NCBI GenBank assembly: GCA_016793445.1
Contig: JAEUME010000002.1
Span: 2,501-66,500, forward strand
Source: Hyphomicrobium sp.
Lineage (GTDB): Bacteria; Pseudomonadota; Alphaproteobacteria; Rhizobiales; Hyphomicrobiaceae
Length of the DNA stretch: 64,000 nt
Reading direction: 5' to 3'
Within the stretch, counting starts at the first letter, position 1. Every line of letters begins with the position of its first letter. The notes beneath the pieces are model-generated. The model did no database searches. It was not told where the DNA came from and saw nothing but the letters and a program-made list of their open reading frames with translations. Made by a program: the position numbers and the translations under genes. This document shows positions 1 through 64,000 of this stretch, piece after piece.

Positions 1-1610
1 TTGTGGCCCGTCTGGCAGCCGTTCCCGCCAACGACGACAACCTGATCCCGCCGTTCAATCCGTTCAAGCTTTATGCAAGCAACCAGCCCGTGAGCGCTAA
101 CGATGACGACGAGGACTCAGGCAGCGGTCTTGCGCGCTCCGACGTCTCGATCAAAGTCGTTGAACTGCTGGGCGGCATCCTTCCCGGCGAAGACGGCCAG
201 GAGCTTGACGCGCGCGAGGTCCAGGATCTTGTCGAGCGTTCCGGCGACAGTGACGCGGTGTCGGCGAACAGCGAGGCCGTAGCAGCGGCCGACCCAACCG
301 GCATGCCGCTCGATGGCGTGGCCGCATCGACCGATGAAGATATCGCCGCGCAGATGGCTCAGCCCGCAGCACCCGCAGTGAGTGCCGCCGCCGACCAGCA
401 GCCCAACACGACCGCGATCGTCAAAACGGCCGAAACCTTCGAGGAAGTCGATAACGACCTGGAGGCTGGCGAGGTTAGCGTCGTGAAAGTCGGCCGCGAC
501 GACACCCTTCAGGCCATCCTGCAGCGCGCGGGCGCGGACGATTGGCAAGCCCGCGCCATGATCGACGCGGCGCGCGCTACGTTCCCCGAAAGTGCGCTCG
601 TGCCGGGCCAGGAGGTACGCATCACGCTGGTGCCTTCGCTCACCCAGTCGAACAAGAAGGAGCCCTCGAGTTTCTCGATCTTCTCCGACGGCCACGATCA
701 TCTCGTTACCGTCAGCCGCTCGGCCGCGGGTGAGTTCGTCGCAAGCTCGCAGCCCGGCATCGGCAGGGAACTTCATACCGTCTCCTCAGACAGCGAGAGC
801 GCGCAATCCTACTCGCTTTATGCGAGCTTCTATCACGCGGCTCTCGTGCAGAAGATGGAACCCGACATGATCATGAGTGTGCTGCGCATTCATGCCTTCG
901 ACACGGACTTCCGCCGTCGCGTGCGCCCAGGCGACACGGTGGAGCTGTTCTTTGACATGAAGGACGAGCAGTCTACCGATGGTCCACCTGGAGAGCTTCT
1001 CTATACTGCGATCAACTCGGGCGGCGCAGTGGCTCGTTTCTATCGTTTCCGCACGCCTGACGGACATATCGATTACTACGACGACAACGGCAACAACTCG
1101 AAAAAATTTCTTATGCGCAAGCCCGTGCGCGGCGAGAACGTTCGCCTCACGTCAGGCTTCGGCGTGCGTTACCATCCGCTGCTCAACACGCGTAAAATGC
1201 ACACCGGCGTTGATTGGGCGACGTCACCTGGAACGCCCGTCCTGGCCTCCGGAAACGGCACCATTGAGGAGTCCGGACACAAGGGCTACTACGGAAACTA
1301 CATCCGCATCCGCCACGCCAACGGCTATCACACAGCCTACGGACACATGATGCGCCTGGCCGCTGGCGTGAAAGAGGGCGTGAAAGTCCGTCAGGGTCAG
1401 ATAATCGGCTATGTGGGATCGACGGGGCTTTCCTCGGGTCCGCATCTGCATTTCGAAGTGCTGGTCAATTCCCGCTTTGTCAATCCGATGTCGATCCAAG
1501 TGCCGCGCGAGCGCAAACTCGAAGGCAAGGATCTCGCCGACTATCAGAAGGAGCGTGCGCGCATCGACGATCTCATGAAACGCTCGCCCGTAATGACTGC
1601 AAGCAAATAA
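1..1610 (+). CDS. M23 (LytM) family metallopeptidase, 5' end probably outside the window
   Basis: Zinc peptidase of the LytM/M23 family, expected to cut peptidoglycan cross-links in the periplasm. Counting from the GTG at base 3 (535 residues), the C-terminal domain at about 383-490 has the zinc motif H400-x3-D404 and the HLH motif (H481, H483) in GPHLHFEV. Ahead of it are a LysM/OapA-like segment (about 160-210) and a second beta-rich domain (about 265-350) usual for long M23 endopeptidases. The first 150 residues are acidic and low-complexity, and no membrane anchor or signal peptide is present. Long alphaproteobacterial relatives begin with a cytoplasmic tail and one membrane helix, so the true start probably lies upstream of base 1. 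The family is sure; the start is not. Confidence 0.88.
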   Translation, partial: VARLAAVPANDDNLIPPFNPFKLYASNQPVSANDDDEDSGSGLARSDVSIKVVELLGGILPGEDGQELDAREVQDLVERSGDSDAVSANSEAVAAADPTGMPLDGVAASTDEDIAAQMAQPAAPAVSAAADQQPNTTAIVKTAETFEEVDNDLEAGEVSVVKVGRDDTLQAILQRAGADDWQARAMIDAARATFPESALVPGQEVRITLVPSLTQSNKKEPSSFSIFSDGHDHLVTVSRSAAGEFVASSQPGIGRELHTVSSDSESAQSYSLYASFYHAALVQKMEPDMIMSVLRIHAFDTDFRRRVRPGDTVELFFDMKDEQSTDGPPGELLYTAINSGGAVARFYRFRTPDGHIDYYDDNGNNSKKFLMRKPVRGENVRLTSGFGVRYHPLLNTRKMHTGVDWATSPGTPVLASGNGTIEESGHKGYYGNYIRIRHANGYHTAYGHMMRLAAGVKEGVKVRQGQIIGYVGSTGLSSGPHLHFEVLVNSRFVNPMSIQVPRERKLEGKDLADYQKERARIDDLMKRSPVMTASK

Positions 1611-1742
1611 GCTTGCCATGCACGGGTTCCAACTGAACGCCGCCGTGCTTCGAGGAACCCAGTCGCAATACCGCCATCACGAGACTGATAGTCTCAAGCC
1701 GAACGGTGACGGCTCCGCTGAAAAACTCTGGAGGGAATTCCT

Positions 1743-2180
1743 ATGGCCAATAGTCTATCGATCGTCACACTCGCAATCGGCCTGTTCGCCGCCACTGCAG
1801 CGCGCGCCGCTGAGCCTGCGGCAGGTGCCGGCCTTGGCGGTACGTCCTGGCAGCTTGTGCAATTCGTCGGCGGCGACGACACGAAGATCAAGCCCGACGA
1901 CGGATCGAGGTACACACTTCAATTCATGACCGACGGCAAGGTCGCCGCGCGCATCGATTGCAATCGCGGAAATGGTTCATGGGAATCGAAAAAACCCAGC
2001 GAGCTCTTATTTGGTCCGATGGCGACGACGCGTGCCATGTGCCCGCCGGGCTCTATGCACGACAGGATCATGAAAGATCTGCCCCATGTGCGGTCATACG
2101 TCTTGAAGGATGGTCACCTCTTCCTGTCTTTAATGGCGGACGCCGGCATCTACGAGTTCGAACCCACGGCCGCGAAGTGA
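1743..2180 (+). CDS. secreted META-domain-like protein
   Basis: A 145-residue protein with a signal peptide (hydrophobic residues 5-17, cleavage likely after ARA). The mature part starts with GTSWQLVQF and continues with a DDGSRYTLQF strand and a CNRGNGSW segment, the pattern of META/HslJ-like domains, which are small periplasmic or lipoprotein beta-barrels. It has two cysteines in the mature part. A clear ribosome site (GGAGG, 8 bases upstream) supports the ATG. It stands alone between the M23 gene and a strong hairpin terminator. Its role is unknown; META proteins are often linked to envelope stress or heat-shock genes, but nothing nearby confirms that here. Confidence 0.75.
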   Translation: MANSLSIVTLAIGLFAATAARAAEPAAGAGLGGTSWQLVQFVGGDDTKIKPDDGSRYTLQFMTDGKVAARIDCNRGNGSWESKKPSELLFGPMATTRAMCPPGSMHDRIMKDLPHVRSYVLKDGHLFLSLMADAGIYEFEPTAAK

Positions 2181-2206
2181 ATTACGAGATTCAAACGGCG
2201 ACAAAG

Positions 2207-2236
2207 TAAGGGGGGCAGCAAACGCTGCCCCCCTTA
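2207..2236. terminator. bidirectional hairpin terminator between convergent genes
   Basis: A perfect 13-bp stem (TAAGGGGGGCAGC pairing with GCTGCCCCCCTTA) closes on an AAAC loop. It lies 27 bases after the META-like gene and 55 bases beyond the end of the PQQ dehydrogenase on the other strand. A TTTTG run follows a few bases later on the plus side, so it probably ends both transcripts. Confidence 0.8.
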
Positions 2237-2290
2237 GGTGTTTTGTTATACGGCCCACACTGTATTGCCGCTTTGAACCCTCGCTTGGGA

Positions 2291-4456
2291 TCAGTGGCCG
2301 GCGGGCGTTGCCCCTTCAACGGCCTGCTTTCGGATATAATGCCGAATGCCTTCAAGCTCCTCATCCGTGAGGGTTGGGAATCTGGGCATGCCCTTTCCGA
2401 GAAGAGCGCCACCACGGACGATATCCTTGAACGTTTCCTCGCCGCCGTGAAGCAGGTGTGGAGATTCACGAAGGTCTGGGGCCATGATACCCGCAGCGGC
2501 ACCACCACCGTGACAAGCAATGCAAAGATGGACGGCATACGTGCCGGCACCGGCAGCTGCTTTTGCGTCATCGATCTTGAATTCCTTGTCGATGATCGGC
2601 TTGGCAATTTGAGGTGCAGGCTGTGGTGGTACGACAGCCTTGCCGTCCAGTGAGAATGCGATCAGACGGCGCTGATGAAGACCATATTTCCAGCCAAAGG
2701 CATCCCACCCGCCACCGGCAAAGTTGGATGTGAGCGCGCCACCTGGGCCGATGAGAAGGGCAACCATCTGCTTTCCATCGAGCTTGTAGGTAATGGGCGG
2801 TGCGCTGATAGCAAGGCCGGCGTCATACTCCCAAACGACTTTGCCGTCCCGCGCGTCATAAGCCTTGAGCTTACCTTCCGGTAGACCCTGGAAGACAAGG
2901 TTGCCGGCTGTTGCCAGTGTTCCAGCACCCCATGCGCTTTTCTGATTTACCTGCCAGACACGCTTGTTCTTCACAGGATCCCAGGCCTGGAGCGATCCGC
3001 GTGCTTCATGGGGATCACTTGCCATCGGCGCCAAACCCACAGCAATGCCGAGCTGGAATTTATTGCCCCGCCAGCTCGTATCGGTATCCTTGCCCTTGTC
3101 TGTGAAGGTGTTGGACATATGGTTGGTAGGAATAAAGGCAAGGCCCAATTCCGGATTATATGACATGGCGTGCCATGAATGCGCCCCGAATACGGATGGG
3201 TAGATATTCTCCTCGCCATCATTAAACCAGGCACTTTCAGGAATTATATGTGTCTGTTTCTCAAGATCGAACTTTGTTGACCAGTTGACGTCCGCAAATT
3301 TCTCCGCGGACAATACTTTGCCGTTCGAGCGATCAATCACATAGAAGAACCCGTTTTTGGGTGCGTGCATCGCGGCCTTGACGTTCTTGCCGTCGATTTT
3401 CAGATCAGCAAGCACGATGTCCATGTTGGAGTTGTAGTCCCAGGTATCGCCGGGGGCTGTCTGGACGTGCCACTTATATTTTCCGGTGTTGGCGTCAACG
3501 GCTACGACTGAGCACAGGAACAGGTTGTCACCACCCCCGGGGCTGCGAACTTTCCGGTTCCATGGAGAGCCGTTGCCGGTACCAAAAATGAGCTGGTTGA
3601 ATTCCTTGTCATACGTCCAGCCGTGCCAGGCGTTACCGCCGCCACCATGTTCCCACCACTTGCCGGTCCAGGTCTTGGCTGCCATTTCCTGGGCTTCGTC
3701 TTCAAACCCGTCAGCGGGGTTGCCGGGAACGATGAAGAAACGCCAGAGCTGTTTGCCTGTCTCGGCATCATAAGCCGTGACATAACCGCGTGTGGGGCCA
3801 AGTTCTGTGCCGCCATTACCAACAAACACCTTGCCGTCGAAGGCTTTCACGTGGCCGGTGATGTTGAGTGGCGTATCATGCGGGAAGGTCCTGGTTTGCC
3901 AGACTTCCTTACCGTCTTTTCTATTGATGGCTACGATGCGGCCGTCCCATGTGGCGACATAGAGCTTATCATTATATGCCGAAAGGCCGCGACTGTACGA
4001 CCAGAACACCTTCCGCATATTATTGTCTGTAATCTCTTTGGCAACTTTCGGGTCGTATTCCCAAAGCATCTTGCCTGTGCGTGCGTCGATCGCCCTGATG
4101 ACGTTCAAAGTACCTACGTAGTACAGGACGCCATCAACAACCAGCGGCGTACCCACCATGTCGTTTTTGTCCGGAAGGTCGAGATACCATTCCGGCTTGA
4201 GTTTGCCGACATTGTCTACGTTGATGTCCTTTAACGGGCTGAACCTCTGTTCCGAGTGGGTCCGCCCATAAGCCAGCCAATCAGCCGTGTTTGATTCGTC
4301 TGACAATTCCTTGTCAGTGATCATTCGGTCCTCTGCATATAGGGGTGCCGGCATCGTGAGTGCAGCCGCTACGAGCAGTTGAGCGAACAGCCCTGTTCGA
4401 CTTGAGTACATTCGTTTTATCGAGCGCAATGTGGTTCCGAAGCAGATCCTACCCAT
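2291..4456 (-). CDS. PQQ-dependent quinohemoprotein alcohol dehydrogenase with C-terminal cytochrome c domain
   Basis: Periplasmic enzyme that oxidises an alcohol and passes electrons from PQQ through its own heme c. The ATG at 4456 is chosen because GGGAGG lies just upstream; it gives 721 residues with a signal peptide ending near LYAED (residue 42). Residues 50-610 carry the tryptophan-docking repeats (for example AIDARTGKMLWEYD). The metal-site glutamate is E218 (GTELG), the asparagine N295 (GNGSPW) and the catalytic aspartate D340 (TWDYNS). The heme motif CIACH is at 645-649, with M690 as likely sixth ligand. Two oddities: the usual adjacent Cys-Cys pair is replaced by FW in KVFWSYSRG, and the position two after the catalytic Asp is Asn, not the Asp of lanthanide enzymes. 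The gene is visibly less GC-rich than its neighbours, suggesting transfer. The substrate cannot be told. Confidence 0.93.
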   Translation of the reverse strand: MGRICFGTTLRSIKRMYSSRTGLFAQLLVAAALTMPAPLYAEDRMITDKELSDESNTADWLAYGRTHSEQRFSPLKDINVDNVGKLKPEWYLDLPDKNDMVGTPLVVDGVLYYVGTLNVIRAIDARTGKMLWEYDPKVAKEITDNNMRKVFWSYSRGLSAYNDKLYVATWDGRIVAINRKDGKEVWQTRTFPHDTPLNITGHVKAFDGKVFVGNGGTELGPTRGYVTAYDAETGKQLWRFFIVPGNPADGFEDEAQEMAAKTWTGKWWEHGGGGNAWHGWTYDKEFNQLIFGTGNGSPWNRKVRSPGGGDNLFLCSVVAVDANTGKYKWHVQTAPGDTWDYNSNMDIVLADLKIDGKNVKAAMHAPKNGFFYVIDRSNGKVLSAEKFADVNWSTKFDLEKQTHIIPESAWFNDGEENIYPSVFGAHSWHAMSYNPELGLAFIPTNHMSNTFTDKGKDTDTSWRGNKFQLGIAVGLAPMASDPHEARGSLQAWDPVKNKRVWQVNQKSAWGAGTLATAGNLVFQGLPEGKLKAYDARDGKVVWEYDAGLAISAPPITYKLDGKQMVALLIGPGGALTSNFAGGGWDAFGWKYGLHQRRLIAFSLDGKAVVPPQPAPQIAKPIIDKEFKIDDAKAAAGAGTYAVHLCIACHGGGAAAGIMAPDLRESPHLLHGGEETFKDIVRGGALLGKGMPRFPTLTDEELEGIRHYIRKQAVEGATPAGH

Positions 4457-4755
4457 CCTGCATCCTCCCTTTGATTGGTTTGCTTTCTTTGAAAACGGCA
4501 TGTGCGTGCGCCGAAGCGCTCAGGCGGAATTTCGCTTCAATCGCGCTTTCAATTCAGCAATCCACATGCCAAGGGAGATATGCCCACAAGACACAGGAGC
4601 ATTTCTAATTAGCGCTTCTCAAATATCCAAACTTGGCATTCGAGTTACCAATAGTCCAATTGCGTACCAAGAATTTTGACCGATTTTTCAAACGGCTTGA
4701 AAAACGCGCTCTGATACATCTGTATCATCGCTGAAACATTATATTCGCACATGAG
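4457..4755. other. AT-rich upstream region of the PQQ dehydrogenase
   Basis: Roughly 300 bases that are much richer in A and T than the surroundings, particularly 4600-4750. This should hold the promoter of the PQQ dehydrogenase on the minus strand. I recognise no operator or coding sequence in it. Confidence 0.5.
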
Positions 4756-4975
4756 CCGGGAAACGGGACCTGGGCGGTCGACCCCAAGACCGGAAAGATC
4801 AGCTCAAGACGATCGTGCGTGACGGTGGACTTTTCGTCCAACAGCATGCCGAAGTCTTCAGACCATCACCGATAAAGAGCTGGAGGCGCTCCAGCGCTAC
4901 GTTCGCAAGAAGGCGCTGGACAGCAAGGAGCCTGCAAGGCAATGGATTGCTCGATCATCATTGAAAAGGGTGTAA
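4756..4975 (+). pseudogene. decayed 3' remnant of a second PQQ alcohol dehydrogenase (cytochrome c tail)
   Basis: Three fragments in three different frames can be read. Bases 4756-4800 give PGNGTWAVDPKTGKI, like a PQQ beta-propeller repeat. Bases 4803-4859 give LKTIVRDGGLFVQQHAEVF, which matches FKDIVRGGALLGKGMPRF in the cytochrome domain of the intact enzyme next door. From 4859 a shifted frame gives ITDKELEALQRYVRKKA, matching LTDEELEGIRHYIRKQA at its C-terminus, and runs to a TAA at 4973. The order is right but most of the gene, including the CxxCH heme motif, is deleted, and a single-base shift lies near 4859. It points away from the intact gene, so an ancestral divergent pair is likely. 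Confidence 0.75.
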
Positions 4976-4997
4976 GCGCCGTCTGGCGCTTACACCC
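4968..4997 (-). terminator. Rho-independent terminator of clpB
   Basis: A perfect 13-bp stem (GGGTGTAAGCGCC / GGCGCTTACACCC) with a 4-base loop lies 28 bases past the clpB stop codon. Read on the minus strand it is followed by TTTTCAA, the expected T-run. Confidence 0.85.
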
Positions 4998-5024
4998 AAT
5001 TGCTCTTACGGCCGATCTGGCAGA

Positions 5025-7625
5025 TCAAGCGGCAGCCTTAACTGGCCAGCCGTTGATGGTCAGCACACCATCGCGTACGGAGACGTGCACGGTGTCGCCG
5101 TCCTTGACGCCACCCGCCAGAATTTGCTCGGCGAGCGGATCCTGCACGTAGCGCTGAATAACCCGCTTTAACGGACGCGCACCATAGGCCGGGTCGTAGC
5201 CGCGGTTGGCGAGCCATGCACGGGCAGTATCGTCAAGCTCCACCGTGATCTTGCGGTCCGACAGCAGCTTGGCAAGCCGGCCCATCTGGATATCGACGAT
5301 CTTGCCCATGTCCGCACGCTGCAGGCGATGGAATAGGATGATCTCATCCAGGCGGTTCAAGAACTCCGGACGGAAGCGCGCGCGCACCTCCTCCAGTACC
5401 TCGTCGCGCACCAGATCGGTATCCTCGCCCTCCTTCTGGTTGACGAGCAGATCCGCGCCGATGTTCGACGTCAGGATGATCAGCGTATTCTTGAAGTCGA
5501 CCGTGCGGCCTTGGCCGTCCGTCAGGCGTCCGTCGTCCAGAACCTGAAGCAGCACGTTGAAGACGTCGGGGTGCGCCTTCTCGATCTCGTCGAACAGCAC
5601 GACCTGATAAGGCCGCCGCCGCACGGCTTCCGTCAGCGCGCCACCTTCCTCGTAGCCGACATAACCTGGCGGTGCGCCGATAAGGCGAGCGACCGAATGC
5701 TTCTCCATGTACTCCGACATGTCGATGCGGATAAGCGCGGAATCGTCGTCAAACAGGAAACCCGCGAGCGCCTTGGTCAGCTCGGTCTTGCCCACGCCTG
5801 TGGGGCCCAGGAACATGAACGAGCCGATCGGGCGGTTGGGATCCTGAAGCCCGGCACGCGCACGCCGCACCGCAGTCGATACGGCGGCCACGGCCTCTTT
5901 CTGACCGATGACGCGCTTGGCAAGCGCATCTTCCATCTTGAGCAGCTTGTCGCGCTCGCCTTCGAGCATCTTATCGACGGGCACGCCGGTCCAGCGCGAC
6001 ACGACGGCCGCGATCTGATCGGGCGTCACCGCCTCCTCGACCATGGCGGTTGCCTTGCCGCCACCTTCGCCCTCAAGCGCCTTCAGCTTCTTTTCAAGGT
6101 CAGGGATCACGCCATAGGCGAGCTCGCCCGCACGCGCCAGATTGCCCTTGCGCTGCATCTGCTCGAGTTCGTTGCGGCGTGCGTCCAACTCCTCCTTGAT
6201 CTTCTGGGCGGAGCCGAGTTTCTGCTTCTCCGACTGCCAGCGGGCCGTCAGGGCCTTGGATTGCTCTTCGAGGTCGGCGATGGATTTTTCCAGCTTCGCG
6301 AGTCGGTCCTTGGATGCGCTATCGGTCTCTTTCTTAAGCGCTTCGCGCTCGATCATCATCTGCATGAGATCGCGGTCGATGGCATCCAGCTCTTCCGGCT
6401 TGCTGTCCACCTGCATGCGCAGGCGCGAAGCAGCCTCGTCGACAAGATCGATGGCCTTATCGGGCAGGAATCGGTCGGTGATGTAGCGATTGGAAAGCGT
6501 TGCTGCGGCCACGAGCGCGCTATCGGTGATGCGCACGCCGTGATGCAGCTCATATTTCTCCTTCAAGCCGCGCAGGATAGAGATGGTGTCCTCCACCGTC
6601 GGCTCGCTGACAAACACGGGCTGGAAGCGCCGCGCCAGCGCCGCATCCTTCTCGATATGCTTGCGATACTCATCCAGCGTGGTCGCACCGACGCAGTGCA
6701 GCTCGCCGCGGGCGAGCGCGGGCTTCAACAGGTTGCCCGCGTCCATCGCGCCTTCAGACTTGCCCGCGCCCACGATGGTATGCAGCTCGTCGATGAACAG
6801 GATGATGCCACCCTGTTCGGCCTGAACCTCCGATAGCACGGACTTCAGCCGTTCCTCGAACTCGCCGCGGTACTTCGCACCCGCGATCAGGGCGCCCATG
6901 TCGAGCGCCAGCAGCTTCTTGTCCTTCAAGCTCTCGGGCACGTCGCCCTTGACAATGCGCAGCGCCAAGCCTTCCGCAATCGCGGTCTTGCCGACACCAG
7001 GCTCGCCAATGAGAACGGGGTTGTTCTTGGTCCGCCGCGAGAGCACCTGGATGGTGCGGCGAATTTCCTCATCGCGGCCGATCACGGGATCGAGCTTTCC
7101 GGCGGCGGCTGCCTCCGTCAGGTCGCGCGAATAGCGCTTCAAGGCGTCATACGCCTGCTCGGCGGATGCGCTGTCGGCCGTGCGGCCCTTGCGGATCTCG
7201 TTGATAGCCTGATTGATCTTTTCAGGAGTGGCGCCGGCCTCGCGCAGCGCCTTGCCCGCGTCCGTGCCGCTCTCCAGCGCAAGCGCCAACAGGAGCCGTT
7301 CAGCCGTCACGAACTTGTCGGACGCCTTGTCGGCGGCTTTCTCGGCAGCGTCGAAGACCCGCGCCGCCTCCGGCGACACGTAAACCTGTCCGCTTCCTCC
7401 TGAGACCTTTGGCCGCTTGGCAAGGGCCCTTTCGGTAGCGGCCAGCGCGGCCTTGGCGTCGCCGCCTGCACGTGCGATCAGTCCGCTGGCGAGCCCTTCG
7501 GGATCGTCAAGCAGCACTTTGAGAAGATGCTCAGGCGTGAAGTGCTGGTGGTTTTCTCGCAGCGCAAGTGCCTGGCCCGATTGGACGAAACCCTTGGCGC
7601 GATCAGTATAGCGCTCAAAATTCAT
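5025..7625 (-). CDS. clpB: ATP-dependent disaggregase ClpB
   Basis: Hexameric AAA+ chaperone that pulls proteins out of aggregates in the cytosol together with DnaK. The chosen ATG ([12 protein letters not shown]) has AGGAGG 8 bases upstream and gives 866 residues, the usual ClpB length. Order of parts: Clp N-domain (1-145), first ATPase with Walker A GEPGVGKT at 207-214, coiled-coil middle domain (about 400-520, rich in E, K and L), second ATPase with GPTGVGKT near residue 610 and Walker [14 protein letters not shown], and the C-terminal D2-small domain. It is the last gene of the minus-strand block and has its own terminator. Heat-shock control is expected for the family, but I could not make out a convincing sigma-32 promoter. 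Confidence 0.98.
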
Positions 7626-7871
7626 AACTTTTCCCTCCTTGTGCACGCCTCTTGCGCCCGTTTGGCACGGCAGGAGGCGCCGTATTCAGGATGCTGCTAA
7701 TTCCAAAGCGGTAAGATAAACAACCCCGCTCATGGGCGCTCTTTGCCTTCCGCAACCGAAATATAGTGCGGGGAGCGCATTCAGAAAGGGGAGGCAGGCC
7801 GCGACCTTAAGGGTGAGTCTTGAGCGGCTTGGGTCCTCATCGTCCGGCGGCAGACGTGCCGCAAAGGAAAA

Positions 7872-7893
7872 GGCCCAGGATTGCGCCTGGGCC
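7872..7893 (-). terminator. terminator after the DUF4167 gene
   Basis: A perfect 8-bp GC stem (GGCCCAGG / CCTGGGCC, 6-base loop) lies 39 bases past the stop codon of the DUF4167 gene. On the minus strand it is followed by TTTTCCTTTG. It separates that gene from clpB; the rest of 7626-7931 contains only the clpB ribosome site and presumably its promoter. Confidence 0.75.
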
Positions 7894-7931
7894 CTTTCGA
7901 AATTCACATAAGCCGGACTTCGGCCGCAGGA

Positions 7932-8927
7932 CTATTCCTGCTCGTCGCTCGCCGGCTGGCGGGGAACGCTAGCGGCGCCCTCGTCGTTGGCAGGTTCGGC
8001 ACGCGGGCGGCGCACCGGACGACGTAGGAATTCTGGCTGATGATCACCCACAGCCGCCGATTGCAGCGCGTCGCCGTTGTTGCCGTTGCTGGGCTGGAAG
8101 CGCTCGCGCCGCCGCGGCATGGGTGCGGGCGCAGGCGTCGGCTCGCCGCCGCCAGTCTCTTCTGCGACGACGGGTTGAGGCAGACGATCCTCCCGGACCT
8201 GCCGCTGATCGCCACCGCGGTCAGGACGATCAGACCGATCGGGCCGATCGCCCCGATATTCGTTGCGCTCGGAACGTTCGGCCCGCTCACCCCGGTCCCC
8301 GTTGCGATCGCCGCGGTCCTGGCGGTCCATGTTGCGATCCATGCGGTCGCCACGGTCATGCCGGTCGAAACGGTTCTCTCCACGGTCGTGACGCTGATTG
8401 CTATGGCGATGCTGATCGTTGCGGTCGCGGCGATGATGCTGCTGCTGACGATTATCGTAACGCTGTTGACCGGACTGGTCGAAGTTACGAGGCTGGCCCA
8501 TTGGCTGGCCCTGGGGCTGGGTCATCTGACCCATGTCCGGCTGGCCCTGGCGGCCCTCGCCGAACTCCTCGCCCTCGTCCTCGCCAAAGTCGTCGCCTGT
8601 ATCGAGCGGATCGCCGGGCATCATCGGACCGCGTGCCACCGTCAGGCCACTGGCGAACGGATCACCGCCGCCCTGGCTGATCTGCTGCTCGCGGAAACTC
8701 ATGATGATGCGGTTGTAGTGCTCGGCGTGCTGCATGTAATTCTCAGCCAGCACGGGATCGCCGGACGACAGCGCATCACGCGCCAGCGACATGTATTTTT
8801 CGGCGATATGTGAAGGTGTGCCGCGGAGCTTCACATCCGGCCCCGTGCTCTCGAAGCTGCGGGTCAGCGGATTCTGCGACTTGCGATTGCGACCGCGACC
8901 ACGGCGGTTTTGCTGTCCTTGCCTCAT
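7932..8927 (-). CDS. DUF4167 domain protein with long Arg/Asp/Gly-rich tail
   Basis: A 331-residue protein. Residues 1-82 (MRQGQQNRRGRGRNRKSQNP through the PSHIAEKYMSLARDALSSGD segment) form the DUF4167 domain, found almost only in Alphaproteobacteria and usually encoded beside prmC and prfA as here. The first 20 residues are very basic and look nucleic-acid binding. Residues 150-240 are low-complexity repeats of R, D, G, N, H and Q (RGDRMDRNMDRQDRGDRNGD type), followed by a Pro/Arg-rich end. The composition suggests a disordered RNA-binding or condensate-forming protein; this is inference, as the family has no established function that I know of. Confidence 0.88.
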   Translation of the reverse strand: MRQGQQNRRGRGRNRKSQNPLTRSFESTGPDVKLRGTPSHIAEKYMSLARDALSSGDPVLAENYMQHAEHYNRIIMSFREQQISQGGGDPFASGLTVARGPMMPGDPLDTGDDFGEDEGEEFGEGRQGQPDMGQMTQPQGQPMGQPRNFDQSGQQRYDNRQQQHHRRDRNDQHRHSNQRHDRGENRFDRHDRGDRMDRNMDRQDRGDRNGDRGERAERSERNEYRGDRPDRSDRPDRGGDQRQVREDRLPQPVVAEETGGGEPTPAPAPMPRRRERFQPSNGNNGDALQSAAVGDHQPEFLRRPVRRPRAEPANDEGAASVPRQPASDEQE

Positions 8928-9572
8928 TGGCTCCCGTTCTTACCGTTCTACCGACTTAGTGTCTCACCGGGGCGAGATGCACATTTCTTGACTCGTAGTT
9001 TGCCGCCCTTGGGATTTTCCGGCCTGTCCCAGGCGGAACCACACGCCTTTGCCTTGATACGCAATGGCACCAGCTTGATTATCCTATCCAAAGCCGCGTC
9101 CCGCACACGGGACGTTCGGCCGCCAAGCCAAATGGCCTATTCATTCCGGACAATATCTCAAATGCGCATGCGCCCCGGCCTGATGTCCCCAGACGTCGCC
9201 ACTGCCGTTACCGGCGAAATTCCTGTCCTTAAGCTGCGGCGCGGAGTTGCGCGATCGGCCGCAAGCCCAGGTCATATGCTTAAGCTGCTTTCCCCAAGGT
9301 TGCGTGCCATTGATGCCGCGTGGGTCCTTTTGGAAGCAAAGCGTTTCACGCTCGTGCCCAGTCAGATTGCGAGATCCCTGTCGGAACCTTCACCGCAGTC
9401 AACGCGTGAACTTCAGCGCGTGATCAATTCTGCCGGAAACGTGCGGCTTCGGAAGCCTAGTGAGACGTCCCGGCTAACCGGGTGCGCCACGACCGTTCAT
9501 TCCGATCCATACCGCCTAGTTAAACACTCTATAACTTATCGTGCGTTCATCCAACAATTTTCGAGCATCTGA
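8928..9572. other. long region without a recognised gene between prmC and the DUF4167 gene
   Basis: About 645 bases inside an otherwise compact operon. An open frame of 220 codons crosses it on the plus strand, but it starts with TTG, has no ribosome site and its translation shows no protein-like pattern. A 7-bp perfect hairpin (CGTCCCG / CGGGACG, 9097-9114) is present. It probably contains the promoter and a long leader of the DUF4167 gene. Confidence 0.45.
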
Positions 9573-10490
9573 TTAAGAATGTCGCTTCACCGTGACACAA
9601 CGGATATGGCCGCCCAGATCCTTCCACAGCCGGCTTTGCACTTTGCCCCGGCCTTCCAAAGCTGACTTCAGCAAGGCCTTTACGGCTTCAGCCTGCCCGG
9701 CGCCCACCTCAACCGCTACCGCGCTATCTTGGCGTAATTCTTTAATATTACTAGCTATTTTCCGGTAGACGGCGAGGCCATCCGGGCCGCCGTCGAGCGC
9801 CAGCAGGGGATCGTAGCATTTAACGTCCTGGCTCAGCCCCTGAATATCACGAGAGGCAATGTAAGGGGGATTTGAGACAACGATGTGAAGCGGCCCGCCA
9901 ACCCCATCAAGGCCATCAGTTTCCACAAGTTCTAGTCTGCCAGCCACGCCAAGGCGCTCGGCGTTGCGCTGCGCTACGGCGAGCGCTCCAGGACTGACGT
10001 CCGTCCCCACGCCACGCGCCTGCGGAAGCTTTGCCAGCAAGGTCAGCAGAATGGCACCCGACCCTACGCCGATGTCGGCGATGCGCAATTGGTCCGCAGG
10101 CACATCGCTCGAACGGGCAAGCTCCAGCGCGGCGTCAACAACGGTCTCCGTGTCGGGACGTGGATCGAGCACATCGGGCGTAATGACAAAATCGCGTCCG
10201 TAGAAACTGCGCAGACCAAGGATTCGTGAAACCGGCTCGCTTGCGAGCCGCCGGCGTAGGGCCGCCTGCAAGCGTGCGATCTCGTCCGCCGTGAGCGGGA
10301 TCTCCCCGCCCAGGACAATGTCGGCGGCCGGGCGCTGCAGGAGACCTTGCAACAGAAATCGCGCGTCCGACTGCGGCGTTTCAAACTTCGCCCGGGCGAA
10401 GGCCCGCGCCATCGCGCGGTAAGCGCTCTGCACCGTTCCGCCAAGATCCGAAACGGCCGCTGGGGCCAACCCTTGGCGCCCTGTGCTCAT
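9573..10490 (-). CDS. prmC: peptide chain release factor N5-glutamine methyltransferase
   Basis: SAM-dependent enzyme that methylates the glutamine of the GGQ motif in release factors. The 305-residue protein has an N-terminal helical substrate-binding part (20-100), the SAM-binding motif [14 protein letters not shown] (137-150) and the catalytic NPPY (207-210) inside [10 protein letters not shown], which together identify PrmC/HemK. Its ATG overlaps the TGA of prfA by the ATGA arrangement, so it is translationally coupled to its own substrate gene. Confidence 0.96.
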
Positions 10491-11572
10491 GCCCCACCCA
10501 TTTCAGCCAACTGGCTCGCCTGATGATCGGTGATGAGTGCGTCGATCAGCTTGTCGAGCGCGTTGCCTTGCAGCACCTCGTCCAGATTGTAGAGCGTCAG
10601 GTTGATGCGGTGGTCGGTCACGCGCCCTTGCGGGAAATTGTAGGTGCGGATTTTCTGCGAGCGATCGCCGGAGCCCACCTGATCCTTGCGATTTTGCGAG
10701 CGTTCGTTTGCGGCCTTCTCGCGCTCGATCTCGTAGACACGCGCTTTCAGCACCTGCATCGCCAGACGCCGGTTCTGATGCTGCGATTTCTCGGCAGACA
10801 CGACGATGATGCCGGTGGGAAGATGCGTGATGCGAACGGCCGACTCCGTCTTGTTGACGTGCTGACCGCCGGCACCGCCAGCGCGCATGGTATCGATGCG
10901 GATGTCTTCCGGCTTGATGTCGACATCGACGTCTTCGGCTTCGGGCAGAACCGCGACAGTTGCGGCCGAGGTGTGAATGCGGCCGCTCGCTTCCGTCGCC
11001 GGCACGCGCTGCACACGATGCACGCCCGACTCGAATTTGAGCCGCGCAAATACGCCCTGGCCGGAGATCGACATGACGATTTCCTTGTAACCGCCAAGCT
11101 CGTTCTCGGACGCGGAGATCACTTCCGTTTTCCAGCCGTGGAGTTCGGCATAGCGCGTGTACATGCGGGCAAGATCGGCCGCAAACAGCGCCGCCTCGTC
11201 GCCGCCCGTGCCAGCGCGCACCTCTAGAATTGCGCTCTTCTCGTCGGCCGCGTCCTTGGGAAGAAGGGCTACGCGCAGATCCTTGACCAACTGCTCCACG
11301 CGCGGCTCAAGCTCGGCGCGCTCCGCATAGGCCATCTCGACCATGTCCCTGCCGGCGGCAGGGTCCGCAATCATCTGCTCGATGCCCGCCAGTTCGTCCT
11401 CGGCTTTGCGCAGCTCCTGGATCTTGGCAACGACGGGCGAGAGATCGGAGAATTCCTTGTTGAGCTTGGCATAGGCCGCCTGGGAGACGCCGGTATTCAG
11501 CTCCTCCTGGATGGCCATCCACCGCTCGAAGAGGCGCTCAAGCTTTTCAGTGGGAAGCGTCGTGGTCGGCAT
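10487..11572 (-). CDS. prfA: peptide chain release factor 1
   Basis: Cytosolic factor that ends translation at UAA and UAG. The 361-residue length is typical. The codon-reading tripeptide is PAT (191-193) in [13 protein letters not shown], the RF1 form, and the GGQ motif is at 235-237 in [17 protein letters not shown] stop codon overlapping the start of prmC by four bases couples the pair. Confidence 0.98.
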
Positions 11573-11704
11573 AATCGATCTGCTTGCTTGGCCGCAGGCT
11601 GGACGTGGCCACAGTTGGAGTTGTTCTTGGTCGGCGCACTGCTTCAGGGCGGTGCGCAGCGTCCCTGCAATGCCACCGTTTTCGGCGGCAGGCCAGCCCT
11701 TGCG

Positions 11705-12490
11705 CTAACGTTCGTGCTGGTGCAGCCGGTCAGACCGGCGCGAGCGCGGGTCGGTAACCTCGATCCACTTCAGACCCTCGCGCTCTGGCGCGAAATGCAC
11801 CGCCATGACGTCATGGAGATATCCGGCGGCAGCCGTGAAGGGGCGGTGCAGGTAGGACAGCGCGCCGCCCAAGACATTGGCGTTCAGCATGACGAGCACA
11901 AGGCCCAAGGGAAGGGACAGCGCATAAAATGTCCGCACCGGACGTTCGCGGGCCTGGTTTAGCGCCTCCATGGGAAGGCGCATGGCGCTTTCCGCAATCA
12001 CGGTGCGCATCTGGCGCAGCCGCTCCGACGTGGCATTCATGGCGGGCCGCAGGGCTTCGGCCTGACGGGCCATCTGGCGGCGCTGCACGGCTTCGCGAAG
12101 CAGAATGCCGAGCGCGGTCAGGACGGGCCTGCCGTCGATCCCTGCCCAGGCGGCGTAGGCGGTGACGATGCGTTGCACCTCGGGCCACGGCGGGAGACTT
12201 TGAGTGTCTGCCTGCTCGAGCGCGAAGATGACCGGCAAAGACGTCCGCAGATGGGCCGCGGCCTGGACCGGGTTGACGCCGAGCGTGCGGCGAAGATCGA
12301 CGAAGAAACGAGCGACATCGGTGCGGATTTGAGAGGTGGCGCCGTCCTGCGCGTCATTCACCGGCAGCTGGCGGCCTGAAGCGCGCTGCCGCGCCACAGG
12401 CAGGCCGGAACCATGGCTCAATGCATTGCCGGTGCCGGCAGACGCAACGCCACTCCTACGGCCCCTCGCGATGTCGCGATGAGAACTCAA
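11705..12490 (-). CDS. RodZ-like helix-turn-helix protein with one membrane segment
   Basis: A 261-residue protein of unknown role. Residues 56-118 resemble a RodZ-type helix-turn-helix (RFFVDLRRTLGVNPVQAAAH, then LRTSLPVIFALEQ). A basic, helical stretch (130-185) and one membrane helix (about 187-211, TFYALSLPLGLVLVMLNANV) follow, with a short C-terminal part likely outside the cytoplasm. It sits between ptsP and prfA on the same strand. The listed start is a TTG; the first 50 residues are low-complexity, so the true start may be further in. A DNA-binding or cytoskeleton-linked membrane protein is possible but not shown. Confidence 0.6.
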   Translation of the reverse strand: MSSHRDIARGRRSGVASAGTGNALSHGSGLPVARQRASGRQLPVNDAQDGATSQIRTDVARFFVDLRRTLGVNPVQAAAHLRTSLPVIFALEQADTQSLPPWPEVQRIVTAYAAWAGIDGRPVLTALGILLREAVQRRQMARQAEALRPAMNATSERLRQMRTVIAESAMRLPMEALNQARERPVRTFYALSLPLGLVLVMLNANVLGGALSYLHRPFTAAAGYLHDVMAVHFAPEREGLKWIEVTDPRSRRSDRLHQHER

Positions 12491-12618
12491 CGGTACATGA
12501 ACCCCAAAAACGCACCGGCTCAGCCCCCTGAGACGGCAACCCTCGTGACAAGAATGTTGGGCAAAATCGCTGCGATGTCAAAGGACGAGCATGGCTGCGG
12601 CAACGGTGCTCGCAGGGC

Positions 12619-14913
12619 TCAGTTTTCCAGCTCAATGCCTTGCGATTCGGCGAATTTTTCGAGCTCGTCGCGCACGCTTTCCGATCCGGCTTTCAACAGA
12701 TTTTCGACCTTGTCTGTGACTTTTCCGACATCCATCGAAAGGATCATCGCTTTGACCGGGCCGACCGAGGCGGGCGCCATCGACAGGGAACGGATGCCAA
12801 GCCCGAGAAGGGTCATCGCCTCTACCGGACGTCCCGCCATTTCACCGCATACATTGATCGGCACGCGATGCTTCCTGGCAGCTTTCACCAAGGTCCTCAA
12901 CGCACGCAGCGGGGCGGCAGAAAGCACATCGAATCGACTCGCAACCCGGCCATTGGTCCGGTCGGCAGCGAACAAGAACTGCAAAAGGTCATTCGAGCCG
13001 ACAGAGATGAAATCCACCTGCGGCAGGAACTCGTCGAGTTCGAACAGCAAAGCTGGCACTTCCAGCATTGCGCCAACCAGGAGTTTGCTCGGCAGCGTGT
13101 AGCCGTGCTTTTTGAGGAAGGCGACTTCCTTCTCGATCAAGGCGCGGACCAGCGGCATCTCGGCCGCCGCCGTCACCATTGGAATCATGAGCCGCAACTC
13201 CTGACCCGCTGCGGCCTTCATCATCGCCCGCACCTGAACACGGAACAACTCCGGACGGTCGATCGCCATACGGATCGCCCGCCACCCCATGGCAGGGTTT
13301 TCTTCCTTGGGCTGGCGCAGATAGTTCAGGACCTTGTCGCCACCGATATCGAGCGTGCGGAAGACCACGGGCTTGCCTTCAGACTCGCGCAGCACCGAGC
13401 TGTAGAGCTGTGTCTGCTTGTCGAGGCGCGGGAAGGAATCCGAAAGCATGAATTGCAGCTCGGTGCGATAAAGGCCGACGCCGTCGGCACCGCACTCGCG
13501 CAGATGGGGCATGTCGACGACGAGGCCGGCGTTCATGTGCAGGCCAATGCGCACGCCGTCCTTGGTGATCGCGGGCCGGTCGCGCAACGCCATGTAGCGC
13601 TTCTGCCTGCGGGCACGGAAACGCACCTTGTCCGAGAAGGCGGCTATCACCTCGCCGGTGGGCCGCAGGTGCACTTCACCCGCCACCGCGTCGACGATGG
13701 CCGCGTCGCCGGCATTGACCCGTTCGACCACGCCTGCCGCCTGCCCGATTGCGGCGATACCCAGCGCCTTGGCCACCACGGCGACGTGGCTTTGCGACGA
13801 ACCATCTTCCACAACGAGTCCGCGCAGGCGCGTCCGGTCGTAATCGAGCAGCTCCGCCGGACCCATGGTGCGCGCAACCAGAATCGTGTCGGACGGCAAG
13901 CTGGAGGGTTCGTCGGCGCTGGTGATCCGCCCGGCAAGCACCCGCTTCAAGCGGTCCGAAAGATCGTCGAGATCGCGTTGGCGCTCGCGCCAGTAAGGGT
14001 CGTGCTGGCGCAACATGCGCGTGCGCATTGCGTTCTGAACACGCTCGACTGCGGCTTCGGCCGTCAGACCGCCTTCCACCGCCTCCCGGAGGCGGCGGTG
14101 CCAGCTCTTGTCGTGGGCGAACATACGATAGGCTTCCAACACCTCCCGATGCTCTCCAGCGAAGGCCAGGTGCTCATGCTCAAACATATCGTCGATGTGC
14201 GCGATGAGCTTTTCGAGCGCGCCATTCAACCTCTCGATCTCGACCGAAGGGTTATCGGCCATGAGCTGGGTGACGACGATGCGCGGCTCGTGCAGCACGA
14301 CATGGCCCAGCGCGATGCCGTCGGACATGGGCTCGCCGTCGAGCACCAGAGGCTGGGAGCGCGAAAACTCGATGGCTGCACCGGTGCCCGCGACCGTGCC
14401 TGAGACGAGGTTTTCCGCAATCACCATCGCCGTTGATTGCAGGACTTCGACATCCTCGTCGGAATACTCCTTGGTCTTGCGGTTCTGAACGACCAGCACG
14501 CCAAGGACCTGGCCCGACCGCTCGATCGGAACGGCCAGCAGCGCGTGGTAGACCTCCTCATGCGTCTCGGGCCGGTAGGAGAACGCCGGGTGGCTTGAGG
14601 CCTCCGGCTCGTTGACCGTCACGCCCAGCTCCGCGCAACGCCCGGCAAGACCCTCTCCGCGCTTCAGGCGCGTGCGATGCACGGCGGCCGGGTTCAAGCC
14701 TTCCGTCGCGAACAGTTCCAGGGAGCCGTCCTGGCGTTTGAGGTAGATCGAGCAGACATCCGCCACCATCACGCCCGCGATCTGGCGCACGATACGATCG
14801 AGCTTTTGTTGCCCCGGTTCGTCGTCGGACATGATCTCGCGCAGGCCGCGCATGATCGCGCGCAGCGAAGTTTCGCTGGGAAGTGGTCTTGGATCTTCGC
14901 GCCGGGTTACCAT
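12619..14913 (-). CDS. ptsP: PEP-protein phosphotransferase of the nitrogen PTS (enzyme I-Ntr)
   Basis: Takes phosphate from phosphoenolpyruvate and passes it to NPr, starting a regulatory phosphorelay rather than sugar uptake. The 764 residues contain an N-terminal GAF domain (about 20-170, the NifA-like sensor that marks enzyme I-Ntr), the swivelling phosphohistidine domain with H376 in GSSQSHVAVVAKA, and the TIM-barrel PEP domain with the catalytic Cys in INVCGEMAGRP near residue 675. In Alphaproteobacteria the GAF domain responds to glutamine. It lies downstream of lysC on the same strand with a 96-base gap. Confidence 0.97.
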   Translation of the reverse strand: MVTRREDPRPLPSETSLRAIMRGLREIMSDDEPGQQKLDRIVRQIAGVMVADVCSIYLKRQDGSLELFATEGLNPAAVHRTRLKRGEGLAGRCAELGVTVNEPEASSHPAFSYRPETHEEVYHALLAVPIERSGQVLGVLVVQNRKTKEYSDEDVEVLQSTAMVIAENLVSGTVAGTGAAIEFSRSQPLVLDGEPMSDGIALGHVVLHEPRIVVTQLMADNPSVEIERLNGALEKLIAHIDDMFEHEHLAFAGEHREVLEAYRMFAHDKSWHRRLREAVEGGLTAEAAVERVQNAMRTRMLRQHDPYWRERQRDLDDLSDRLKRVLAGRITSADEPSSLPSDTILVARTMGPAELLDYDRTRLRGLVVEDGSSQSHVAVVAKALGIAAIGQAAGVVERVNAGDAAIVDAVAGEVHLRPTGEVIAAFSDKVRFRARRQKRYMALRDRPAITKDGVRIGLHMNAGLVVDMPHLRECGADGVGLYRTELQFMLSDSFPRLDKQTQLYSSVLRESEGKPVVFRTLDIGGDKVLNYLRQPKEENPAMGWRAIRMAIDRPELFRVQVRAMMKAAAGQELRLMIPMVTAAAEMPLVRALIEKEVAFLKKHGYTLPSKLLVGAMLEVPALLFELDEFLPQVDFISVGSNDLLQFLFAADRTNGRVASRFDVLSAAPLRALRTLVKAARKHRVPINVCGEMAGRPVEAMTLLGLGIRSLSMAPASVGPVKAMILSMDVGKVTDKVENLLKAGSESVRDELEKFAESQGIELEN

Positions 14914-15009
14914 CGCCTTCGCCGCTTGTTCCGCTCTTCAAGAATCGCGGGGGCCGCGCCCCCACAAAGTCGGCGGTCCGGCCGGGCTCTCTCTGCGCCA
15001 GCCTCGCCG

Positions 15010-16278
15010 TCAGTCGCCATCCAAACCATACGTCGAATGCAGCGTGCGCACTGCAAGTTCTGCATAGGCTGCATCAATCAATACGCTGATTTTAATCTCC
15101 GATGTCGAGATCGCGTGAATGTTGATGCCTTTATCCGATAGCGCCTTGAACATTTGCGAGGCGACGCCCGCGTGGCTGCGCATGCCGATGCCGATGACCG
15201 AGATCTTTACAACATCGTCGGAGCTTTTGACCTCGAAGGGGCCGATATCGGCCTTCGCCTTCTTGAGCACCTCCAGCGCGCGCGGCAATTCCGCCGCCTG
15301 GATCGTAAAGGTCATGTCCGTCTGTTTGCCGTCGGGCGTGACGTTCTGGACGATCATGTCGACGTTGATGTTAGCTTCCGCCAGGGGCCCGAATATGCGC
15401 GCGGCAACGCCCGGCTTGTCGTCGACCTTGAGGATCGTGACCTTGGCTTCGTCCTTGGCATAGGCAATGCCGCTTACCACCTGCTGCTCCACGATCTCAT
15501 CCTCGTCGCAAACGATTGTCCCGATGTCCTCGAGATTCTTCATATCGACCGCCCGCATGGCCTCAGGCGCTACGAAGCTCGACAATACCCGCGTTCTCAC
15601 CCGGTACACCATGGCAAGCTCGACTGAGCGAGTCTGCAGAACCTTGGAACCCAGAGACGCCATCTCCAGCATCTCCTCGTAGGAGATTTTGGGCAAGCGG
15701 CGGGCCTTGGGAACGATGCGCGGGTCCGTTGTATAGACGCCATCGACGTCAGTATATATGTCGCAAACGTCCGCCTTCAGCGCCACGGCCAGTGCCACGG
15801 CGCTGGTATCCGATCCGCCGCGCCCCAGCGTCGAGATGCGGTTGGCCGTGGGCTCTATGCCCTGAAAGCCGGTAACGACCGCAATCTCGCCGGCGTCGAG
15901 ACGCTTTGTGATGTCCTCTCCCGGGATGTCCAGGATGCGCGCCGCACCATGGGCCGCACTGGTCTTGACCGGGATCTGCCAGCCGGTCCACGAACGCGCC
16001 TTGTAGCCCATGTCCTGCAGCGTCAACGCAAGAAGGCCGGCCGTCACCTGTTCGCCGGTCGCGACGACCGCGTCATACTCGAGCGGATCGTAAATGCGGT
16101 TGGGGGAAGCTTCCTTGACCCAGGCGACAAGCTGGTTGGTCGCGCCCGACATGGCCGAGACGACAACGGCCACCTTGTTGCCGGCGTCCACTTCGCGCTT
16201 GACGTGCTTGGCCACGTTGCGGATGCGCTCGATGTTGGCGACCGACGTGCCGCCGAATTTCATCACTACAACAGCCAT
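15010..16278 (-). CDS. lysC: aspartate kinase
   Basis: First step of the lysine, threonine and methionine pathway: ATP plus aspartate to aspartyl phosphate. The protein proper starts at the ATG at 16278 (MAVVVMKFGGTSVANIERIR); the frame is open further upstream but that part is not protein-like. It has 422 residues, with the kinase motif KFGGTSV at the start, GRGGSDTSAVALA in the middle and two ACT domains (about 265-415) for feedback control by lysine and/or threonine. No lysine riboswitch is recognisable in the 278 bases between it and the divergent ubiG. Confidence 0.97.
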   Translation of the reverse strand: MAVVVMKFGGTSVANIERIRNVAKHVKREVDAGNKVAVVVSAMSGATNQLVAWVKEASPNRIYDPLEYDAVVATGEQVTAGLLALTLQDMGYKARSWTGWQIPVKTSAAHGAARILDIPGEDITKRLDAGEIAVVTGFQGIEPTANRISTLGRGGSDTSAVALAVALKADVCDIYTDVDGVYTTDPRIVPKARRLPKISYEEMLEMASLGSKVLQTRSVELAMVYRVRTRVLSSFVAPEAMRAVDMKNLEDIGTIVCDEDEIVEQQVVSGIAYAKDEAKVTILKVDDKPGVAARIFGPLAEANINVDMIVQNVTPDGKQTDMTFTIQAAELPRALEVLKKAKADIGPFEVKSSDDVVKISVIGIGMRSHAGVASQMFKALSDKGINIHAISTSEIKISVLIDAAYAELAVRTLHSTYGLDGD

Positions 16279-16556
16279 GACACCTGCCGCTTCCCCGGGA
16301 CCTGCCACTCCGCGCCCGCCACCGTCCGCAGCTAGGCGGTCGCGAATGCGCAACTCGCCGCACCTTGGACTTAAAGGTGAATGCAAAGCCCAAAAAATCA
16401 TATGAGACGAGCGCTTCTTAGCGGCTGCGCGCCACCACCGCAACAAGACATATAGGCGGACGCCCGCACCCCGCTTGACAATCGATGGTCCCAGGTTCGC
16501 AGTACACGGGCGAAATGGCCTGCCGGCCATGGCCAAAACCCCGGAAAGGACCTTTC

Positions 16557-17342
16557 ATGGCGCAGCCGAGCCCGAACACCCGCCCCGATGCCCGCCTCGG
16601 CGCCTCGGGCGACCGGACTCTTGATGCCGAAGAGGTGGAACGATTTTCCCGCCTTGCGGCCGAGTGGTGGGACCCCGCGGGAAAATTTCGGCCTCTTCAT
16701 CAGATCGGCCCGCCACGGCTGTCCTTCATCCGCGACCACGCGGTAAAGCACTTCGCGCGCGATGCCCGCAGCTTGAAGCCGCTCGCCGGCCTCAACGCGC
16801 TCGACATCGGCTGTGGCGGAGGGCTCATCGCCGAACCCTTGGCCCGCATGGGCGCCAGCGTGACCGCGATCGATCCATCGGAGCGCAACATTGCCATCGC
16901 CAAAGGGCACGCGGAAGCTCAGGGGCTCGCCATCGATTATCGTGCCGTGCGCGTGGAAGACCTCGTCGCCGAGGGCCAGACGTTCGATCTCGTGACCTGC
17001 CTTGAGGTGGTCGAGCATGTGCCCGACGTCGGAATGTTCCTCAGCGCATGCGCCAAGGTGGTGAGGCCGGGCGGAATTCTCTTCCTGTCGACCATCAACC
17101 GCACCATGAAAGCCTGGGCGCTCGCCATCGTCGGGGCGGAATATGTGCTGCGCTGGCTGCCGCGCGGCACGCACCAGTGGGAGCGTTTCGTGACGCCGGA
17201 AGAACTCGGCCAGCATTGTGCGGCGGCAGGACTACGCGAGACGCGCTTTGAGGGCATGACGTACAATCCCTTGCGCGACGCCTGGAGCCGCGCCCCCGAC
17301 ACGGACGTCAATTATCTTGCCGTTGCGATCAAACCCGCCTGA
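16557..17342 (+). CDS. ubiG: ubiquinone biosynthesis O-methyltransferase
   Basis: SAM-dependent enzyme that performs both O-methylations of ubiquinone synthesis. The ATG at 16557 has GGAAAGGA upstream and gives 261 residues. Family marks are EWWDPAGKFRPLHQIGPPRL near the N-terminus, the SAM loop LDIGCGGGLIAEPLARMG and the ISTINRT-like segment (LSTINRTMKAWALAIVGAEY), all characteristic of UbiG. It is divergent from lysC, a common arrangement in Rhizobiales. Confidence 0.97.
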   Translation: MAQPSPNTRPDARLGASGDRTLDAEEVERFSRLAAEWWDPAGKFRPLHQIGPPRLSFIRDHAVKHFARDARSLKPLAGLNALDIGCGGGLIAEPLARMGASVTAIDPSERNIAIAKGHAEAQGLAIDYRAVRVEDLVAEGQTFDLVTCLEVVEHVPDVGMFLSACAKVVRPGGILFLSTINRTMKAWALAIVGAEYVLRWLPRGTHQWERFVTPEELGQHCAAAGLRETRFEGMTYNPLRDAWSRAPDTDVNYLAVAIKPA

Positions 17343-17362
17343 GCGACCGGAGTTCTCCAAGA

Positions 17363-17719
17363 ATGACACGCGTCATACTGCGCATCGATTTCGATGAAGA
17401 GCGCTACATCGGACACGGCCGCATCGAACTATTGGAACTGATCGGCGAGTACGGCTCCATCGCGCGCGCCGCCAAGGCCATGGGCATGTCCTACAAGCGT
17501 GCCTGGTATTTGGCCGAAAGCATCAACAGCACCTTCCGCGAACCCGTCGTCGAGCGCCAGCATGGCGGCAAGGGCGGTGGCTCGGCCCATCTGACACCTT
17601 TCGGCCAGTCCTTGGTGCGCGACTATCGCGCCATGGAGGCGCAGGCGCTCAAAACCTTCGCCAAACCGCTCAAAGCCATGGAGAAGAAGCTTGGTGCGCG
17701 CAAGGATTTCCGCACTTAG
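17363..17719 (+). CDS. ModE-type winged-helix regulator lacking the molybdate-binding domains
   Basis: A 118-residue protein made only of the ModE N-terminal domain: GRIELLELIGEYGSIARAAK then MGMSYKRAWYLAESIN is the LysR/ModE-like helix-turn-helix, and HGGKGGGSAHLTPFG is the wing. The C-terminal molybdate-binding (MopI) domains of full ModE are absent, so it either senses through a partner or is a constitutive DNA binder. It lies 20 bases after ubiG and converges on modC-modB, making those genes the likely targets. Confidence 0.88.
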   Translation: MTRVILRIDFDEERYIGHGRIELLELIGEYGSIARAAKAMGMSYKRAWYLAESINSTFREPVVERQHGGKGGGSAHLTPFGQSLVRDYRAMEAQALKTFAKPLKAMEKKLGARKDFRT

Positions 17720-17737
17720 AATATTCTGCAGAAGACT

Positions 17738-18436
17738 CTAGCGATTGTCTGGCAAAATCTTGTCCGAGGGACCTTGGGCGATCACGCGTCCGCCATCCAG
17801 AAGCACGACGCACCCCGCCAATTTGCGCACTTCGCTGGCAGCGTGCGAGACATAGACGATGGGAATCGCGAATTCGTCGCGCACGCGCGCGATCAATCCA
17901 ACGATTTCGGCCTTGCGGGCATCATCTAGGCTGGCCAACGGCTCATCCAGAAGCAGGATCTCGCTCCCCGCCAGCAGCGCACGCCCCAGCGCGACACGCT
18001 GCTTTTCACCGCCCGACAGCGCCGGCGTGCGGCGGGCAAGAAGATGCGCGATTTGCAGGGTGTCGACGACGGCCTCGAATGGGATCTGCCGGCCTCCGCC
18101 TTGCGCAAAGCGGCTGCCGAAATGCAGATTTTGCTCGACGCTCATATGCGGAAAGAGTTGCGCGTCCTGAAACACCAAGCCTACGCGGCGCTTATGCTTG
18201 GGCACGAAAATTCCTTGCGCGGTATCGACGAGGATGCGTCCGCCGACCGAGATACGGCCCTTGTCGGGGCGCACCAAGCCCGCGATCAGATGCAGCACCG
18301 TCGACTTGCCCGAACCCGAAGGGCCAAACAACGCAAGAAGTGAATCGTCCGAGGTGAACTGCGCATCGAGCGCAAAGCCATTGCGTTTCAGCAGCGCATC
18401 GAACTCGATCATCGTGACCCGCGCTTCATCGCTCAT
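17738..18436 (-). CDS. modC: molybdate ABC transporter ATP-binding protein, short form
   Basis: ATPase that drives molybdate import with ModB. The 232 residues contain Walker A GPSGSGKST, signature LSGGEKQRVALGRAL, Walker B EILLLDEPLASLD and the switch histidine (YVSHAASEV). The 350-residue ModC proteins carry a C-terminal TOBE/Mop domain for molybdate sensing; it is missing here. The start overlaps the end of modB by 11 bases, so the two are co-translated. The specificity assignment rests mainly on the neighbouring ModB and the ModE-like regulator. Confidence 0.9.
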   Translation of the reverse strand: MSDEARVTMIEFDALLKRNGFALDAQFTSDDSLLALFGPSGSGKSTVLHLIAGLVRPDKGRISVGGRILVDTAQGIFVPKHKRRVGLVFQDAQLFPHMSVEQNLHFGSRFAQGGGRQIPFEAVVDTLQIAHLLARRTPALSGGEKQRVALGRALLAGSEILLLDEPLASLDDARKAEIVGLIARVRDEFAIPIVYVSHAASEVRKLAGCVVLLDGGRVIAQGPSDKILPDNR

Positions 18437-19118
18437 ACACAGCTATGCGGCGCTGCATGCGTTGGTTCAGCACTTCCGCCAGAACGACGGCGCCGAGCGC
18501 GATGACGATCGACACGCCCATGAGCCGCATGGCGCTCGCATCTGCGCCCGGCACCTGCGTATATGTATAAATCGCTGACGCAATGGTTTGCGTTTCGCCC
18601 GGAATGTTCGAAACGAACGTGATGGTGGCGCCGAATTCGCCGAGCGCCTTGGCGAATCCGAGCACCGCGCCCGCCAGCACACCCGGCAGCGCGAGCGGCA
18701 GTGTAATGAGCGCAAACGTCCACAAGCCGTTGGCGCCCAGCGACCCGGCGGCATCCTCAAGACGGCGGTCTATGCTCTCAAACGACAGGCGGATCGCGCG
18801 CAGCATCAAAGGGAAGCCCATGATAGCAGCGGCGAGCGCCGCACCCGTCCAACGGAACGAAAATACGATGCCCAGGTGCTCGTAAAGCCAAGCGCCCGCA
18901 GGCCCTTTGCGTCCAAAAAGAAGCAACAGCACATACCCCGTCACCACCGGAGGCAATACGAGCGGCAGATGCAGGACCGCATCGAGCAGTGTCTTGCCGG
19001 GAAAGCGGGTGCGGGCGAGCAGATAGGCGAAACCGATGGCGACCGGCAGGGCCGCCAAGGTGGCAACAATCGCAACTTTCATGCTGAGACCGATTGCGGT
19101 CCAATCTTCAGGAGAAAT
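18426..19118 (-). CDS. modB: molybdate ABC transporter permease, probable ATT start
   Basis: Inner-membrane permease with about five membrane helices and the EAA-type loop (LEDAAGSLGANGLWTFALITLP). The first ATG is at 19082 (MKVAIVATLAALP), but the frame stays open to 19118 and encodes SPEDWTAIGLS ahead of it, which matches the usual ModB N-terminus (L-S/T-P-E-E-W...L-S-L-K-V-A). The only start-like codon before the in-frame TGA is an ATT at 19118, preceded by GGAAGG six bases upstream. I therefore extend the gene to that ATT (230 residues); starting at the ATG gives 218. No modA lies nearby. Confidence 0.85.
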   Translation of the reverse strand: MSPEDWTAIGLSMKVAIVATLAALPVAIGFAYLLARTRFPGKTLLDAVLHLPLVLPPVVTGYVLLLLFGRKGPAGAWLYEHLGIVFSFRWTGAALAAAIMGFPLMLRAIRLSFESIDRRLEDAAGSLGANGLWTFALITLPLALPGVLAGAVLGFAKALGEFGATITFVSNIPGETQTIASAIYTYTQVPGADASAMRLMGVSIVIALGAVVLAEVLNQRMQRRIAVYER

Positions 19119-19135
19119 GGCTCACCTTCCGCTCC

Positions 19136-19206
19136 GGGGATCAATCCCCTGACTTGGATGGATATTTCCGGCAAGGAATATTGCCTGTCAAGGTGAGCAT
19201 CTCACC
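19136..19206. promoter_or_regulatory. cluster of three short inverted repeats upstream of modB
   Basis: Three inverted repeats are packed between the DMT gene and modB: GGGGAT-CA-ATCCCC at 19136-19149, GGCAA-N6-TTGCC at 19170-19185 and GGTGAG-CAT-CTCACC at 19192-19206. They could be operator sites for a regulator of modBC. None matches the E. coli ModE box (TATATA half sites), so the binding factor is unknown. Confidence 0.35.
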
Positions 19207-19221
19207 GTGCAACTTTAACGC

Positions 19222-20142
19222 CTACGTGCGTCTTAACGTTGGCACGACGAGGACACTGGTCAGCGCCGCGCAAATCAGCACGAGAGCGGCGATTTCGTGC
19301 CAGCCTACCGTTTCGCCCAGCATCAGCGCACTGGAATAGACGCCGACCACCGGCACCGCGAGCGTTCCGATCGAGGCGATGGAAGCGGGGAACATGCTGA
19401 CCACCTTGAAGAACGCCCACTGGCAAAACATCATCGGCAGCAAGAACGTATAGATCAGGGCAATGATGGTGTGGCTGCTGAGGTGAGCGATATTCGGCAG
19501 CTGCTCGGTCAGCATAGCCACGAGGGTGATGGGCACCGCGGCCGTGGCCATCTGCCAGCCGACAAGCGTGGAGACAGGCGTCTGCCATCTGTACTTTTTG
19601 AAAAGTACCGTACCGATGGCCCAGCTTACCGAAGCAGCGAGCATGAACAGGACGCCGAGCGGCGCCGTTCCGAGCACGAACACGTCCTCGCCCATGAGCA
19701 CGCCGAGCCCCACCAGGCCCAGGATCAGGCCGGCAATCTTGGCGCCCGTGATCGGCTCATCGAGGAATGCGGCGCCCAGGAATGAGGCCCAGACCGGCAT
19801 GGTGAAGGCGGTGATCGAGGCGCGCCCGGCCGGCATCAGCGTCACACCATAAGCCGAGCATATCTGCCAGCCCAGCATCGCGAAAAACGATACGATCAGG
19901 AGCGGACGCACCTCCGAACGTATGATCGTGAGCGGCGCACCGTGCACACGTGCAATGGCTAAAAGCCCGATTGCCCCCGCCCAGACGCACATGGCCCGGA
20001 ACCACCAGACGGGCAGCTCGGCCAGTGCGATCTTCATGACGGGCCAGTTCGCGCCCCAGAACAATGTGACCAGAGCGAGCAGCACGAAGCCCGACGCCGG
20101 CAGCCGCTCGCTCTGCACGGCAGGTGGCTGCACACCGCTCAT
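19222..20142 (-). CDS. DMT superfamily (EamA) transporter
   Basis: A 306-residue inner-membrane protein with ten predicted helices arranged as two EamA repeats (about 18-150 and 165-300). The first repeat opens with LVTLFWGANWPVMKIAL, the second has AASVSWAIGTVLFKKY; both are typical of this exporter-like family. Substrates in the family range from amino acids to nucleotide derivatives and cannot be told from sequence. It is alone on its strand apart from modBC, with which it is probably not functionally linked. Confidence 0.88.
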   Translation of the reverse strand: MSGVQPPAVQSERLPASGFVLLALVTLFWGANWPVMKIALAELPVWWFRAMCVWAGAIGLLAIARVHGAPLTIIRSEVRPLLIVSFFAMLGWQICSAYGVTLMPAGRASITAFTMPVWASFLGAAFLDEPITGAKIAGLILGLVGLGVLMGEDVFVLGTAPLGVLFMLAASVSWAIGTVLFKKYRWQTPVSTLVGWQMATAAVPITLVAMLTEQLPNIAHLSSHTIIALIYTFLLPMMFCQWAFFKVVSMFPASIASIGTLAVPVVGVYSSALMLGETVGWHEIAALVLICAALTSVLVVPTLRRT

Positions 20143-20279
20143 CGCTTATTGGACCTTTGTTAATTGATATGAGGCTGTGCGTTGCCGCGCCAGGCAAACT
20201 CAAAAACAATACCCCGGCGGGCGGCCCCTGTATAACCAGCCATCCGGCTTAGCGCGCTTGGTCTCCGTCGCGCTGAAAA

Positions 20280-20356
20280 TGGTACCGCCTCCCCGGATCG
20301 AACGGGGGACCTCTAGATCCACAATCTAGCGCTCTAACCATCTGAGCTAAGGCGGC
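20280..20356 (-). tRNA. tRNA-His (anticodon GTG), alphaproteobacterial type
   Basis: A complete cloverleaf can be folded on the minus strand with CCA encoded (77 bases). The acceptor stem is GCCGCCT against AGGCGGT, the D-arm starts TAGCTCAGATGG, the anticodon stem CTAGA/TCTAG encloses TTGTGGA (anticodon GTG) and the T-loop is GTTCGATCC. The base before G1 is T, so the extra G-1 usual in tRNA-His is not encoded, and the discriminator base is A rather than C. Both are the known special features of tRNA-His in many Alphaproteobacteria. Confidence 0.96.
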
Positions 20357-20624
20357 ACTTGGGCCTTGGCCGCGCCCGGACCCTAATAGACCGGACCCGG
20401 ACACGTCAGGAGCGGCGCCGGAGGGGCCGCGGCCGAAGCGCCTTAAAACGCGCTTTGGGGCCGGATCGTCAAGTGAAAAACGAGCCCATCGGCCGCTCAG
20501 CGACGCCATGGCGCTGACACGGCAACTGGCACGCTGATCGCGCCTGCCGTGCGCCACAAGCGCGATTCCCACCCGCGCCGGTCTTCTGCCAGCACATCCG
20601 CCGAAGCCGGACATGCCGGCGGTC

Positions 20625-20993
20625 TCACAGCTTGGTCTTGTGGGCGGCTTCGCTCATCAGCCGGGTGATTTCCTGCGCCTGCTTTGAGTACGTATCGAGC
20701 TGGCTTTGAGCATAGCGTGATTGTGTTTCGAGGTATTCCTTCAGATCGCGCGCGCGCGCCAGTTCAGCAGCAAAACGGAAATTCGATTCGATATTCGCTT
20801 GGGCAAATTCCAGAGATTTGGCCTGGATTTCGAGCGCGCTTTGCGTCATCGCACCTTGCGACTTGGCGACGACCTCCTGCGCCTTTCGCATAAGCCCCAA
20901 GACCTGATCGTAGGACTGGCGGACCTGGGAAACGTTGCGTTCCGCCAGTTCGCGAACAGCGGCGGGGATCTCGAATTTCGGCGTATCGTACAT
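20625..20993 (-). CDS. phasin family protein
   Basis: A 122-residue amphipathic helical protein that in this family coats polyhydroxyalkanoate granules or acts as a small granule-associated chaperone. The ATG at 20993 (MYDTPKFEIPAAVRELAERN) has AGAAGG close upstream; a longer reading would need a TTG at 21029. Residues 10-118 are continuous helix with the phasin pattern (ALEIQAKSLEFAQANIESNF, then LKEYLETQSRYAQSQLDTYS). No PHA synthesis gene is in the window. Confidence 0.9.
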   Translation of the reverse strand: MYDTPKFEIPAAVRELAERNVSQVRQSYDQVLGLMRKAQEVVAKSQGAMTQSALEIQAKSLEFAQANIESNFRFAAELARARDLKEYLETQSRYAQSQLDTYSKQAQEITRLMSEAAHKTKL

Positions 20994-21194
20994 GACCTTC
21001 TCTGCTCCTGCTGCGAAAGGAACGCTCAAGGCGCGCCCGCACGGTCCGGACAGGCTGGCCCATGGCCACTATAGCGGGCCCGGGACCAAATAAGGCGCTA
21101 AATTAACAAGCTTGGCGCGCGACGCGATCTTCAGTTCTCGATCAATGCTAAGTAGTCGCCATAATACTATTGTAAGTAAACGGTAATTTACGCA

Positions 21195-22664
21195 ATGACC
21201 GGCAAATCCGATGCCCACCCCCCATCTTCCGAAGATGGAGCTGTCGAAACGGGTACAGGACCTTGGGCCGCGCGGCTTGCGCATGAGACCGGAGCCGCAT
21301 TCGTTGTGGATCCCGCGCTTGCACGCATCGAAGGAGCCAACACCGAGGCCTGCCGCCTGTTAGGTTTGCGCGGCGCGCCGATCCGTTTCCCGGTTGCGCT
21401 CGATGCCGCCATGCCGGCCGTGCGCCGTCTGCGTGTGTTGAGCGAAACGGCTGGGAATGCGGATGCCGGCGCAGCCCCGGGAGCGCCATCTTCGGAGACC
21501 GCCGCGGGCGAAGAAGTTTTGACACTCTGGTGCGCCGGGCGGCTGTTGAGCCTGCCTGCCAAACTGACAAGGACGACCATGAACGACGGCCGCCCCGTAA
21601 TGTTGGTTCGCATGACCCAGGCACACGACACCGCCACTCGCGAGATGCAGGAAACAGCCCCCCCGCTGTCGCTCTCGACGGCGCCTCCAGGCCGTCCAAA
21701 ACCTGCCGAACCGGCCGATGTCGAGCGCGGGGAGGCAGGCAAAAAGCCACTTATCTTGAGCCAGGGCGACACCACGCCTTCTCCTTCGCCGGCCCGCGAT
21801 GATAGCGAGACACTGCGCGAGATTGCCCGGCGCATTCGCGAAGGTGGCCACGCACGAACGATCGCGCCTCCTCCGCTGCCGGCTGTGTCCAAGATCTCCA
21901 GCACTTCATCACAGGCATCGCTCCGCGACCATGAGGTGCGCCCCGATGCTACTCTTGTTCCGCCCCGGCTGCCGTTTCAGGGCGCCGGGCCGGATGCGCG
22001 ACACTTATCAAAGATCGCCCACGAATTGAAAACGCCGCTGAGCGCCATTATCGCCGCGGCAGAAATCATGCGCGACGAGCGGCTCGGGCCGATGGGAAAT
22101 GCACAGTATCTCGGCTACGCCGCGGATATTTACGAGAGTGCACGCCACGCCCTCGACGTGATCAACGCCATGTTGACCGGCACGAACTCTGAACATCGCA
22201 AGAGCGAGATCATCGACCTTGCGGGACTTGCGGATGTAACCGTCTCGGCCATGCTTCCGTTGGCGAGCGCCAGCGGCATCACGCTGGACGCCGACGGGGA
22301 GACCGGACGCCTCGAAGTCACCGGCGACGCGACTGCAATCCGCCAGATCATCTTCAACCTCATCAGCAACGCTCTCAAGTTCACGCCCAGGGGCGGCGAC
22401 GTGCGCGTGGCCACCGGATATCTCGACAACGGCACGCCGTTTCTAGTGGTGCGCGACACGGGCGAGGGCATGAGCGAAAGCGAGATCACGGCTGCCTTCC
22501 TCGAGCGCGACCCGGCCGGCGATTCCCGGCGCGGGGGTGGATATGGTCTCGGGCTGCCAATGGTGCGGCGTCTGGCGGAGGGGATGCAGGCTACTATCGA
22601 CGTCGACAGCGAACCTGGCAAAGGGACCGCCGTTCTCATCACTTTCCTACGGCCGCAAAGCTAG
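21195..22664 (+). CDS. soluble sensor histidine kinase
   Basis: A 489-residue two-component kinase without membrane segments. Residues 23-145 resemble a degenerate PAS-type sensor region (AFVVDPALARIEGANTEACRLLGL), 150-265 is a proline-rich linker, and the HisKA domain begins near 270 with the phosphorylated H276 in SKIAHELKTPLSAI. The ATPase domain has the N box NLISNALKFTPRGG, G1 DTGEGMSESE and G2 YGLGLPMV. No response regulator is adjacent, so it is an orphan; the partner and signal are unknown. A short inverted repeat (GTAAA-N6-TTTAC, 21176-21191) lies immediately before the start codon. Confidence 0.9.
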   Translation: MTGKSDAHPPSSEDGAVETGTGPWAARLAHETGAAFVVDPALARIEGANTEACRLLGLRGAPIRFPVALDAAMPAVRRLRVLSETAGNADAGAAPGAPSSETAAGEEVLTLWCAGRLLSLPAKLTRTTMNDGRPVMLVRMTQAHDTATREMQETAPPLSLSTAPPGRPKPAEPADVERGEAGKKPLILSQGDTTPSPSPARDDSETLREIARRIREGGHARTIAPPPLPAVSKISSTSSQASLRDHEVRPDATLVPPRLPFQGAGPDARHLSKIAHELKTPLSAIIAAAEIMRDERLGPMGNAQYLGYAADIYESARHALDVINAMLTGTNSEHRKSEIIDLAGLADVTVSAMLPLASASGITLDADGETGRLEVTGDATAIRQIIFNLISNALKFTPRGGDVRVATGYLDNGTPFLVVRDTGEGMSESEITAAFLERDPAGDSRRGGGYGLGLPMVRRLAEGMQATIDVDSEPGKGTAVLITFLRPQS

Positions 22665-22714
22665 CCGCGAGAGCTCTGTTCCTTTTCGACAATACTCCAG
22701 CCACGCTTTTGAAA

Positions 22715-22731
22715 ATTATAAAAATTCTAAG
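22715..22731 (+). promoter_or_regulatory. candidate Irr-box (ICE) upstream of the iron transport operon
   Basis: The sequence ATTATAA-AAA-TTCTAAG differs in three of 14 half-site positions from the ICE palindrome TTTAGAA-N3-TTCTAAA known for Irr in Rhizobiales, with the same 7-3-7 layout. It lies 142 bases before the start of the iron-binding protein gene. An Irr gene is present at 37.8-38.2 kb in this window. Confidence 0.5.
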
Positions 22732-22872
22732 GTTGCCACGGCGTCACGTTGGTTGTTGACCGCACCGTTTGGAACAGGCTAATTCGCTTTTAGGCGTGAC
22801 TATCACGCTGACGTGGCATGAGCCGCGTCAACCCGATACCGGGGCCTTGAACCCCGAATATTGGAGCTGAAG

Positions 22873-23928
22873 ATGAACTGTGCCTCACGCGCATTCTCGC
22901 GCGGTTTGCTGTCCTGTATCGCCGCAAGCCTCATTTTGGCAACATCTGCTGTTAGCCACGCAGCACGCGCGGATGGGGTCGTCAATATCTACTCCTATCG
23001 AGAACCAAAGCTTATAGATCCGCTGCTCAAGGCCTTTACGGCCAAGACCGGCATCAAAGCCAACATCATTTATGCCGGCTCGGGCCTTGTGGAGCGGCTG
23101 ACGGCGGAGGGCAAGAACAGCCCCGCGGATGTGCTTCTGACCAACGAATTCGGCTTGCTGATCCAGGCTGTAAACGCGGGCGTCACAGCGCCTGTCTCCT
23201 CAGCCGTCATCGAAAAGCAGATACCCGCGACGCTGCGCGATCCCGAAGGCCATTGGATCGGCCTCACCCGGCGCGCGCGTATCGTCTACGCCTCCAAGGA
23301 TCGGGTCACCCAGGATTCGATCACGTATGAAGAGCTGGCCGATCCCAAATGGCGCGGCAAAATTTGTTCGCGCTCGGGCCAGCATACCTACAATGTCTCT
23401 CTCATTGCGGCGATGATCGCGCACCTGGGAGAGGAAAAGGCCGAGGCTTGGCTCAACGGCGTCAAGGCGAACCTCGCGCGCAAGCCCGCCGGCGGCGACC
23501 GCGAGCAGGTTCGCGACGTGAAGGCAGGCCTGTGCGATCTTGCAATCGGCAACACGTACTACATGGTCGCGATGCAGAAAAATCCCGCTCAGAAGGAGTG
23601 GGCCGACTCGGTCAAAATCCTTTTCCCCAACGCCAATGATCGTGGCACGCACGTCAACATCTCGGGCATGTCGCTGCTGGCCAACGCGCCCAATAAGGCC
23701 AATGCCCTGGCGCTGATGGAGTTCCTCGTCTCCGACGATGCGCAGAAAATCTACGCTGATGCCGATGGCGAATATCCCGCCGTGGCGGAGGTAAGGGCAT
23801 CTGACTTCGTGCAATCGTGGGGAGAATTGAAGCCGGATTCACTGCCGCTGGCGAAAATCGCGGAGCTCAGAAAGAAGGCCTCCGAACTGGTGGACAAAGT
23901 GCACTTCGATGCCGGTCCCAACTCGTGA
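22873..23928 (+). CDS. iron(III) ABC transporter substrate-binding protein
   Basis: Periplasmic ferric-iron binding protein of the FbpA/FutA type. The ATG at 22873 (GGAG 8 bases upstream) gives 351 residues with a signal peptide ending at SHAARA. The mature protein begins VVNIYSYREPKLIDPLLKAF, the usual opening of this family, and contains SNIPGE-like ligand loops typical for class F proteins, including a Tyr pair in IGNTYYMVAMQ that matches the FbpA iron-binding tyrosines. It is the first gene of a three-gene operon with a Cys-rich protein and the permease. Confidence 0.93.
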   Translation: MNCASRAFSRGLLSCIAASLILATSAVSHAARADGVVNIYSYREPKLIDPLLKAFTAKTGIKANIIYAGSGLVERLTAEGKNSPADVLLTNEFGLLIQAVNAGVTAPVSSAVIEKQIPATLRDPEGHWIGLTRRARIVYASKDRVTQDSITYEELADPKWRGKICSRSGQHTYNVSLIAAMIAHLGEEKAEAWLNGVKANLARKPAGGDREQVRDVKAGLCDLAIGNTYYMVAMQKNPAQKEWADSVKILFPNANDRGTHVNISGMSLLANAPNKANALALMEFLVSDDAQKIYADADGEYPAVAEVRASDFVQSWGELKPDSLPLAKIAELRKKASELVDKVHFDAGPNS

Positions 23929-23988
23929 ACCCATGCGCAGGCGGCTCGCCGTCCTGCAATCAGCCCTCTTTCCTTCGAGAGTTCTCCC

Positions 23989-24513
23989 ATGACCAGACAC
24001 TTCACCCGGGCAAATGGCACGCTTGACGCCGAGCCGGCCCGCGTCGTCCCATTTCCTGGCCGCACGCCCGAGCGTCTCGTCGGCGTCGGCTTCCGCAGCT
24101 GGCTGTCCGGTTTTGAAACCGGCGACATCGCGTCGTGGGAAGCCACCTGGAATGCCTACGAAGAAACGTTGGGAACGGATGCCACCAAACCCGTCATTCT
24201 CGCGTTGTCGCAGTTCGTGCGCGCGGTGATGACCAGCGCCAATCGCGATATCGAGATCTATCCACCCCAGTGCCGCGGCTTCTGCCGCGACGAGTGCCTG
24301 GCGATTTCGGTGATCGCGGGATGCCAGCACGGCCAGCGCAGCGCGCTGTGCGCGTGCGCCACCGCGCTGATCGGCTCCAACGATATTGGCGACATCATCA
24401 CGCGCGCCCAGGACTTTGCTTCTGGATTGAGGGCGGCCGGACAAGTATTGAGCCCGTCCTCGGTCTGCTCGATCAACTGCCCGCTGTTCATGCCGCGCCC
24501 GAAACTGCAGTGA
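23989..24513 (+). CDS. unrecognised Cys-rich protein encoded inside the iron ABC operon
   Basis: A 174-residue protein without signal peptide or membrane helix, so presumably cytosolic. The N-terminal half has aromatic residues in WLSGFETGDIASWEATWNAY; the C-terminal half has eight cysteines at 95, 99, 103, 112, 121, 123, 160 and 164 (C-x3-C-x3-C-x8-C-x8-C-x-C, then C-x3-C). That density suggests a metal or iron-sulfur site. It lies 60 bases after the iron-binding protein gene and 17 before the permease, a position normally free or held by another transport gene. I do not recognise the family. A role in handling incoming iron or sensing it is inference from the context. Confidence 0.8.
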   Translation: MTRHFTRANGTLDAEPARVVPFPGRTPERLVGVGFRSWLSGFETGDIASWEATWNAYEETLGTDATKPVILALSQFVRAVMTSANRDIEIYPPQCRGFCRDECLAISVIAGCQHGQRSALCACATALIGSNDIGDIITRAQDFASGLRAAGQVLSPSSVCSINCPLFMPRPKLQ

Positions 24514-24530
24514 GCGAGAGCTAACGGCTG

Positions 24531-26297
24531 ATGACCACAGCTCCGTCTTCGATCACCGCGCAACAGCAGGCATCGAGCTCCAAGCCCAAGAGCCGGCTTG
24601 CGCGGATTGTGAAGCGGAGCGTGGACGCGGTACGGCAAGCACCTGGATGGTCGGCGGGTGCCCTCTTATTTGCCGGGGTGTTTGCGCTTCCGGTAGTAGC
24701 CGTCGTTCTGCTCGCGCTGGCGCCGTCAGACGACATTTGGGCTCATCTTTCATCAACGGTCCTGCCGACCGCGCTTTCCAACACCACGCTGCTGCTTGCC
24801 GGCGCCGGGCTAGCCACGCTCGTCATAGGTACGGCATCGGCTTGGCTCGTTACCATGTACCGGTTTCCCGGCCGCGCGCTTGCGGACCGGCTGCTGGTGC
24901 TTCCGCTCGCCATGCCGGCGTATATTGTCGCTTACGCCTATGCGGAGCTCTTTGACTATGCGGGTCCCATTCAATCGGGGCTTCGCACCGCGTTCGGCTT
25001 CCGAAGCCCGGCAGATTACTATTTTCCCGATATCCGCTCGCTCGGTGGAGCGATTGTCGTCTTCACGGCGGTCCTTTACCCGTACGTGTACCTCACCGCG
25101 CGCGCCAGCTTCATCCAACAATCGGTATGTGTGCTGGAGGTCGCCCGCACACTCGGCCGCACCGCTCCGGCCGCGTTCTGGGCGGTGGCTTTGCCCCTGG
25201 CGCGGCCCGCTCTGGCGGCCGGTGTCGCGCTCGTCCTGATGGAGTGCCTCAACGATCTGGGCGCCGTGCAGTATCTGGGCGTGGAGACGCTGTCGGCCAG
25301 CATCTACGCCACCTGGATGCAGCGAGGCAACTTGGCTGGCGCATCGCAGCTGGCCGTCGTGATGCTCGGCTTCGTCATTGCGCTCATTTTGCTTGAGCGC
25401 TATGCGCGCGGCGGCGCGCGCACGCACGACACGACCGGACGGGTTCGTGCCATTCCCTTCGAGGTTTTGACGGGATGGCGCGCCTGGGTGGCGCTCGCGC
25501 TCGTGTCGATGCCCTTCATCGCCGGCTTTGTTGCGCCCTTCGCGGTTCTGGCGCGCCATGCGTTGTTTCATCCTGAAGGATGGTCCCCTGCGGAGTTCCT
25601 GGCAGCAGGCGCAAACAGCCTTCTGCTCGCAGGCATCGTCAGCGTCTGCGCGGTCGCCCTCGCCCTGTTCTTCGGCTATGCCGCGCGCGTCGCGCATAAT
25701 CCGGTCACCGACGCCGCCACCCGCATCGCCGCCACGGGTTACGCGCTGCCCGGCACCGTACTCGCGATTGGCTTGATGATTCCGCTGGCGGCATTCGACA
25801 ACCGGGTGGACGCGTTCATGCGCGACACCTTCGACATCAGCACCGGGCTGATGCTGTCGGGCACTCTATTCGCCGTCTCCCTGGCGCTGATCGTGCGTTT
25901 CCTGGCTGTGGCGCTCGGCTCCATCGAGGCCGGCCTCAACCGCATCTCGCCAAGTCTTGACGCTGCCGGCCGGACGCTGGGTGCCAGCACATTGTCGATA
26001 CTGACCCGGATCCACATTCCGATCCTGGCGCCCGCGCTGGCGGCGGCCGCGCTGCTCGTCTTCGTCGATGCCATGAAGGAGCTGCCGGCCACACTCCTCA
26101 TGCGGCCGTTCAACTTCGAGACGCTCGCAACCCACGTCTACGGATTGGCAGCCGCCGAGCGCTTTGAGGAAGCCGCCCTTGGCGCCATCAGCATCGTGAT
26201 CATCGGTCTGTTGCCCGTGCTGTTGCTGCACCGGACAATCGCATCGGGCCGCGCGGGTTCCAAGCCCAGCGGCGCGGTGAGGAACCGCCGGGCTTAG
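24531..26297 (+). CDS. iron(III) ABC transporter permease, two-domain form
   Basis: A 588-residue FbpB/SfuB-type permease, a fusion of two six-helix domains (about 45-290 and 310-570). Each has the EAA loop that contacts the ATPase: EVARTLGRTAPAAFWAVALP and DAAGRTLGASTLSILTRIHI. It starts 17 bases after the Cys-rich gene. The matching ATPase (FbpC) is not in this operon: the next gene is on the other strand. The transporter must therefore use an ATPase encoded elsewhere. Confidence 0.94.
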   Translation: MTTAPSSITAQQQASSSKPKSRLARIVKRSVDAVRQAPGWSAGALLFAGVFALPVVAVVLLALAPSDDIWAHLSSTVLPTALSNTTLLLAGAGLATLVIGTASAWLVTMYRFPGRALADRLLVLPLAMPAYIVAYAYAELFDYAGPIQSGLRTAFGFRSPADYYFPDIRSLGGAIVVFTAVLYPYVYLTARASFIQQSVCVLEVARTLGRTAPAAFWAVALPLARPALAAGVALVLMECLNDLGAVQYLGVETLSASIYATWMQRGNLAGASQLAVVMLGFVIALILLERYARGGARTHDTTGRVRAIPFEVLTGWRAWVALALVSMPFIAGFVAPFAVLARHALFHPEGWSPAEFLAAGANSLLLAGIVSVCAVALALFFGYAARVAHNPVTDAATRIAATGYALPGTVLAIGLMIPLAAFDNRVDAFMRDTFDISTGLMLSGTLFAVSLALIVRFLAVALGSIEAGLNRISPSLDAAGRTLGASTLSILTRIHIPILAPALAAAALLVFVDAMKELPATLLMRPFNFETLATHVYGLAAAERFEEAALGAISIVIIGLLPVLLLHRTIASGRAGSKPSGAVRNRRA

Positions 26298-26319
26298 GGC
26301 GACTTTGACCCTTTAACGT

Positions 26320-27012
26320 TTACCAGGTGCGGCGCGCGCCGGTATCGATGTGGAACAGACCGCCGCCGTAGTGTTTCAAGCCGCCGACGCTTCCCGAGGA
26401 TCGCAGAAATGCGTAGACGCCGCGGACGTTGCCATGCACGCGGAAGTCGACGGCGTTGCCCGTGAGGTGCTGAGACCTGGGCGCACCTCCGACAGCGCGG
26501 TTATGGCCCTTGCTGCGGCATGTGGAGTTGACGGTAACGGGCCCGAAGTTCGAAGCGACCTGATTAACCATCGACCTGAGCGTGCCGTTCAGGCAGCCCG
26601 AGTTGGCCGCCCAACGCACGCCACCGCCCGACAGGCTCTTCTTGGGCTGATAGTTGCCATAGGCGGTGTCATCGAGTGCGGCAACACGATAGCCCTTGCT
26701 CTTCTTGGGTTCGGACGCCTCCGCGTAGCCGCCGAGCTTCTTGCGCGACGCATACGACTTCTTGCCCGACGACTTGCGCGCATACTTACGGGACGATTTG
26801 TAGGAGGACTTCTTGTAGGACGCTTTCCGATAATAGGACTTTTTGGCCTTTGGCGTTTCGGACTTCTCCCAGAAAGCCAGATCTTTTGCATTGGCTTGAG
26901 AACCCGGCAGCGCCGAGCCGGCAAAGAATGCAATTGCAGCTATGATCGCCACCAACGCACCACGCGCGACAGCCATCACCCGGCTCCTGCCGGAAAGACG
27001 CGAATACAGCAT
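26320..27012 (-). CDS. M15-family peptidase (YcbK/DUF882-like) with Lys/Ser/Tyr-rich linker
   Basis: A 230-residue envelope protein. Residues 12-42 form a signal or anchor sequence. Residues 54-106 are low-complexity, made of K, S, Y and R, such as KKSSYKSSRKYARKSSGKKS. The C-terminal domain (about 125-230) has the D-Ala-D-Ala carboxypeptidase zinc motif SQHLTGNAVDF (H182, D189) and LFHIDTG (H221, D223). It likely cuts or binds peptidoglycan peptides, and the basic linker may hold it in the wall or to anionic polymers. GGGAG lies upstream of the ATG. Confidence 0.88.
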   Translation of the reverse strand: MLYSRLSGRSRVMAVARGALVAIIAAIAFFAGSALPGSQANAKDLAFWEKSETPKAKKSYYRKASYKKSSYKSSRKYARKSSGKKSYASRKKLGGYAEASEPKKSKGYRVAALDDTAYGNYQPKKSLSGGGVRWAANSGCLNGTLRSMVNQVASNFGPVTVNSTCRSKGHNRAVGGAPRSQHLTGNAVDFRVHGNVRGVYAFLRSSGSVGGLKHYGGGLFHIDTGARRTW

Positions 27013-27470
27013 ATGTTACTCCCTACCCTGGAACTCCCCAGACGCCACCGGCGTGATGGACGTTCCACCCATTGCAGTCACAACTGACAAACTGTTGGGC
27101 CCTACACGGGCAAGAGCTCGGTGAGAACTTCCAATCTAAATTCTTGGTTAATGCACAAGAATGACCTTAATATTCGTCAAACCCACTTGCGACATATACT
27201 ATTTCTCGCATTACACTTTCTGTATTTCTTTGCGAACTCGGGCAAACAGATTCAAAACTCCAAGATTGGCACACTATAAATTGCAAAGCATGCGGCGGGC
27301 GGCCGCAACTTCTTCTGAAATTCTGGGGTATCGATCAAGTACAGGCGTAGTATAAAAATTGGCCGTTAGGTACCAGCCTGAACAGCCTATGGCGGAGCCC
27401 TTAAGTGAAATTCCTTAAGGCCGGGGTCTCCCATATGCCCGCGCTAAGCCGTCCGCGGGTTCGCGTTTGA
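27013..27470. other. AT-rich intergenic region with no recognised gene
   Basis: About 460 bases between two minus-strand genes; 27120-27360 is clearly richer in A and T than its surroundings. A palindromic pair CCTTAAG / CTTAAGG stands near 27400-27421. No open frame with protein-like content is visible. It should hold the promoter of the M15 peptidase gene. Confidence 0.45.
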
Positions 27471-29387
27471 TCAGGCTTGCGGCGCGCGCGGCACGGTCAA
27501 CAGCGTCACGAGAATGCCGGCGCAAAAGGCGCTCGGAACTGCAAACAGCACCGATGCCGCCGGCCTCAATCCCCACCAGTTCGCGACGTTTACAGCTTGC
27601 TCGTAGAGCGCCATCTGCGCCTGCATCCGCGCACCCGAATCAGACGCTCCCTCAAGTGCCGCCCGCAGGTCGACGAGCTTTCGCACCGCGGAGGGCGGCG
27701 CATTGGAGAGGGCTCCCGTCAGGTCGAACATCCATAGCGGGGCGAGGCGTACGCCGAAGATATAGGCGCCTGCGACGGCGAACCCGGTCAGCAGCGCGGC
27801 CACCGCGCCGCGCGCGCCGAAGCGCCGCCAGAAGAGCCCCATCACGACGGGAGGGAAAATTGAAGCGGCGATCAGCGCCAACCCCTCGCTCGCCAGTGCC
27901 ACCAGATCGGCTGGTGAAAGGGCGGCAAGCGTCACCGAACCCAGCAGGAGAAGGATGCCGAGGGCGACCGAGCGCAGATCGAGCTTGCGCCGCGCGGGCG
28001 GGCCGGATCGCCGCGCTTCGGCGTCCGCCGCCAGAAAGCCCGCCAAAAGGGCGTTGCCTGCAACGAGCGCGGCGACCAAGGCTGCTGACACCAGCGCTAA
28101 CCAAAGCATATCGGGAACACCGGCGATGAGGGAAGCCGCGAACACGTAGGCGTCGTTATCGAAGCGCAAATCCTGGAGTCGCAGCATGCCCTTATGGCCA
28201 CCGACTTTGGCACAGGCCGCCGCAAGGTCGGCTGGAGAGGATGATGCCACCCCGCAGACAGAAACCCAGCCGTTGGCCGCGCTTTGGGTGATCGCGGCGG
28301 GCGCCTCCGCGACCTTGATCCCGGATTGCACGAACTCCGCCAGCCCGACGCGCGCGAAGACGGCAAATGGCGCCAATCCGCACAAGAACACCGCCACCAG
28401 GGTCAGTGTCATGCTCACCCGCCGCGGGGCCTCACCCGGAGCCACGGCGGCGCGTGAGATATGGCGGCCCAGCAGTTGCGGCAACCCGGCAATGCCAAGC
28501 GCCATGGCCAGGACGACGCCCGCAAAGTTCAAATTGGAGATCTGCAGGAAGGGCGAGGCCATGGGCTTCAAAGCGCTGACATCGGCAAGCTTCTGGCCGA
28601 TGAGCGAAATTTCGAGATTAGCAACGTCCTGCAAGGCGATGCCGTAGGACCAGTAGGGCAGCGGAAGGCGGCCTTGAACCAGCGTAAGCACGACGAGGAT
28701 CAGGCTGAACACGCCGATTAGAATGGCAAAGACAATGCCGAAAGGCCGCCGTCCTCCTGCCAGTGCCAGCCCGAGCCAGCACATGCTGAGCGCTACGGCG
28801 ACCAGCGCGAACGAGGCGGCGCGGTCGAGCCCGCTCAGCGCTTGTATGGCGAGCCCCGCGCCGCGCACGTCAGCGGCAAGCAACAGCGTGGTGGCAATGC
28901 CTAGCACAGCCAGACAAATGCGGCGCGGCCAAAACCCGCCGAACCGCGCCGTGAAATATCCCGCGAGCGTCGAAACAGGATAGAGCACAAATCGGGGCGC
29001 GATCAGAATAGCCATCAAAGCAAGGCCGGATGCCACCCCAAGAGGATAGGAAAGGGCATCGAATCCGAGGGCCGCAATCAGCCCCGCATAGCCAATGAAC
29101 CCTGCGCTGGCGATGGCTTCACCCGAGAACACGAGCGGGCCGAGCACGCCCTCCCTGCCCCGCTCCCCACCGGCTCGCCAAGTGAACAGCCATGCGATGA
29201 CGACCAGCGCCACCAACGCGCCTTGGGCGGTGAACCAGAAGCCTAGGGGGAAGCCCGCCACTTTCACCGCATTGAGGGTGAGGGCTGCCAGCGGCAACGC
29301 GAATGAGACGAGCGCCCAGGCAGAGAGAGAAAAAAGCGTCAGCCGCCGAGTCGGCCGACTTGCTCCGGCAACTTCGTCCGCGCTCAT
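27471..29387 (-). CDS. DUF4212-sodium:solute symporter fusion protein
   Basis: A 638-residue inner-membrane protein. Residues 14-72 (RRLTLFSLSAWALVSFALPL and GFPLGFWFTAQGALVALVVI) match DUF4212, the two-helix small subunit of a symporter pair that is normally a separate gene just before the large subunit. The rest (about 85-630) is the large subunit of the sodium:solute symporter family (VC_2705/ActP-like), starting at LGPLVFSGEAIASAGFIGYA. Here the two are one chain. Likely substrates are short carboxylates such as acetate, inferred from the family. A short non-membrane insert (about 365-410) holds two of the few cysteines. Confidence 0.88.
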   Translation of the reverse strand: MSADEVAGASRPTRRLTLFSLSAWALVSFALPLAALTLNAVKVAGFPLGFWFTAQGALVALVVIAWLFTWRAGGERGREGVLGPLVFSGEAIASAGFIGYAGLIAALGFDALSYPLGVASGLALMAILIAPRFVLYPVSTLAGYFTARFGGFWPRRICLAVLGIATTLLLAADVRGAGLAIQALSGLDRAASFALVAVALSMCWLGLALAGGRRPFGIVFAILIGVFSLILVVLTLVQGRLPLPYWSYGIALQDVANLEISLIGQKLADVSALKPMASPFLQISNLNFAGVVLAMALGIAGLPQLLGRHISRAAVAPGEAPRRVSMTLTLVAVFLCGLAPFAVFARVGLAEFVQSGIKVAEAPAAITQSAANGWVSVCGVASSSPADLAAACAKVGGHKGMLRLQDLRFDNDAYVFAASLIAGVPDMLWLALVSAALVAALVAGNALLAGFLAADAEARRSGPPARRKLDLRSVALGILLLLGSVTLAALSPADLVALASEGLALIAASIFPPVVMGLFWRRFGARGAVAALLTGFAVAGAYIFGVRLAPLWMFDLTGALSNAPPSAVRKLVDLRAALEGASDSGARMQAQMALYEQAVNVANWWGLRPAASVLFAVPSAFCAGILVTLLTVPRAPQA

Positions 29388-29739
29388 TCTCCGCCCTCAA
29401 GCCCTGCTCCGCAGGGACTTGTGGCCAAGGATCGCGTTTCGATCAAGGCGCGTGGCGTGCTTGGATGTTTGCGGGGTCAAAAAGTGTTGGACCCGGGTAC
29501 GCTGGCGGCGCGCGGCATACCTAGAAATACAGAGAGGCGGCGCCGGTAGGCACCGCCCCTATCGTAACGTCCCTAGACTTGGACCTAATTCTTTTTGTTT
29601 TGCCGTCTCGGCACCGGCCCAGGCACCGAAAGCGCGGGCACCATGCCTCAAGTGTTTACGTGCGTCAAGTCACCGCGCCAGATAAATTTTTTGCCTGCCG
29701 CACCCGCAGAGACCGTGCTCTGTTTTTGGTCAGAACAGG
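29388..29739. other. intergenic region without recognised genes
   Basis: About 350 bases between the symporter and the copper chaperone genes. A 9-bp hairpin with one mismatch (29536-29557, loop GGTA) lacks a T-run. Nothing else is recognisable. Confidence 0.4.
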
Positions 29740-30252
29740 TCATTGGTGCTTGTGAGCGTCATGACCTGAAGCGGCCCCGTCAGCGGGCTTGCCGCCCATC
29801 TCGTGACCCATGGAACCGGGCGCTTGAACGGGTGCCTCGACATCGACCGCGCCAGCCTTCTCGAAGGTGAGGGTCATTTTCACGGTTCCACCTTCCTTCA
29901 GCGGCTCCTTGAGATCCATGAGCATGATGTGATCGCCCATCGGCTTCAAGACGCGCACCTTGCCTGGCTCGATGTCGAGCGCATCGACGCGCCGCATCTT
30001 CATGACATCGCCTTCCATGATGTGTGTGTGAACCTCAACGCGGCCCGCGACAGGCGAGGAGGCCGAAACCAGCTTGTCCCCGGCTTCCGATTTGATCTCC
30101 AGGAAGGCGGCCGAGATGGTGGAACCTCCCGGCGTGGCGCGTGCCCAGGGATGGGATATCGTTACGCCGTTCGCGTCGGCCGCGCGCGCGCCGGCACCTG
30201 CCAACGGCAACATCCCCAATGCAAGGGCGATGGTGAAGACAGCGTTTCGCAT
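29740..30252 (-). CDS. PCu(A)C periplasmic copper chaperone
   Basis: Delivers Cu(I) to the CuA site of cytochrome c oxidase in the periplasm. The ATG at 30252 has GGAGGA upstream and gives 170 residues with a signal peptide ending at ARAADA. The copper motif H-x10-M-x21-H-x-M is present: HTHIMEGDVMKM, then GDHIMLMDL. The C-terminus adds a Met/His-rich tail (SMGHEMGG, ASGHDAHKHQ), likely a further copper site as seen in some family members. It is divergent from coaBC. Confidence 0.95.
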   Translation of the reverse strand: MRNAVFTIALALGMLPLAGAGARAADANGVTISHPWARATPGGSTISAAFLEIKSEAGDKLVSASSPVAGRVEVHTHIMEGDVMKMRRVDALDIEPGKVRVLKPMGDHIMLMDLKEPLKEGGTVKMTLTFEKAGAVDVEAPVQAPGSMGHEMGGKPADGAASGHDAHKHQ

Positions 30253-30502
30253 GGGAGATCCTCCGCTCTGTATTTTGTGGTTTCGAACCGGGACTATAGT
30301 GAATAATCGCGCCTTTGCGGCCTGCGGCATCAACGCGCCAAGTGTATCTGGACCTTTCATCAATTCGTCACATGGAAACGCGCCAAAGCACTGGTCTTTA
30401 ACCGTTATCCATCCCAAATGTGCTAAACATGCAACCAGTAGACAAGGGGCCGGTATCGTCGGCCTATGACTAGCAGGCTGGTGTCATGTTGGCCCCACAA
30501 CG

Positions 30503-31807
30503 GTGAAGACATTCGTGGCAAAGCGCGTTGTTCTGATCATGGGCGGAGGCATTGCCGCCTACAAGTGTCTGGACCTCATTCGCCGCCTGCGCGAGCGTGA
30601 GGTTCAGGTGCGGGTCGTCATGACCGCCGCTGCTCACCACTTCGTTACGCCGCTTTCCGTCGGCGCGCTCACCAACGAACGGGTCTTTACAAACCTGTTT
30701 GACCTCGACGACGAACGCGAGATCGGCCACGTCCGGCTGGCGCGCGATTGTGACCTGATCGTCGTCGCACCGGCAACTGCCGATCTGCTGGCGCGCATGG
30801 CGGGCGGACACGCCAACGATCTGGCCACCAGCGTCCTGCTTGCCACCGACAAGCCCATTCTCGTGGTGCCGGCGATGAACCCGCACATGTGGATGAACAA
30901 GGCGACGCAGAGGAACGTCGCGCAGCTCAAGGCCGATGGCGTTCATATCCTGGGACCAGCGATAGGTGAAATGGCCGAGCGCGGCGAGGCCGGTGTTGGC
31001 CGCCTTGTGGAAGTGCCTGAGATCCTGATGGCGGTGGAACGGCTGATTGGTGGAGACCAAACAGCCAACGCCGCCGCACCTCGACCACCACACGATGTCT
31101 CGATGGCCTCGCAGCGCCAAGACGTCCTAACGGGGCGGCATGTGCTCATCACTGCAGGTCCGACACACGAACCCATTGATCCGGTGCGCTACATTGCCAA
31201 CCGTTCCTCCGGCAAGCAGGGTTATGCCATCGCCGTCGCCGCAGCCCGCCTTGGCGCGCGCGTAACGCTCGTATCGGGCCCGGTGTCGCTGCCCGATCCT
31301 GCCGGCGTCGACGTGGTGCGCGTCGTCACGGCGGCCGAGATGTTGGAGGCGGCGCAAGCGGCTCTGCCCGCCGACATCGCCGTTTTCGCTGCCGCGGTGG
31401 CCGACTGGCGCGTCGCCAAGCCCAAGTCGGAAAAAATCAAAAAGGGTCGTGGCGAGGCCGGCGTGCCCAAACTCGCGCTGACTGAAAACCCCGACATCCT
31501 GAAAACCATCGCACACTTGAAGAGCCGCCGGCCCGCGCTCGTCATCGGTTTTGCCGCCGAGACCCAGACCCTTGTCGCGCACGCACGGCGCAAGCTGAAG
31601 CGCAAGGGCGCGGACTGGATTGTTGCCAACGATGTGTCGCCCGGAACCGGCATCATGGGCGGAGACCGCAACACCGTGCATCTGCTCAGCGCCGCGGGCA
31701 TCGAAAGCTGGCCCGACATGAGCAAGGACAAGGTTGCGGAGCGCCTGATGGCGCGGGCGGCAGCCGATCTCAGCCACTATTTGACGGCAAGGACGGCCGC
31801 AGAATGA
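30503..31807 (+). CDS. coaBC: bifunctional phosphopantothenoylcysteine decarboxylase / phosphopantothenate-cysteine ligase
   Basis: Catalyses two consecutive steps of coenzyme A synthesis. Of the 434 residues, 8-190 are the flavin-dependent decarboxylase (Coa[29 protein letters not shown]) and 210-430 the ligase (Coa[21 protein letters not shown]). The start is a GTG (MKTFVAKRV), because the next ATG would cut the first beta strand; no strong ribosome site is visible. The stop overlaps the dut start by ATGA, a linkage common in Alphaproteobacteria. Confidence 0.96.
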
Positions 31808-32364
31808 AGAAAACCGTTGTGAAGGTTTCGCGTCTGGCCCATGCCGAAGGTCTGCCGCTGCCTGCCTATCAGAGCGCTCACGCGGCCGGTATGGATCTGC
31901 TGGCGGCCGTGCCCGAGAGATCCCCCGTGACACTCAAGGCGCGCGGCGGCTATGCATTGATCCCGACCGGCTTGACCTTCCAGCTTCCAACGGGCAGCGA
32001 AGCGCAGGTGCGCCCGCGTTCCGGACTTGCCGCCAAGCATGGCGTTACGGTGCTCAACAGCCCCGGCACCATCGACGCCGATTACCGCGGCGAAGTGCAG
32101 GTCATTCTGATCAACCATGGACCGAGGGCTTTCGTGGTGCGGCGTGGCGAGCGCATCGCGCAGATGGTTATCGCCCCAGTCACGAGGGTAAAGCTTACCA
32201 AAGCCCGTAAGCTGTCTAAGACCGTACGCGGCAGCGGCGGATTCGGCTCCACGGGCGGCGCGGCGGCGCTTGAAAAGAATTCTATTGCGCCTGCGCCCGA
32301 GGCGACGAAACCTGCCTTGCGCGCGCCTGATCGCAAAAAGAAACGCCGACCATCAGGTTCTTAG
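31804..32364 (+). CDS. dut: dUTP diphosphatase with basic C-terminal extension
   Basis: Hydrolyses dUTP to dUMP, keeping uracil out of DNA and feeding thymidylate synthesis. The trimeric dUTPase motifs are in order: [43 protein letters not shown] and [11 protein letters not shown] (the last is the flexible arm over the active site). Normal proteins end there; this one continues about 36 residues with a Lys/Arg/Ala/Pro-rich tail of unknown role. It is coupled to coaBC by a four-base overlap. Confidence 0.95.
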
Positions 32365-32387
32365 AGGTGAGGCGGAGCTTCCCTTGA

Positions 32388-32408
32388 GCGCCCCTTGAGC
32401 CGGGGCGC
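32388..32408 (+). terminator. possible terminator after coaBC-dut
   Basis: A perfect 7-bp GC stem (GCGCCCC / GGGGCGC) with a 7-base loop lies 24 bases after the dut stop. The following ATTCCTTG is only weakly T-rich, so efficiency is doubtful. Confidence 0.4.
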
Positions 32409-32488
32409 ATTCCTTGCAACAAGCACTAATCGGCCCGTGCTGCCAACAGTGTGGCGCAATGGCTTGGAATTGCAGTTAGGATCACCCG

Positions 32489-33484
32489 ATGACGAACATC
32501 GAAATCAAGACGCTCGCCGCAACTCAATCGTGGGGCCGTGGCCGGGTTTACGACAGCATCGCTGAAACAATCGGACATACGCCGCTTGTTCGCTTGAACA
32601 ACGTGAAGCGGGCCAAGGGCCTCAAGAGCGACATTCTGATGAAGCTGGAGTTCTTCAATCCGCTCTCGTCGGTGAAGGACCGTATCGGCGTCGCGATGAT
32701 CGACACGCTTGAAGCGCAAGGGCGTATCACGCCAGGCAAGTCGGTGCTCATCGAACCGACCTCGGGCAACACAGGCATCGGGCTCGCCTTCGTGGCGGCC
32801 GCGCGCGGCTACCGGCTTATTCTCGTGATGCCAGAAACGATGTCGATCGAGCGGCGCAAGCTCCTCACGCACCTGGGCGCCGAACTTGAACTGACGCCCG
32901 GCCCAGGCGGCATGCCCGCTGCCGTCGCGCGCGCCGAAGAATTGGCCAAGACCATTCCCGGCGCTGTGATCCCCGCCCAGTTCGACAACCCGGCCAACCC
33001 GCTGGTCCACCAGAAAACAACGGCCGAAGAAATCTGGAAGGATACCGGCGGCAACGTCGACGCCATCGTCGTGGGCATCGGCACCGGCGGCACGCTGACT
33101 GGCGTGGCCCGCGCATTAAAGCCCCGCAAGCCAAGCCTGAAGATGATCGCCGTGGAGCCAACGACGAGCGCCGTTCTATCGGGTGGCCAGCGCGGACCGC
33201 ATAAAATCCAAGGCATCGGCGCGGGCTTCGTGCCGAGCATTCTCGACACCAACCTGATTGATGACATCATCCAGGTCTCGAGCGAAGCCGCCTTCGAGAC
33301 GTCTCGGATGCTGGCAAAGGTTGAGGGCATTCCCGGCGGCATCTCGACGGGTGGCAATCTAGCCGCCGCCATCGCCCTGGCGGAGCGTCCGGACATGGAA
33401 GGTAAGACAATCGTGACCGTCGCACCGTCGTGCGCGGAGCGCTATTATTCGAGCGAGCTGTTTTTGGACCCCGCCAAGAGCTGA
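32489..33484 (+). CDS. cysK: cysteine synthase A
   Basis: PLP enzyme making cysteine from O-acetylserine and sulfide. The 331 residues include the PLP lysine K63 in NPLSSVKDRIG, the substrate loop EPTSGNTGIG, the phosphate-binding GTGGTLTG and the C-terminal PGGISTGGN. AGGAT upstream of the ATG serves as ribosome site. The stop is followed immediately by the MoeB/ThiF-like gene, suggesting a sulfur-transfer operon. Confidence 0.95.
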   Translation: MTNIEIKTLAATQSWGRGRVYDSIAETIGHTPLVRLNNVKRAKGLKSDILMKLEFFNPLSSVKDRIGVAMIDTLEAQGRITPGKSVLIEPTSGNTGIGLAFVAAARGYRLILVMPETMSIERRKLLTHLGAELELTPGPGGMPAAVARAEELAKTIPGAVIPAQFDNPANPLVHQKTTAEEIWKDTGGNVDAIVVGIGTGGTLTGVARALKPRKPSLKMIAVEPTTSAVLSGGQRGPHKIQGIGAGFVPSILDTNLIDDIIQVSSEAAFETSRMLAKVEGIPGGISTGGNLAAAIALAERPDMEGKTIVTVAPSCAERYYSSELFLDPAKS

Positions 33485-33505
33485 GTGCAGGACGACGCAA
33501 TCTTG

Positions 33506-34342
33506 ATGACGACACTGACGCCCGAGGAATCCCAGCGCTACAAGCGCCACCTCGTGTTGCGCGAACTGGGCGGCCAGGGCCAGCAGAAGCTCAAGGCCGC
33601 CCGCGTGCTCGTCATCGGGGCGGGCGGTCTAGGCTCGCCGTTGCTGCTTTATCTGGCAGCAGCAGGGGTGGGTACGCTGGGTGTCATCGATGACGATAGA
33701 GTGTCGATCGACAACCTCCACCGCCAAGTCGCGCATGGCACGGCGGACGCCGGACGCCCAAAGGTTGACAGTGCCGCCGAGGCCATCGCACGGCTCAATC
33801 CGCTGGTGAAGGTGGAGACTTATCGTACGCGCCTTGATGCCGGCAACGCGCTCGATATCATCGCGCACTATGACATTGTGGCTGACGGATCGGACAATTT
33901 CGCCACCCGTTATCTCGTGTCAGATGCCTGCTATCTGGCGCGCAAGACTCTGGTCTATGCCGCCCTCGGCCCGCTTGATGGCTATCTGTCGGTCTTCAAG
34001 CCACACGAGACGAAGCCCGATGGCATGCCCTACCCCACTTTGCGCTGCCTCTTTCCTGAGGCTCCGCCCGCAGGCCTTGTCGCCAACTGTTCTGAAGTCG
34101 GCGTGCTGGGGCCGGTGGCCGGCGTCATCGGCACGCTTCAGGCGACCGAGGTGGTCAAGGAGATCGCAGGCATCGGCGAGAGTCTGGCAGGAAAACTCTT
34201 GATCTATGACGCGCAGGCGAGCCGTTTTGACACCGTTCAACTGGCCTGGGACCCAGACAACCCATTGTCGGGCAAAAATCCGTCCATCCGCGATCTGTCC
34301 GGCCACGCGCCAATCCCAAGCCCTGCCTGCTCCGTATCGTGA
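33506..34342 (+). CDS. MoeB/ThiF-family adenylyltransferase
   Basis: E1-like enzyme expected to adenylate the C-terminal Gly-Gly of a small sulfur carrier (MoaD, ThiS or CysO type). The ATG at 33506 gives 278 residues; a GTG at 33485, directly after the cysK stop, is an alternative. Seen are RYKRHLVLRELGGQGQ, the ATP loop VIGAGGLGSP, DNLHRQ and the SDNFATRYLV substrate segment. The zinc-binding Cys-x2-Cys pairs of typical MoeB are incomplete: only one Cys remains at YPTLRCLF and the C-terminal pair is missing. Its place directly after cysK fits a CysO/sulfur-carrier-dependent cysteine route or molybdopterin synthesis; neither can be chosen. Confidence 0.88.
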   Translation: MTTLTPEESQRYKRHLVLRELGGQGQQKLKAARVLVIGAGGLGSPLLLYLAAAGVGTLGVIDDDRVSIDNLHRQVAHGTADAGRPKVDSAAEAIARLNPLVKVETYRTRLDAGNALDIIAHYDIVADGSDNFATRYLVSDACYLARKTLVYAALGPLDGYLSVFKPHETKPDGMPYPTLRCLFPEAPPAGLVANCSEVGVLGPVAGVIGTLQATEVVKEIAGIGESLAGKLLIYDAQASRFDTVQLAWDPDNPLSGKNPSIRDLSGHAPIPSPACSVS

Positions 34343-34475
34343 GCCTGGGATTTCGGTGCCCCCGTCTTTGCGGGCAGCGAACCGCCACCGCCTCCTGCCA
34401 CGAAGGCTCAACTAACCACGACCCCCTATCGATCCGGCCCCTTGCTCGCGTTCAACCCGGGAAGCAACTAAAGTG

Positions 34476-34573
34476 CTCTACGGAAAGTGGGAACCGGTTT
34501 GTCCGATCGGAAGCACGACAAGACAAGACCTAGAGCCGTTGCGTTATTCCACCAGAACAGGAACGGCTCTAGG
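34476..34573. repeat. Rhizobiales-type intergenic repeat element with 12-bp hairpin
   Basis: Bases 34481-34500 contain a GGAAAGTGGGAACCGGTTTG segment that resembles a dispersed repeat family I know from many Rhizobiales genomes. About 50 bases on, a perfect 12-bp inverted repeat (CCTAGAGCCGTT, 34529-34540; AACGGCTCTAGG, 34562-34573) encloses a 21-base loop, matching the second half of such elements. The rest of the 303-base gap is unremarkable. Confidence 0.6.
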
Positions 34574-34645
34574 GTGAGACCTACTTTATGAGCGCCGTCC
34601 CGGCGACACCGGGCCAACTGTAGAGATCGAAAGCCTGAGAACCGC

Positions 34646-35875
34646 GTGCTTGCGCTCCTGTCACACATCTGGTTCGTGCTTGCCGAGCTCGTGCGCGCGC
34701 CCTTCGACGCCCTCATGGGACGCGATAGGTGCCGCTATACGATCTCGATCGGTGTCGCCGCGCCGAAGGATGTCACCTGGGCGGTGGCGTCGGCACACTC
34801 GGTGCGCCTTGAAGGCACACCCCCGATCGAGATCACGACGGCCGCCGATCCGGCTCGCCCCGGCGTCTATACCGGGCGCTTGAAGATCGGCGAACTCGAC
34901 CTGCCCATGGCCTACCGCGTCCTCGATGAACGCCCGGGCGAAGCCATGGCCATCGAGGTCCTGAAAGCGGAATCGGCGCCGGAATGCTGCCCTGGCGAGG
35001 ATTATGTATGCGCTTTTGCGGTCACGGGTGACGATCGAAACTCCATGATCACCTCAACCTACGAGGTGACACACACGCGCTTCAGCTCGCGCCTGATGGT
35101 ACCGTTGGCCGCCGTGCAGAATGTTCGCCGCTTGCGCACGAACGCGCAACTGCGCGCCGGCCGGACCAGCGATACGGGTCAAGATGCCGTAAAGAACGCG
35201 CTGCTGACGGGCGCGCTGACCTTCGCGAGCTTCTTTGCGATGTTCGGGCTCTCGGCAGCGATGATGCTGATCGTGCTCATCCTGATCCACGAGCTGGGCC
35301 ATGTTCTGGCCATGCGATGGGCCGGCATTCCAGTGAAGGGCCTCTATTTCGTGCCGTTTTTCGGCGGCGTCGCAGTGAGCGCCGACCGTTATCGCAGCGA
35401 GGCGGAACGCGGCCTCGTCGCGCTGATGGGTCCAGGCTTCAGCCTGTTGACCACGATAGCGTTTTTATTCCTCGCGATGCAGGGCAACGATCCGCTCATG
35501 AGGGAGCTTGCTTACATGAGCGCGTTGCTGAACGGCTTCAATCTGCTGCCCATAATGCCGCTCGACGGCGGTCACATCGCACAAGCGCTTCTGTCACGCT
35601 TCGGGCTTGGCGTGGCGCGCATCTTCAACGCAGTTGCGCTGTTGGCGGGCGCGGCAATCGCGATGGCCATCAAGAGCTACCTGCTGCTTTTCGTCTTGCT
35701 GCTCATTGCACCCGCGATAGGATCTGACCGCGGAGCCAAGGCGCTGCGTCTGCCGCCGCTGACAGGCGCGCAATGGGTCCTGCTCGCCATCGCGTATGCC
35801 GCCACATTCGCGTTTTACACCGACACAATCGTGCAATTGGCCGCTGCCCTAGGCACCGCCGAGGCATCCGCCTGA
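34646..35875 (+). CDS. M50 (site-2 protease) family membrane peptidase
   Basis: A 409-residue membrane zinc protease. The HExxH motif is H215-E216-x2-H219 in LIHELGHVLAMRWAGI and the second metal motif is LDGGH (D307). About six membrane helices lie between 195 and 400. Residues 30-190 form an N-terminal soluble domain (beta-rich, with CCPGEDYVCAF) that I do not recognise. The start is a GTG without a strong ribosome site. Family members cut membrane-bound anti-sigma factors or process signal remnants; the substrate here is unknown, and no sigma/anti-sigma pair is near. Confidence 0.85.
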   Translation: MLALLSHIWFVLAELVRAPFDALMGRDRCRYTISIGVAAPKDVTWAVASAHSVRLEGTPPIEITTAADPARPGVYTGRLKIGELDLPMAYRVLDERPGEAMAIEVLKAESAPECCPGEDYVCAFAVTGDDRNSMITSTYEVTHTRFSSRLMVPLAAVQNVRRLRTNAQLRAGRTSDTGQDAVKNALLTGALTFASFFAMFGLSAAMMLIVLILIHELGHVLAMRWAGIPVKGLYFVPFFGGVAVSADRYRSEAERGLVALMGPGFSLLTTIAFLFLAMQGNDPLMRELAYMSALLNGFNLLPIMPLDGGHIAQALLSRFGLGVARIFNAVALLAGAAIAMAIKSYLLLFVLLLIAPAIGSDRGAKALRLPPLTGAQWVLLAIAYAATFAFYTDTIVQLAAALGTAEASA

Positions 35876-35906
35876 CAGCAAGTGTCCACTAGAACCTGAA
35901 CGGCTT

Positions 35907-36905
35907 TTAGAACATGGCTGCATGTACGCGGTCAGGGGGGGCGTGCCCGTCGGCAAACGCCTTGATGTTGATGATGACCTTCTCGCCCATGTCGATGCGG
36001 CCTTCGAGCGTTGCCGAACTCATATGCGGCAAGGCCACAACCCGATTGGATGCAAGCAGGCGCGGATTGACAACCGGCTCGTGCTCGAACACGTCGAGCC
36101 CTGCACCCGCCACCGCGCCATGTTCGAGCAAGCGCACCAGCTCGTTCTCGTCGATCACTTCGCCTCGTGAGGTATTGACGACATATGCCGACGGCTTCAG
36201 CAGCTTGAGCCGGCGCGCCGACAGCAAATGATAGGTCGCGGGCGTGTGCGGGCAGTTGACCGATACGATGTCCACGCGGGTGAGCATCTGATCGAGGCTC
36301 TCCCAATAGGTCGCCTCAAGCTCCTGCTCGACATCGGCGGAAACGCGTCGGCGGTTGTGATAATGGATCTGAAGGCCGAACGCCTTGGCGCGCCGCGCCA
36401 CGGCCTGGCCGATGCGGCCCATGCCAATGATACCGAGCCGCTTGCCATAAATTCTGTGACCCAGCATCCAAGTGGGCGACCAGCCTGTCCACTCTTCGCC
36501 GCTCTGTTTCAGGTAAGCGGCGCCTTCATAGATGCGCCTCGGCACGGCGAGGATCAACGCCATCGTCATGTCGGCGGTATCCTCGGTCAACACGCCCGGC
36601 GTGTTGGTGACAAGAATCGAGCGGTTGCGAGCAGTGTCGAGATCGACATTGTCGACGCCCGTGCCAAAGTTGGCGATCAGCCGCAAATTGGGGCCGGCCT
36701 GCGTGAGGATCGAGCGATCGATGCGATCGGTCACGGTCGGCACCAATACATCCGCCCGCTTCGCAGCCTCCACCAGCTCATGTTGGCTCATCGGCTTGTC
36801 GTCGGTGTTGAGTTCCGTCTGGAAGAGTTCGCACATGCGCGTCTCCACTACGTCGGGGAGCTTGCGCGTGACGATGACAACCGGTTTCTTGGGGGTGCTG
36901 GGCAT
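35907..36905 (-). CDS. D-isomer 2-hydroxyacid dehydrogenase (glyoxylate/hydroxypyruvate reductase-like)
   Basis: NAD(P)H-dependent cytosolic enzyme reducing 2-keto acids such as glyoxylate or hydroxypyruvate. The 332 residues contain the dinucleotide loop GIIGMGRIGQA, the NCPHTPATYHLLS segment, the substrate arginine in VNTSRGEVIDE and the catalytic histidine in VALPHMSSAT. In serine-cycle methylotrophs hydroxypyruvate reductase is central to carbon assimilation, but no serine-cycle gene is nearby, so that role is only a possibility. Confidence 0.92.
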   Translation of the reverse strand: MPSTPKKPVVIVTRKLPDVVETRMCELFQTELNTDDKPMSQHELVEAAKRADVLVPTVTDRIDRSILTQAGPNLRLIANFGTGVDNVDLDTARNRSILVTNTPGVLTEDTADMTMALILAVPRRIYEGAAYLKQSGEEWTGWSPTWMLGHRIYGKRLGIIGMGRIGQAVARRAKAFGLQIHYHNRRRVSADVEQELEATYWESLDQMLTRVDIVSVNCPHTPATYHLLSARRLKLLKPSAYVVNTSRGEVIDENELVRLLEHGAVAGAGLDVFEHEPVVNPRLLASNRVVALPHMSSATLEGRIDMGEKVIINIKAFADGHAPPDRVHAAMF

Positions 36906-37112
36906 AGAGTGTTTCCAGGGGAACTGTCGTTGCAGTAAAGACGGACGTGCGAGCCGGGCAGGGCCGGTCGACGTCCGTGTCTAACAGATGGCCTTGGCGA
37001 TGACAAAGTACTGAAATTGGTTGGATGAAGGGCGAAGGATGATTGTCGTCAAAGTTATGCCCCGCCGCCAGTCCAAACCGGCTGAGGTCTTGCAGGGATC
37101 AACAACATCACC

Positions 37113-37736
37113 GTGACGAAATCGGCCCATACCCGTGCCAATCTTTCCCCTCGTATCGCCCCATCCAGGCGGACGCGGGCGAGAACACCGGTGCACACAG
37201 TGTTCGTCCTTGTATGCGCCGCCTTGGCCGCAACGGTCCTCACCGGGGGTATTCATCAGCGCGCGCAAGCCCAGGAGCAGCCAGCACCTTCGGGCAGCGG
37301 CCTGCCGGTCCCGCGCTTTGTCAGCCTAAAGTCTGACCGGGTAAACCTGCGCAACGGCCCGAGTACGGACTATCCAACCGGCTGGGTCTTCCGCCGGGCT
37401 GGACTTCCGCTTGAAGTGATCAAGGAATACGAGGCTTGGCGGCAGGTGCGCGACGCCGAAGGGACGACAGGATGGGTGCTGCAAACCCTGCTGTCGGGGC
37501 GGCGCACCGCACTCGTCCTGCCTTGGGAAATCAAGACCGGGCAGAAACCCCCGCAGGTGCCGATCCACTCGAGTGACAGTGCGCGCTCATCGGTCGTCGT
37601 CAACGTGGAAGCGGGCGTTATCGCCAATCTGCACTCATGCGATGGCCGCTGGTGCCGCGTCACGGTTGAGGATTATAGCGGCTACGTGGAGCAAAATAAG
37701 CTCTGGGGCGTCTACGAAGGTGAGACGATTAAGTAA
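37113..37736 (+). CDS. secreted protein with two SH3-like domains
   Basis: A 207-residue exported protein. A signal peptide (VHTVFVLVCAALAATVLTGG) lies at residues 27-46; starting at the GTG at 37191 would give a standard signal peptide, while the GTG at 37113 adds a basic lead. The mature part has two bacterial SH3 repeats: FVSLKSDRVNLRNGPSTDYP with GTTGWVLQTLLSG, then ARSSVVVNVEAGVIANLHSC with RVTVEDYSGYVEQNKLWGVY. Such domains bind peptidoglycan peptides. The family is widespread in Rhizobiales next to the hydroxyacid dehydrogenase gene. Confidence 0.85.
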   Translation: MTKSAHTRANLSPRIAPSRRTRARTPVHTVFVLVCAALAATVLTGGIHQRAQAQEQPAPSGSGLPVPRFVSLKSDRVNLRNGPSTDYPTGWVFRRAGLPLEVIKEYEAWRQVRDAEGTTGWVLQTLLSGRRTALVLPWEIKTGQKPPQVPIHSSDSARSSVVVNVEAGVIANLHSCDGRWCRVTVEDYSGYVEQNKLWGVYEGETIK

Positions 37737-37764
37737 GCCCCTGGAGCAGCTGAAAACCTGGCAG

Positions 37765-38202
37765 CTACTTTTTCGCCAGACGCACGACCACATCTATGTG
37801 CGTGATCGTCATGCCTTCGGGCGGTTCGGGCAGACCGGCGACCGAAATGGCATCGCCCGGAATGTCCATCAGCTCACCTTCCGATTCCAGCAAGAAGTGA
37901 TTGTGGTTAGACGTGTTTGTATCGAAGTAGGCCTTTGATCCCTCAATCGCCAATTCCCGCACCAAACCCGCACGCTTGAACTGATGCAGCGTGTTGTAGA
38001 CGGTCGCGAGCGACACATGCTCTCCCAGAGCCACAACCTCAGCATGAAGTTGTTCCGCCGTGACGTGCCGGTCCTCCCCGCCAAACAGCAATCCGCCTAG
38101 TGCCAAACGCTGACGCGTTGGCCTCAAGCCCGCAGCACGCAGCACCTGCGGCACGCTGCGCTCGGCCTCGGATGGGTCGGAATTATTCTGGGAATTGTTC
38201 AT
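37765..38202 (-). CDS. irr: iron response regulator Irr (Fur family)
   Basis: Heme-responsive iron regulator that replaces Fur in Rhizobiales. The ATG at 38202 gives 145 residues; an upstream TTG is possible. The DNA-binding part shows LRAAGLRPTRQRLALGGLLF and VSLATVYNTLHQFKRAGLV, and the dimer part has the His-rich NHNHFLLESEGELMDIP, where Irr proteins bind heme or metal. Divergent placement next to fabA-fabB-fabI is the conserved context for irr. The N-terminal heme-regulatory Cys-Pro motif of Bradyrhizobium Irr is absent. Confidence 0.92.
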   Translation of the reverse strand: MNNSQNNSDPSEAERSVPQVLRAAGLRPTRQRLALGGLLFGGEDRHVTAEQLHAEVVALGEHVSLATVYNTLHQFKRAGLVRELAIEGSKAYFDTNTSNHNHFLLESEGELMDIPGDAISVAGLPEPPEGMTITHIDVVVRLAKK

Positions 38203-38360
38203 TCTCTCGGTGGCGTCCAAGGGCTTCAAGAACGTCAGATAGGGACGTGGCTGGAGAAATACCAGACACGAGACGACCGTGCGCGCGACTTAGTCGCACA
38301 CATGGGTTATCGACATAATATGCCCACCGGCAATTCTGTGCAATAGCGCATCAAGCCATT

Positions 38361-38372
38361 GTATTTAAATAC
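38361..38372. promoter_or_regulatory. 12-bp AT palindrome in the irr-fabA intergenic region
   Basis: GTATTTAAATAC is a perfect palindrome in an AT-rich patch, 158 bases upstream of irr and 127 before fabA. It may be an operator or part of a promoter; it does not match the ICE or RirA consensus well. Confidence 0.3.
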
Positions 38373-38499
38373 TTTTATGTTTCGACTCCGGAACTTCCCG
38401 AAAGAGAGGGCGACTTTGAGTTCGAAAACCGTTGTGTTAGACACCCGGGCGCCGAGGAGCCGTAATGGCCTCAACGACTTGCAGGGAAGCGAGAACACT

Positions 38500-39042
38500 A
38501 TGGCCGACCGCCGACACAGTTTCGAGTTTGAGGACCTGTTGAGCTGCGGACGCGGCGAACTGTTCGGGGCGGGCAACGCTCAGTTGCCGCTGCCACCGAT
38601 GCTGATGTTCGATCGCATCTCACAGATTTCCGAAACCGGCGGTGCGCATGGCAAGGGCTTGATCGTCGCTGAGTTGAAAGTGGCCGGAAGCGAGCGCCTC
38701 AATTGGTTTTTCGACTGTCACTTCAAGGGTGACCCGGTCATGCCGGGTTGCCTCGGCCTCGACGCGCTCTGGCAACTCGTGGGTTTCTATCTGGGATGGC
38801 TCGGCGCTCCAGGGCGCGGCCGCGCGCTTGGCGTGGGCGAGGTGAAGTTCTCCAACATGGTTCTCCCCACCACCAAAAAGGTCGAATACGTCATCGACCT
38901 GAAGCGGGTCATTTTGCGCAAGCTCAAAATTGCCATCGCCGACGGGGTGCTCAAGGCGGACGGTGAGCCAATCTATCATGCGACCGATCTCAGGGTCGGT
39001 CTATTCCAGGCGGGCGAGGCACCTTCGGCAACGGGTGCTTGA
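38500..39042 (+). CDS. fabA: 3-hydroxydecanoyl-ACP dehydratase/isomerase
   Basis: Introduces the cis double bond in type II fatty acid synthesis by dehydrating 3-hydroxydecanoyl-ACP and isomerising the product. The ATG at 38500 ([20 protein letters not shown]) gives 180 residues, the usual length; the frame is open further upstream but not protein-like. The catalytic pair is H74 ([13 protein letters not shown]) and D88 (GLDALWQL). First gene of fabA-fabB-fabI. Confidence 0.97.
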
Positions 39043-39145
39043 GGTTGGGCGCCACTTTCGGATAAACGAACAAGTCCGCCGGACGCCGACACGAAAGGCC
39101 GGGCGAGGGTAACCGCCGAGAGGGGCGCGAGGGGAAGGACTGTCG

Positions 39146-40378
39146 ATGAGGCGCGTCGTCGTCACCGGAATGGGCATCGTTTCCTCGATCGGAAACAATA
39201 GCCAGGAAGTTCTCGCTTCACTGCGCGAGGCAAAGTCCGGGATCTCGCGTGCGGAAAAATACGCCGAACTGGGCTTCAAATGCCAGGTTCATGGTGCGCC
39301 CGAGATCGACTGGGCGGCGATGGTGCCGAGAAAGCCCAAGCGTTTCATGAACCCCGGCGTCGGCTGGAACTGGATCGCGATGGACCAGGCGATCCGCGAT
39401 GCGGGTCTTGAGGAACGTGACGTCATCAACGAACGCTCCGGCATCATCATGGGATCTGGCGGACCTTCGACGCGCGCCATCGTGGAAGCTGCCGAAACGA
39501 CCGTGAAGTCCGGTGGTCCAAAGAAGATCGGACCTTTCGAAGTCCCCAAGGCGATGTGCTCAGGCCCTTCCGCCGCGCTCGCCACGGCCTTCCAGATCAA
39601 GGGCACCAACTATTCGATCTCCTCGGCGTGCGCGACGTCTGCGCACTGCATCGGCAACGCCGCCGAGCTTATCCAGTGGGGCAAGCAGGACATCATATTT
39701 GCAGGCGGCTGCGAGGAGCTCGACTGGACCCTCTCCAACCTGTTCGACGCTATGGGCGCCATGTCCTCGCGTTTCAACGACACGCCAAAGTCGGCAAGCC
39801 GCGCTTACGACAAGAACCGTGATGGTTTCGTCATCGCAGGCGGTGCGGGCGTTCTTGTTCTGGAAGAGCTGGAGCACGCCAAGGCACGCGGCGCAAAGAT
39901 TTACTGCGAAGTCGCCGGCTACGGCGCGACGTCCGATGGCTACGACATGGTCGCCCCCTCCGGGGAAGGCGCTGCGCGCTGCATGAAACTTGCGCTCAAG
40001 GGCCTTGACGGCAAGGGCGTGCCGAAAATCGACTACATCAACCCGCACGGAACCGGCACGCCTGTGGGAGACGCGCGCGAAATTGACGCCATCCGCGAAG
40101 TTTTCGGGACCGAGATCCCCACGATTTCCGCAACCAAATCCCTCACGGGCCATTCGCTCGGCGCCATTGGCGTGCAGGAAGCAATTTTTTCAGTTTTGAT
40201 GATGAACAACGGCTTCATTTGCGAGAGTGCAAATATCGAGGAGATCGATCCGGCCTTCGCTGACATCCCGATTGCACGAAAGCGCATCGACAACGTGACG
40301 CTTAACTGTGTCATGTCGAACAGCTTCGGTTTCGGCGGTACAAATGCCACTCTCATACTCCGCCGACATGATGGTTAA
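39146..40378 (+). CDS. fabB: 3-oxoacyl-ACP synthase I
   Basis: Condensing enzyme that elongates the cis-3-decenoyl-ACP made by FabA, so committing it to unsaturated fatty acids. The 410 residues have the Cys-His-His triad: C162 in ISSACATSAHCIG, H301 in NPHGTGTPVGD and H336 in SLTGHSLGAIG. It follows fabA by 103 bases; GGGGAAGGA upstream of the ATG is a good ribosome site. Confidence 0.97.
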   Translation: MRRVVVTGMGIVSSIGNNSQEVLASLREAKSGISRAEKYAELGFKCQVHGAPEIDWAAMVPRKPKRFMNPGVGWNWIAMDQAIRDAGLEERDVINERSGIIMGSGGPSTRAIVEAAETTVKSGGPKKIGPFEVPKAMCSGPSAALATAFQIKGTNYSISSACATSAHCIGNAAELIQWGKQDIIFAGGCEELDWTLSNLFDAMGAMSSRFNDTPKSASRAYDKNRDGFVIAGGAGVLVLEELEHAKARGAKIYCEVAGYGATSDGYDMVAPSGEGAARCMKLALKGLDGKGVPKIDYINPHGTGTPVGDAREIDAIREVFGTEIPTISATKSLTGHSLGAIGVQEAIFSVLMMNNGFICESANIEEIDPAFADIPIARKRIDNVTLNCVMSNSFGFGGTNATLILRRHDG

Positions 40379-40512
40379 CCGTTAAGCCGTCACAGTCGTC
40401 TTCAGTCTTCTGGCGTAACGACAGACGGTGCGTTTTTATGAGAGTTCACAAGCGTGGAGCCGGCTGGTTTCAGGTTCACGGACGTTCTTTCGTTAGAAAT
40501 ACGAGGCTCCCC

Positions 40513-41382
40513 ATGACGGATATCGATATCGCAAAGCCGGGCCCATTGATGGCAGGCAAACGCGGCCTGGTAATGGGCGTCGCCAATGATCGCTCGATTG
40601 CCTGGGGCATAGCGCGCATCCTGGCTGGACAAGGCGCCGAGCTGGCTTTCACCTATCAGGGCGGCGCCTTTGGCCGCCGCGCCTTGCCTTTGGCGCAGTC
40701 GCTCGGTTCCAAAATCATCGAGGAATGCAATGTCCTCGACCTGCCGAGCGTCGACAACGTCTTCTCCAGGATCCAGTCCGAGTGGGGTTCGCTCGATTTC
40801 ATCGTCCACGCGCTCGCCTTCTCGGATCCGCGCGAGCTTGCTGGGCGCTATGCCGATACCACGCGCGACAACTTCACCAACACAATGGTGATCTCGTGCT
40901 TCTCGTTCACCGAGATCGCCAAACGCGCCGCCGGGCTGATGCCCAATGGCGGCTCGATGATCACGCTGACCTATGGCGGCGCAACCCGCTGGGTGCCGTC
41001 CTACAACGTCATGGGTGTTGCCAAGGCCGCACTTGAAGCCTCTGTGCGCTATCTCGCGGCCGACTTCGGCCCGCAGGGTATCCGCGTCAACGCGCTCTCC
41101 GCCGGTCCTATGCGCACGCTGTCAGGCGCGGGCGTGGGCGATGCGCGGGTGATCTTCAACTTCCAGCGTGAGAACGCGCCGCTGAAGCGCACGCCTACGC
41201 TTGATGAGGTCGGCGGTTCCGCCCTCTACCTGCTCTCGCCATTGTCGGGCGCTGTGACGGGCGAGGTTCACTTTGTCGATTGCGGCTATAACACCGTGTC
41301 GATGCCAAACCTTCAGAGTCTCAAGGAGTTGGATGCCGAAGGCAAGTCGCCTGGCCGCCCACCGTCTCAAGCGGCCGAGTAA
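40513..41382 (+). CDS. fabI: enoyl-ACP reductase (NADH)
   Basis: Last step of each elongation cycle, and the target of triclosan. The ATG at 40513 gives 289 residues. Seen are the nucleotide-binding RGLVMGVANDRSIAWGIA, HALAFSDP, and the catalytic Y164-x6-K171 in YNVMGVAKAALE with the second tyrosine ten residues earlier (LTYGGATRW), the FabI pattern. It closes the fab operon and is followed by a terminator. Confidence 0.96.
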   Translation: MTDIDIAKPGPLMAGKRGLVMGVANDRSIAWGIARILAGQGAELAFTYQGGAFGRRALPLAQSLGSKIIEECNVLDLPSVDNVFSRIQSEWGSLDFIVHALAFSDPRELAGRYADTTRDNFTNTMVISCFSFTEIAKRAAGLMPNGGSMITLTYGGATRWVPSYNVMGVAKAALEASVRYLAADFGPQGIRVNALSAGPMRTLSGAGVGDARVIFNFQRENAPLKRTPTLDEVGGSALYLLSPLSGAVTGEVHFVDCGYNTVSMPNLQSLKELDAEGKSPGRPPSQAAE

Positions 41383-41412
41383 GTTCGCTCAGAAGACCTT
41401 TTCAGCATTCGA

Positions 41413-41439
41413 CGGGTCCGCATATCGCGGGCCCGTTTT
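41413..41439 (+). terminator. terminator of the fabA-fabB-fabI operon
   Basis: CGGGTCCGC pairs with GCGGGCCCG (one G-U pair) around a 5-base loop, followed directly by TTTT. It lies 31 bases past the fabI stop codon. Confidence 0.8.
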
Positions 41440-41443
41440 GCGT

Positions 41444-41737
41444 TCACATCGCGCTGCTCCAGGGATGTGCTCCGGGACAGGCTTGCGGATACTTGCGCAG
41501 AAAGTGATGCAGGGCGTGCAACAATCTGGCGACATGAGCACGGTCACCCATGCCTTGCGCGGCACGGATATCGTCCACGATCATCTCGCCAATTTTCTGC
41601 TGACCATCCTTGCTCATCAAGAGACACTCGGCCAACCCGGTGGCGGCGATCTCAGGGATATGCTCATGCTCGGCAACGGCGAGCACTTCCTCCTCGGATA
41701 AGCCGCACAAGGCAATGCAATCATCGAGCGTAATCAT
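41444..41737 (-). CDS. conserved small alphaproteobacterial protein of unknown function
   Basis: A 97-residue cytosolic, mostly helical protein starting MITLDDCIALCGLSEEEVLA, followed by VAEHEHIPEIAATGLAECLL. I know this opening as a conserved hypothetical family in Rhizobiales, but no function. Near the C-terminus it has a His-rich helix (HVARLLHALHHFLRKYP). It faces the end of the fab operon and is divergent from murI. Confidence 0.75.
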   Translation of the reverse strand: MITLDDCIALCGLSEEEVLAVAEHEHIPEIAATGLAECLLMSKDGQQKIGEMIVDDIRAAQGMGDRAHVARLLHALHHFLRKYPQACPGAHPWSSAM

Positions 41738-41996
41738 GGTGCAACTCACAACTCTGAGGCTGCCAAATCCTCGGCCCATAGCGCCGCCTCAAGAAATGCG
41801 CCGGACATATAATCATCATCCCCGCGGCCATGGCCGGCAATGATCTAAATCTAACTCGCCGCGTCGTTTCGCAGCCGCGAGACGGCAGGCGTCTTCCGCC
41901 GAACGGTACCCGGCGAACGTTCGATTTTTCCGCGGCTCAGAGCCGCTTTGGGAATCGTTGACATCGGCGGGGCTGCAAGGGCACACACTCGCGCTC

Positions 41997-42842
41997 ATGA
42001 TCGGAGTTTTTGATTCTGGCCTGGGGGGCCTTACCGTGCTGCGCGAACTCGTCTCGCGTTTCAGGCACGCGGACTTCGTTTATCTCGCCGATCACGCTCA
42101 TGTACCTTATGGCAATCGCCCATCCGGAGAAGTCGTTGATCTGACCCGCAACGCGGTGGAAGAGCTTTACCGCCGGGGCGCCAAGCTCGTATTGCTGGGC
42201 TGCAATACGGCAACGGCCGTAGCGCTGCGCCGCTTGCAACAGCAGTGGCTGCCCGACAGTCCTTGGGCCGGTACCCACAACGTTCTGGGAATTGTCGCGC
42301 CTACCGTCGAAGCCGCGACGCAGACGCCGTGGGCGGTGACGTCGCCCCAGTATCCGCAAAAATACAATACCGACACCGTTGCGGTTTTCGGCACGACGCG
42401 GACGGTGGCATCCGGGGTCTTTCCAGAGGAGATCCGCAAGCGCTGTCCGAAGGTGACAGTCGTCCAGCAGATCTGCTCGGAACTTGCAGGCGCCATCGAA
42501 GCCGAAAAGCCGGAAGCCGAGCTGGACCGGCTCGTGGCCGAAGGCGTCGCAGGGGTTTTGACGAAGACCGCAGGGCTGCCGCCTCATCGCGCTATCCTGG
42601 GCTGTACGCACTTTCCGCTAGTGGAGCATCTCTTCCGCCGCCACCTGCCGCCGTTCACCAGGATCCTGTCGCAGCCCGAGGTCGTCGCCGATAGCTTCGA
42701 GGATTATCTGCACCGGCACCGGCATTATCTGGAGGGCAGCGAAGGCGGCCGCCTCACGCTGTTGACAACCGGCAAACCCGAGGATGTCAGCCGCCTGGCC
42801 CGGGTGTTCTGGCCCGAGGTTGCAGCCTTCGGCCGCGCGTGA
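41997..42842 (+). CDS. murI: glutamate racemase
   Basis: Makes D-glutamate for peptidoglycan. The ATG at 41997 (MIGVFDSGLGGLTVLRELVS) gives 281 residues. The two catalytic cysteines are C69 (LLGCNTATAV) and C203 (LGCTHFPLVE), each in its family motif, and the YLADHAHVPYGNR substrate loop is present. The insert around residues 105-130 (TPWAVTSPQYPQKYNTDT) is longer than in E. coli-type enzymes. Confidence 0.96.
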   Translation: MIGVFDSGLGGLTVLRELVSRFRHADFVYLADHAHVPYGNRPSGEVVDLTRNAVEELYRRGAKLVLLGCNTATAVALRRLQQQWLPDSPWAGTHNVLGIVAPTVEAATQTPWAVTSPQYPQKYNTDTVAVFGTTRTVASGVFPEEIRKRCPKVTVVQQICSELAGAIEAEKPEAELDRLVAEGVAGVLTKTAGLPPHRAILGCTHFPLVEHLFRRHLPPFTRILSQPEVVADSFEDYLHRHRHYLEGSEGGRLTLLTTGKPEDVSRLARVFWPEVAAFGRA

Positions 42843-42982
42843 ATTTTCATTCAAATATGCCGCGTTGGCATTTTTATGCTGCGCAACTCATCTATCTGAT
42901 ATCGGGATAAGCGCTAAGCTTCCTACGCGTCGCTCTTTGGCCGCATCTTTCATCTCCTGTCAGCGAGGCCCATATCAGACCG

Positions 42983-45358
42983 ATGTCCGATCTATTCAAA
43001 AAGTCCACTCACGGCGCGCATCGCGAGGCTGATAGCGAAAGCCCGCATCGCGTGATCGATCCGGTGTGCGGCATGAGCGTCGACACGCGGGCGGGCAAGC
43101 CGTCATTCGACTACGAGGGAACGACGTACCACTTCTGCGGCACGCGCTGCCGCGAGAAATTCTCGGCCGATCCGGAACACTACATCGATCCCGCGCGCAA
43201 GGTGACGCGGTCCATGACCGACGTGAACGCTGCAGGAAGCAGCAAGAAGCTCTACACCTGCCCCATGGACCCAGAGATCATTCAGGAGGGACCAGGCACG
43301 TGCCCGAAGTGCGGCATGGCGCTGGAGCCGATGGGGGTTCCTGATGCTGACGCCGGCGACAGCCCTGAATTGATCGACTTCCTGCACCGCCTGAAGGTCG
43401 GCGCGCTCTTCACGATTCCGCTCTTCATCCTGTCAATGGGCGCGCATGCCGGTTTGCCGGTTCACGATTGGTTTGGTGCGCGCGGCAGCCAGTTTGTCGA
43501 ACTTCTGCTCGCTGCTCCGGTCGTGTTGTGGTGTGGGCAGCCGTTCTTCAAACGCGGCATCGCCTCGCTGCGCAACAATAGTCCCAACATGTGGACGCTG
43601 ATCGCGCTCGGCACGGGCGCGGCGTTCCTCTACAGCCTCGCCGCGGTCGCCGCTCCTGGACTCTTTCCAGAGACGATGCGCGGACATGGCGGAACGGTGC
43701 CCGTCTATTTCGAAGCGGCCGCTGTCATCATCGTTCTGGTGCTGCTCGGTCAAGTGCTGGAGCTGCGCGCACGGGCCCGCACGGGCGACGCCTTGCGCGC
43801 GCTCATGGACCTGACGCCCAAGACAGCGCTGCGCGTGCTGCCTAACGGTACCGAACGTGAAGTTCCGCTCGCCAACATTCTCCATGGCGACCAGATCCGT
43901 ATCCGGCCCGGCGCGGCCATTCCCGTCGACGGTGTGATCGTGTCGGGCCATTCGGCCATCGATGAATCTTTGCTCTCCGGCGAACCGCTGCCCGTGGACA
44001 AGGTCGAGGGCGATGAGGTCACGGGCGGCACGATCAACACGTCGGGCTCGTTCGTCATGCAAGCGCGCGCCGTGGGATCGGAAACAGTGTTGTCGCGCAT
44101 CGTGGCCATGGTGTCGGAGGCTCAGCGCAGCCGCGCACCCCTGCAGAATCTCGCTGACCGCGTGGCGCGCTACTTTGTCCCCGCCGTGGTGGCCGTTGCC
44201 GTTCTCGCGTTCTTGGCGTGGTTGTGGCTCGGCCCCGAGCCGCGCCTGGCCCATGCCATCGTAGCCGCTGTTTCCGTGCTCATCATCGCCTGCCCCTGTG
44301 CCTTGGGCCTCGCGACGCCCATTTCGGTCATGGTCGCAACAGGCAGAGGGGCGCGCGAAGGCGTGCTTATCCGCAATGCGCAAGCCCTTGAAGCCCTTGC
44401 CAAGGCCGATACGCTAATTCTCGACAAGACAGGAACGCTCACGCAGGGTCGCCCCGTACTTACCGGCATCGTTTCCAACGGCATTCCTGAGACGGAGCTG
44501 CTGATGCTGGCGGCGAGCCTTGAACAGGCGAGCGAACATCCGATTGCCGCAGCCATCGTGGCGGGCGCCCGCGAGCGTGGACTGACCTTACAAAAGGCGG
44601 ACAATTTTTCTGCCGTCACAGGACAAGGCGCGCGCGCCGATATCGCTGGACATCATGTTGTCGTGGGCAACGCCAGACTGATGCAAGAACGCGGCATCGA
44701 TGCCAGCGCGGCCCATGCTCAAGCCGAACGCCATGCAACATCAGGCCAGACGCCGCTCTATGTTGCCGTCGATGGCAAGCTGGCAGGCCTGCTGTCAGTC
44801 TCCGACAAAGTAAAGCCGCAAGCCCGCGAGGCCATTGCCGAGTTGAAAACGCTGGGCCTCGACATCATCATGGCAACGGGCGACCGCCAGGAAACAGCCC
44901 AAGCGGTGGCGCACGAACTTGGCATCGACAAGGTGCATGCGGGATTGCTGCCGGCCGAGAAATCGCGCCTCATTTCCGAACTCAAAACGCGCGGCCGTAC
45001 GGTGGCGTTCGCAGGCGATGGCATCAATGACGCGGTGGCTCTCACGACCGCGGATTCAGGCATCGCCATGGGAACGGGTGCCGATGTCGCCATCGAAAGC
45101 GCCGGAATTACGCTGCCGAAGGGCGATCTCAAGGGCATCGTCAGAGCCCGCCGCCTGGCGAGCGCAACAGTCGCCAACATCCGTCAAAACTTGGCATTTG
45201 CGTTCGGCTACAACGCACTCGGCGTGCCGGTCGCAGCAGGCGTTCTTTATCCTGTTTTCGGCATCCTGCTCTCGCCGATGATCGCGGCCCTGGCAATGAG
45301 TTTTTCTTCCGTGTCGGTCATCACAAACGCGCTGCGGCTTGGACGTACACGGTCATAA
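42983..45358 (+). CDS. copper-type P1B ATPase with N-terminal YHS and HMBD domains
   Basis: Heavy-metal pump of the inner membrane, most likely exporting Cu(I). The 791 residues begin with a YHS domain (24-70; DPVCGMSV with C29, then [10 protein letters not shown] with C52 and C56) and a heavy-metal binding domain (90-117; [23 protein letters not shown]), in place of the HMA ferredoxin-like domains of classic CopA. The eight-helix core has the ion-site C437-P-C439, phosphorylation motif DKTGTLT (D481), HP motif SEHPIAAAI and GDGINDA. No copper-responsive regulator is adjacent. Confidence 0.94.
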
Positions 45359-45488
45359 GTTGCCAGTCTGACCGCAATCTGGCAGCTTGCGGGCGGCGGC
45401 CGCCCAGGGAGCGCCGCTTGTTTGTCGCAATGGACCGTTAGTCCCAGTACATCGGCAAGCACACGATTAACGGGAAGGAGTAAACCCC

Positions 45489-45770
45489 ATGCGGTTTTCT
45501 GGTATTGCACTTGGCGCGATCGCCCTCGCCGCGGCAGCGTTTGTTTCAATTGGCGCGCCTGCAACAGCGGCCCCCGGTGGCTCGCTTGGCGTCATGAAAT
45601 CGATCACGGCGGAACAGACGATGATCGACAAGACGCATGGATGGCACCGCACGTGCCGCCGCGGCTTGACCGACGTGCATCGTCACGTACCGGGTGTCGG
45701 GCGCGTGACGTGTAGCAGCCGCCGCTGCTGGACGAACCAGTGGGGTGTGCGCCGCTGCAAATGGTCTTGA
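45489..45770 (+). CDS. small secreted cationic Cys-containing protein
   Basis: A 93-residue protein with a strong ribosome site (GGAAGGAG) and a signal peptide (residues 1-28, cleavage after ATAA). The mature 65 residues are basic, with four cysteines: RTCRRGL, VTCSSRRCW and VRRCKWS. Arg and His are abundant. I do not recognise a named family; similar short proteins are common in Hyphomicrobiales. The features would suit a disulfide-bonded envelope protein. Confidence 0.7.
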   Translation: MRFSGIALGAIALAAAAFVSIGAPATAAPGGSLGVMKSITAEQTMIDKTHGWHRTCRRGLTDVHRHVPGVGRVTCSSRRCWTNQWGVRRCKWS

Positions 45771-45805
45771 AGACCGCAAGCGTGCTGTCTTGAGTAAAAG
45801 ACGAA

Positions 45806-45833
45806 AGCCGCTGGTTCACCCGGCGGCTTTTTT
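45806..45833 (+). terminator. terminator after the small secreted protein gene
   Basis: AGCCGC-TGG pairs with CC-CGGCGGCT around a short loop and is followed by six Ts. The end of the convergent GtrA-like gene lies inside the hairpin, so the two 3' ends overlap. Confidence 0.75.
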
Positions 45834-46304
45834 AACGGCTGCTGGGCGAGCCGCGAAGATGATCGAGCGCCGGATCATGAAGACGGCGGCGAAACTGACA
45901 AGTACCGCGATGCCTTTCGCACAGACAGATCCGGTACCAAGCGTGCCCACGGCCAGATGGATCACCGCCCAGGTTGTGAACACGCCGAAGATGCCGCTTG
46001 CCGCGAACTCCATGAAGAGCCGGCGGCGCGTCTTGAGAGACGCGGACGCATCGAAAACCAGGCGAACCGACAGTGTGTAGTGCAGCACAAGCCCCATGCT
46101 GTATCCAGTCGCACCTGCAAGCGCCGCAGACATGACGTCAAAATGCGTAAGAAACATGAAGACCGCAAAATCGAGTCCCAACGCCAGCGCGCTGACGCCG
46201 GCATAGCGAACAAGTTGTTCGATGGGTCTAAACTGCGCGATGCGTTCGGCCGCGCTCACGCCGAAAGCCGGAAGGCGCAGCAAACTGCCGGAGGAGGATG
46301 TCAT
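45816..46304 (-). CDS. GtrA-family membrane protein
   Basis: A 162-residue protein with four membrane helices (for example YAGVSALALGLDFAVFMFLT). GtrA-like proteins are thought to flip undecaprenyl- or polyprenyl-phosphate-linked sugars across the inner membrane. The ATG at 46304 overlaps the stop of the flavoprotein gene by ATGA, so the two are coupled; reading from further upstream would run into that gene. Confidence 0.88.
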   Translation of the reverse strand: MTSSSGSLLRLPAFGVSAAERIAQFRPIEQLVRYAGVSALALGLDFAVFMFLTHFDVMSAALAGATGYSMGLVLHYTLSVRLVFDASASLKTRRRLFMEFAASGIFGVFTTWAVIHLAVGTLGTGSVCAKGIAVLVSFAAVFMIRRSIIFAARPAAVKKAAG

Positions 46305-47821
46305 GCTGCAGTACCGACTTTTCGCGGCACCATGCGGACGCTTTTCAAGGCTTCCTGCGCACTGGAATTTCCGGCTTCGTGGTATTCGGCATCTTCGTTC
46401 ACGCACCAGATATCGTAGATTTTTTCACCAGCAAGGATGTTCTGCACGGTCAGCATCGACGTCATCATGGCGTGATCCTGATTGTTGTACTTGTGCATTC
46501 CATTGCGGCCGACGAGGTGGAGCGTGGGGTATTTTTCCGCCAGTTCGGAGCGGATCGTCTCGACGTTAAACTTGTAGTCTTCGTCGTACACCGGATAAGC
46601 CTTCTTTTGGCGCACGACGCAGCCGTCAATGCACTCTTCCTTGCGGGCAAGACCGATAGCCGCAAGCTCGGCATGGGCGAGGTCCAGCAGCTCCGCGTCG
46701 GGCGCTGTCCATAGTCCATCCCCTTCGAAGCAGAAATATTCCAAACCCAAGCACGCAAGGCGCTCGTCAGGCACCATCTCAGGCGACCAGGAACGGAAAT
46801 TCTGAATCCGGCCGACCTTCACGCTCGGCTCGTGAATATAGATCCAGTTGTCAGGAAACAGATCAGGCTTATCGACGACCACCGCAACCGTGATGAAGTC
46901 GCGATAGCGCAGCGCCTCGGCGGCCGACGCACACTTCGGCTTGTCGGTGAAAGCTTGTACGAGTTCGCGAATGGGCGCGGAAGAAATGACGTGACGAGCG
47001 GAGAACTGCAGGATTTCGCCAGTCTCGCATTGCGCGGTGACCGTCCACCGGCTCCTGACTCCGTCGAACGAGAGGCACATGAGCCTGGTGCCCATGTGGA
47101 TCGCGCCACCCTGTTCGCGCGTCTTGCGTGCTGCGGCATCCCACATCATGCCCGGGCCCAAACGCGGGTACTTGAAGCTCTCGATCAACGTCTTGATGAC
47201 CTCGCCATCATTGGCCTTGGTGCCATCCTTGAAGCCCTTGGGCTTGATCGAGTTGCGCAGAGCATTCGACATTGCCGACCACAAATCGAGGCCCTTGATA
47301 CGTTGGGCGGCCCAGTCGGCCGAGATTTCATCGCAACTCATGCCCCACACCTTCTCGGTGTAGGTGCGAAAGAAGATGGAGAACAGCCGTTCTCCGAATT
47401 GGTTTGAGACCCACTCGTGGAACGTCTCGGGCCTTTCGTTGGGAAAGGCCTGCTTGTAGAGAAAGGAGAGTACGCACATGGCACTCTCGACAACGCCGAG
47501 GTTACCCAGCGCCTCGAAGGCCTTGAGCGGATAGGAATAGTATTTGCCATCGTAGTAGATCCGCGACATGCGCGGCCGGTCAATGAAATCCTGCGGCAGG
47601 ATTTCGTTCCAGAGATCCACGACTTCCTTCGATTTCGAGAAGAAGCGGTGCCCGCCGATATCGAAGCGGAAATCCTTGTAGGTTGCGGTGCGACTGATGC
47701 CGCCGACATAGTCGGGGTCGGCCTCGATGACTTGGGTTGAAACGCCCTCCTTGGTGAGAAGGTAGGACGCGGTCAAACCCGCCGGACCCGCACCAACGAT
47801 AAGCACATCACATTCAGTCAT
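46301..47821 (-). CDS. UDP-galactopyranose-mutase-like FAD oxidoreductase
   Basis: A 506-residue flavoprotein. The FAD-binding loop VLIVGAGPAGLTASYLL is at the start, with FDIGGHRFFSKS, FRTYTEKVWGMSCDEISADW and the C-terminal GRNGMHKYNNQDHAMM. These features recur in NAD(P)/FAD-dependent oxidoreductases near glycan genes, related to UDP-galactopyranose mutase and protoporphyrinogen oxidase-like amine oxidases. Coupling to a GtrA-like flippase and divergence from a membrane glycosyltransferase suggest it modifies a sugar nucleotide or lipid-linked sugar. The exact reaction is not known to me. Confidence 0.82.
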   Translation of the reverse strand: MTECDVLIVGAGPAGLTASYLLTKEGVSTQVIEADPDYVGGISRTATYKDFRFDIGGHRFFSKSKEVVDLWNEILPQDFIDRPRMSRIYYDGKYYSYPLKAFEALGNLGVVESAMCVLSFLYKQAFPNERPETFHEWVSNQFGERLFSIFFRTYTEKVWGMSCDEISADWAAQRIKGLDLWSAMSNALRNSIKPKGFKDGTKANDGEVIKTLIESFKYPRLGPGMMWDAAARKTREQGGAIHMGTRLMCLSFDGVRSRWTVTAQCETGEILQFSARHVISSAPIRELVQAFTDKPKCASAAEALRYRDFITVAVVVDKPDLFPDNWIYIHEPSVKVGRIQNFRSWSPEMVPDERLACLGLEYFCFEGDGLWTAPDAELLDLAHAELAAIGLARKEECIDGCVVRQKKAYPVYDEDYKFNVETIRSELAEKYPTLHLVGRNGMHKYNNQDHAMMTSMLTVQNILAGEKIYDIWCVNEDAEYHEAGNSSAQEALKSVRMVPRKVGTAA

Positions 47822-48038
47822 GAGTTCAGCCTACACCCTATACAGACACACCGGCTCCGCCCTGCGGGAACAGAGAGCGCAGCACACGGCCCATGCCGTG
47901 AGGCTAGATGCGAACGATGAAGAAAGACTGAAGTGTTTATGTCTTCAAATTAACCCGGTGTTTACGCCAGCGACGCGTTTGTTTACGCGGACGCAAGGAG
48001 CAGACCGTTAAGGTCATCGCTTTCCCGCGGAGCCCGCG

Positions 48039-49862
48039 ATGCAAACCCTTGCCTGTCAAGACAACACCGGCTCGCCCGTTGCTCGGCTTGCATTCCAGCC
48101 GCTCTGGCTGTGGTGGCTCGCGGCATTTACCCTGATCGCGCTGCGCCAGTGGCTGACCGCAGGCGCAGGCTTGTCCGATTACCTGGGCGACATGGATGAT
48201 GCCGCACGCCTCGTGCAGGTACGCGAACTGCTCGCCGGAAAATCATGGTTTGATCTTTGGACGGCGCGTATGGGCGGAGAGCCCGGAATGCTATGGCATT
48301 GGTCGCGCCTCATCGACGCTCCGATCGCACTGCTGCTCGCCGCATTTCGAGTGGTGCTGCCCGCCGAGACGGCGGAACTTGCAACGCGTGCGATATGGCC
48401 GCTTCTGGTCCTGGCCCCTCTCCTCTATGTCATGGCGCGGGCGGCAGATAATATTTCAGGCAGGCCGGCCGCACTGATCACGCTTGCGCTCGCCGCCATG
48501 TGCCCCTTGGGACTCTACCAGTTTGCGGCCGGTCGCATCGACCATCACAATGTGATGATCGCAGCGACGCTGTCGGCGGCGCTATTGATATGCGCTTTTC
48601 CCGCGACCCGGGCCCGTTGGGCGGGCGCTGGCGCCCTTTGTGGACTGGCCCTTGCTATCGGCTATGAAGCGCTTGCCCCCGTCGCGGCGCTGTCGTTCAT
48701 CGTGCTCGTCTGGGGCTTGTTCGATGGCAGCAGATCACGGGAGGCTTGCAGGTTTATAGACGCCTTCGTCCTCGTCTTCGCAATCTGCTTTTTGATGACC
48801 ATTCCGCCTGACCGCTGGAGCGACATACGTTGCGATGCGATCTCCCTCAACATGGTCGCGCTCGCGGTCGTCGGGGGGGCAGGCGCCCATCTCGCATTGT
48901 CGAACGCCAAGCGCTGGAGTGCGATGCGTCTTCTGTCGGTTACGGCCGCCGGAGGCCTGGCCGGCGTCGTCAGCTACGGCCTGCTGGAGCCTAAGTGCCT
49001 AGCCGGACCGCTGGCGCAACTGCCCAAGGAGATCTTTCCGATTTGGTTTGCCGTCATTGGTGAGAACCGCTCGATCGTGATGGACGTCTTGCGAGGGAAC
49101 TTCGAGCAGTCGTTAGGTCTTCTCGTCTATTATGCACTGGGTCTCGTGGCTGCCTGGAAGCATCATCGCACGGCCCGCGACGGGCAAAGTCTCTTTCTCG
49201 CGCTCGCTGCCAGCATGTTCGTGGTCTGCGCCTGCTGGCAATACAAATATACCGCCTACGCAAGTCTGTTCGTTTGCGTGCCCCTCGCACTTGCGATCTC
49301 TGCGCTTCCGGCAGCGGCAAACCTCAGCGCCGGGACCATTCAAGCCTGCGTGATGATTCTTGTCAGTCAGGCTGTCCTGCTGCAAGCCTCTAAGGTCATC
49401 GATGTGCGGCTTCACCCATTGACATCGCAAGTCTCCGCGGCTGTGACACCACAAGCTTGCCTCGCGAACAGTGCAGTCCGAGATCTTGCCGCGCTTCCGC
49501 CAGGGCTAGTCGCGGCGCGCATCGATCTTGGCGCCTACATCGTGGCGCTCACAGAGCACAATGTCCTGTCGGCGCCGTATCACCGCATCGCCGACGCGAT
49601 TATCGCCAATCATCATATTTTTGCTGCGCGCTCCCCGCACGATGCGGCGCAGATCTTGAAGGATCGCAAGGTCGATTATGTTGTGACATGCAGCGGTCTC
49701 GACGACCCGTTTGTTTCCGAGCCCAAGTGGCGCGGAACCTTGCGTGCCGATCTGATTGGCGGCCATGGACCGGCGTTTCTGGTTCCCGTACCGCTCGCCA
49801 ATCCCCACAGTCTGTTCAAGGTCTGGCGCGTTGATGGCCCAGCTCTCGCTGCCGCGCCGTAA
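48039..49862 (+). CDS. GT-C-like membrane glycosyltransferase
   Basis: A 607-residue inner-membrane protein with about 11-12 helices in residues 20-440 and a C-terminal periplasmic domain (about 445-600). An acidic motif in the first periplasmic loop (LGDMDDAARLVQVRELL, about residues 49-65) and the later GRIDHHNVM resemble the metal and substrate sites of GT-C fold enzymes such as STT3/PglB and PMT proteins. This points to transfer of a sugar from a polyprenyl carrier. With the divergent GtrA and mutase-like genes it forms a likely surface-glycan unit. Acceptor and sugar are unknown. Confidence 0.72.
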   Translation: MQTLACQDNTGSPVARLAFQPLWLWWLAAFTLIALRQWLTAGAGLSDYLGDMDDAARLVQVRELLAGKSWFDLWTARMGGEPGMLWHWSRLIDAPIALLLAAFRVVLPAETAELATRAIWPLLVLAPLLYVMARAADNISGRPAALITLALAAMCPLGLYQFAAGRIDHHNVMIAATLSAALLICAFPATRARWAGAGALCGLALAIGYEALAPVAALSFIVLVWGLFDGSRSREACRFIDAFVLVFAICFLMTIPPDRWSDIRCDAISLNMVALAVVGGAGAHLALSNAKRWSAMRLLSVTAAGGLAGVVSYGLLEPKCLAGPLAQLPKEIFPIWFAVIGENRSIVMDVLRGNFEQSLGLLVYYALGLVAAWKHHRTARDGQSLFLALAASMFVVCACWQYKYTAYASLFVCVPLALAISALPAAANLSAGTIQACVMILVSQAVLLQASKVIDVRLHPLTSQVSAAVTPQACLANSAVRDLAALPPGLVAARIDLGAYIVALTEHNVLSAPYHRIADAIIANHHIFAARSPHDAAQILKDRKVDYVVTCSGLDDPFVSEPKWRGTLRADLIGGHGPAFLVPVPLANPHSLFKVWRVDGPALAAAP

Positions 49863-49887
49863 CCTCATTCAAGCAGCTCAAATGAAA

Positions 49888-49913
49888 ACGCCGGACCCGT
49901 GAAGGTCCGGCGT
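49888..49913. terminator. bidirectional terminator between the glycosyltransferase and pnp
   Basis: A perfect 10-bp stem (ACGCCGGACC / GGTCCGGCGT) with a 6-base loop has AAAA on its left and CTTTCTT on its right, so it can stop transcription from both convergent genes. Confidence 0.85.
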
Positions 49914-49945
49914 CTTTCTTCATGTGCGAAACTTAAGCGCCGGGC

Positions 49946-52159
49946 TCAGCCACGGTCACGGCGCGGACCACGGTCACGGCCTCCGCGCTCGCCACCACGG
50001 CCACCTTCGCGGCGCGGCGGACGCGACTCGAAGGTCTCCTCCGGTTCACCCTCGGCGCGCGGAATTTCCTTGCCGGTTTCCTGATCGACGATTTTCATCG
50101 ATAGGCGCACCTTGCCACGATCGTCGAAGCCCAGAAGCTTCACGTAGACTTCCTGGCCCTCCTTCACAACCTCCCCGACTGTGGCCGGACGGCCTTGCGT
50201 CAGCTGAGATATGTGCACGAGGCCGTCCTTCGAACCGAAGAAGTTCACGAAGGCGCCGAACTCCATGATCTTGACGACCTTGCCTTTGTAGATCTCGCCG
50301 ACCTCCGGCTCGCTGGTGATGCCGCGGATACGGGCCAGCGCCTTTTCGATCGACTCGCGGCTTGCGGAGGCGATCTTCACCGTTCCGTCGTCGGAGATAT
50401 CGATCTTGGCGCCCGATTCGGCGACAATCTCGCGGATGACCGAACCACCCGAGCCGATCACTTCACGGATCTTATCGGTCGGGATCTTGATGGTCTCGAT
50501 GCGCGGGGCGTACTCGCCGAGCTCCTGACGCGAGCCGGTGATCGCCTTCGACATCTCGCCCAGGATATGCAGACGGCCAGCGGTTGCCTGCTCGAGCGCA
50601 ACGCGCATGATCTCCTCTGTAATACCCGTGATCTTGATGTCCATCTGCAGCGAGGTGACACCATTCTCGGTGCCGGCCACCTTGAAGTCCATGTCGCCGA
50701 GATGATCCTCGTCGCCGAGAATGTCGGAAAGAACCGCGAAGTCCTTGCCTTCCTTGATGAGGCCCATGGCGATGCCGGCAATCGGCGCCTTCAGGGGCAC
50801 GCCCGCATCCATCAATGCAAGCGAAGAGCCGCACACAGTCGCCATCGACGAGGAGCCGTTCGACTCCATGATCTCGGAGACGACGCGGATCGTATAGGGA
50901 AACTCCTCCTGTGTGGGGAGCATGGGCCGGACGGCGCGCCAAGCCAGCTTGCCATGCCCGATTTCACGGCGGCCGGGCGAACCCATACGGCCCACTTCGC
51001 CAACCGAGTAGGGCGGGAAATTGTAATGCAGCAGGAAGCGCTCTTTCTTGGTGCCTTCAAGGCTATCGATGTACTGCTCATCCTCGCCGGTGCCGAGCGT
51101 GGCGACGACGAGAGCCTGCGTCTCCCCGCGAGTGAAGAGCGCCGATCCGTGCGTGCGCGGCAGAACGTGGACTTCCGAGAGGATGGGACGGACCGTCTTC
51201 AAATCGCGGCCGTCAATGCGCTTGCCAGTCGACACGACATCGGTGCGCATGATGTCCATTTCGAGCTTCTTGAAGGTGTCGGCCAGCAACACCTTCTCAT
51301 TAGGATCATCGCCGGTATCGATTTCGGCGAAAACCTTGTCGTGCGCTTCGTCGACGAGCGCATTGCGCTTCTGCTTCTCCGGCGTTGAGAAGGCATCGCG
51401 CAGCGTCTTTTCCGCGAGTTCCTTGACCTTGTCCTTGTACTTGTCGAAGTCGGGAAGCTTGATGTCCCAGGGTTCCTTGGCGGCCGTCTCGGCCAGCTTG
51501 ATGATCGCCTGGATGACAGGCTGGAAGTGCTTGTGGCCGAACATGACCGCTTCCAGCATTTGCTTTTCGGGAAGCTCCTTGGCCTCCGATTCCACCATCA
51601 TCACCGCATCATGCGTGCCGGCAACGACGAGGTCGAGCGAGGATTCCATCATCTCGTCGATCATGGGGTTCAGCACGAACTCGCCGTTGATGACGCCGAC
51701 GCGGGCCCCGCCGATGGGGCCAAGGAAGGGAAGCCCGGAGAGGGTGAGCGCCGCGGAGGCGGCAACCATGGCCACGACGTCGGGATCATTCTCCAAGTCG
51801 TGAGAAAGAACGGTCACCACAACCTGCGTCTCGTTCTTGAAGCCTTCGACAAACAGCGGACGGATGGGGCGGTCGATCAGGCGGGAGGTGAGCGTTTCCT
51901 TCTCGGTCGGACGGCCCTCGCGCTTGAAATATCCGCCTGGGATCTTGCCGGCTGCGTAGGTGCGTTCCTGGTAATTCACGGTCAGCGGGAAGAAGTCGAT
52001 GCCGGGCTTCACGGAGCGGGCGGCAACAACGGTGGCGAGCACGCTGGTCTCGCCGTACTGGGCCACGACGGCGGCATCTGCCTGGCGGGCCATGTGCCCG
52101 GTCTCCAGCGTCAGTTTGCGGCCACCCCAGTCAATTTCCACGCGATGAATGTCAAACAT
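49946..52159 (-). CDS. pnp: polynucleotide phosphorylase
   Basis: 3'-5' exoribonuclease that phosphorolyses RNA and is part of the degradosome. The 737 residues contain two RNase PH domains (about 10-140 and 310-545), the all-helical linker, a KH domain ([20 protein letters not shown]) and an S1 domain ([20 protein letters not shown]). The tail is Arg/Gly/Asp-rich ([13 protein letters not shown]), an RNA-binding feature. It follows rpsO with a 203-base gap, the usual order. Confidence 0.98.
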
Positions 52160-52362
52160 ATCGGTATCGTCTTTCGTTCGCTTTTGCTTCTATCTCGGTC
52201 ATCGGTCAGTCGTTGCGCCAATCTGTTAGCGCCAACGGCGCATGCGCCAGGGCTCGATCAGCACCAGCGCACACGGTTCTTGTCATGAAGGCATGCGGCC
52301 ATGGGGCCGTCCTTTGCCGCGCGACTACGCGCCCGATGCAACGAGCGCGCAACACGCAGCCG

Positions 52363-52644
52363 TTAGCGGCGGATGCCGTGCTTCTCAATGATCTTCTGGT
52401 ATCGGGCGACGTCCTTGCCCTTGACATAGTCGAGGAGCTGGCGACGCTGCGAGACCATCTTGAGCAGGCCACGTCGCGAGTGATTGTCTTTCTTATGAAG
52501 CTTGAAATGCTCGGTCAGCTCGTTGATGCGGTGAGTCAGAACAGCGATCTGGACCTCCGGCGAGCCGGTGTCGTTGGCCTTGGTCGCATTGTCCTTGATG
52601 ACAGCAGCTTTCGCCACACGGCGGTGTGGTGCGATCTCCGACAT
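52363..52644 (-). CDS. rpsO: 30S ribosomal protein S15
   Basis: Binds 16S rRNA at an early step of 30S assembly. The 93 residues contain the family signature [20 protein letters not shown] and [20 protein letters not shown]. The N-terminus is about four residues longer than usual ([20 protein letters not shown]). GAGGAGA lies just upstream of the ATG. The usual upstream partner truB is absent: the next gene up is divergent. Confidence 0.98.
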
Positions 52645-52720
52645 CGGGTTCTCCTCTTAAAGATATTTTGATCATGAGCGGCCATGGCCGGGATGTCGTC
52701 CAGCCAGGTCACCAAAAGAT

Positions 52721-52745
52721 GCGCGCGGGCCGTAAGCCCGCGCGC
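52721..52745 (-). promoter_or_regulatory. strong hairpin plus T-run in the rpsO leader
   Basis: A perfect 10-bp stem of almost only G and C (GCGCGCGGGC / GCCCGCGCGC, loop of 5) lies about 77 bases upstream of the rpsO ATG. On the minus strand it is followed by ATCTTTT. Because the next gene upstream is divergent, this looks like an attenuator within the rpsO transcript or the leftover terminator of a lost upstream gene. Confidence 0.5.
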
Positions 52746-52943
52746 GCCGCAACTTATACACGAAACCCCCAAAAAGGCGAGGAGGAAGTTTTGGCATAAT
52801 TTCAGTTATAATTCAATGCATTACGCATCGCGCTTATCGAGCCCTATCTGTGATGAGGGCATGGGAAGCAAAAACGGAAATCCCGAAAACCTTGCGTGGC
52901 TCGCTTGCTGTCGCCTTATGTAGACAGTAGGACGGTCACGGCC

Positions 52944-53456
52944 ATGACCGAGATTTCCGACTTTGAAAAAGACATCGCCGAGCCGCTGCGCATAGCCTGG
53001 ATCGCACGGGCCCGTGTCATCCTCGACAGTTACGAACGAACCGTGACCCGGCCGCTGATGAGGCGCGCTGGTGATGAGTTGGAAGATGCCCGGCTTCTCT
53101 ATGCAGCACCGTTCGCCGTGCTCTCGCACGGCACGCAGGCCGATCCGATACTCGATTACGGCAACCGCGTCGCGCTTACCCTGTGGGAGACGACGCCGGA
53201 TGCTCTCATCACAACAGCCTCGCGCCTGACGGCCGAGCCGGTCTTACGAGAAGCACGCGAGAAGTTGCTCGCCGAAGTTACTCAACACGGCTTCATCAGC
53301 GGGTATGAAGGCGTGCGCATCAGCTCCACGGGCCGGCGCTTCCTCATCAAAAACGTGACGGTGTGGAACCTTGCCGATGCCCAGGGACGGCCGGCCGGAC
53401 AGGCGGCGGCTTTCGATACCTGGCACGATCTTGCCTCTAACAGCGCCACGTCCTGA
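52944..53456 (+). CDS. MEKHLA domain protein
   Basis: A 170-residue cytosolic protein with the MEKHLA pattern, a PAS-like fold: LLYAAPFAVLSHGTQADPIL, YGNRVALTLWE, SRLTAEPVLREARE and HGFISGYEGVRISSTGRRFL. The ATG at 52944 has AGGACGG upstream. In plants the domain is found at the end of HD-ZIP III factors; bacterial stand-alone versions have no established function. A sensory role is plausible from the PAS similarity only. Confidence 0.85.
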   Translation: MTEISDFEKDIAEPLRIAWIARARVILDSYERTVTRPLMRRAGDELEDARLLYAAPFAVLSHGTQADPILDYGNRVALTLWETTPDALITTASRLTAEPVLREAREKLLAEVTQHGFISGYEGVRISSTGRRFLIKNVTVWNLADAQGRPAGQAAAFDTWHDLASNSATS

Positions 53457-53487
53457 CCGGCGTGTGCAAGGACGCACCGAATTTCGA

Positions 53488-54759
53488 TCAATCGGCCGTC
53501 CTGCCGGCACCAGGTGCAAACGGCAGACCGCCTCGTGCCGCGACTTCGTCCGTGACGGGATCAAGGCGATAGATCGCGGCCTCTGATCCGTCGGTCACCA
53601 GGTAGATGTAGCCGTCAGGACCGACAGTAACGTTGCGGATGCGACCGATCTTCTTCTGCAGGAACTGCTCTTCGCGCACCACCGCACCGTCTGCGATCGT
53701 GAGATGCACGAGGCGCTCGCCTGAGAGCGTGCCGATGATGAAACCGTCATGCCAGTTCTCCGGCATGACGTCGCCGCGGTAGGCCACAAGGCTTGAGGGC
53801 GCCACGGAAGGCACCCACTTGTAGACTGGATCGACAAGACCCGGCGCGCTGGTGCGATCGGAAATAATCTCGCCATTGTAGTCGATGCCAAAGGTCACAA
53901 GCGGCCAACCGTAGTTGGCCCCCGGTTCGATGATATTGAGCTCATCGCCGCCGTAGGGACCATGCTCGATCTCCCATAGCTTGCCATCGCGAACAACCAG
54001 CCCTTGCGGATTTCGGTGGCCATAGCTGTAGATCTCCGGCAACGCATCGTTACGGCCGACGAAGGGATTGTCCTCGGGAATACTCCCATCTTCACGAAAC
54101 CGCACGATGGAGCCTGAGTGATCCATCAGATCTTGTGCGCGCTCCTTCTCGAAGCGGTCGCCGAGGGTGAGATAGAGATTGTTGTCGGGACCGTAAGCGA
54201 GGCGACCTCCGATCTGATCCACGCCCGCAATGGCCGGGCGGCTGTCGAAGATCACCCTCTGGCCGGTGAGCGCGTTGCCTTCAAGCCGCGCGCTCATCAC
54301 ACGCATGTTCACCGCGCCTTTCGTGCCATGCATGTAGCTCAGGAATATGCGCTGATTGTTGGGAAAATCGCGATCGACCAGGACGTCGAGCAATCCGGAG
54401 TGACCACCCGTAACAACCTCGGGCGTGCCTGCTACGGCCTCCGCTTGAAGGACTCCATTCTCGATCACACGCAACCGGCCCGGGCGCTCGGTTACGAGCA
54501 TCCGCCCGTCGGGGAGGAATGCCGCGCCCCACGGCATCTCGAAGGGGCCTGCTACCATGCGCGGCTCAAACGTGATTTCCGAGGCCGGCGGCTTCATCGG
54601 GATGACCGCGCTTGGACCGGTTAGATCCTCGACAAACTGGGCCTCGGCTTCGTCGGCGCGAACACGGCTGTCGCCAAGTAAGCCCAGAAAAATGCATAGA
54701 AAAGCCGCTGCGGTGGCGGTCCAAAACCCCCGCGGCGGCGGACAGAGTTTCAACGTCAT
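53488..54759 (-). CDS. PQQ-dependent sugar dehydrogenase (soluble GDH-B/YliI type)
   Basis: A 423-residue periplasmic beta-propeller enzyme with a signal peptide ending near SRVRADE. Family marks are EMPWGAAFLPDGRMLVTERP, HSGLLDVLVD, GGRLAYGPDNNLYLTLGDR, IYSYGHRNPQGLV and GPYGGDELNIIEPGANYGWP, the last two contributing PQQ and calcium ligands in YliI and soluble glucose dehydrogenase. It should oxidise an aldose sugar and hand electrons to an external acceptor. It is the second PQQ enzyme in the window; no pqq synthesis genes are present. Confidence 0.92.
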   Translation of the reverse strand: MTLKLCPPPRGFWTATAAAFLCIFLGLLGDSRVRADEAEAQFVEDLTGPSAVIPMKPPASEITFEPRMVAGPFEMPWGAAFLPDGRMLVTERPGRLRVIENGVLQAEAVAGTPEVVTGGHSGLLDVLVDRDFPNNQRIFLSYMHGTKGAVNMRVMSARLEGNALTGQRVIFDSRPAIAGVDQIGGRLAYGPDNNLYLTLGDRFEKERAQDLMDHSGSIVRFREDGSIPEDNPFVGRNDALPEIYSYGHRNPQGLVVRDGKLWEIEHGPYGGDELNIIEPGANYGWPLVTFGIDYNGEIISDRTSAPGLVDPVYKWVPSVAPSSLVAYRGDVMPENWHDGFIIGTLSGERLVHLTIADGAVVREEQFLQKKIGRIRNVTVGPDGYIYLVTDGSEAAIYRLDPVTDEVAARGGLPFAPGAGRTAD

Positions 54760-55125
54760 GCTGCCCTTCCCACCAACACTTGATTCCAGACTTTCAAGCT
54801 AGCAGAACCGCGGGCGGCGACCATAAGTGCCCCATGCTCCGGAGTGGCTCACCCACAGTAAAGATTTTTGCCTGCCTATGTCTGCTAAGGCGGGCATCCA
54901 GGCCTCGCGGGCAAGACAATGCAGGGCGATCTCCCCCCAAGAGACGCGCCATGCGCCAGATCAACTCCAGACGCGGCAATGCCGCGCTGCAAAATCGCTG
55001 TTGCTGCTATGCAGCAATTTGCGTTTTATGTTATGGTTCAGTACGTTATTCTTCTTTCTAAGATCCTATTTGGCGAGTCGATATTGCACGGCGCGCCGTT
55101 CCAACAGGACCTGAGGAGATCCGAA
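54760..55125. other. intergenic region, includes a segment like a dispersed repeat
   Basis: About 366 bases. Bases 54879-54920 (ATGTCTGCTAAGGCGGGCAT and following) resemble a dispersed proteobacterial repeat that is often misread as short proteins with AKAGIQ; no second copy is in the window. The part before the GNAT gene (55000-55080) is AT-rich and probably contains its promoter. Confidence 0.4.
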
Positions 55126-55638
55126 ATGACATCGCATGACACTGTCGCACTCGTAACAAAGGCGGGGCTTTGCATCACCGTCCGCCCGGCAAACGAAAAG
55201 GACGATCCTGCCCTGGCGGCCTTTTTCGAGCACGTTTCCAAAGATGACCTGCGTTTCCGGTTTTTAAGCGCAGTGCAGAAGGTTTCGCCCGAACAGATCG
55301 CGGCCATGACCCACGTAGACCACCGCCAGACCGAGGACTTCCTTGTGTTCGAAACTGGCGGGTCCGAGATTATCGGAAATGCCATGCTCGCTGCCGACAA
55401 GTCGCTCCAGACCGCCGAGGTCGCCTTCACCGTTCACAGCGACTTCAAGGGCAAGGGCATCGAATCGGCCTTGCTCAAATACGTCACTGAAAACGCCAGG
55501 GCGCGCGGCATCAAGAAGCTGCAATCCATCGAGAGCCGCGAGAACCACTGCACCATCGAACTGGAGCGTACCATGGGCTTCACTGCGCGTAGCATCGAAG
55601 GTGACCCCATGCTCGTTCTGCTGGAGGCGTCTCTCTAA
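55126..55638 (+). CDS. GNAT family N-acetyltransferase
   Basis: A 170-residue acetyltransferase; the ATG at 55126 has GAGGAG upstream. The domain runs from ITVRPANEKDDPALAAFFEH to the C-terminus, with the DLRFRFLSAVQKVSPEQIA segment and VHSDFKGKGIESALLKYVTE as the acetyl-CoA loop (the usual Q/R-x2-G-x-G/A reads KGKGIE). It resembles the acetyltransferase module that in other proteins is fused to acyl-CoA synthetase (ADP-forming) domains and acetylates lysines. The substrate is unknown. Its stop codon lies in the first of two tandem repeats. Confidence 0.88.
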   Translation: MTSHDTVALVTKAGLCITVRPANEKDDPALAAFFEHVSKDDLRFRFLSAVQKVSPEQIAAMTHVDHRQTEDFLVFETGGSEIIGNAMLAADKSLQTAEVAFTVHSDFKGKGIESALLKYVTENARARGIKKLQSIESRENHCTIELERTMGFTARSIEGDPMLVLLEASL

Positions 55639-55737
55639 GTTACGCTTTGCGACTCTCGTTCCTCGAGCCGGCCGCAAAGCGCGAGCGGACTAAGTTACGC
55701 TTTGCGACTCTCCTTCCTCGAGCCGGCCGCAAAAGCG
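55636..55737 (+). repeat. tandem pair of 46-47 bp hairpin-forming repeats overlapping the GNAT stop codon
   Basis: Two copies, 55636-55681 and 55691-55737, differ by one substitution and one inserted A; the period is 55 bases. Each contains the arms GCTTTGCG and CGCAAAGC with an inner CTCG/CGAG stem in copy 1. The first three bases of copy 1 are the TAA of the GNAT gene. Confidence 0.85.
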
Positions 55738-55764
55738 GAATCCCAACTGAAGGTCCAAAATGCG

Positions 55765-55791
55765 ATATGGCCGGACGAAGTCCGGCCATAT
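55765..55791 (+). terminator. hairpin terminator after the GNAT gene
   Basis: A perfect 12-bp stem (ATATGGCCGGAC / GTCCGGCCATAT) closes on a GAA loop and is followed by TGTCTT. It lies after the tandem repeats and before the convergent gene at 55837. Confidence 0.75.
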
Positions 55792-55836
55792 TGTCTTCAG
55801 CACCGAGAGCTCATACTAACAACGAGCAGCGAATAC

Positions 55837-56229
55837 TTAGCGCCGGCGGAGAGTCATGCTCCCGCCGCCCCGTGCGCTGGAGAATGTCACCGTCTGGGAT
55901 CCGCCGCTCACCGTCACCCGGACGCGGCCCGAAATGTCGTACTCCGGATTGTGGAAGTCCCCCACATACTTATTGTTCGTGACCATGGATAACGAACCCG
56001 TCTGACGGATGGTGACAGAGGACGAGGCGCAGGTCGCGGCAACCGCAACCACCTTGGCACCTTGCGGCGTGTACGTGACGCGGCAGCGTACGTTTTCGCG
56101 CTTACCCTCTTTGGGCTGCACATAACCCGAGCCAGACCAGTCGCCCGATAGAATGTCTGCGCGGGCTGCACCAGGATGCGCAACCAGAACCGCAGCGAAA
56201 GCCAGTGGCAAAAGTCTTAAAACATTCAT
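55837..56229 (-). CDS. small secreted protein of unknown function
   Basis: A 130-residue protein. The ATG at 56229 has AAGGAG upstream and begins a signal peptide (MNVLRLLPLAFAAVLVAHPG, cleavage after ARA). The mature part starts ILSGDWSGSGYVQPKEGKRE and is beta-rich with two cysteines (VRCRVTYTP, ATCASSS), ending in a Gly/Ser/Arg stretch. Similar short secreted proteins with a GxWxGxG start occur in Rhizobiales. No function is known to me. Confidence 0.75.
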   Translation of the reverse strand: MNVLRLLPLAFAAVLVAHPGAARADILSGDWSGSGYVQPKEGKRENVRCRVTYTPQGAKVVAVAATCASSSVTIRQTGSLSMVTNNKYVGDFHNPEYDISGRVRVTVSGGSQTVTFSSARGGGSMTLRRR

Positions 56230-56440
56230 GATCGGCTCCTTCAAGGTCAACGGCTTTGGCCGGATCGCCCCGCTGATAAAATAATTCTAGCTAATATCGG
56301 TGCACGATGAAATATGGCCAATACCGGCGCATGTGCATTGGATACAATTTTCCTATCATGCGTCTGAAATGCACAGACTTCCGGCGCCGCTGGCGGCAGC
56401 GCCTTTGACTTTCCGGGTGCTTACAGCTCACATTAAAGCA

Positions 56441-57961
56441 ATGAGCTCCGATCCGGCACGGCCGCGTCCTATCATTGATTTGACTGCGCGCGTCTCCGGC
56501 GCGCTGTTCGCCGCACAACCTGCGGGTTTACGCCGGCTCTTCTTCACCGAGCTTTGGGAGCGCTTCTCCTATTATGGAATGCGCGCGCTTCTGACGCTCT
56601 TCATGGTCGCCCCCATCGCCGAGGGCGGTCTGGCGCTATCGACGCCGGACGCAGCACGCCTTTACGGCAACTACACGATGGCCGTTTACATGCTCTCCAT
56701 TCCGGGCGGCTTCATCGCCGACCGGATTTTGGGGGCACGCCGCTCGGTTCTCATCGGCGGATGGACGATCGCGCTCGGACACTACTGCCTCGCTTATCCG
56801 TCGCTGGCCACGTTCTATGCCGGGCTGGTGCTCATTGCGCTCGGAACAGGGCTATTCAAGCCCAACATTTCCGGCCTTGTCGGTGCCTTGTACGCCCCCG
56901 GAGACGACCGGCGGGACGCGGGCTTTTCGATCTTCTATACGGGGATCAATATCGGCGCGTTCATCGCGCCGCTCATCACGGGCTTCCTGGCACAAAGTGC
57001 GCTCTTCAAAGGCTGGCTGGCGTCGGCTGGGTTCGATCCGTCCGCAAGTTGGCACTGGGGTTTCGCGGCCGCAGGCGTGGGCATGACCTTCGCAATGGTG
57101 GAATTCATGCGCTCCGGCCATGCTCTGGAAGACCCCGTTTCACTGGCTGAGCGGCGCGCGGGCCGTGACGGGCTGTGGCGCGACGGGCTCTCAATGTCGG
57201 TGCTCACGTTCGTGCTTCTCGCCCTGGTCATTCTATCGGACGAGCCGGGCTTGGAATGGTTACGCTGGATGTTCCTCGCGCTTCCGCTCGCCGGCATCGC
57301 CTGGTGCCTGATGCAGCCAACCAGTGACCACAAGAGGCTGGCGGCAATCGGGGTCCTCTTTATCGCGGCGATGGTGTTCTTCGCCAGTTTCGAGCAGATG
57401 GGCTCATCGATGTCCCTGTTCGCCGACCGGCTGACAGACAATTCCCTGCTCGGGATAAGCTTCCCCTCCTCCTATTGGCAGGCGGTCAATCCGATCTTCG
57501 TGATCCTGTTTGCGCCGTTGATTGCGCTGCTTTGGCTGCGGCTGGGCCGCCGGCAACCTTCCGCGCCCATGAAATTCGCAGTCGGACTTACGCTGGTCGC
57601 GCTATCGTTCGCCTGGATGGTTCCTGCAGCCAAGCTGGCGGCGGAAGGAAGGGTATCGCCTATTTGGCTCGCGGGGTTGTTCTTCCTGCAAACGATAGGA
57701 GAGCTTCTGATTTCCCCGGTAGGCCTGTCGACCATGACCAAGCTCGCGCCGGCGCGCATGACCGGCCTCGTGCTGGGCCTGTGGTTCCTGGCCGCTGCCT
57801 TTGGCAACAAGCTGGCTGGCGTGCTGGGCGGCACGTTCCAAGCCGAGGATCCTGCAGCGCTGGTGAACTTCTTTGCGTCCCAGGCCCTGTGGATTGCAAT
57901 AGCCGCCGCGGCGATGCTTGCCGTCGTGCCCTGGGTAAAGCGCCTGAGCGGCGAGCACTGA
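56441..57961 (+). CDS. POT/PTR-family proton-dependent peptide transporter
   Basis: A 506-residue major-facilitator protein that imports di- and tripeptides with protons. The ATG at 56441 is chosen because the family motif ExxER (FFTELWERFSYYGMRALL) then falls at its normal distance from the N-terminus; the frame is open further upstream without protein-like content. The PTR2 signature FSIFYTGINIGAFIAPLITG and GTGLFKPNISGLVG are present. About 14 helices can be counted. Confidence 0.93.
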   Translation: MSSDPARPRPIIDLTARVSGALFAAQPAGLRRLFFTELWERFSYYGMRALLTLFMVAPIAEGGLALSTPDAARLYGNYTMAVYMLSIPGGFIADRILGARRSVLIGGWTIALGHYCLAYPSLATFYAGLVLIALGTGLFKPNISGLVGALYAPGDDRRDAGFSIFYTGINIGAFIAPLITGFLAQSALFKGWLASAGFDPSASWHWGFAAAGVGMTFAMVEFMRSGHALEDPVSLAERRAGRDGLWRDGLSMSVLTFVLLALVILSDEPGLEWLRWMFLALPLAGIAWCLMQPTSDHKRLAAIGVLFIAAMVFFASFEQMGSSMSLFADRLTDNSLLGISFPSSYWQAVNPIFVILFAPLIALLWLRLGRRQPSAPMKFAVGLTLVALSFAWMVPAAKLAAEGRVSPIWLAGLFFLQTIGELLISPVGLSTMTKLAPARMTGLVLGLWFLAAAFGNKLAGVLGGTFQAEDPAALVNFFASQALWIAIAAAAMLAVVPWVKRLSGEH

Positions 57962-58001
57962 CGCTTCTATCGCCGCGGGTGTCAGCCCTTCGGGCCATGA
58001 A

Positions 58002-58991
58002 TCACGCATTGACGATGCGCATCATCGCCTCGGGATAGCGCGTTCCGGCGGCTGCGCCGAACGGGAACGCCTCTTCGATCGCGTCGGTTTCGGCACCCGT
58101 GAGCACGATGTCAGCCGCGGCGAGGTTCTGCTCCAGGTAGCTGCGCCGCTTGGTGCCGAACAGCGGAACGATAAAGTCACGCTTGCCCAGCAGCCAGGCC
58201 AACGCCAACTGCGAGGGCGTCACGCCGCGCGCCTTCGCCAGTTCCTGCACTTTGGCCACAAGCTCGAGGTTCTTAGCGAAGTTTTCCCCCATGAAGCGGG
58301 GGCTGTTGCGGCGATAATCGTCCGGCTCGAAATCCTGCGGACTGCGTATGGCGCCTGTCAGAAACCCGCGACCCAGGGGACTGTAGGCGACAAAGCCAAT
58401 GCCGAGCGTGGCGCAGGTATCAAGCACGTCTGTCTCGGGATCGCGCGTCCACAACGAGTATTCCGATTGCACCGCCGTTATCGGGTGAACCTTGGCGGCG
58501 CGCTCTATGGTCTGCGAAGAGGCCTCGCTAAGCCCGATGAAGCGCACCTTGCCAGCCTTTACCAGCTCCGCCATCGCGCCGACGGTGTCCTCGATCGGCG
58601 TCGCCGGGTCGACGCGGTGTTGATAGTAGAGGTCGATATGATCCGTACCTAGCCGCTTCAGGCTGCCCTCGACCGATTGCCTGACATACTCGGGCCGTCC
58701 ATTGACGCCGCGCTTGGTGGGATCGGCAGGGTCGCGCACGATGCCAAACTTTGTGGCGAGAAAGACCTTGTCCCGCTTGCCCTTGATCGCGCGGCCCACC
58801 AGTTCCTCGTTGGTGTGCGGGCCGTACATGTCGGCGGTGTCAAGAAAGTCGACGCCAAGTTCAATCGCCCGGTCGATGGTGGCGATGGCCTCCGCATCGT
58901 CGCGCTTGCCGTAAAAATCGGTCATGCCCATGCAGCCGAGAGCGAGAGCGGAAACGGTGGGGCCGGCAGACCCTAAGCGGCGCGTCTTCAT
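58002..58991 (-). CDS. aldo/keto reductase
   Basis: A 329-residue NADPH-dependent cytosolic oxidoreductase of the AKR superfamily. The catalytic residues are D and Y in [21 protein letters not shown] in [10 protein letters not shown] and H in LYYQHRVDP. The C-terminal [20 protein letters not shown] binds the cofactor phosphate. It resembles the AKR13-like general stress group; the physiological substrate is unknown. Confidence 0.93.
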
Positions 58992-59304
58992 CTAGATAGG
59001 CCTTCTCGTTGGGAGGGGCGTTGATTTCGATATGGTGATGTGGGGGTTGATCGCGGCATTGCCAATCACGACGATAGGCCGTGTCCGCGCCATTGGGCTT
59101 AACCGTATGGCGTCATTGAATTTATTGCTGAACTCACCATGTCACGCGCATGCCGCCTTGACACCCTGGCAACGGGCGGGTGAATTCGCACCCGCAAGAT
59201 CACCCCGCCTCAGGTATACGTCTGTATATTTTGAAGGATGTCTTGGCGGCCGCACCGCCGGTTAGCACCGCACCGTCATCAGCGGAAACGAGAGAGAGGC
59301 TCCC
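58992..59304. other. upstream region of accA
   Basis: About 313 bases. TTGACA at 59158-59163 is a fair -35 element, but the -10 hexamer at 17 bases spacing (TGAATT) is poor; TATATT at 59226 is another candidate. No gene is visible; xerD, often found before accA in this group, is absent here. Confidence 0.35.
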
Positions 59305-60273
59305 TTGAGCGCGCAAGCCGCCATCCGCACCTATCTGCCCTTTGAAACGCCTATTCTCGAGCTGGAAAGCAAGGTCGCAGAACTCAAAACGCTCCAAGCG
59401 GAAGGCAAGGGCGTGCAGATCGGCGACGAAATCTCCAAGCTGGAGCAGAAAGCGAAGGCCGCCCTCGTGGATATGTACGCCAAGCTCACGCCCTGGCAGA
59501 AAACGCTGGTGGCGCGCCATCCCGAGCGTCCTCACTGCCTTGAGTTCGTGCACGGGCTGATCGAGGATTTTACGCCGCTCGCCGGCGACCGTTACTTCGC
59601 CGAGGACGAGGCGATCATCGGCGGCATGGGCCGCTTTCGCGGCCGCTCGGTGATGGTGCTCGGCAATGAAAAGGGCTCCGACACCGAAGGCCGGATCAAG
59701 CACAACTTCGGCATGGCCAAGCCCGAAGGCTACCGCAAGGCCGTACGCCTGATGGAAATGGCCGACCGCTTCAATCTGCCGGTCATCACGTTCGTTGACA
59801 CGCCGGGCGCCTATCCCGGCATCGGCGCAGAGGAGCGCGGCCAGGCGGAAGCCATTGCGCGCTCCACGGAATGCTGCCTCAGGCTTGGCGTGCCGGTCGT
59901 CTCGGTCATCGTGGGCGAGGGTGGCTCGGGCGGGGCCATCGCCATCGCCACAGCCAACCGGATCTTGATGCTCGAACACGCGATCTACTCGGTGATTTCG
60001 CCGGAAGGCGCCGCGTCCATCATCTGGCGTGACAGCAACAAGAAGGAAGAAGCTGCGACCAACATGAAGATCACGGCGCAAGACCTCGACCAGCTCGGCG
60101 TCATCGACGTGATCATCCGCGAACCCGTCGGGGGCGCACATCGCGACCGCGAGCAAGTCATCACTTCGACCGGCAACGCCATCTCGCGGGCCATTGCGGA
60201 GTTCGACGGCAAGTCGCCCCAGGAGATTCGCCAGCAGCGCGAAGACCGTTTCATGAACATCGGCCGACTCTAG
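59305..60273 (+). CDS. accA: acetyl-CoA carboxylase carboxyltransferase subunit alpha
   Basis: Transfers carboxyl from biotin to acetyl-CoA together with AccD, giving malonyl-CoA for fatty acid synthesis. The 322 residues show YLPFETPILELESKVAELKT, the central GMAKPEGYRKAVRLMEMADR and TFVDTPGAYPGIGAEERGQA, and GEGGSGGAIAIATANRILML. The start is a TTG with GAGAGAGG five bases upstream; no ATG is available without losing conserved residues. Confidence 0.97.
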   Translation: MSAQAAIRTYLPFETPILELESKVAELKTLQAEGKGVQIGDEISKLEQKAKAALVDMYAKLTPWQKTLVARHPERPHCLEFVHGLIEDFTPLAGDRYFAEDEAIIGGMGRFRGRSVMVLGNEKGSDTEGRIKHNFGMAKPEGYRKAVRLMEMADRFNLPVITFVDTPGAYPGIGAEERGQAEAIARSTECCLRLGVPVVSVIVGEGGSGGAIAIATANRILMLEHAIYSVISPEGAASIIWRDSNKKEEAATNMKITAQDLDQLGVIDVIIREPVGGAHRDREQVITSTGNAISRAIAEFDGKSPQEIRQQREDRFMNIGRL

Positions 60274-60613
60274 GAGGACCCGTCTGGCCAAGACTTGAGC
60301 ATAAGCGCGGGGCCTAACGCCGCGCCGTCTGTTAACTTCCTGGATCTGTGGTTGAATTTTTGCGCGTTCCCGCCTTAGAGCCCGCTCGATGCGCCCTTCC
60401 GGCGCCGCATTCATCCACATACTGAGCTTGACAGGTACCTGTGCTGCGCCCAAACGGCGTGTAGACTCCTAATCATTCGTAATTCGTGGCGTGGGCGTAT
60501 CGGAAGGGGGCAGCGCGGGGGCGCGAGCAACCACAAGCGTTAGTTGGAAAACTGATGCAGGGTGTGCCGGCGAGAACCGGGCGAAGCACACGAGACGAAG
60601 GGGTACGAGGGAT
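60274..60613. other. intergenic region between accA and the L,D-transpeptidase
   Basis: About 340 bases. A GC hairpin (GCGCGG / CCGCGC, 60305-60325) after accA lacks a clear T-run. A second inverted repeat GTGTGC / GCACAC (60562-60591) lies close before the next gene. No coding sequence is recognised. Confidence 0.4.
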
Positions 60614-61633
60614 TTGACTGCACGCCTTGCCAATCCCGGTCTAGAGAGAGGACCCGCGTCTACGCGGCGTAAAGGCACGCGCGCTGCGCTCGCCGCTGCG
60701 TGCGTCCTTATCCTTGCGGCTTGCTCCAGCGCGCCGGTCATCCCGCCGCCCTCCGAAGTCCCGCTTGGCAAGGACACCCTGAATCTGCTCGCAAAGAAGG
60801 GCATGCAGCCGGGCGCGCCGGTGTTCGTGCGCGTCTTCAAGGAGGAGAGCGAACTGGAGATCTGGAAGCAGCGCGACGACGGCCGCTTCTATCACTTCAA
60901 AACGTACCCGATCTGCAATTGGTCGGGTGAGATCGGACCCAAGATCAAGCAGGGCGACCGCCAGGCGCCGGAAGGCTTCTACACGATCACGCCCGCGCTG
61001 ATGAACCCGAACTCGAAGTACTATCTCTCCTTCAACCTGGGCTATCCCAACGGTTTCGACAAATCGTTGGGCCGCACGGGCGACAGCGTGATGGTGCACG
61101 GCAAGTGCCGCTCGGCGGGCTGCTATGCCATGACCGACGCCATGATGGAGGAGATCTACGGACTGACGCGCGAAGCGCTCAAGTCGGGTCAGCCGTCTTT
61201 CCAGCTTCAGGCGCTGCCTTTCCGGATGACGGACGCGCGCATGGCCCAGATGAAGAACCACAAATGGTACGCCTTCTGGCAGACGTTGAAGCAGGGCTAC
61301 GACCACTTCGAGAAATATCGTGTGCCGCCTGAGGTGGTGGTGTGCGAACGCCGCTACGTGGTCAACGTGGTTGCCCAGAGCCGGCCTGATCCTGCCGCAA
61401 TGTGCCCGCCACTGGCGCGCCCCGTCGTCACCGCATTCACGCCGTTGCCTGAGCCCCAGGAAATCAGCGTCGCAACCGGCAGCAAGATGAAGGGCATTGT
61501 CGATCCCGACAACGAACCGACCGCCGCCGATGTCGCATCCGCCAAAGCCGCCGCCAGCACGGCAGTGACGAACGCCCCAACGCCGGCCTACGGTACCGGC
61601 ATGGGCTCACCCACGTTCGCTGGCAATCAGTAG
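60614..61633 (+). CDS. lipoprotein L,D-transpeptidase (YkuD/YafK family)
   Basis: Envelope enzyme expected to form or cut 3-3 cross-links in peptidoglycan or to attach or release lipoproteins. The likely start is a TTG at 60614 with AAGGGG upstream (339 residues), followed by a basic lead and lipoprotein signal ending in ILAAC (lipobox). The catalytic motif is H162-GKCRSAG-C170 in VMVHGKCRSAGCYAM. The repeat-like opening GAPVFVRVFKEESELEIW recurs in the truncated gene at 63.6 kb. The C-terminal 60 residues are low-complexity Ala/Thr/Pro. Confidence 0.9.
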   Translation: MTARLANPGLERGPASTRRKGTRAALAAACVLILAACSSAPVIPPPSEVPLGKDTLNLLAKKGMQPGAPVFVRVFKEESELEIWKQRDDGRFYHFKTYPICNWSGEIGPKIKQGDRQAPEGFYTITPALMNPNSKYYLSFNLGYPNGFDKSLGRTGDSVMVHGKCRSAGCYAMTDAMMEEIYGLTREALKSGQPSFQLQALPFRMTDARMAQMKNHKWYAFWQTLKQGYDHFEKYRVPPEVVVCERRYVVNVVAQSRPDPAAMCPPLARPVVTAFTPLPEPQEISVATGSKMKGIVDPDNEPTAADVASAKAAASTAVTNAPTPAYGTGMGSPTFAGNQ

Positions 61634-61678
61634 AGCCGCTGCCCGGCTGGCAATGCCTCGCCCCTAAAACAGGTCCTT

Positions 61679-62359
61679 TCAACTTGAAAGAAACCGAGCG
61701 GGCATCTTGTCCCGATAGGGGAACATCTCGAAAAAGGGGCGCGCTTCGTTCAGCACCTTGCGGAAGGAAGGCCGTTCAAGCAACCGCTCGAAGTACGCCC
61801 GCAGGTTATGGTGACTCTCGGGGAACGGTACGACGATGCCGGCATAGAAAAGTGCAGGAGCAGCGGCGGCATCCGCCATGCTGAACTGGTCGCCCGCAAT
61901 CCACGTCCCGTTCGCCGCCTGGCGATCGATCATGCCGTACGCCGTCAGTAACCGGCGTTGCGCGCCTTCGACGCCCGCGGGATCGCGCGCGTCCTCCGGG
62001 CGAATACGATCGAGCACGATTTTCTGCATCGGGTCTTGCACGTGAAGATCAAAGAGCCGGTCCCACAAACGCACCTGAAGGCAGGCCTCCGGATCGCCCG
62101 GCAGCATCGGAGCCGGGCCAGGGTAATACTGGTCCAGATATTCTATGATGATCGAAGTTTCCGGTACGATCTGCCCTTTGCCGGTATCGCGTAAGATGGG
62201 CATCTTGCCCACGGGCCACAGATCCAGGAACTGCGCTTGCTCGCCGGGATTGCCAAGATCGACAATATGCGCGTCGAACGCAGTGCCTGCCTCGTAAAGC
62301 GCGATCAGGACTTTATGACAGAACGACGCCAGCGGATGGTAATAGAGTTCAAGCGGCAT
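61679..62359 (-). CDS. glutathione S-transferase family protein
   Basis: A 226-residue cytosolic protein with the thioredoxin-like N-terminal domain (LELYYHPLASFCHKVLIALY; SFC may hold the catalytic Ser or Cys) and the glutathione-contact segment VPETSIIIEYLDQYYPG. The helical C-terminal domain includes GTWIAGDQFSMADAAAAPAL. GGAGG precedes the ATG. Substrate unknown. Confidence 0.92.
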   Translation of the reverse strand: MPLELYYHPLASFCHKVLIALYEAGTAFDAHIVDLGNPGEQAQFLDLWPVGKMPILRDTGKGQIVPETSIIIEYLDQYYPGPAPMLPGDPEACLQVRLWDRLFDLHVQDPMQKIVLDRIRPEDARDPAGVEGAQRRLLTAYGMIDRQAANGTWIAGDQFSMADAAAAPALFYAGIVVPFPESHHNLRAYFERLLERPSFRKVLNEARPFFEMFPYRDKMPARFLSS

Positions 62360-62429
62360 ACCGGCCTCCAGCCGAGGTGGGTGCGCGTTATTTTTCGAGT
62401 GAGTAACAAAGAGTAACTCAGGCCCCAGA

Positions 62430-63545
62430 TTACGATAGGGGGTCAGTCAGGAACAGCATCACGCGCAAGCCGCCGTGCGCTATGGGACCGAACGGCGGCG
62501 CAAACGTTAGACCTGTAGCCTTCGCAAGCTCCGTTTCCGTCGTCACCAAGCCGACGCGCCATCCCTTAAATCGCGTTGCAAGCGTGCGCCCCGCCCCACG
62601 GTAGAGCGCGCGAAGTGCCTTCTTGTCGCCGATACGCGCTCCGTAAGGCGGGTTGACAATGACAAGTCCGGGCGGACCGTCCGGCGCAACAAGGTCTTCA
62701 ATCGCTTCCTGGCGAAAACTGGTTATGCCGCCAACGCCAGCGCGCTCAGCATTCGCAAGGCTCATGCGAATTGCGCCAGTATCCTTGTCACTGCCGTAGA
62801 ATCGAACTTGCGGCTTTGCCACGTCCTTTGGCGCCCGCATGTGTGCCCACGCCTGCGCGTCGAACGTCGCCAGTTGCTCGAACGCGAAACGCCGCGAACG
62901 TCCCGGCTTCATTCCGCAGGCAATCTCCGCGGCCTCGATGACGAAGGTGCCCGATCCACACATCGGATCGACAACGGGCTCGCGCCCATCGTAGCCGCAC
63001 TGACGCAAGAGAAGCGAGGCGATGGTCTCGCGCATCGGCGCCTTGTTGACTGCTTCCTTGAAGCCGCGCCTATGCAGCAATTCGCCCGAGGTATCGATCG
63101 CAACCGTGCACACGTCGCCTTCGATGCGCACCTTGATCAGAACCTCGGCTTCGGCTGACTGCGGCGCTCCGGTTTCATCATGGATCGCACGCGCAATGCG
63201 CTCGGCCGCCGCACCGGAATGATAAATGCGCGAGGTCCGGCATGTCGCGTCCACGCGAAACGGAACGTCGGAGCGTAGCACCTCACGCCAAGGCAGGCGG
63301 TGCGCGCGTTTGTCGAGTTGGGCGAGATGCAGAGCCCTGAAAGAACCAACGCGCGCCAACACGCGGCTCGCTCCGCGAATTTCCAGATTGGCGCGCCAAA
63401 CGTCGTTCCAACCACCCATGAGCGCGACGCCGCCTTTGACGGCGCGCGCCCGGGCAAAGCCCTTCTCAACAGCCTCTGCGCAAAGAGTGACTTCCAGGCC
63501 AGGAACGGACACCAGGAAGATTTCGAAATCATCGATAGAGGTCAT
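62430..63545 (-). CDS. THUMP-domain class I RNA methyltransferase (RlmL-N/YcbY-like)
   Basis: A 371-residue enzyme expected to methylate guanine N2 in 23S rRNA. Residues 1-165 are the RlmL-like N-terminal and THUMP parts (FEIFLVSVPGLEVTLCAEAV, PFRVDATCRTSRIYHSG), and the methyltransferase domain follows with VDPMCGSGTFVIEAAEIACG and the catalytic NPPYGARIGD. It corresponds to the first half of E. coli RlmKL; the RlmK half is not attached. It is divergent from the second L,D-transpeptidase. Confidence 0.92.
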   Translation of the reverse strand: MTSIDDFEIFLVSVPGLEVTLCAEAVEKGFARARAVKGGVALMGGWNDVWRANLEIRGASRVLARVGSFRALHLAQLDKRAHRLPWREVLRSDVPFRVDATCRTSRIYHSGAAAERIARAIHDETGAPQSAEAEVLIKVRIEGDVCTVAIDTSGELLHRRGFKEAVNKAPMRETIASLLLRQCGYDGREPVVDPMCGSGTFVIEAAEIACGMKPGRSRRFAFEQLATFDAQAWAHMRAPKDVAKPQVRFYGSDKDTGAIRMSLANAERAGVGGITSFRQEAIEDLVAPDGPPGLVIVNPPYGARIGDKKALRALYRGAGRTLATRFKGWRVGLVTTETELAKATGLTFAPPFGPIAHGGLRVMLFLTDPLS

Positions 63546-63645
63546 TGACGGTCTTCGGGCAGTGTTGCACGCGTCGGCAGCGCTGGCATCCTATCCAACT
63601 CTGGGTCTGTAAATCGCCTCGTTCTTGGTTATCATCGGCCGCACG

Positions 63646-64000
63646 ATGACGACACCTCAAATGCAGCCATCGCGAGCGTCCCGCCCGCAACGCCCTCAGC
63701 GCCGCTGGCCCCGCCGCATCGCGATGATCGCCCTCGTCGCGATCGCGGGCGTCGTCGCGTTTCTCGCGGGGGATTGGCTGAGGCTCTCGCCGCGCGAGGC
63801 GGATGAACGGCGCATTGCGTTCGAGCGTACCGAGCGCAGCTGGCGCGCTGGCCTGGGGCTGACGTTGCCTGGGGCGCTCGACCTCGCGGACCTCCAGAAC
63901 CGGCTTGCCGAACATAACCTGACCGAGGGCGCGCCTGTCCTGATCCGCATCTTCAAGCGTGAGTTCGAGCTTGAACTTTGGCTGGCGCGCGAGGGCGCGT
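63646..64000 (+). CDS. second YkuD-type L,D-transpeptidase, cut by the window end
   Basis: The ATG at 63646 opens a frame that runs off the window (118 codons visible). A basic N-terminus (RPQRPQRRWPRR) and one membrane helix (IAMIALVAIAGVVAFLAG) are followed by LTEGAPVLIRIFKREFELEL, which matches MQPGAPVFVRVFKEESELEI in the lipoprotein enzyme at 60.6 kb. The catalytic HGxxxSxGC part would lie beyond the edge. Family assignment rests on that match. Confidence 0.8.
   Translation, partial: MTTPQMQPSRASRPQRPQRRWPRRIAMIALVAIAGVVAFLAGDWLRLSPREADERRIAFERTERSWRAGLGLTLPGALDLADLQNRLAEHNLTEGAPVLIRIFKREFELELWLAREGA

Follow-up and report, generated by a model that had tools for sequence, protein, structure and literature searches.

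To our knowledge, the route of iron that links inner membrane, bacterioferritin and consuming enzymes is poorly known in bacteria. The described systems that come closest to the gene presented here are the ferric importer FbpABC, the small cysteine protein Bfd encoded in bacterioferritin (Bfr) operons, and an iron-controlled operon of R. sphaeroides; the names FbpC, IrpA, HmuT and HmuU are used for the proteins to which we take them to belong. In R. sphaeroides the genes hemP-irpA-bfd-bfr-RSP_1545-1543 are controlled by iron and repressed by IscR, and most genes with an Iron-Rhodo-box are induced by iron starvation (PMC4618611).

Q is used here as a working name for the 174-aa product of an open reading frame from Hyphomicrobium sp. 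Its locus resembles FbpABC systems in that FbpA- and FbpB-like genes flank Q. The Q operon differs: it lacks an ATPase gene, and the gene placed between those for FbpA and FbpB encodes an additional cytosolic protein and outlives the importer. Like Bfd, Q is a small cysteine protein encoded in Bfr operons, and its gene often lies directly 5′ of a Bfd-like gene. Nevertheless, Q has no Fer2_BFD match and a longer, all-helical fold, and the Bfd-like genes stand beside it and are not replaced by it. The R. sphaeroides gene set corresponds to that of one Q operon (Q-imelysin-Bfd-Bfr-DHOR-imelysin-DUF1513, locus L039), but in the gene order given in that source hemP is listed first and no Q-like gene appears, and control is exerted by IscR and the Iron-Rhodo-box instead of the Irr box found for Q (PMC4618611). 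Within the literature searched, no report of a Q-like family was found, and neither was a paper on DUF6628 or on DUF1513 together with imelysin.

Gene Q and its operon

The window analysed is a stretch of 64,000 nucleotides; Table 1 gives an overview of the features discussed. The reading frame of Q is as the first-pass annotation had described it, with 174 residues and cysteines at positions 95, 99, 103, 112, 121, 123, 160 and 164, and it does lie between a binding protein gene (FbpA-type, 5′) and a permease gene (BPD_transp_1, 3′). At least eight cysteines in 174 residues are more than expected by chance (P = 1e-4, background of 0.0082 from neighbouring proteins), and the cysteine density of residues 95–123, a stretch picked by hand, gives P = 1.2e-7. 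Read by eye, the N-terminus of Q shows no hydrophobic stretch, which makes a cytosolic location plausible. The top solved relatives of the FbpA-type protein are iron-binding (1y9u, 'putative iron binding protein', E 4e-104; FbpA 1q35, E 6e-97), and a Tyr-Tyr pair, whose role in such proteins we take as known, is readable within NTYYM. NCBIfam matches of the permease are of PhnU/CysT/ModB type and all below cut-off. The kinase-like gene belongs to a cluster (c2) found at position −1 or −2 of Q for 47 of its 52 members.

Table 1 Features discussed in the text (positions refer to the window unless another locus or contig is named)
Feature	Position	Strand	Remarks
Histidine-kinase-like gene	21195..22664	+	Upstream flank conserved in relatives, outside operon; kinase identity read from sequence
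Irr-box/ICE-like palindrome ATTATAAAAATTCTAAG	22715..22731	.	~158 bp upstream of fbpA start; 11/14 specified bases of TTTRGAANNNTTCYAAA
FbpA-type iron-binding protein	22861..23928	+	Pfam SBP_bac_6/8; alternative start ATG 22873 possible
Q	23989..24513	+	174 aa, ATG start, all-helical, motif FCRDECLAISVIAGCQH, no family above cut-off
FbpB-like two-half permease	24531..26297	+	Pfam BPD_transp_1, two stretches
IrrA, iron response regulator	37765..38202	-	HNH (HxH) motif; NF045678 211 bits (cut-off 150)
ModC-like ABC ATPase	17738..18436	-	ABC_tran match nearest to Q
Orphan PotA/FbpC-type ABC ATPase	C19:7239..8321	+	TOBE_2 match; beside Tat-like genes
Q paralogue	L196:9313..9873 (C12)	-	Same genome

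The lack of an ABC ATPase gene in the operon, pointed out in the first-pass annotation, was confirmed: among 56 ABC_tran matches in the whole genome the nearest is the ModC-like one, which adjoins a permease gene of its own. As a peculiarity of this operon the absence does not hold, since an ATPase gene lies within six genes in just 1 of 41 FbpA-Q loci, and absence is thus the rule. The genome has four TOBE_2 matches, one of which is an orphan PotA/FbpC-type ATPase; no FbpA or FbpB homologue was found around it (C19:1-14000), and it would be a plausible motor for the FbpA/FbpB importer. Replacement of FbpC by Q itself was rejected, as Q has no match to an ATPase family in Pfam or NCBIfam. The ModC-like ATPase is short, with 232 aa that cover residues 9–221 of the 353-residue modC model, the C-terminal part being absent.

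No Pfam or NCBIfam model matches Q above its cut-off, in agreement with the earlier statement that it belongs to no recognised family. In Pfam, DUF6628 (PF20333) matches Q at 15.8 bits (E 0.015, gathering cut-off 27), and this model was also matched by 9 of 34 aligned homologues at E ≤0.1 (best 3.5e-5). As to a distant common ancestry, hhalign of the Q alignment with a single DUF6628 sequence gave a probability of 2.6 (E 0.018). This profile similarity, itself weak, covers the Cys/Asp-Glu region, and a DUF6628 protein (L148) has a comparable RPIQIAPWCC...GE stretch, but no iron gene is recognisable by eye beside its gene. Searches for DUF6628 gave 0 of 101 genomes of the order and 2 of 190 genomes of the class.

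An AlphaFold2 model from 66 sequences (mean pLDDT 84.7, mostly >93 over residues 31–160) is all helical, with predicted helices at 26–44, 47–61, 63–83, 100–114, 117–128 and 134–149. In this model C95 lies in the loop that precedes helix 4, C99 and C103 lie where helix 4 begins, C112 inside it, C121 and C123 in helix 5, and C160 and C164 in the low-confidence tail or at its edge. No clear counterpart among known folds emerged: Foldseek against the PDB (best E 0.53) and VIA-align (best Z 4.1) gave weak rows, with AhpD, TetR ligand domains and TRF1 among them, and a missing match does not make a new fold. A PDB sequence search with Q yielded one match only, at E 0.9. Q was also rejected as a defence gene (no PADLOC match) and as a Bfd-type ferredoxin (no match to Fer2_BFD, PF04324, at E ≤1).

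Distribution and conservation of the Q family

Q was found in 117 of 199 related genomes searched, in all 22 genomes of the same genus and, by a profile search of the class, in 22 of 289 genomes; carriers are Hyphomicrobium, Filomicrobium, Afifella, Breoghania, Kaistia and others. Dereplication of 217 calls by sequence left 140 unique members, 115 at the level of the order, with the window copy and its paralogue among them, and 25 at the level of the class. A single-sequence search for related loci returned no relative, whereas an alignment-based query did find relatives.

The strictly kept residues of the family are Glu102 (140/140), Arg36 (139/140), Asp101 (136/140) and Gln113 (135/140). C95 is kept in 85 of the 115 order-level and 20 of the 25 class-level members. 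C99 (109/115) and C103 (104/115) are common in the order and each occurs in 1 of 25 class-level members; these counts include loci L071-L145, which are biased towards both residues because the alignment query pattern required CRDEC, and loci from the other genus, order and class searches, which are free of that bias. The C95/C99/C103 triad is complete in 82 order-level members and in no class-level member, at least four of C95, C99, C103, C112, C117 and C123 are present in 83 of 115, and C121 and C164 are found in 4 and 19 of 115, respectively. The class-level relatives have between one and seven cysteines.

In the first-pass annotation the spacing of the eight cysteines was judged dense enough for an iron-sulfur cluster or several metal sites. 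The homologues speak against this in part: the full set occurs in 1 of 140 members, the window copy alone, and the triad is lost at class level, but C99 and C103 hold within the order. What the family shares is a loop and helix start rich in cysteines, but without a constant set of ligands: the eight-cysteine set is exclusive to the window copy, and cysteine positions vary across members. The conservation pattern does not imply an Fe–S cluster, for which the cysteine argument is weak; ligation of such a cluster by Asp/Glu is possible.

A distant paralogue of Q (hhalign probability 95.5) is encoded in the same genome at the end of a haem-uptake operon, where hmuT, hmuU and hmuV are followed by the paralogue and then by hemP. 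The link to HemP is kept in the genus: of 18 loci (L221-L238), 16 have HemP within the stretch that was covered. No clear Irr box was found ahead of this operon, the best site reaching 9/14.

Genomic context and regulation

Genes around Q were called with a simple caller of our own, which missed FbpB at L083 in the first neighbour run, and neighbours were labelled by BLAST to seeds. Representatives were checked with Pfam (ferritin, imelysin M75, Rrf2, di-haem oxidoreductase, DUF1513, DUF2325, HemP, FecCD, Peripla_BP_2, HemS and EncFtn-like); the labels TBDT (TonB receptor), GlpD, kinase and M15 were assigned by eye. The representative of the Bfd-like cluster c8 matches Fer2_BFD below cut-off (E 0.0046).

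An iron gene (FbpA/FbpB, bacterioferritin, Bfd, imelysin or di-haem oxidoreductase) is located at most three genes from Q in 83 of 114 assessable order-level loci, and a scatter of homologues without any link to iron transport is thereby ruled out. The rest of the 115 loci comprise 13 with the kinase/GlpD flank only, 18 with neither iron nor kinase/GlpD genes and one that is too short. Iron genes occupy position +1 in 73 of 113 and position −1 in 49 of 111 loci, nearly all co-directional with Q; at distant positions, used as control, they are found in 3 of 78 (−6) and 5 of 75 loci (+6). The order FbpA-Q-FbpB is present by direct adjacency in 26 of 115 order-level loci, Q-imelysin (followed by DHOR, imelysin and DUF1513, with an unlabelled gene upstream) in 15, Rrf2-Q-Bfd in 10 and FbpA-Q-Bfd in 8. 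Four kinds of iron operon surround Q, each of which requires repeated gains or losses on the tree (FastTree, with long-branch warnings; the paralogue is among the long branches). The link of Q to iron, proposed in the first-pass annotation from one operon, is therefore borne out on broader grounds.

At class level, iron genes occur near Q in just 5 of 23 assessable loci, namely Bfd-Bfr (L198), an EncFtn-like ferritin (L201), haem/Bfr genes (L212, two copies) and HemP (L215), and the iron work of Q may thus be a speciality of the Hyphomicrobiales.

FbpA was detected (E ≤1e-20) in 8 of the 22 genus genomes, in one of these with only 27% identity. As a consequence 14 genomes have Q without FbpA, and Q is not an obligate Fbp subunit. 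These lone-Q loci have the order kinase-Q-GlpD and retain the box described below; a clade of 12 rows nests inside the FbpA-Q-FbpB rows on the tree, and dN/dS in it ranges from 0.04 to 0.12 (median 0.09; synonymous divergence was usable in 25 of 66 pairs). Nesting, box and purifying selection together indicate that the importer was lost and that Q stayed useful.

The palindrome upstream of fbpA was scored against TTTRGAANNNTTCYAAA, which we take to be the consensus of the ICE (Irr box). At 11/14 or better it precedes 89 of 115 order-level Q operons, compared with 6 of 353 other upstream regions from the same loci, and at 12/14 or better 36 of 115 operons and 0 of 353 controls; among class-level operons, 1 of 25 reaches 11/14. 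The signal is specific for the 3-base spacer, as other spacer lengths reach at most 31 operons. Permuted half-sites reach at most 24 operons in 39 of 40 cases; the exception, with 86, departs from the true half-site in the last base alone. Across 19 upstream regions of the genus, identity to the window is 94% within the box and 42% outside it. TTCTAA forms part of the ICE of S. meliloti mbfA (PMC7540006), and apo-Irr is described as binding ICE boxes and being able to repress or activate (PMC7762939). The genome encodes four Fur-family proteins, among which IrrA is a candidate regulator of the palindrome. The irrA gene and genes that look fabA/fabB-like by eye (from 38377 on) are oriented divergently.

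Possible functions of Q

Because the family recurs in operons for the import of iron, the import of haem and the storage of iron, with an iron-responsive switch ahead of them, Q is very probably an undescribed part of iron handling in these bacteria. We rate the family as undescribed and the kind of system as known; the link to iron by context and regulation is strong, and metal binding is putative.

As an explanation of the whole we tentatively favour, at somewhat short of an even chance, an Irr-controlled cytosolic accessory or acceptor that handles iron or haem. Placement, box, IrrA, residue conservation and survival without the transporter are observed and speak for it, as do the paralogue in the haem operon and the iron control of the matching R. 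sphaeroides gene set; against it stand the variable cysteine ligands, the low share of class-level loci with an iron gene near by, the 18 order-level loci without a recognised iron or kinase/GlpD neighbour, the paralogue operon without a clear box and the fact that regulation tells the timing and not the function. Q would be the founding member of a family of small all-helical proteins in the cytosol of Alphaproteobacteria, whose synthesis Irr would adjust to iron/haem status along with that of the local iron system, be it FbpA/FbpB ferric import, HmuTUV/HemP haem import, imelysin/di-haem-oxidoreductase uptake or bacterioferritin with Bfd. The region where helix 4 begins may bind iron, an Fe–S cluster or haem; Asp101-Glu102 with C95, C99 and C103 would form the likely site there, Arg36 and Gln113 being near by. 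In the cytosol Q could accept iron or hand it over between entry or release and the users, and the need for it would be greatest at low iron. For the window copy, FbpA-FbpB would deliver the substrate, and an ATPase whose gene lies elsewhere would power the transport. Since Q occurs in four kinds of iron operon, has a conserved box of its own and outlives the adjoining importer, the family is a direct, testable candidate for the step from the inner membrane or bacterioferritin to the enzymes, and a functional label becomes available for genes now called 'hypothetical' in many Alphaproteobacteria.

A wider form of this proposal, which we consider rather doubtful, makes the Q family, possibly with a new helical fold, a shared acceptor-sensor hub on the inner side for all main iron routes of the Hyphomicrobiales under Irr control. 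Ferric import, haem import, imelysin uptake and bacterioferritin release would each hand iron to Q, and its occupancy would report the iron status.

Alternatively, Q could be a sensor or regulator and not a carrier, reading haem, Fe–S or thiol redox and adjusting a partner such as the permease, Bfr, Bfd or an Rrf2 regulator. Many different partners yet one box, and an Rrf2 gene immediately 5′ of Q in many loci (the ten with Rrf2-Q-Bfd among them), are consistent with this reading. Furthermore, Cys117, present in 60 of 115 order-level members, is followed by Pro in all 60, which hints at a haem-sensing variant; a Cys-Pro dipeptide is named as the invariant part of haem regulatory motifs in the R. 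sphaeroides report (PMC4618611). However, the window copy has Arg117-Ser118 in its place, and the dipeptide is also missing in 12 of 13 lone-Q loci and in every one of the 25 class-level relatives. Q has no DNA-binding or known sensor domain and only weak PDB matches; such a role appears possible at best and rather improbable.

It is unlikely that Q has a structural role, is a zinc protein or works as a general accessory, with nothing but iron-regulated promoters to link it to iron and with cysteines that are not iron ligands. The near-invariant Arg36, Asp101, Glu102 and Gln113 could form a structural salt-bridge network, and number and place of the cysteines drift, but it is hard to see why a protein without an iron role should be placed in several iron operons that are independent of each other and have a dedicated box, and the frequency of C99 and C103 within the order also speaks against it.

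A dedicated component of an ATPase-less Fbp ferric importer, as the FbpA-Q-FbpB loci and the first-pass annotation would have it, is very improbable and as an exclusive role already contradicted, since Q is kept under purifying selection, together with its box, where FbpA was lost and other members reside in Bfr, imelysin or haem operons.

Some neighbours of Q deserve mention in their own right. A DUF2325 protein with several cysteines recurs in FbpA-Q-Bfd-Bfr operons (L057, L107, L113, L122 and others) and is an uncharacterised candidate for an iron-operon component. Rrf2-family regulators (cluster c7, e.g. L058) are encoded directly 5′ of Q; their representative has a single Cys, far from what we take to be the cluster-ligand positions of RirA/IscR, and may therefore sense by other means. 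At L201:8846-9151 a gene of the EncFtn-like (encapsulated ferritin) type is divergent from a distant Q relative.
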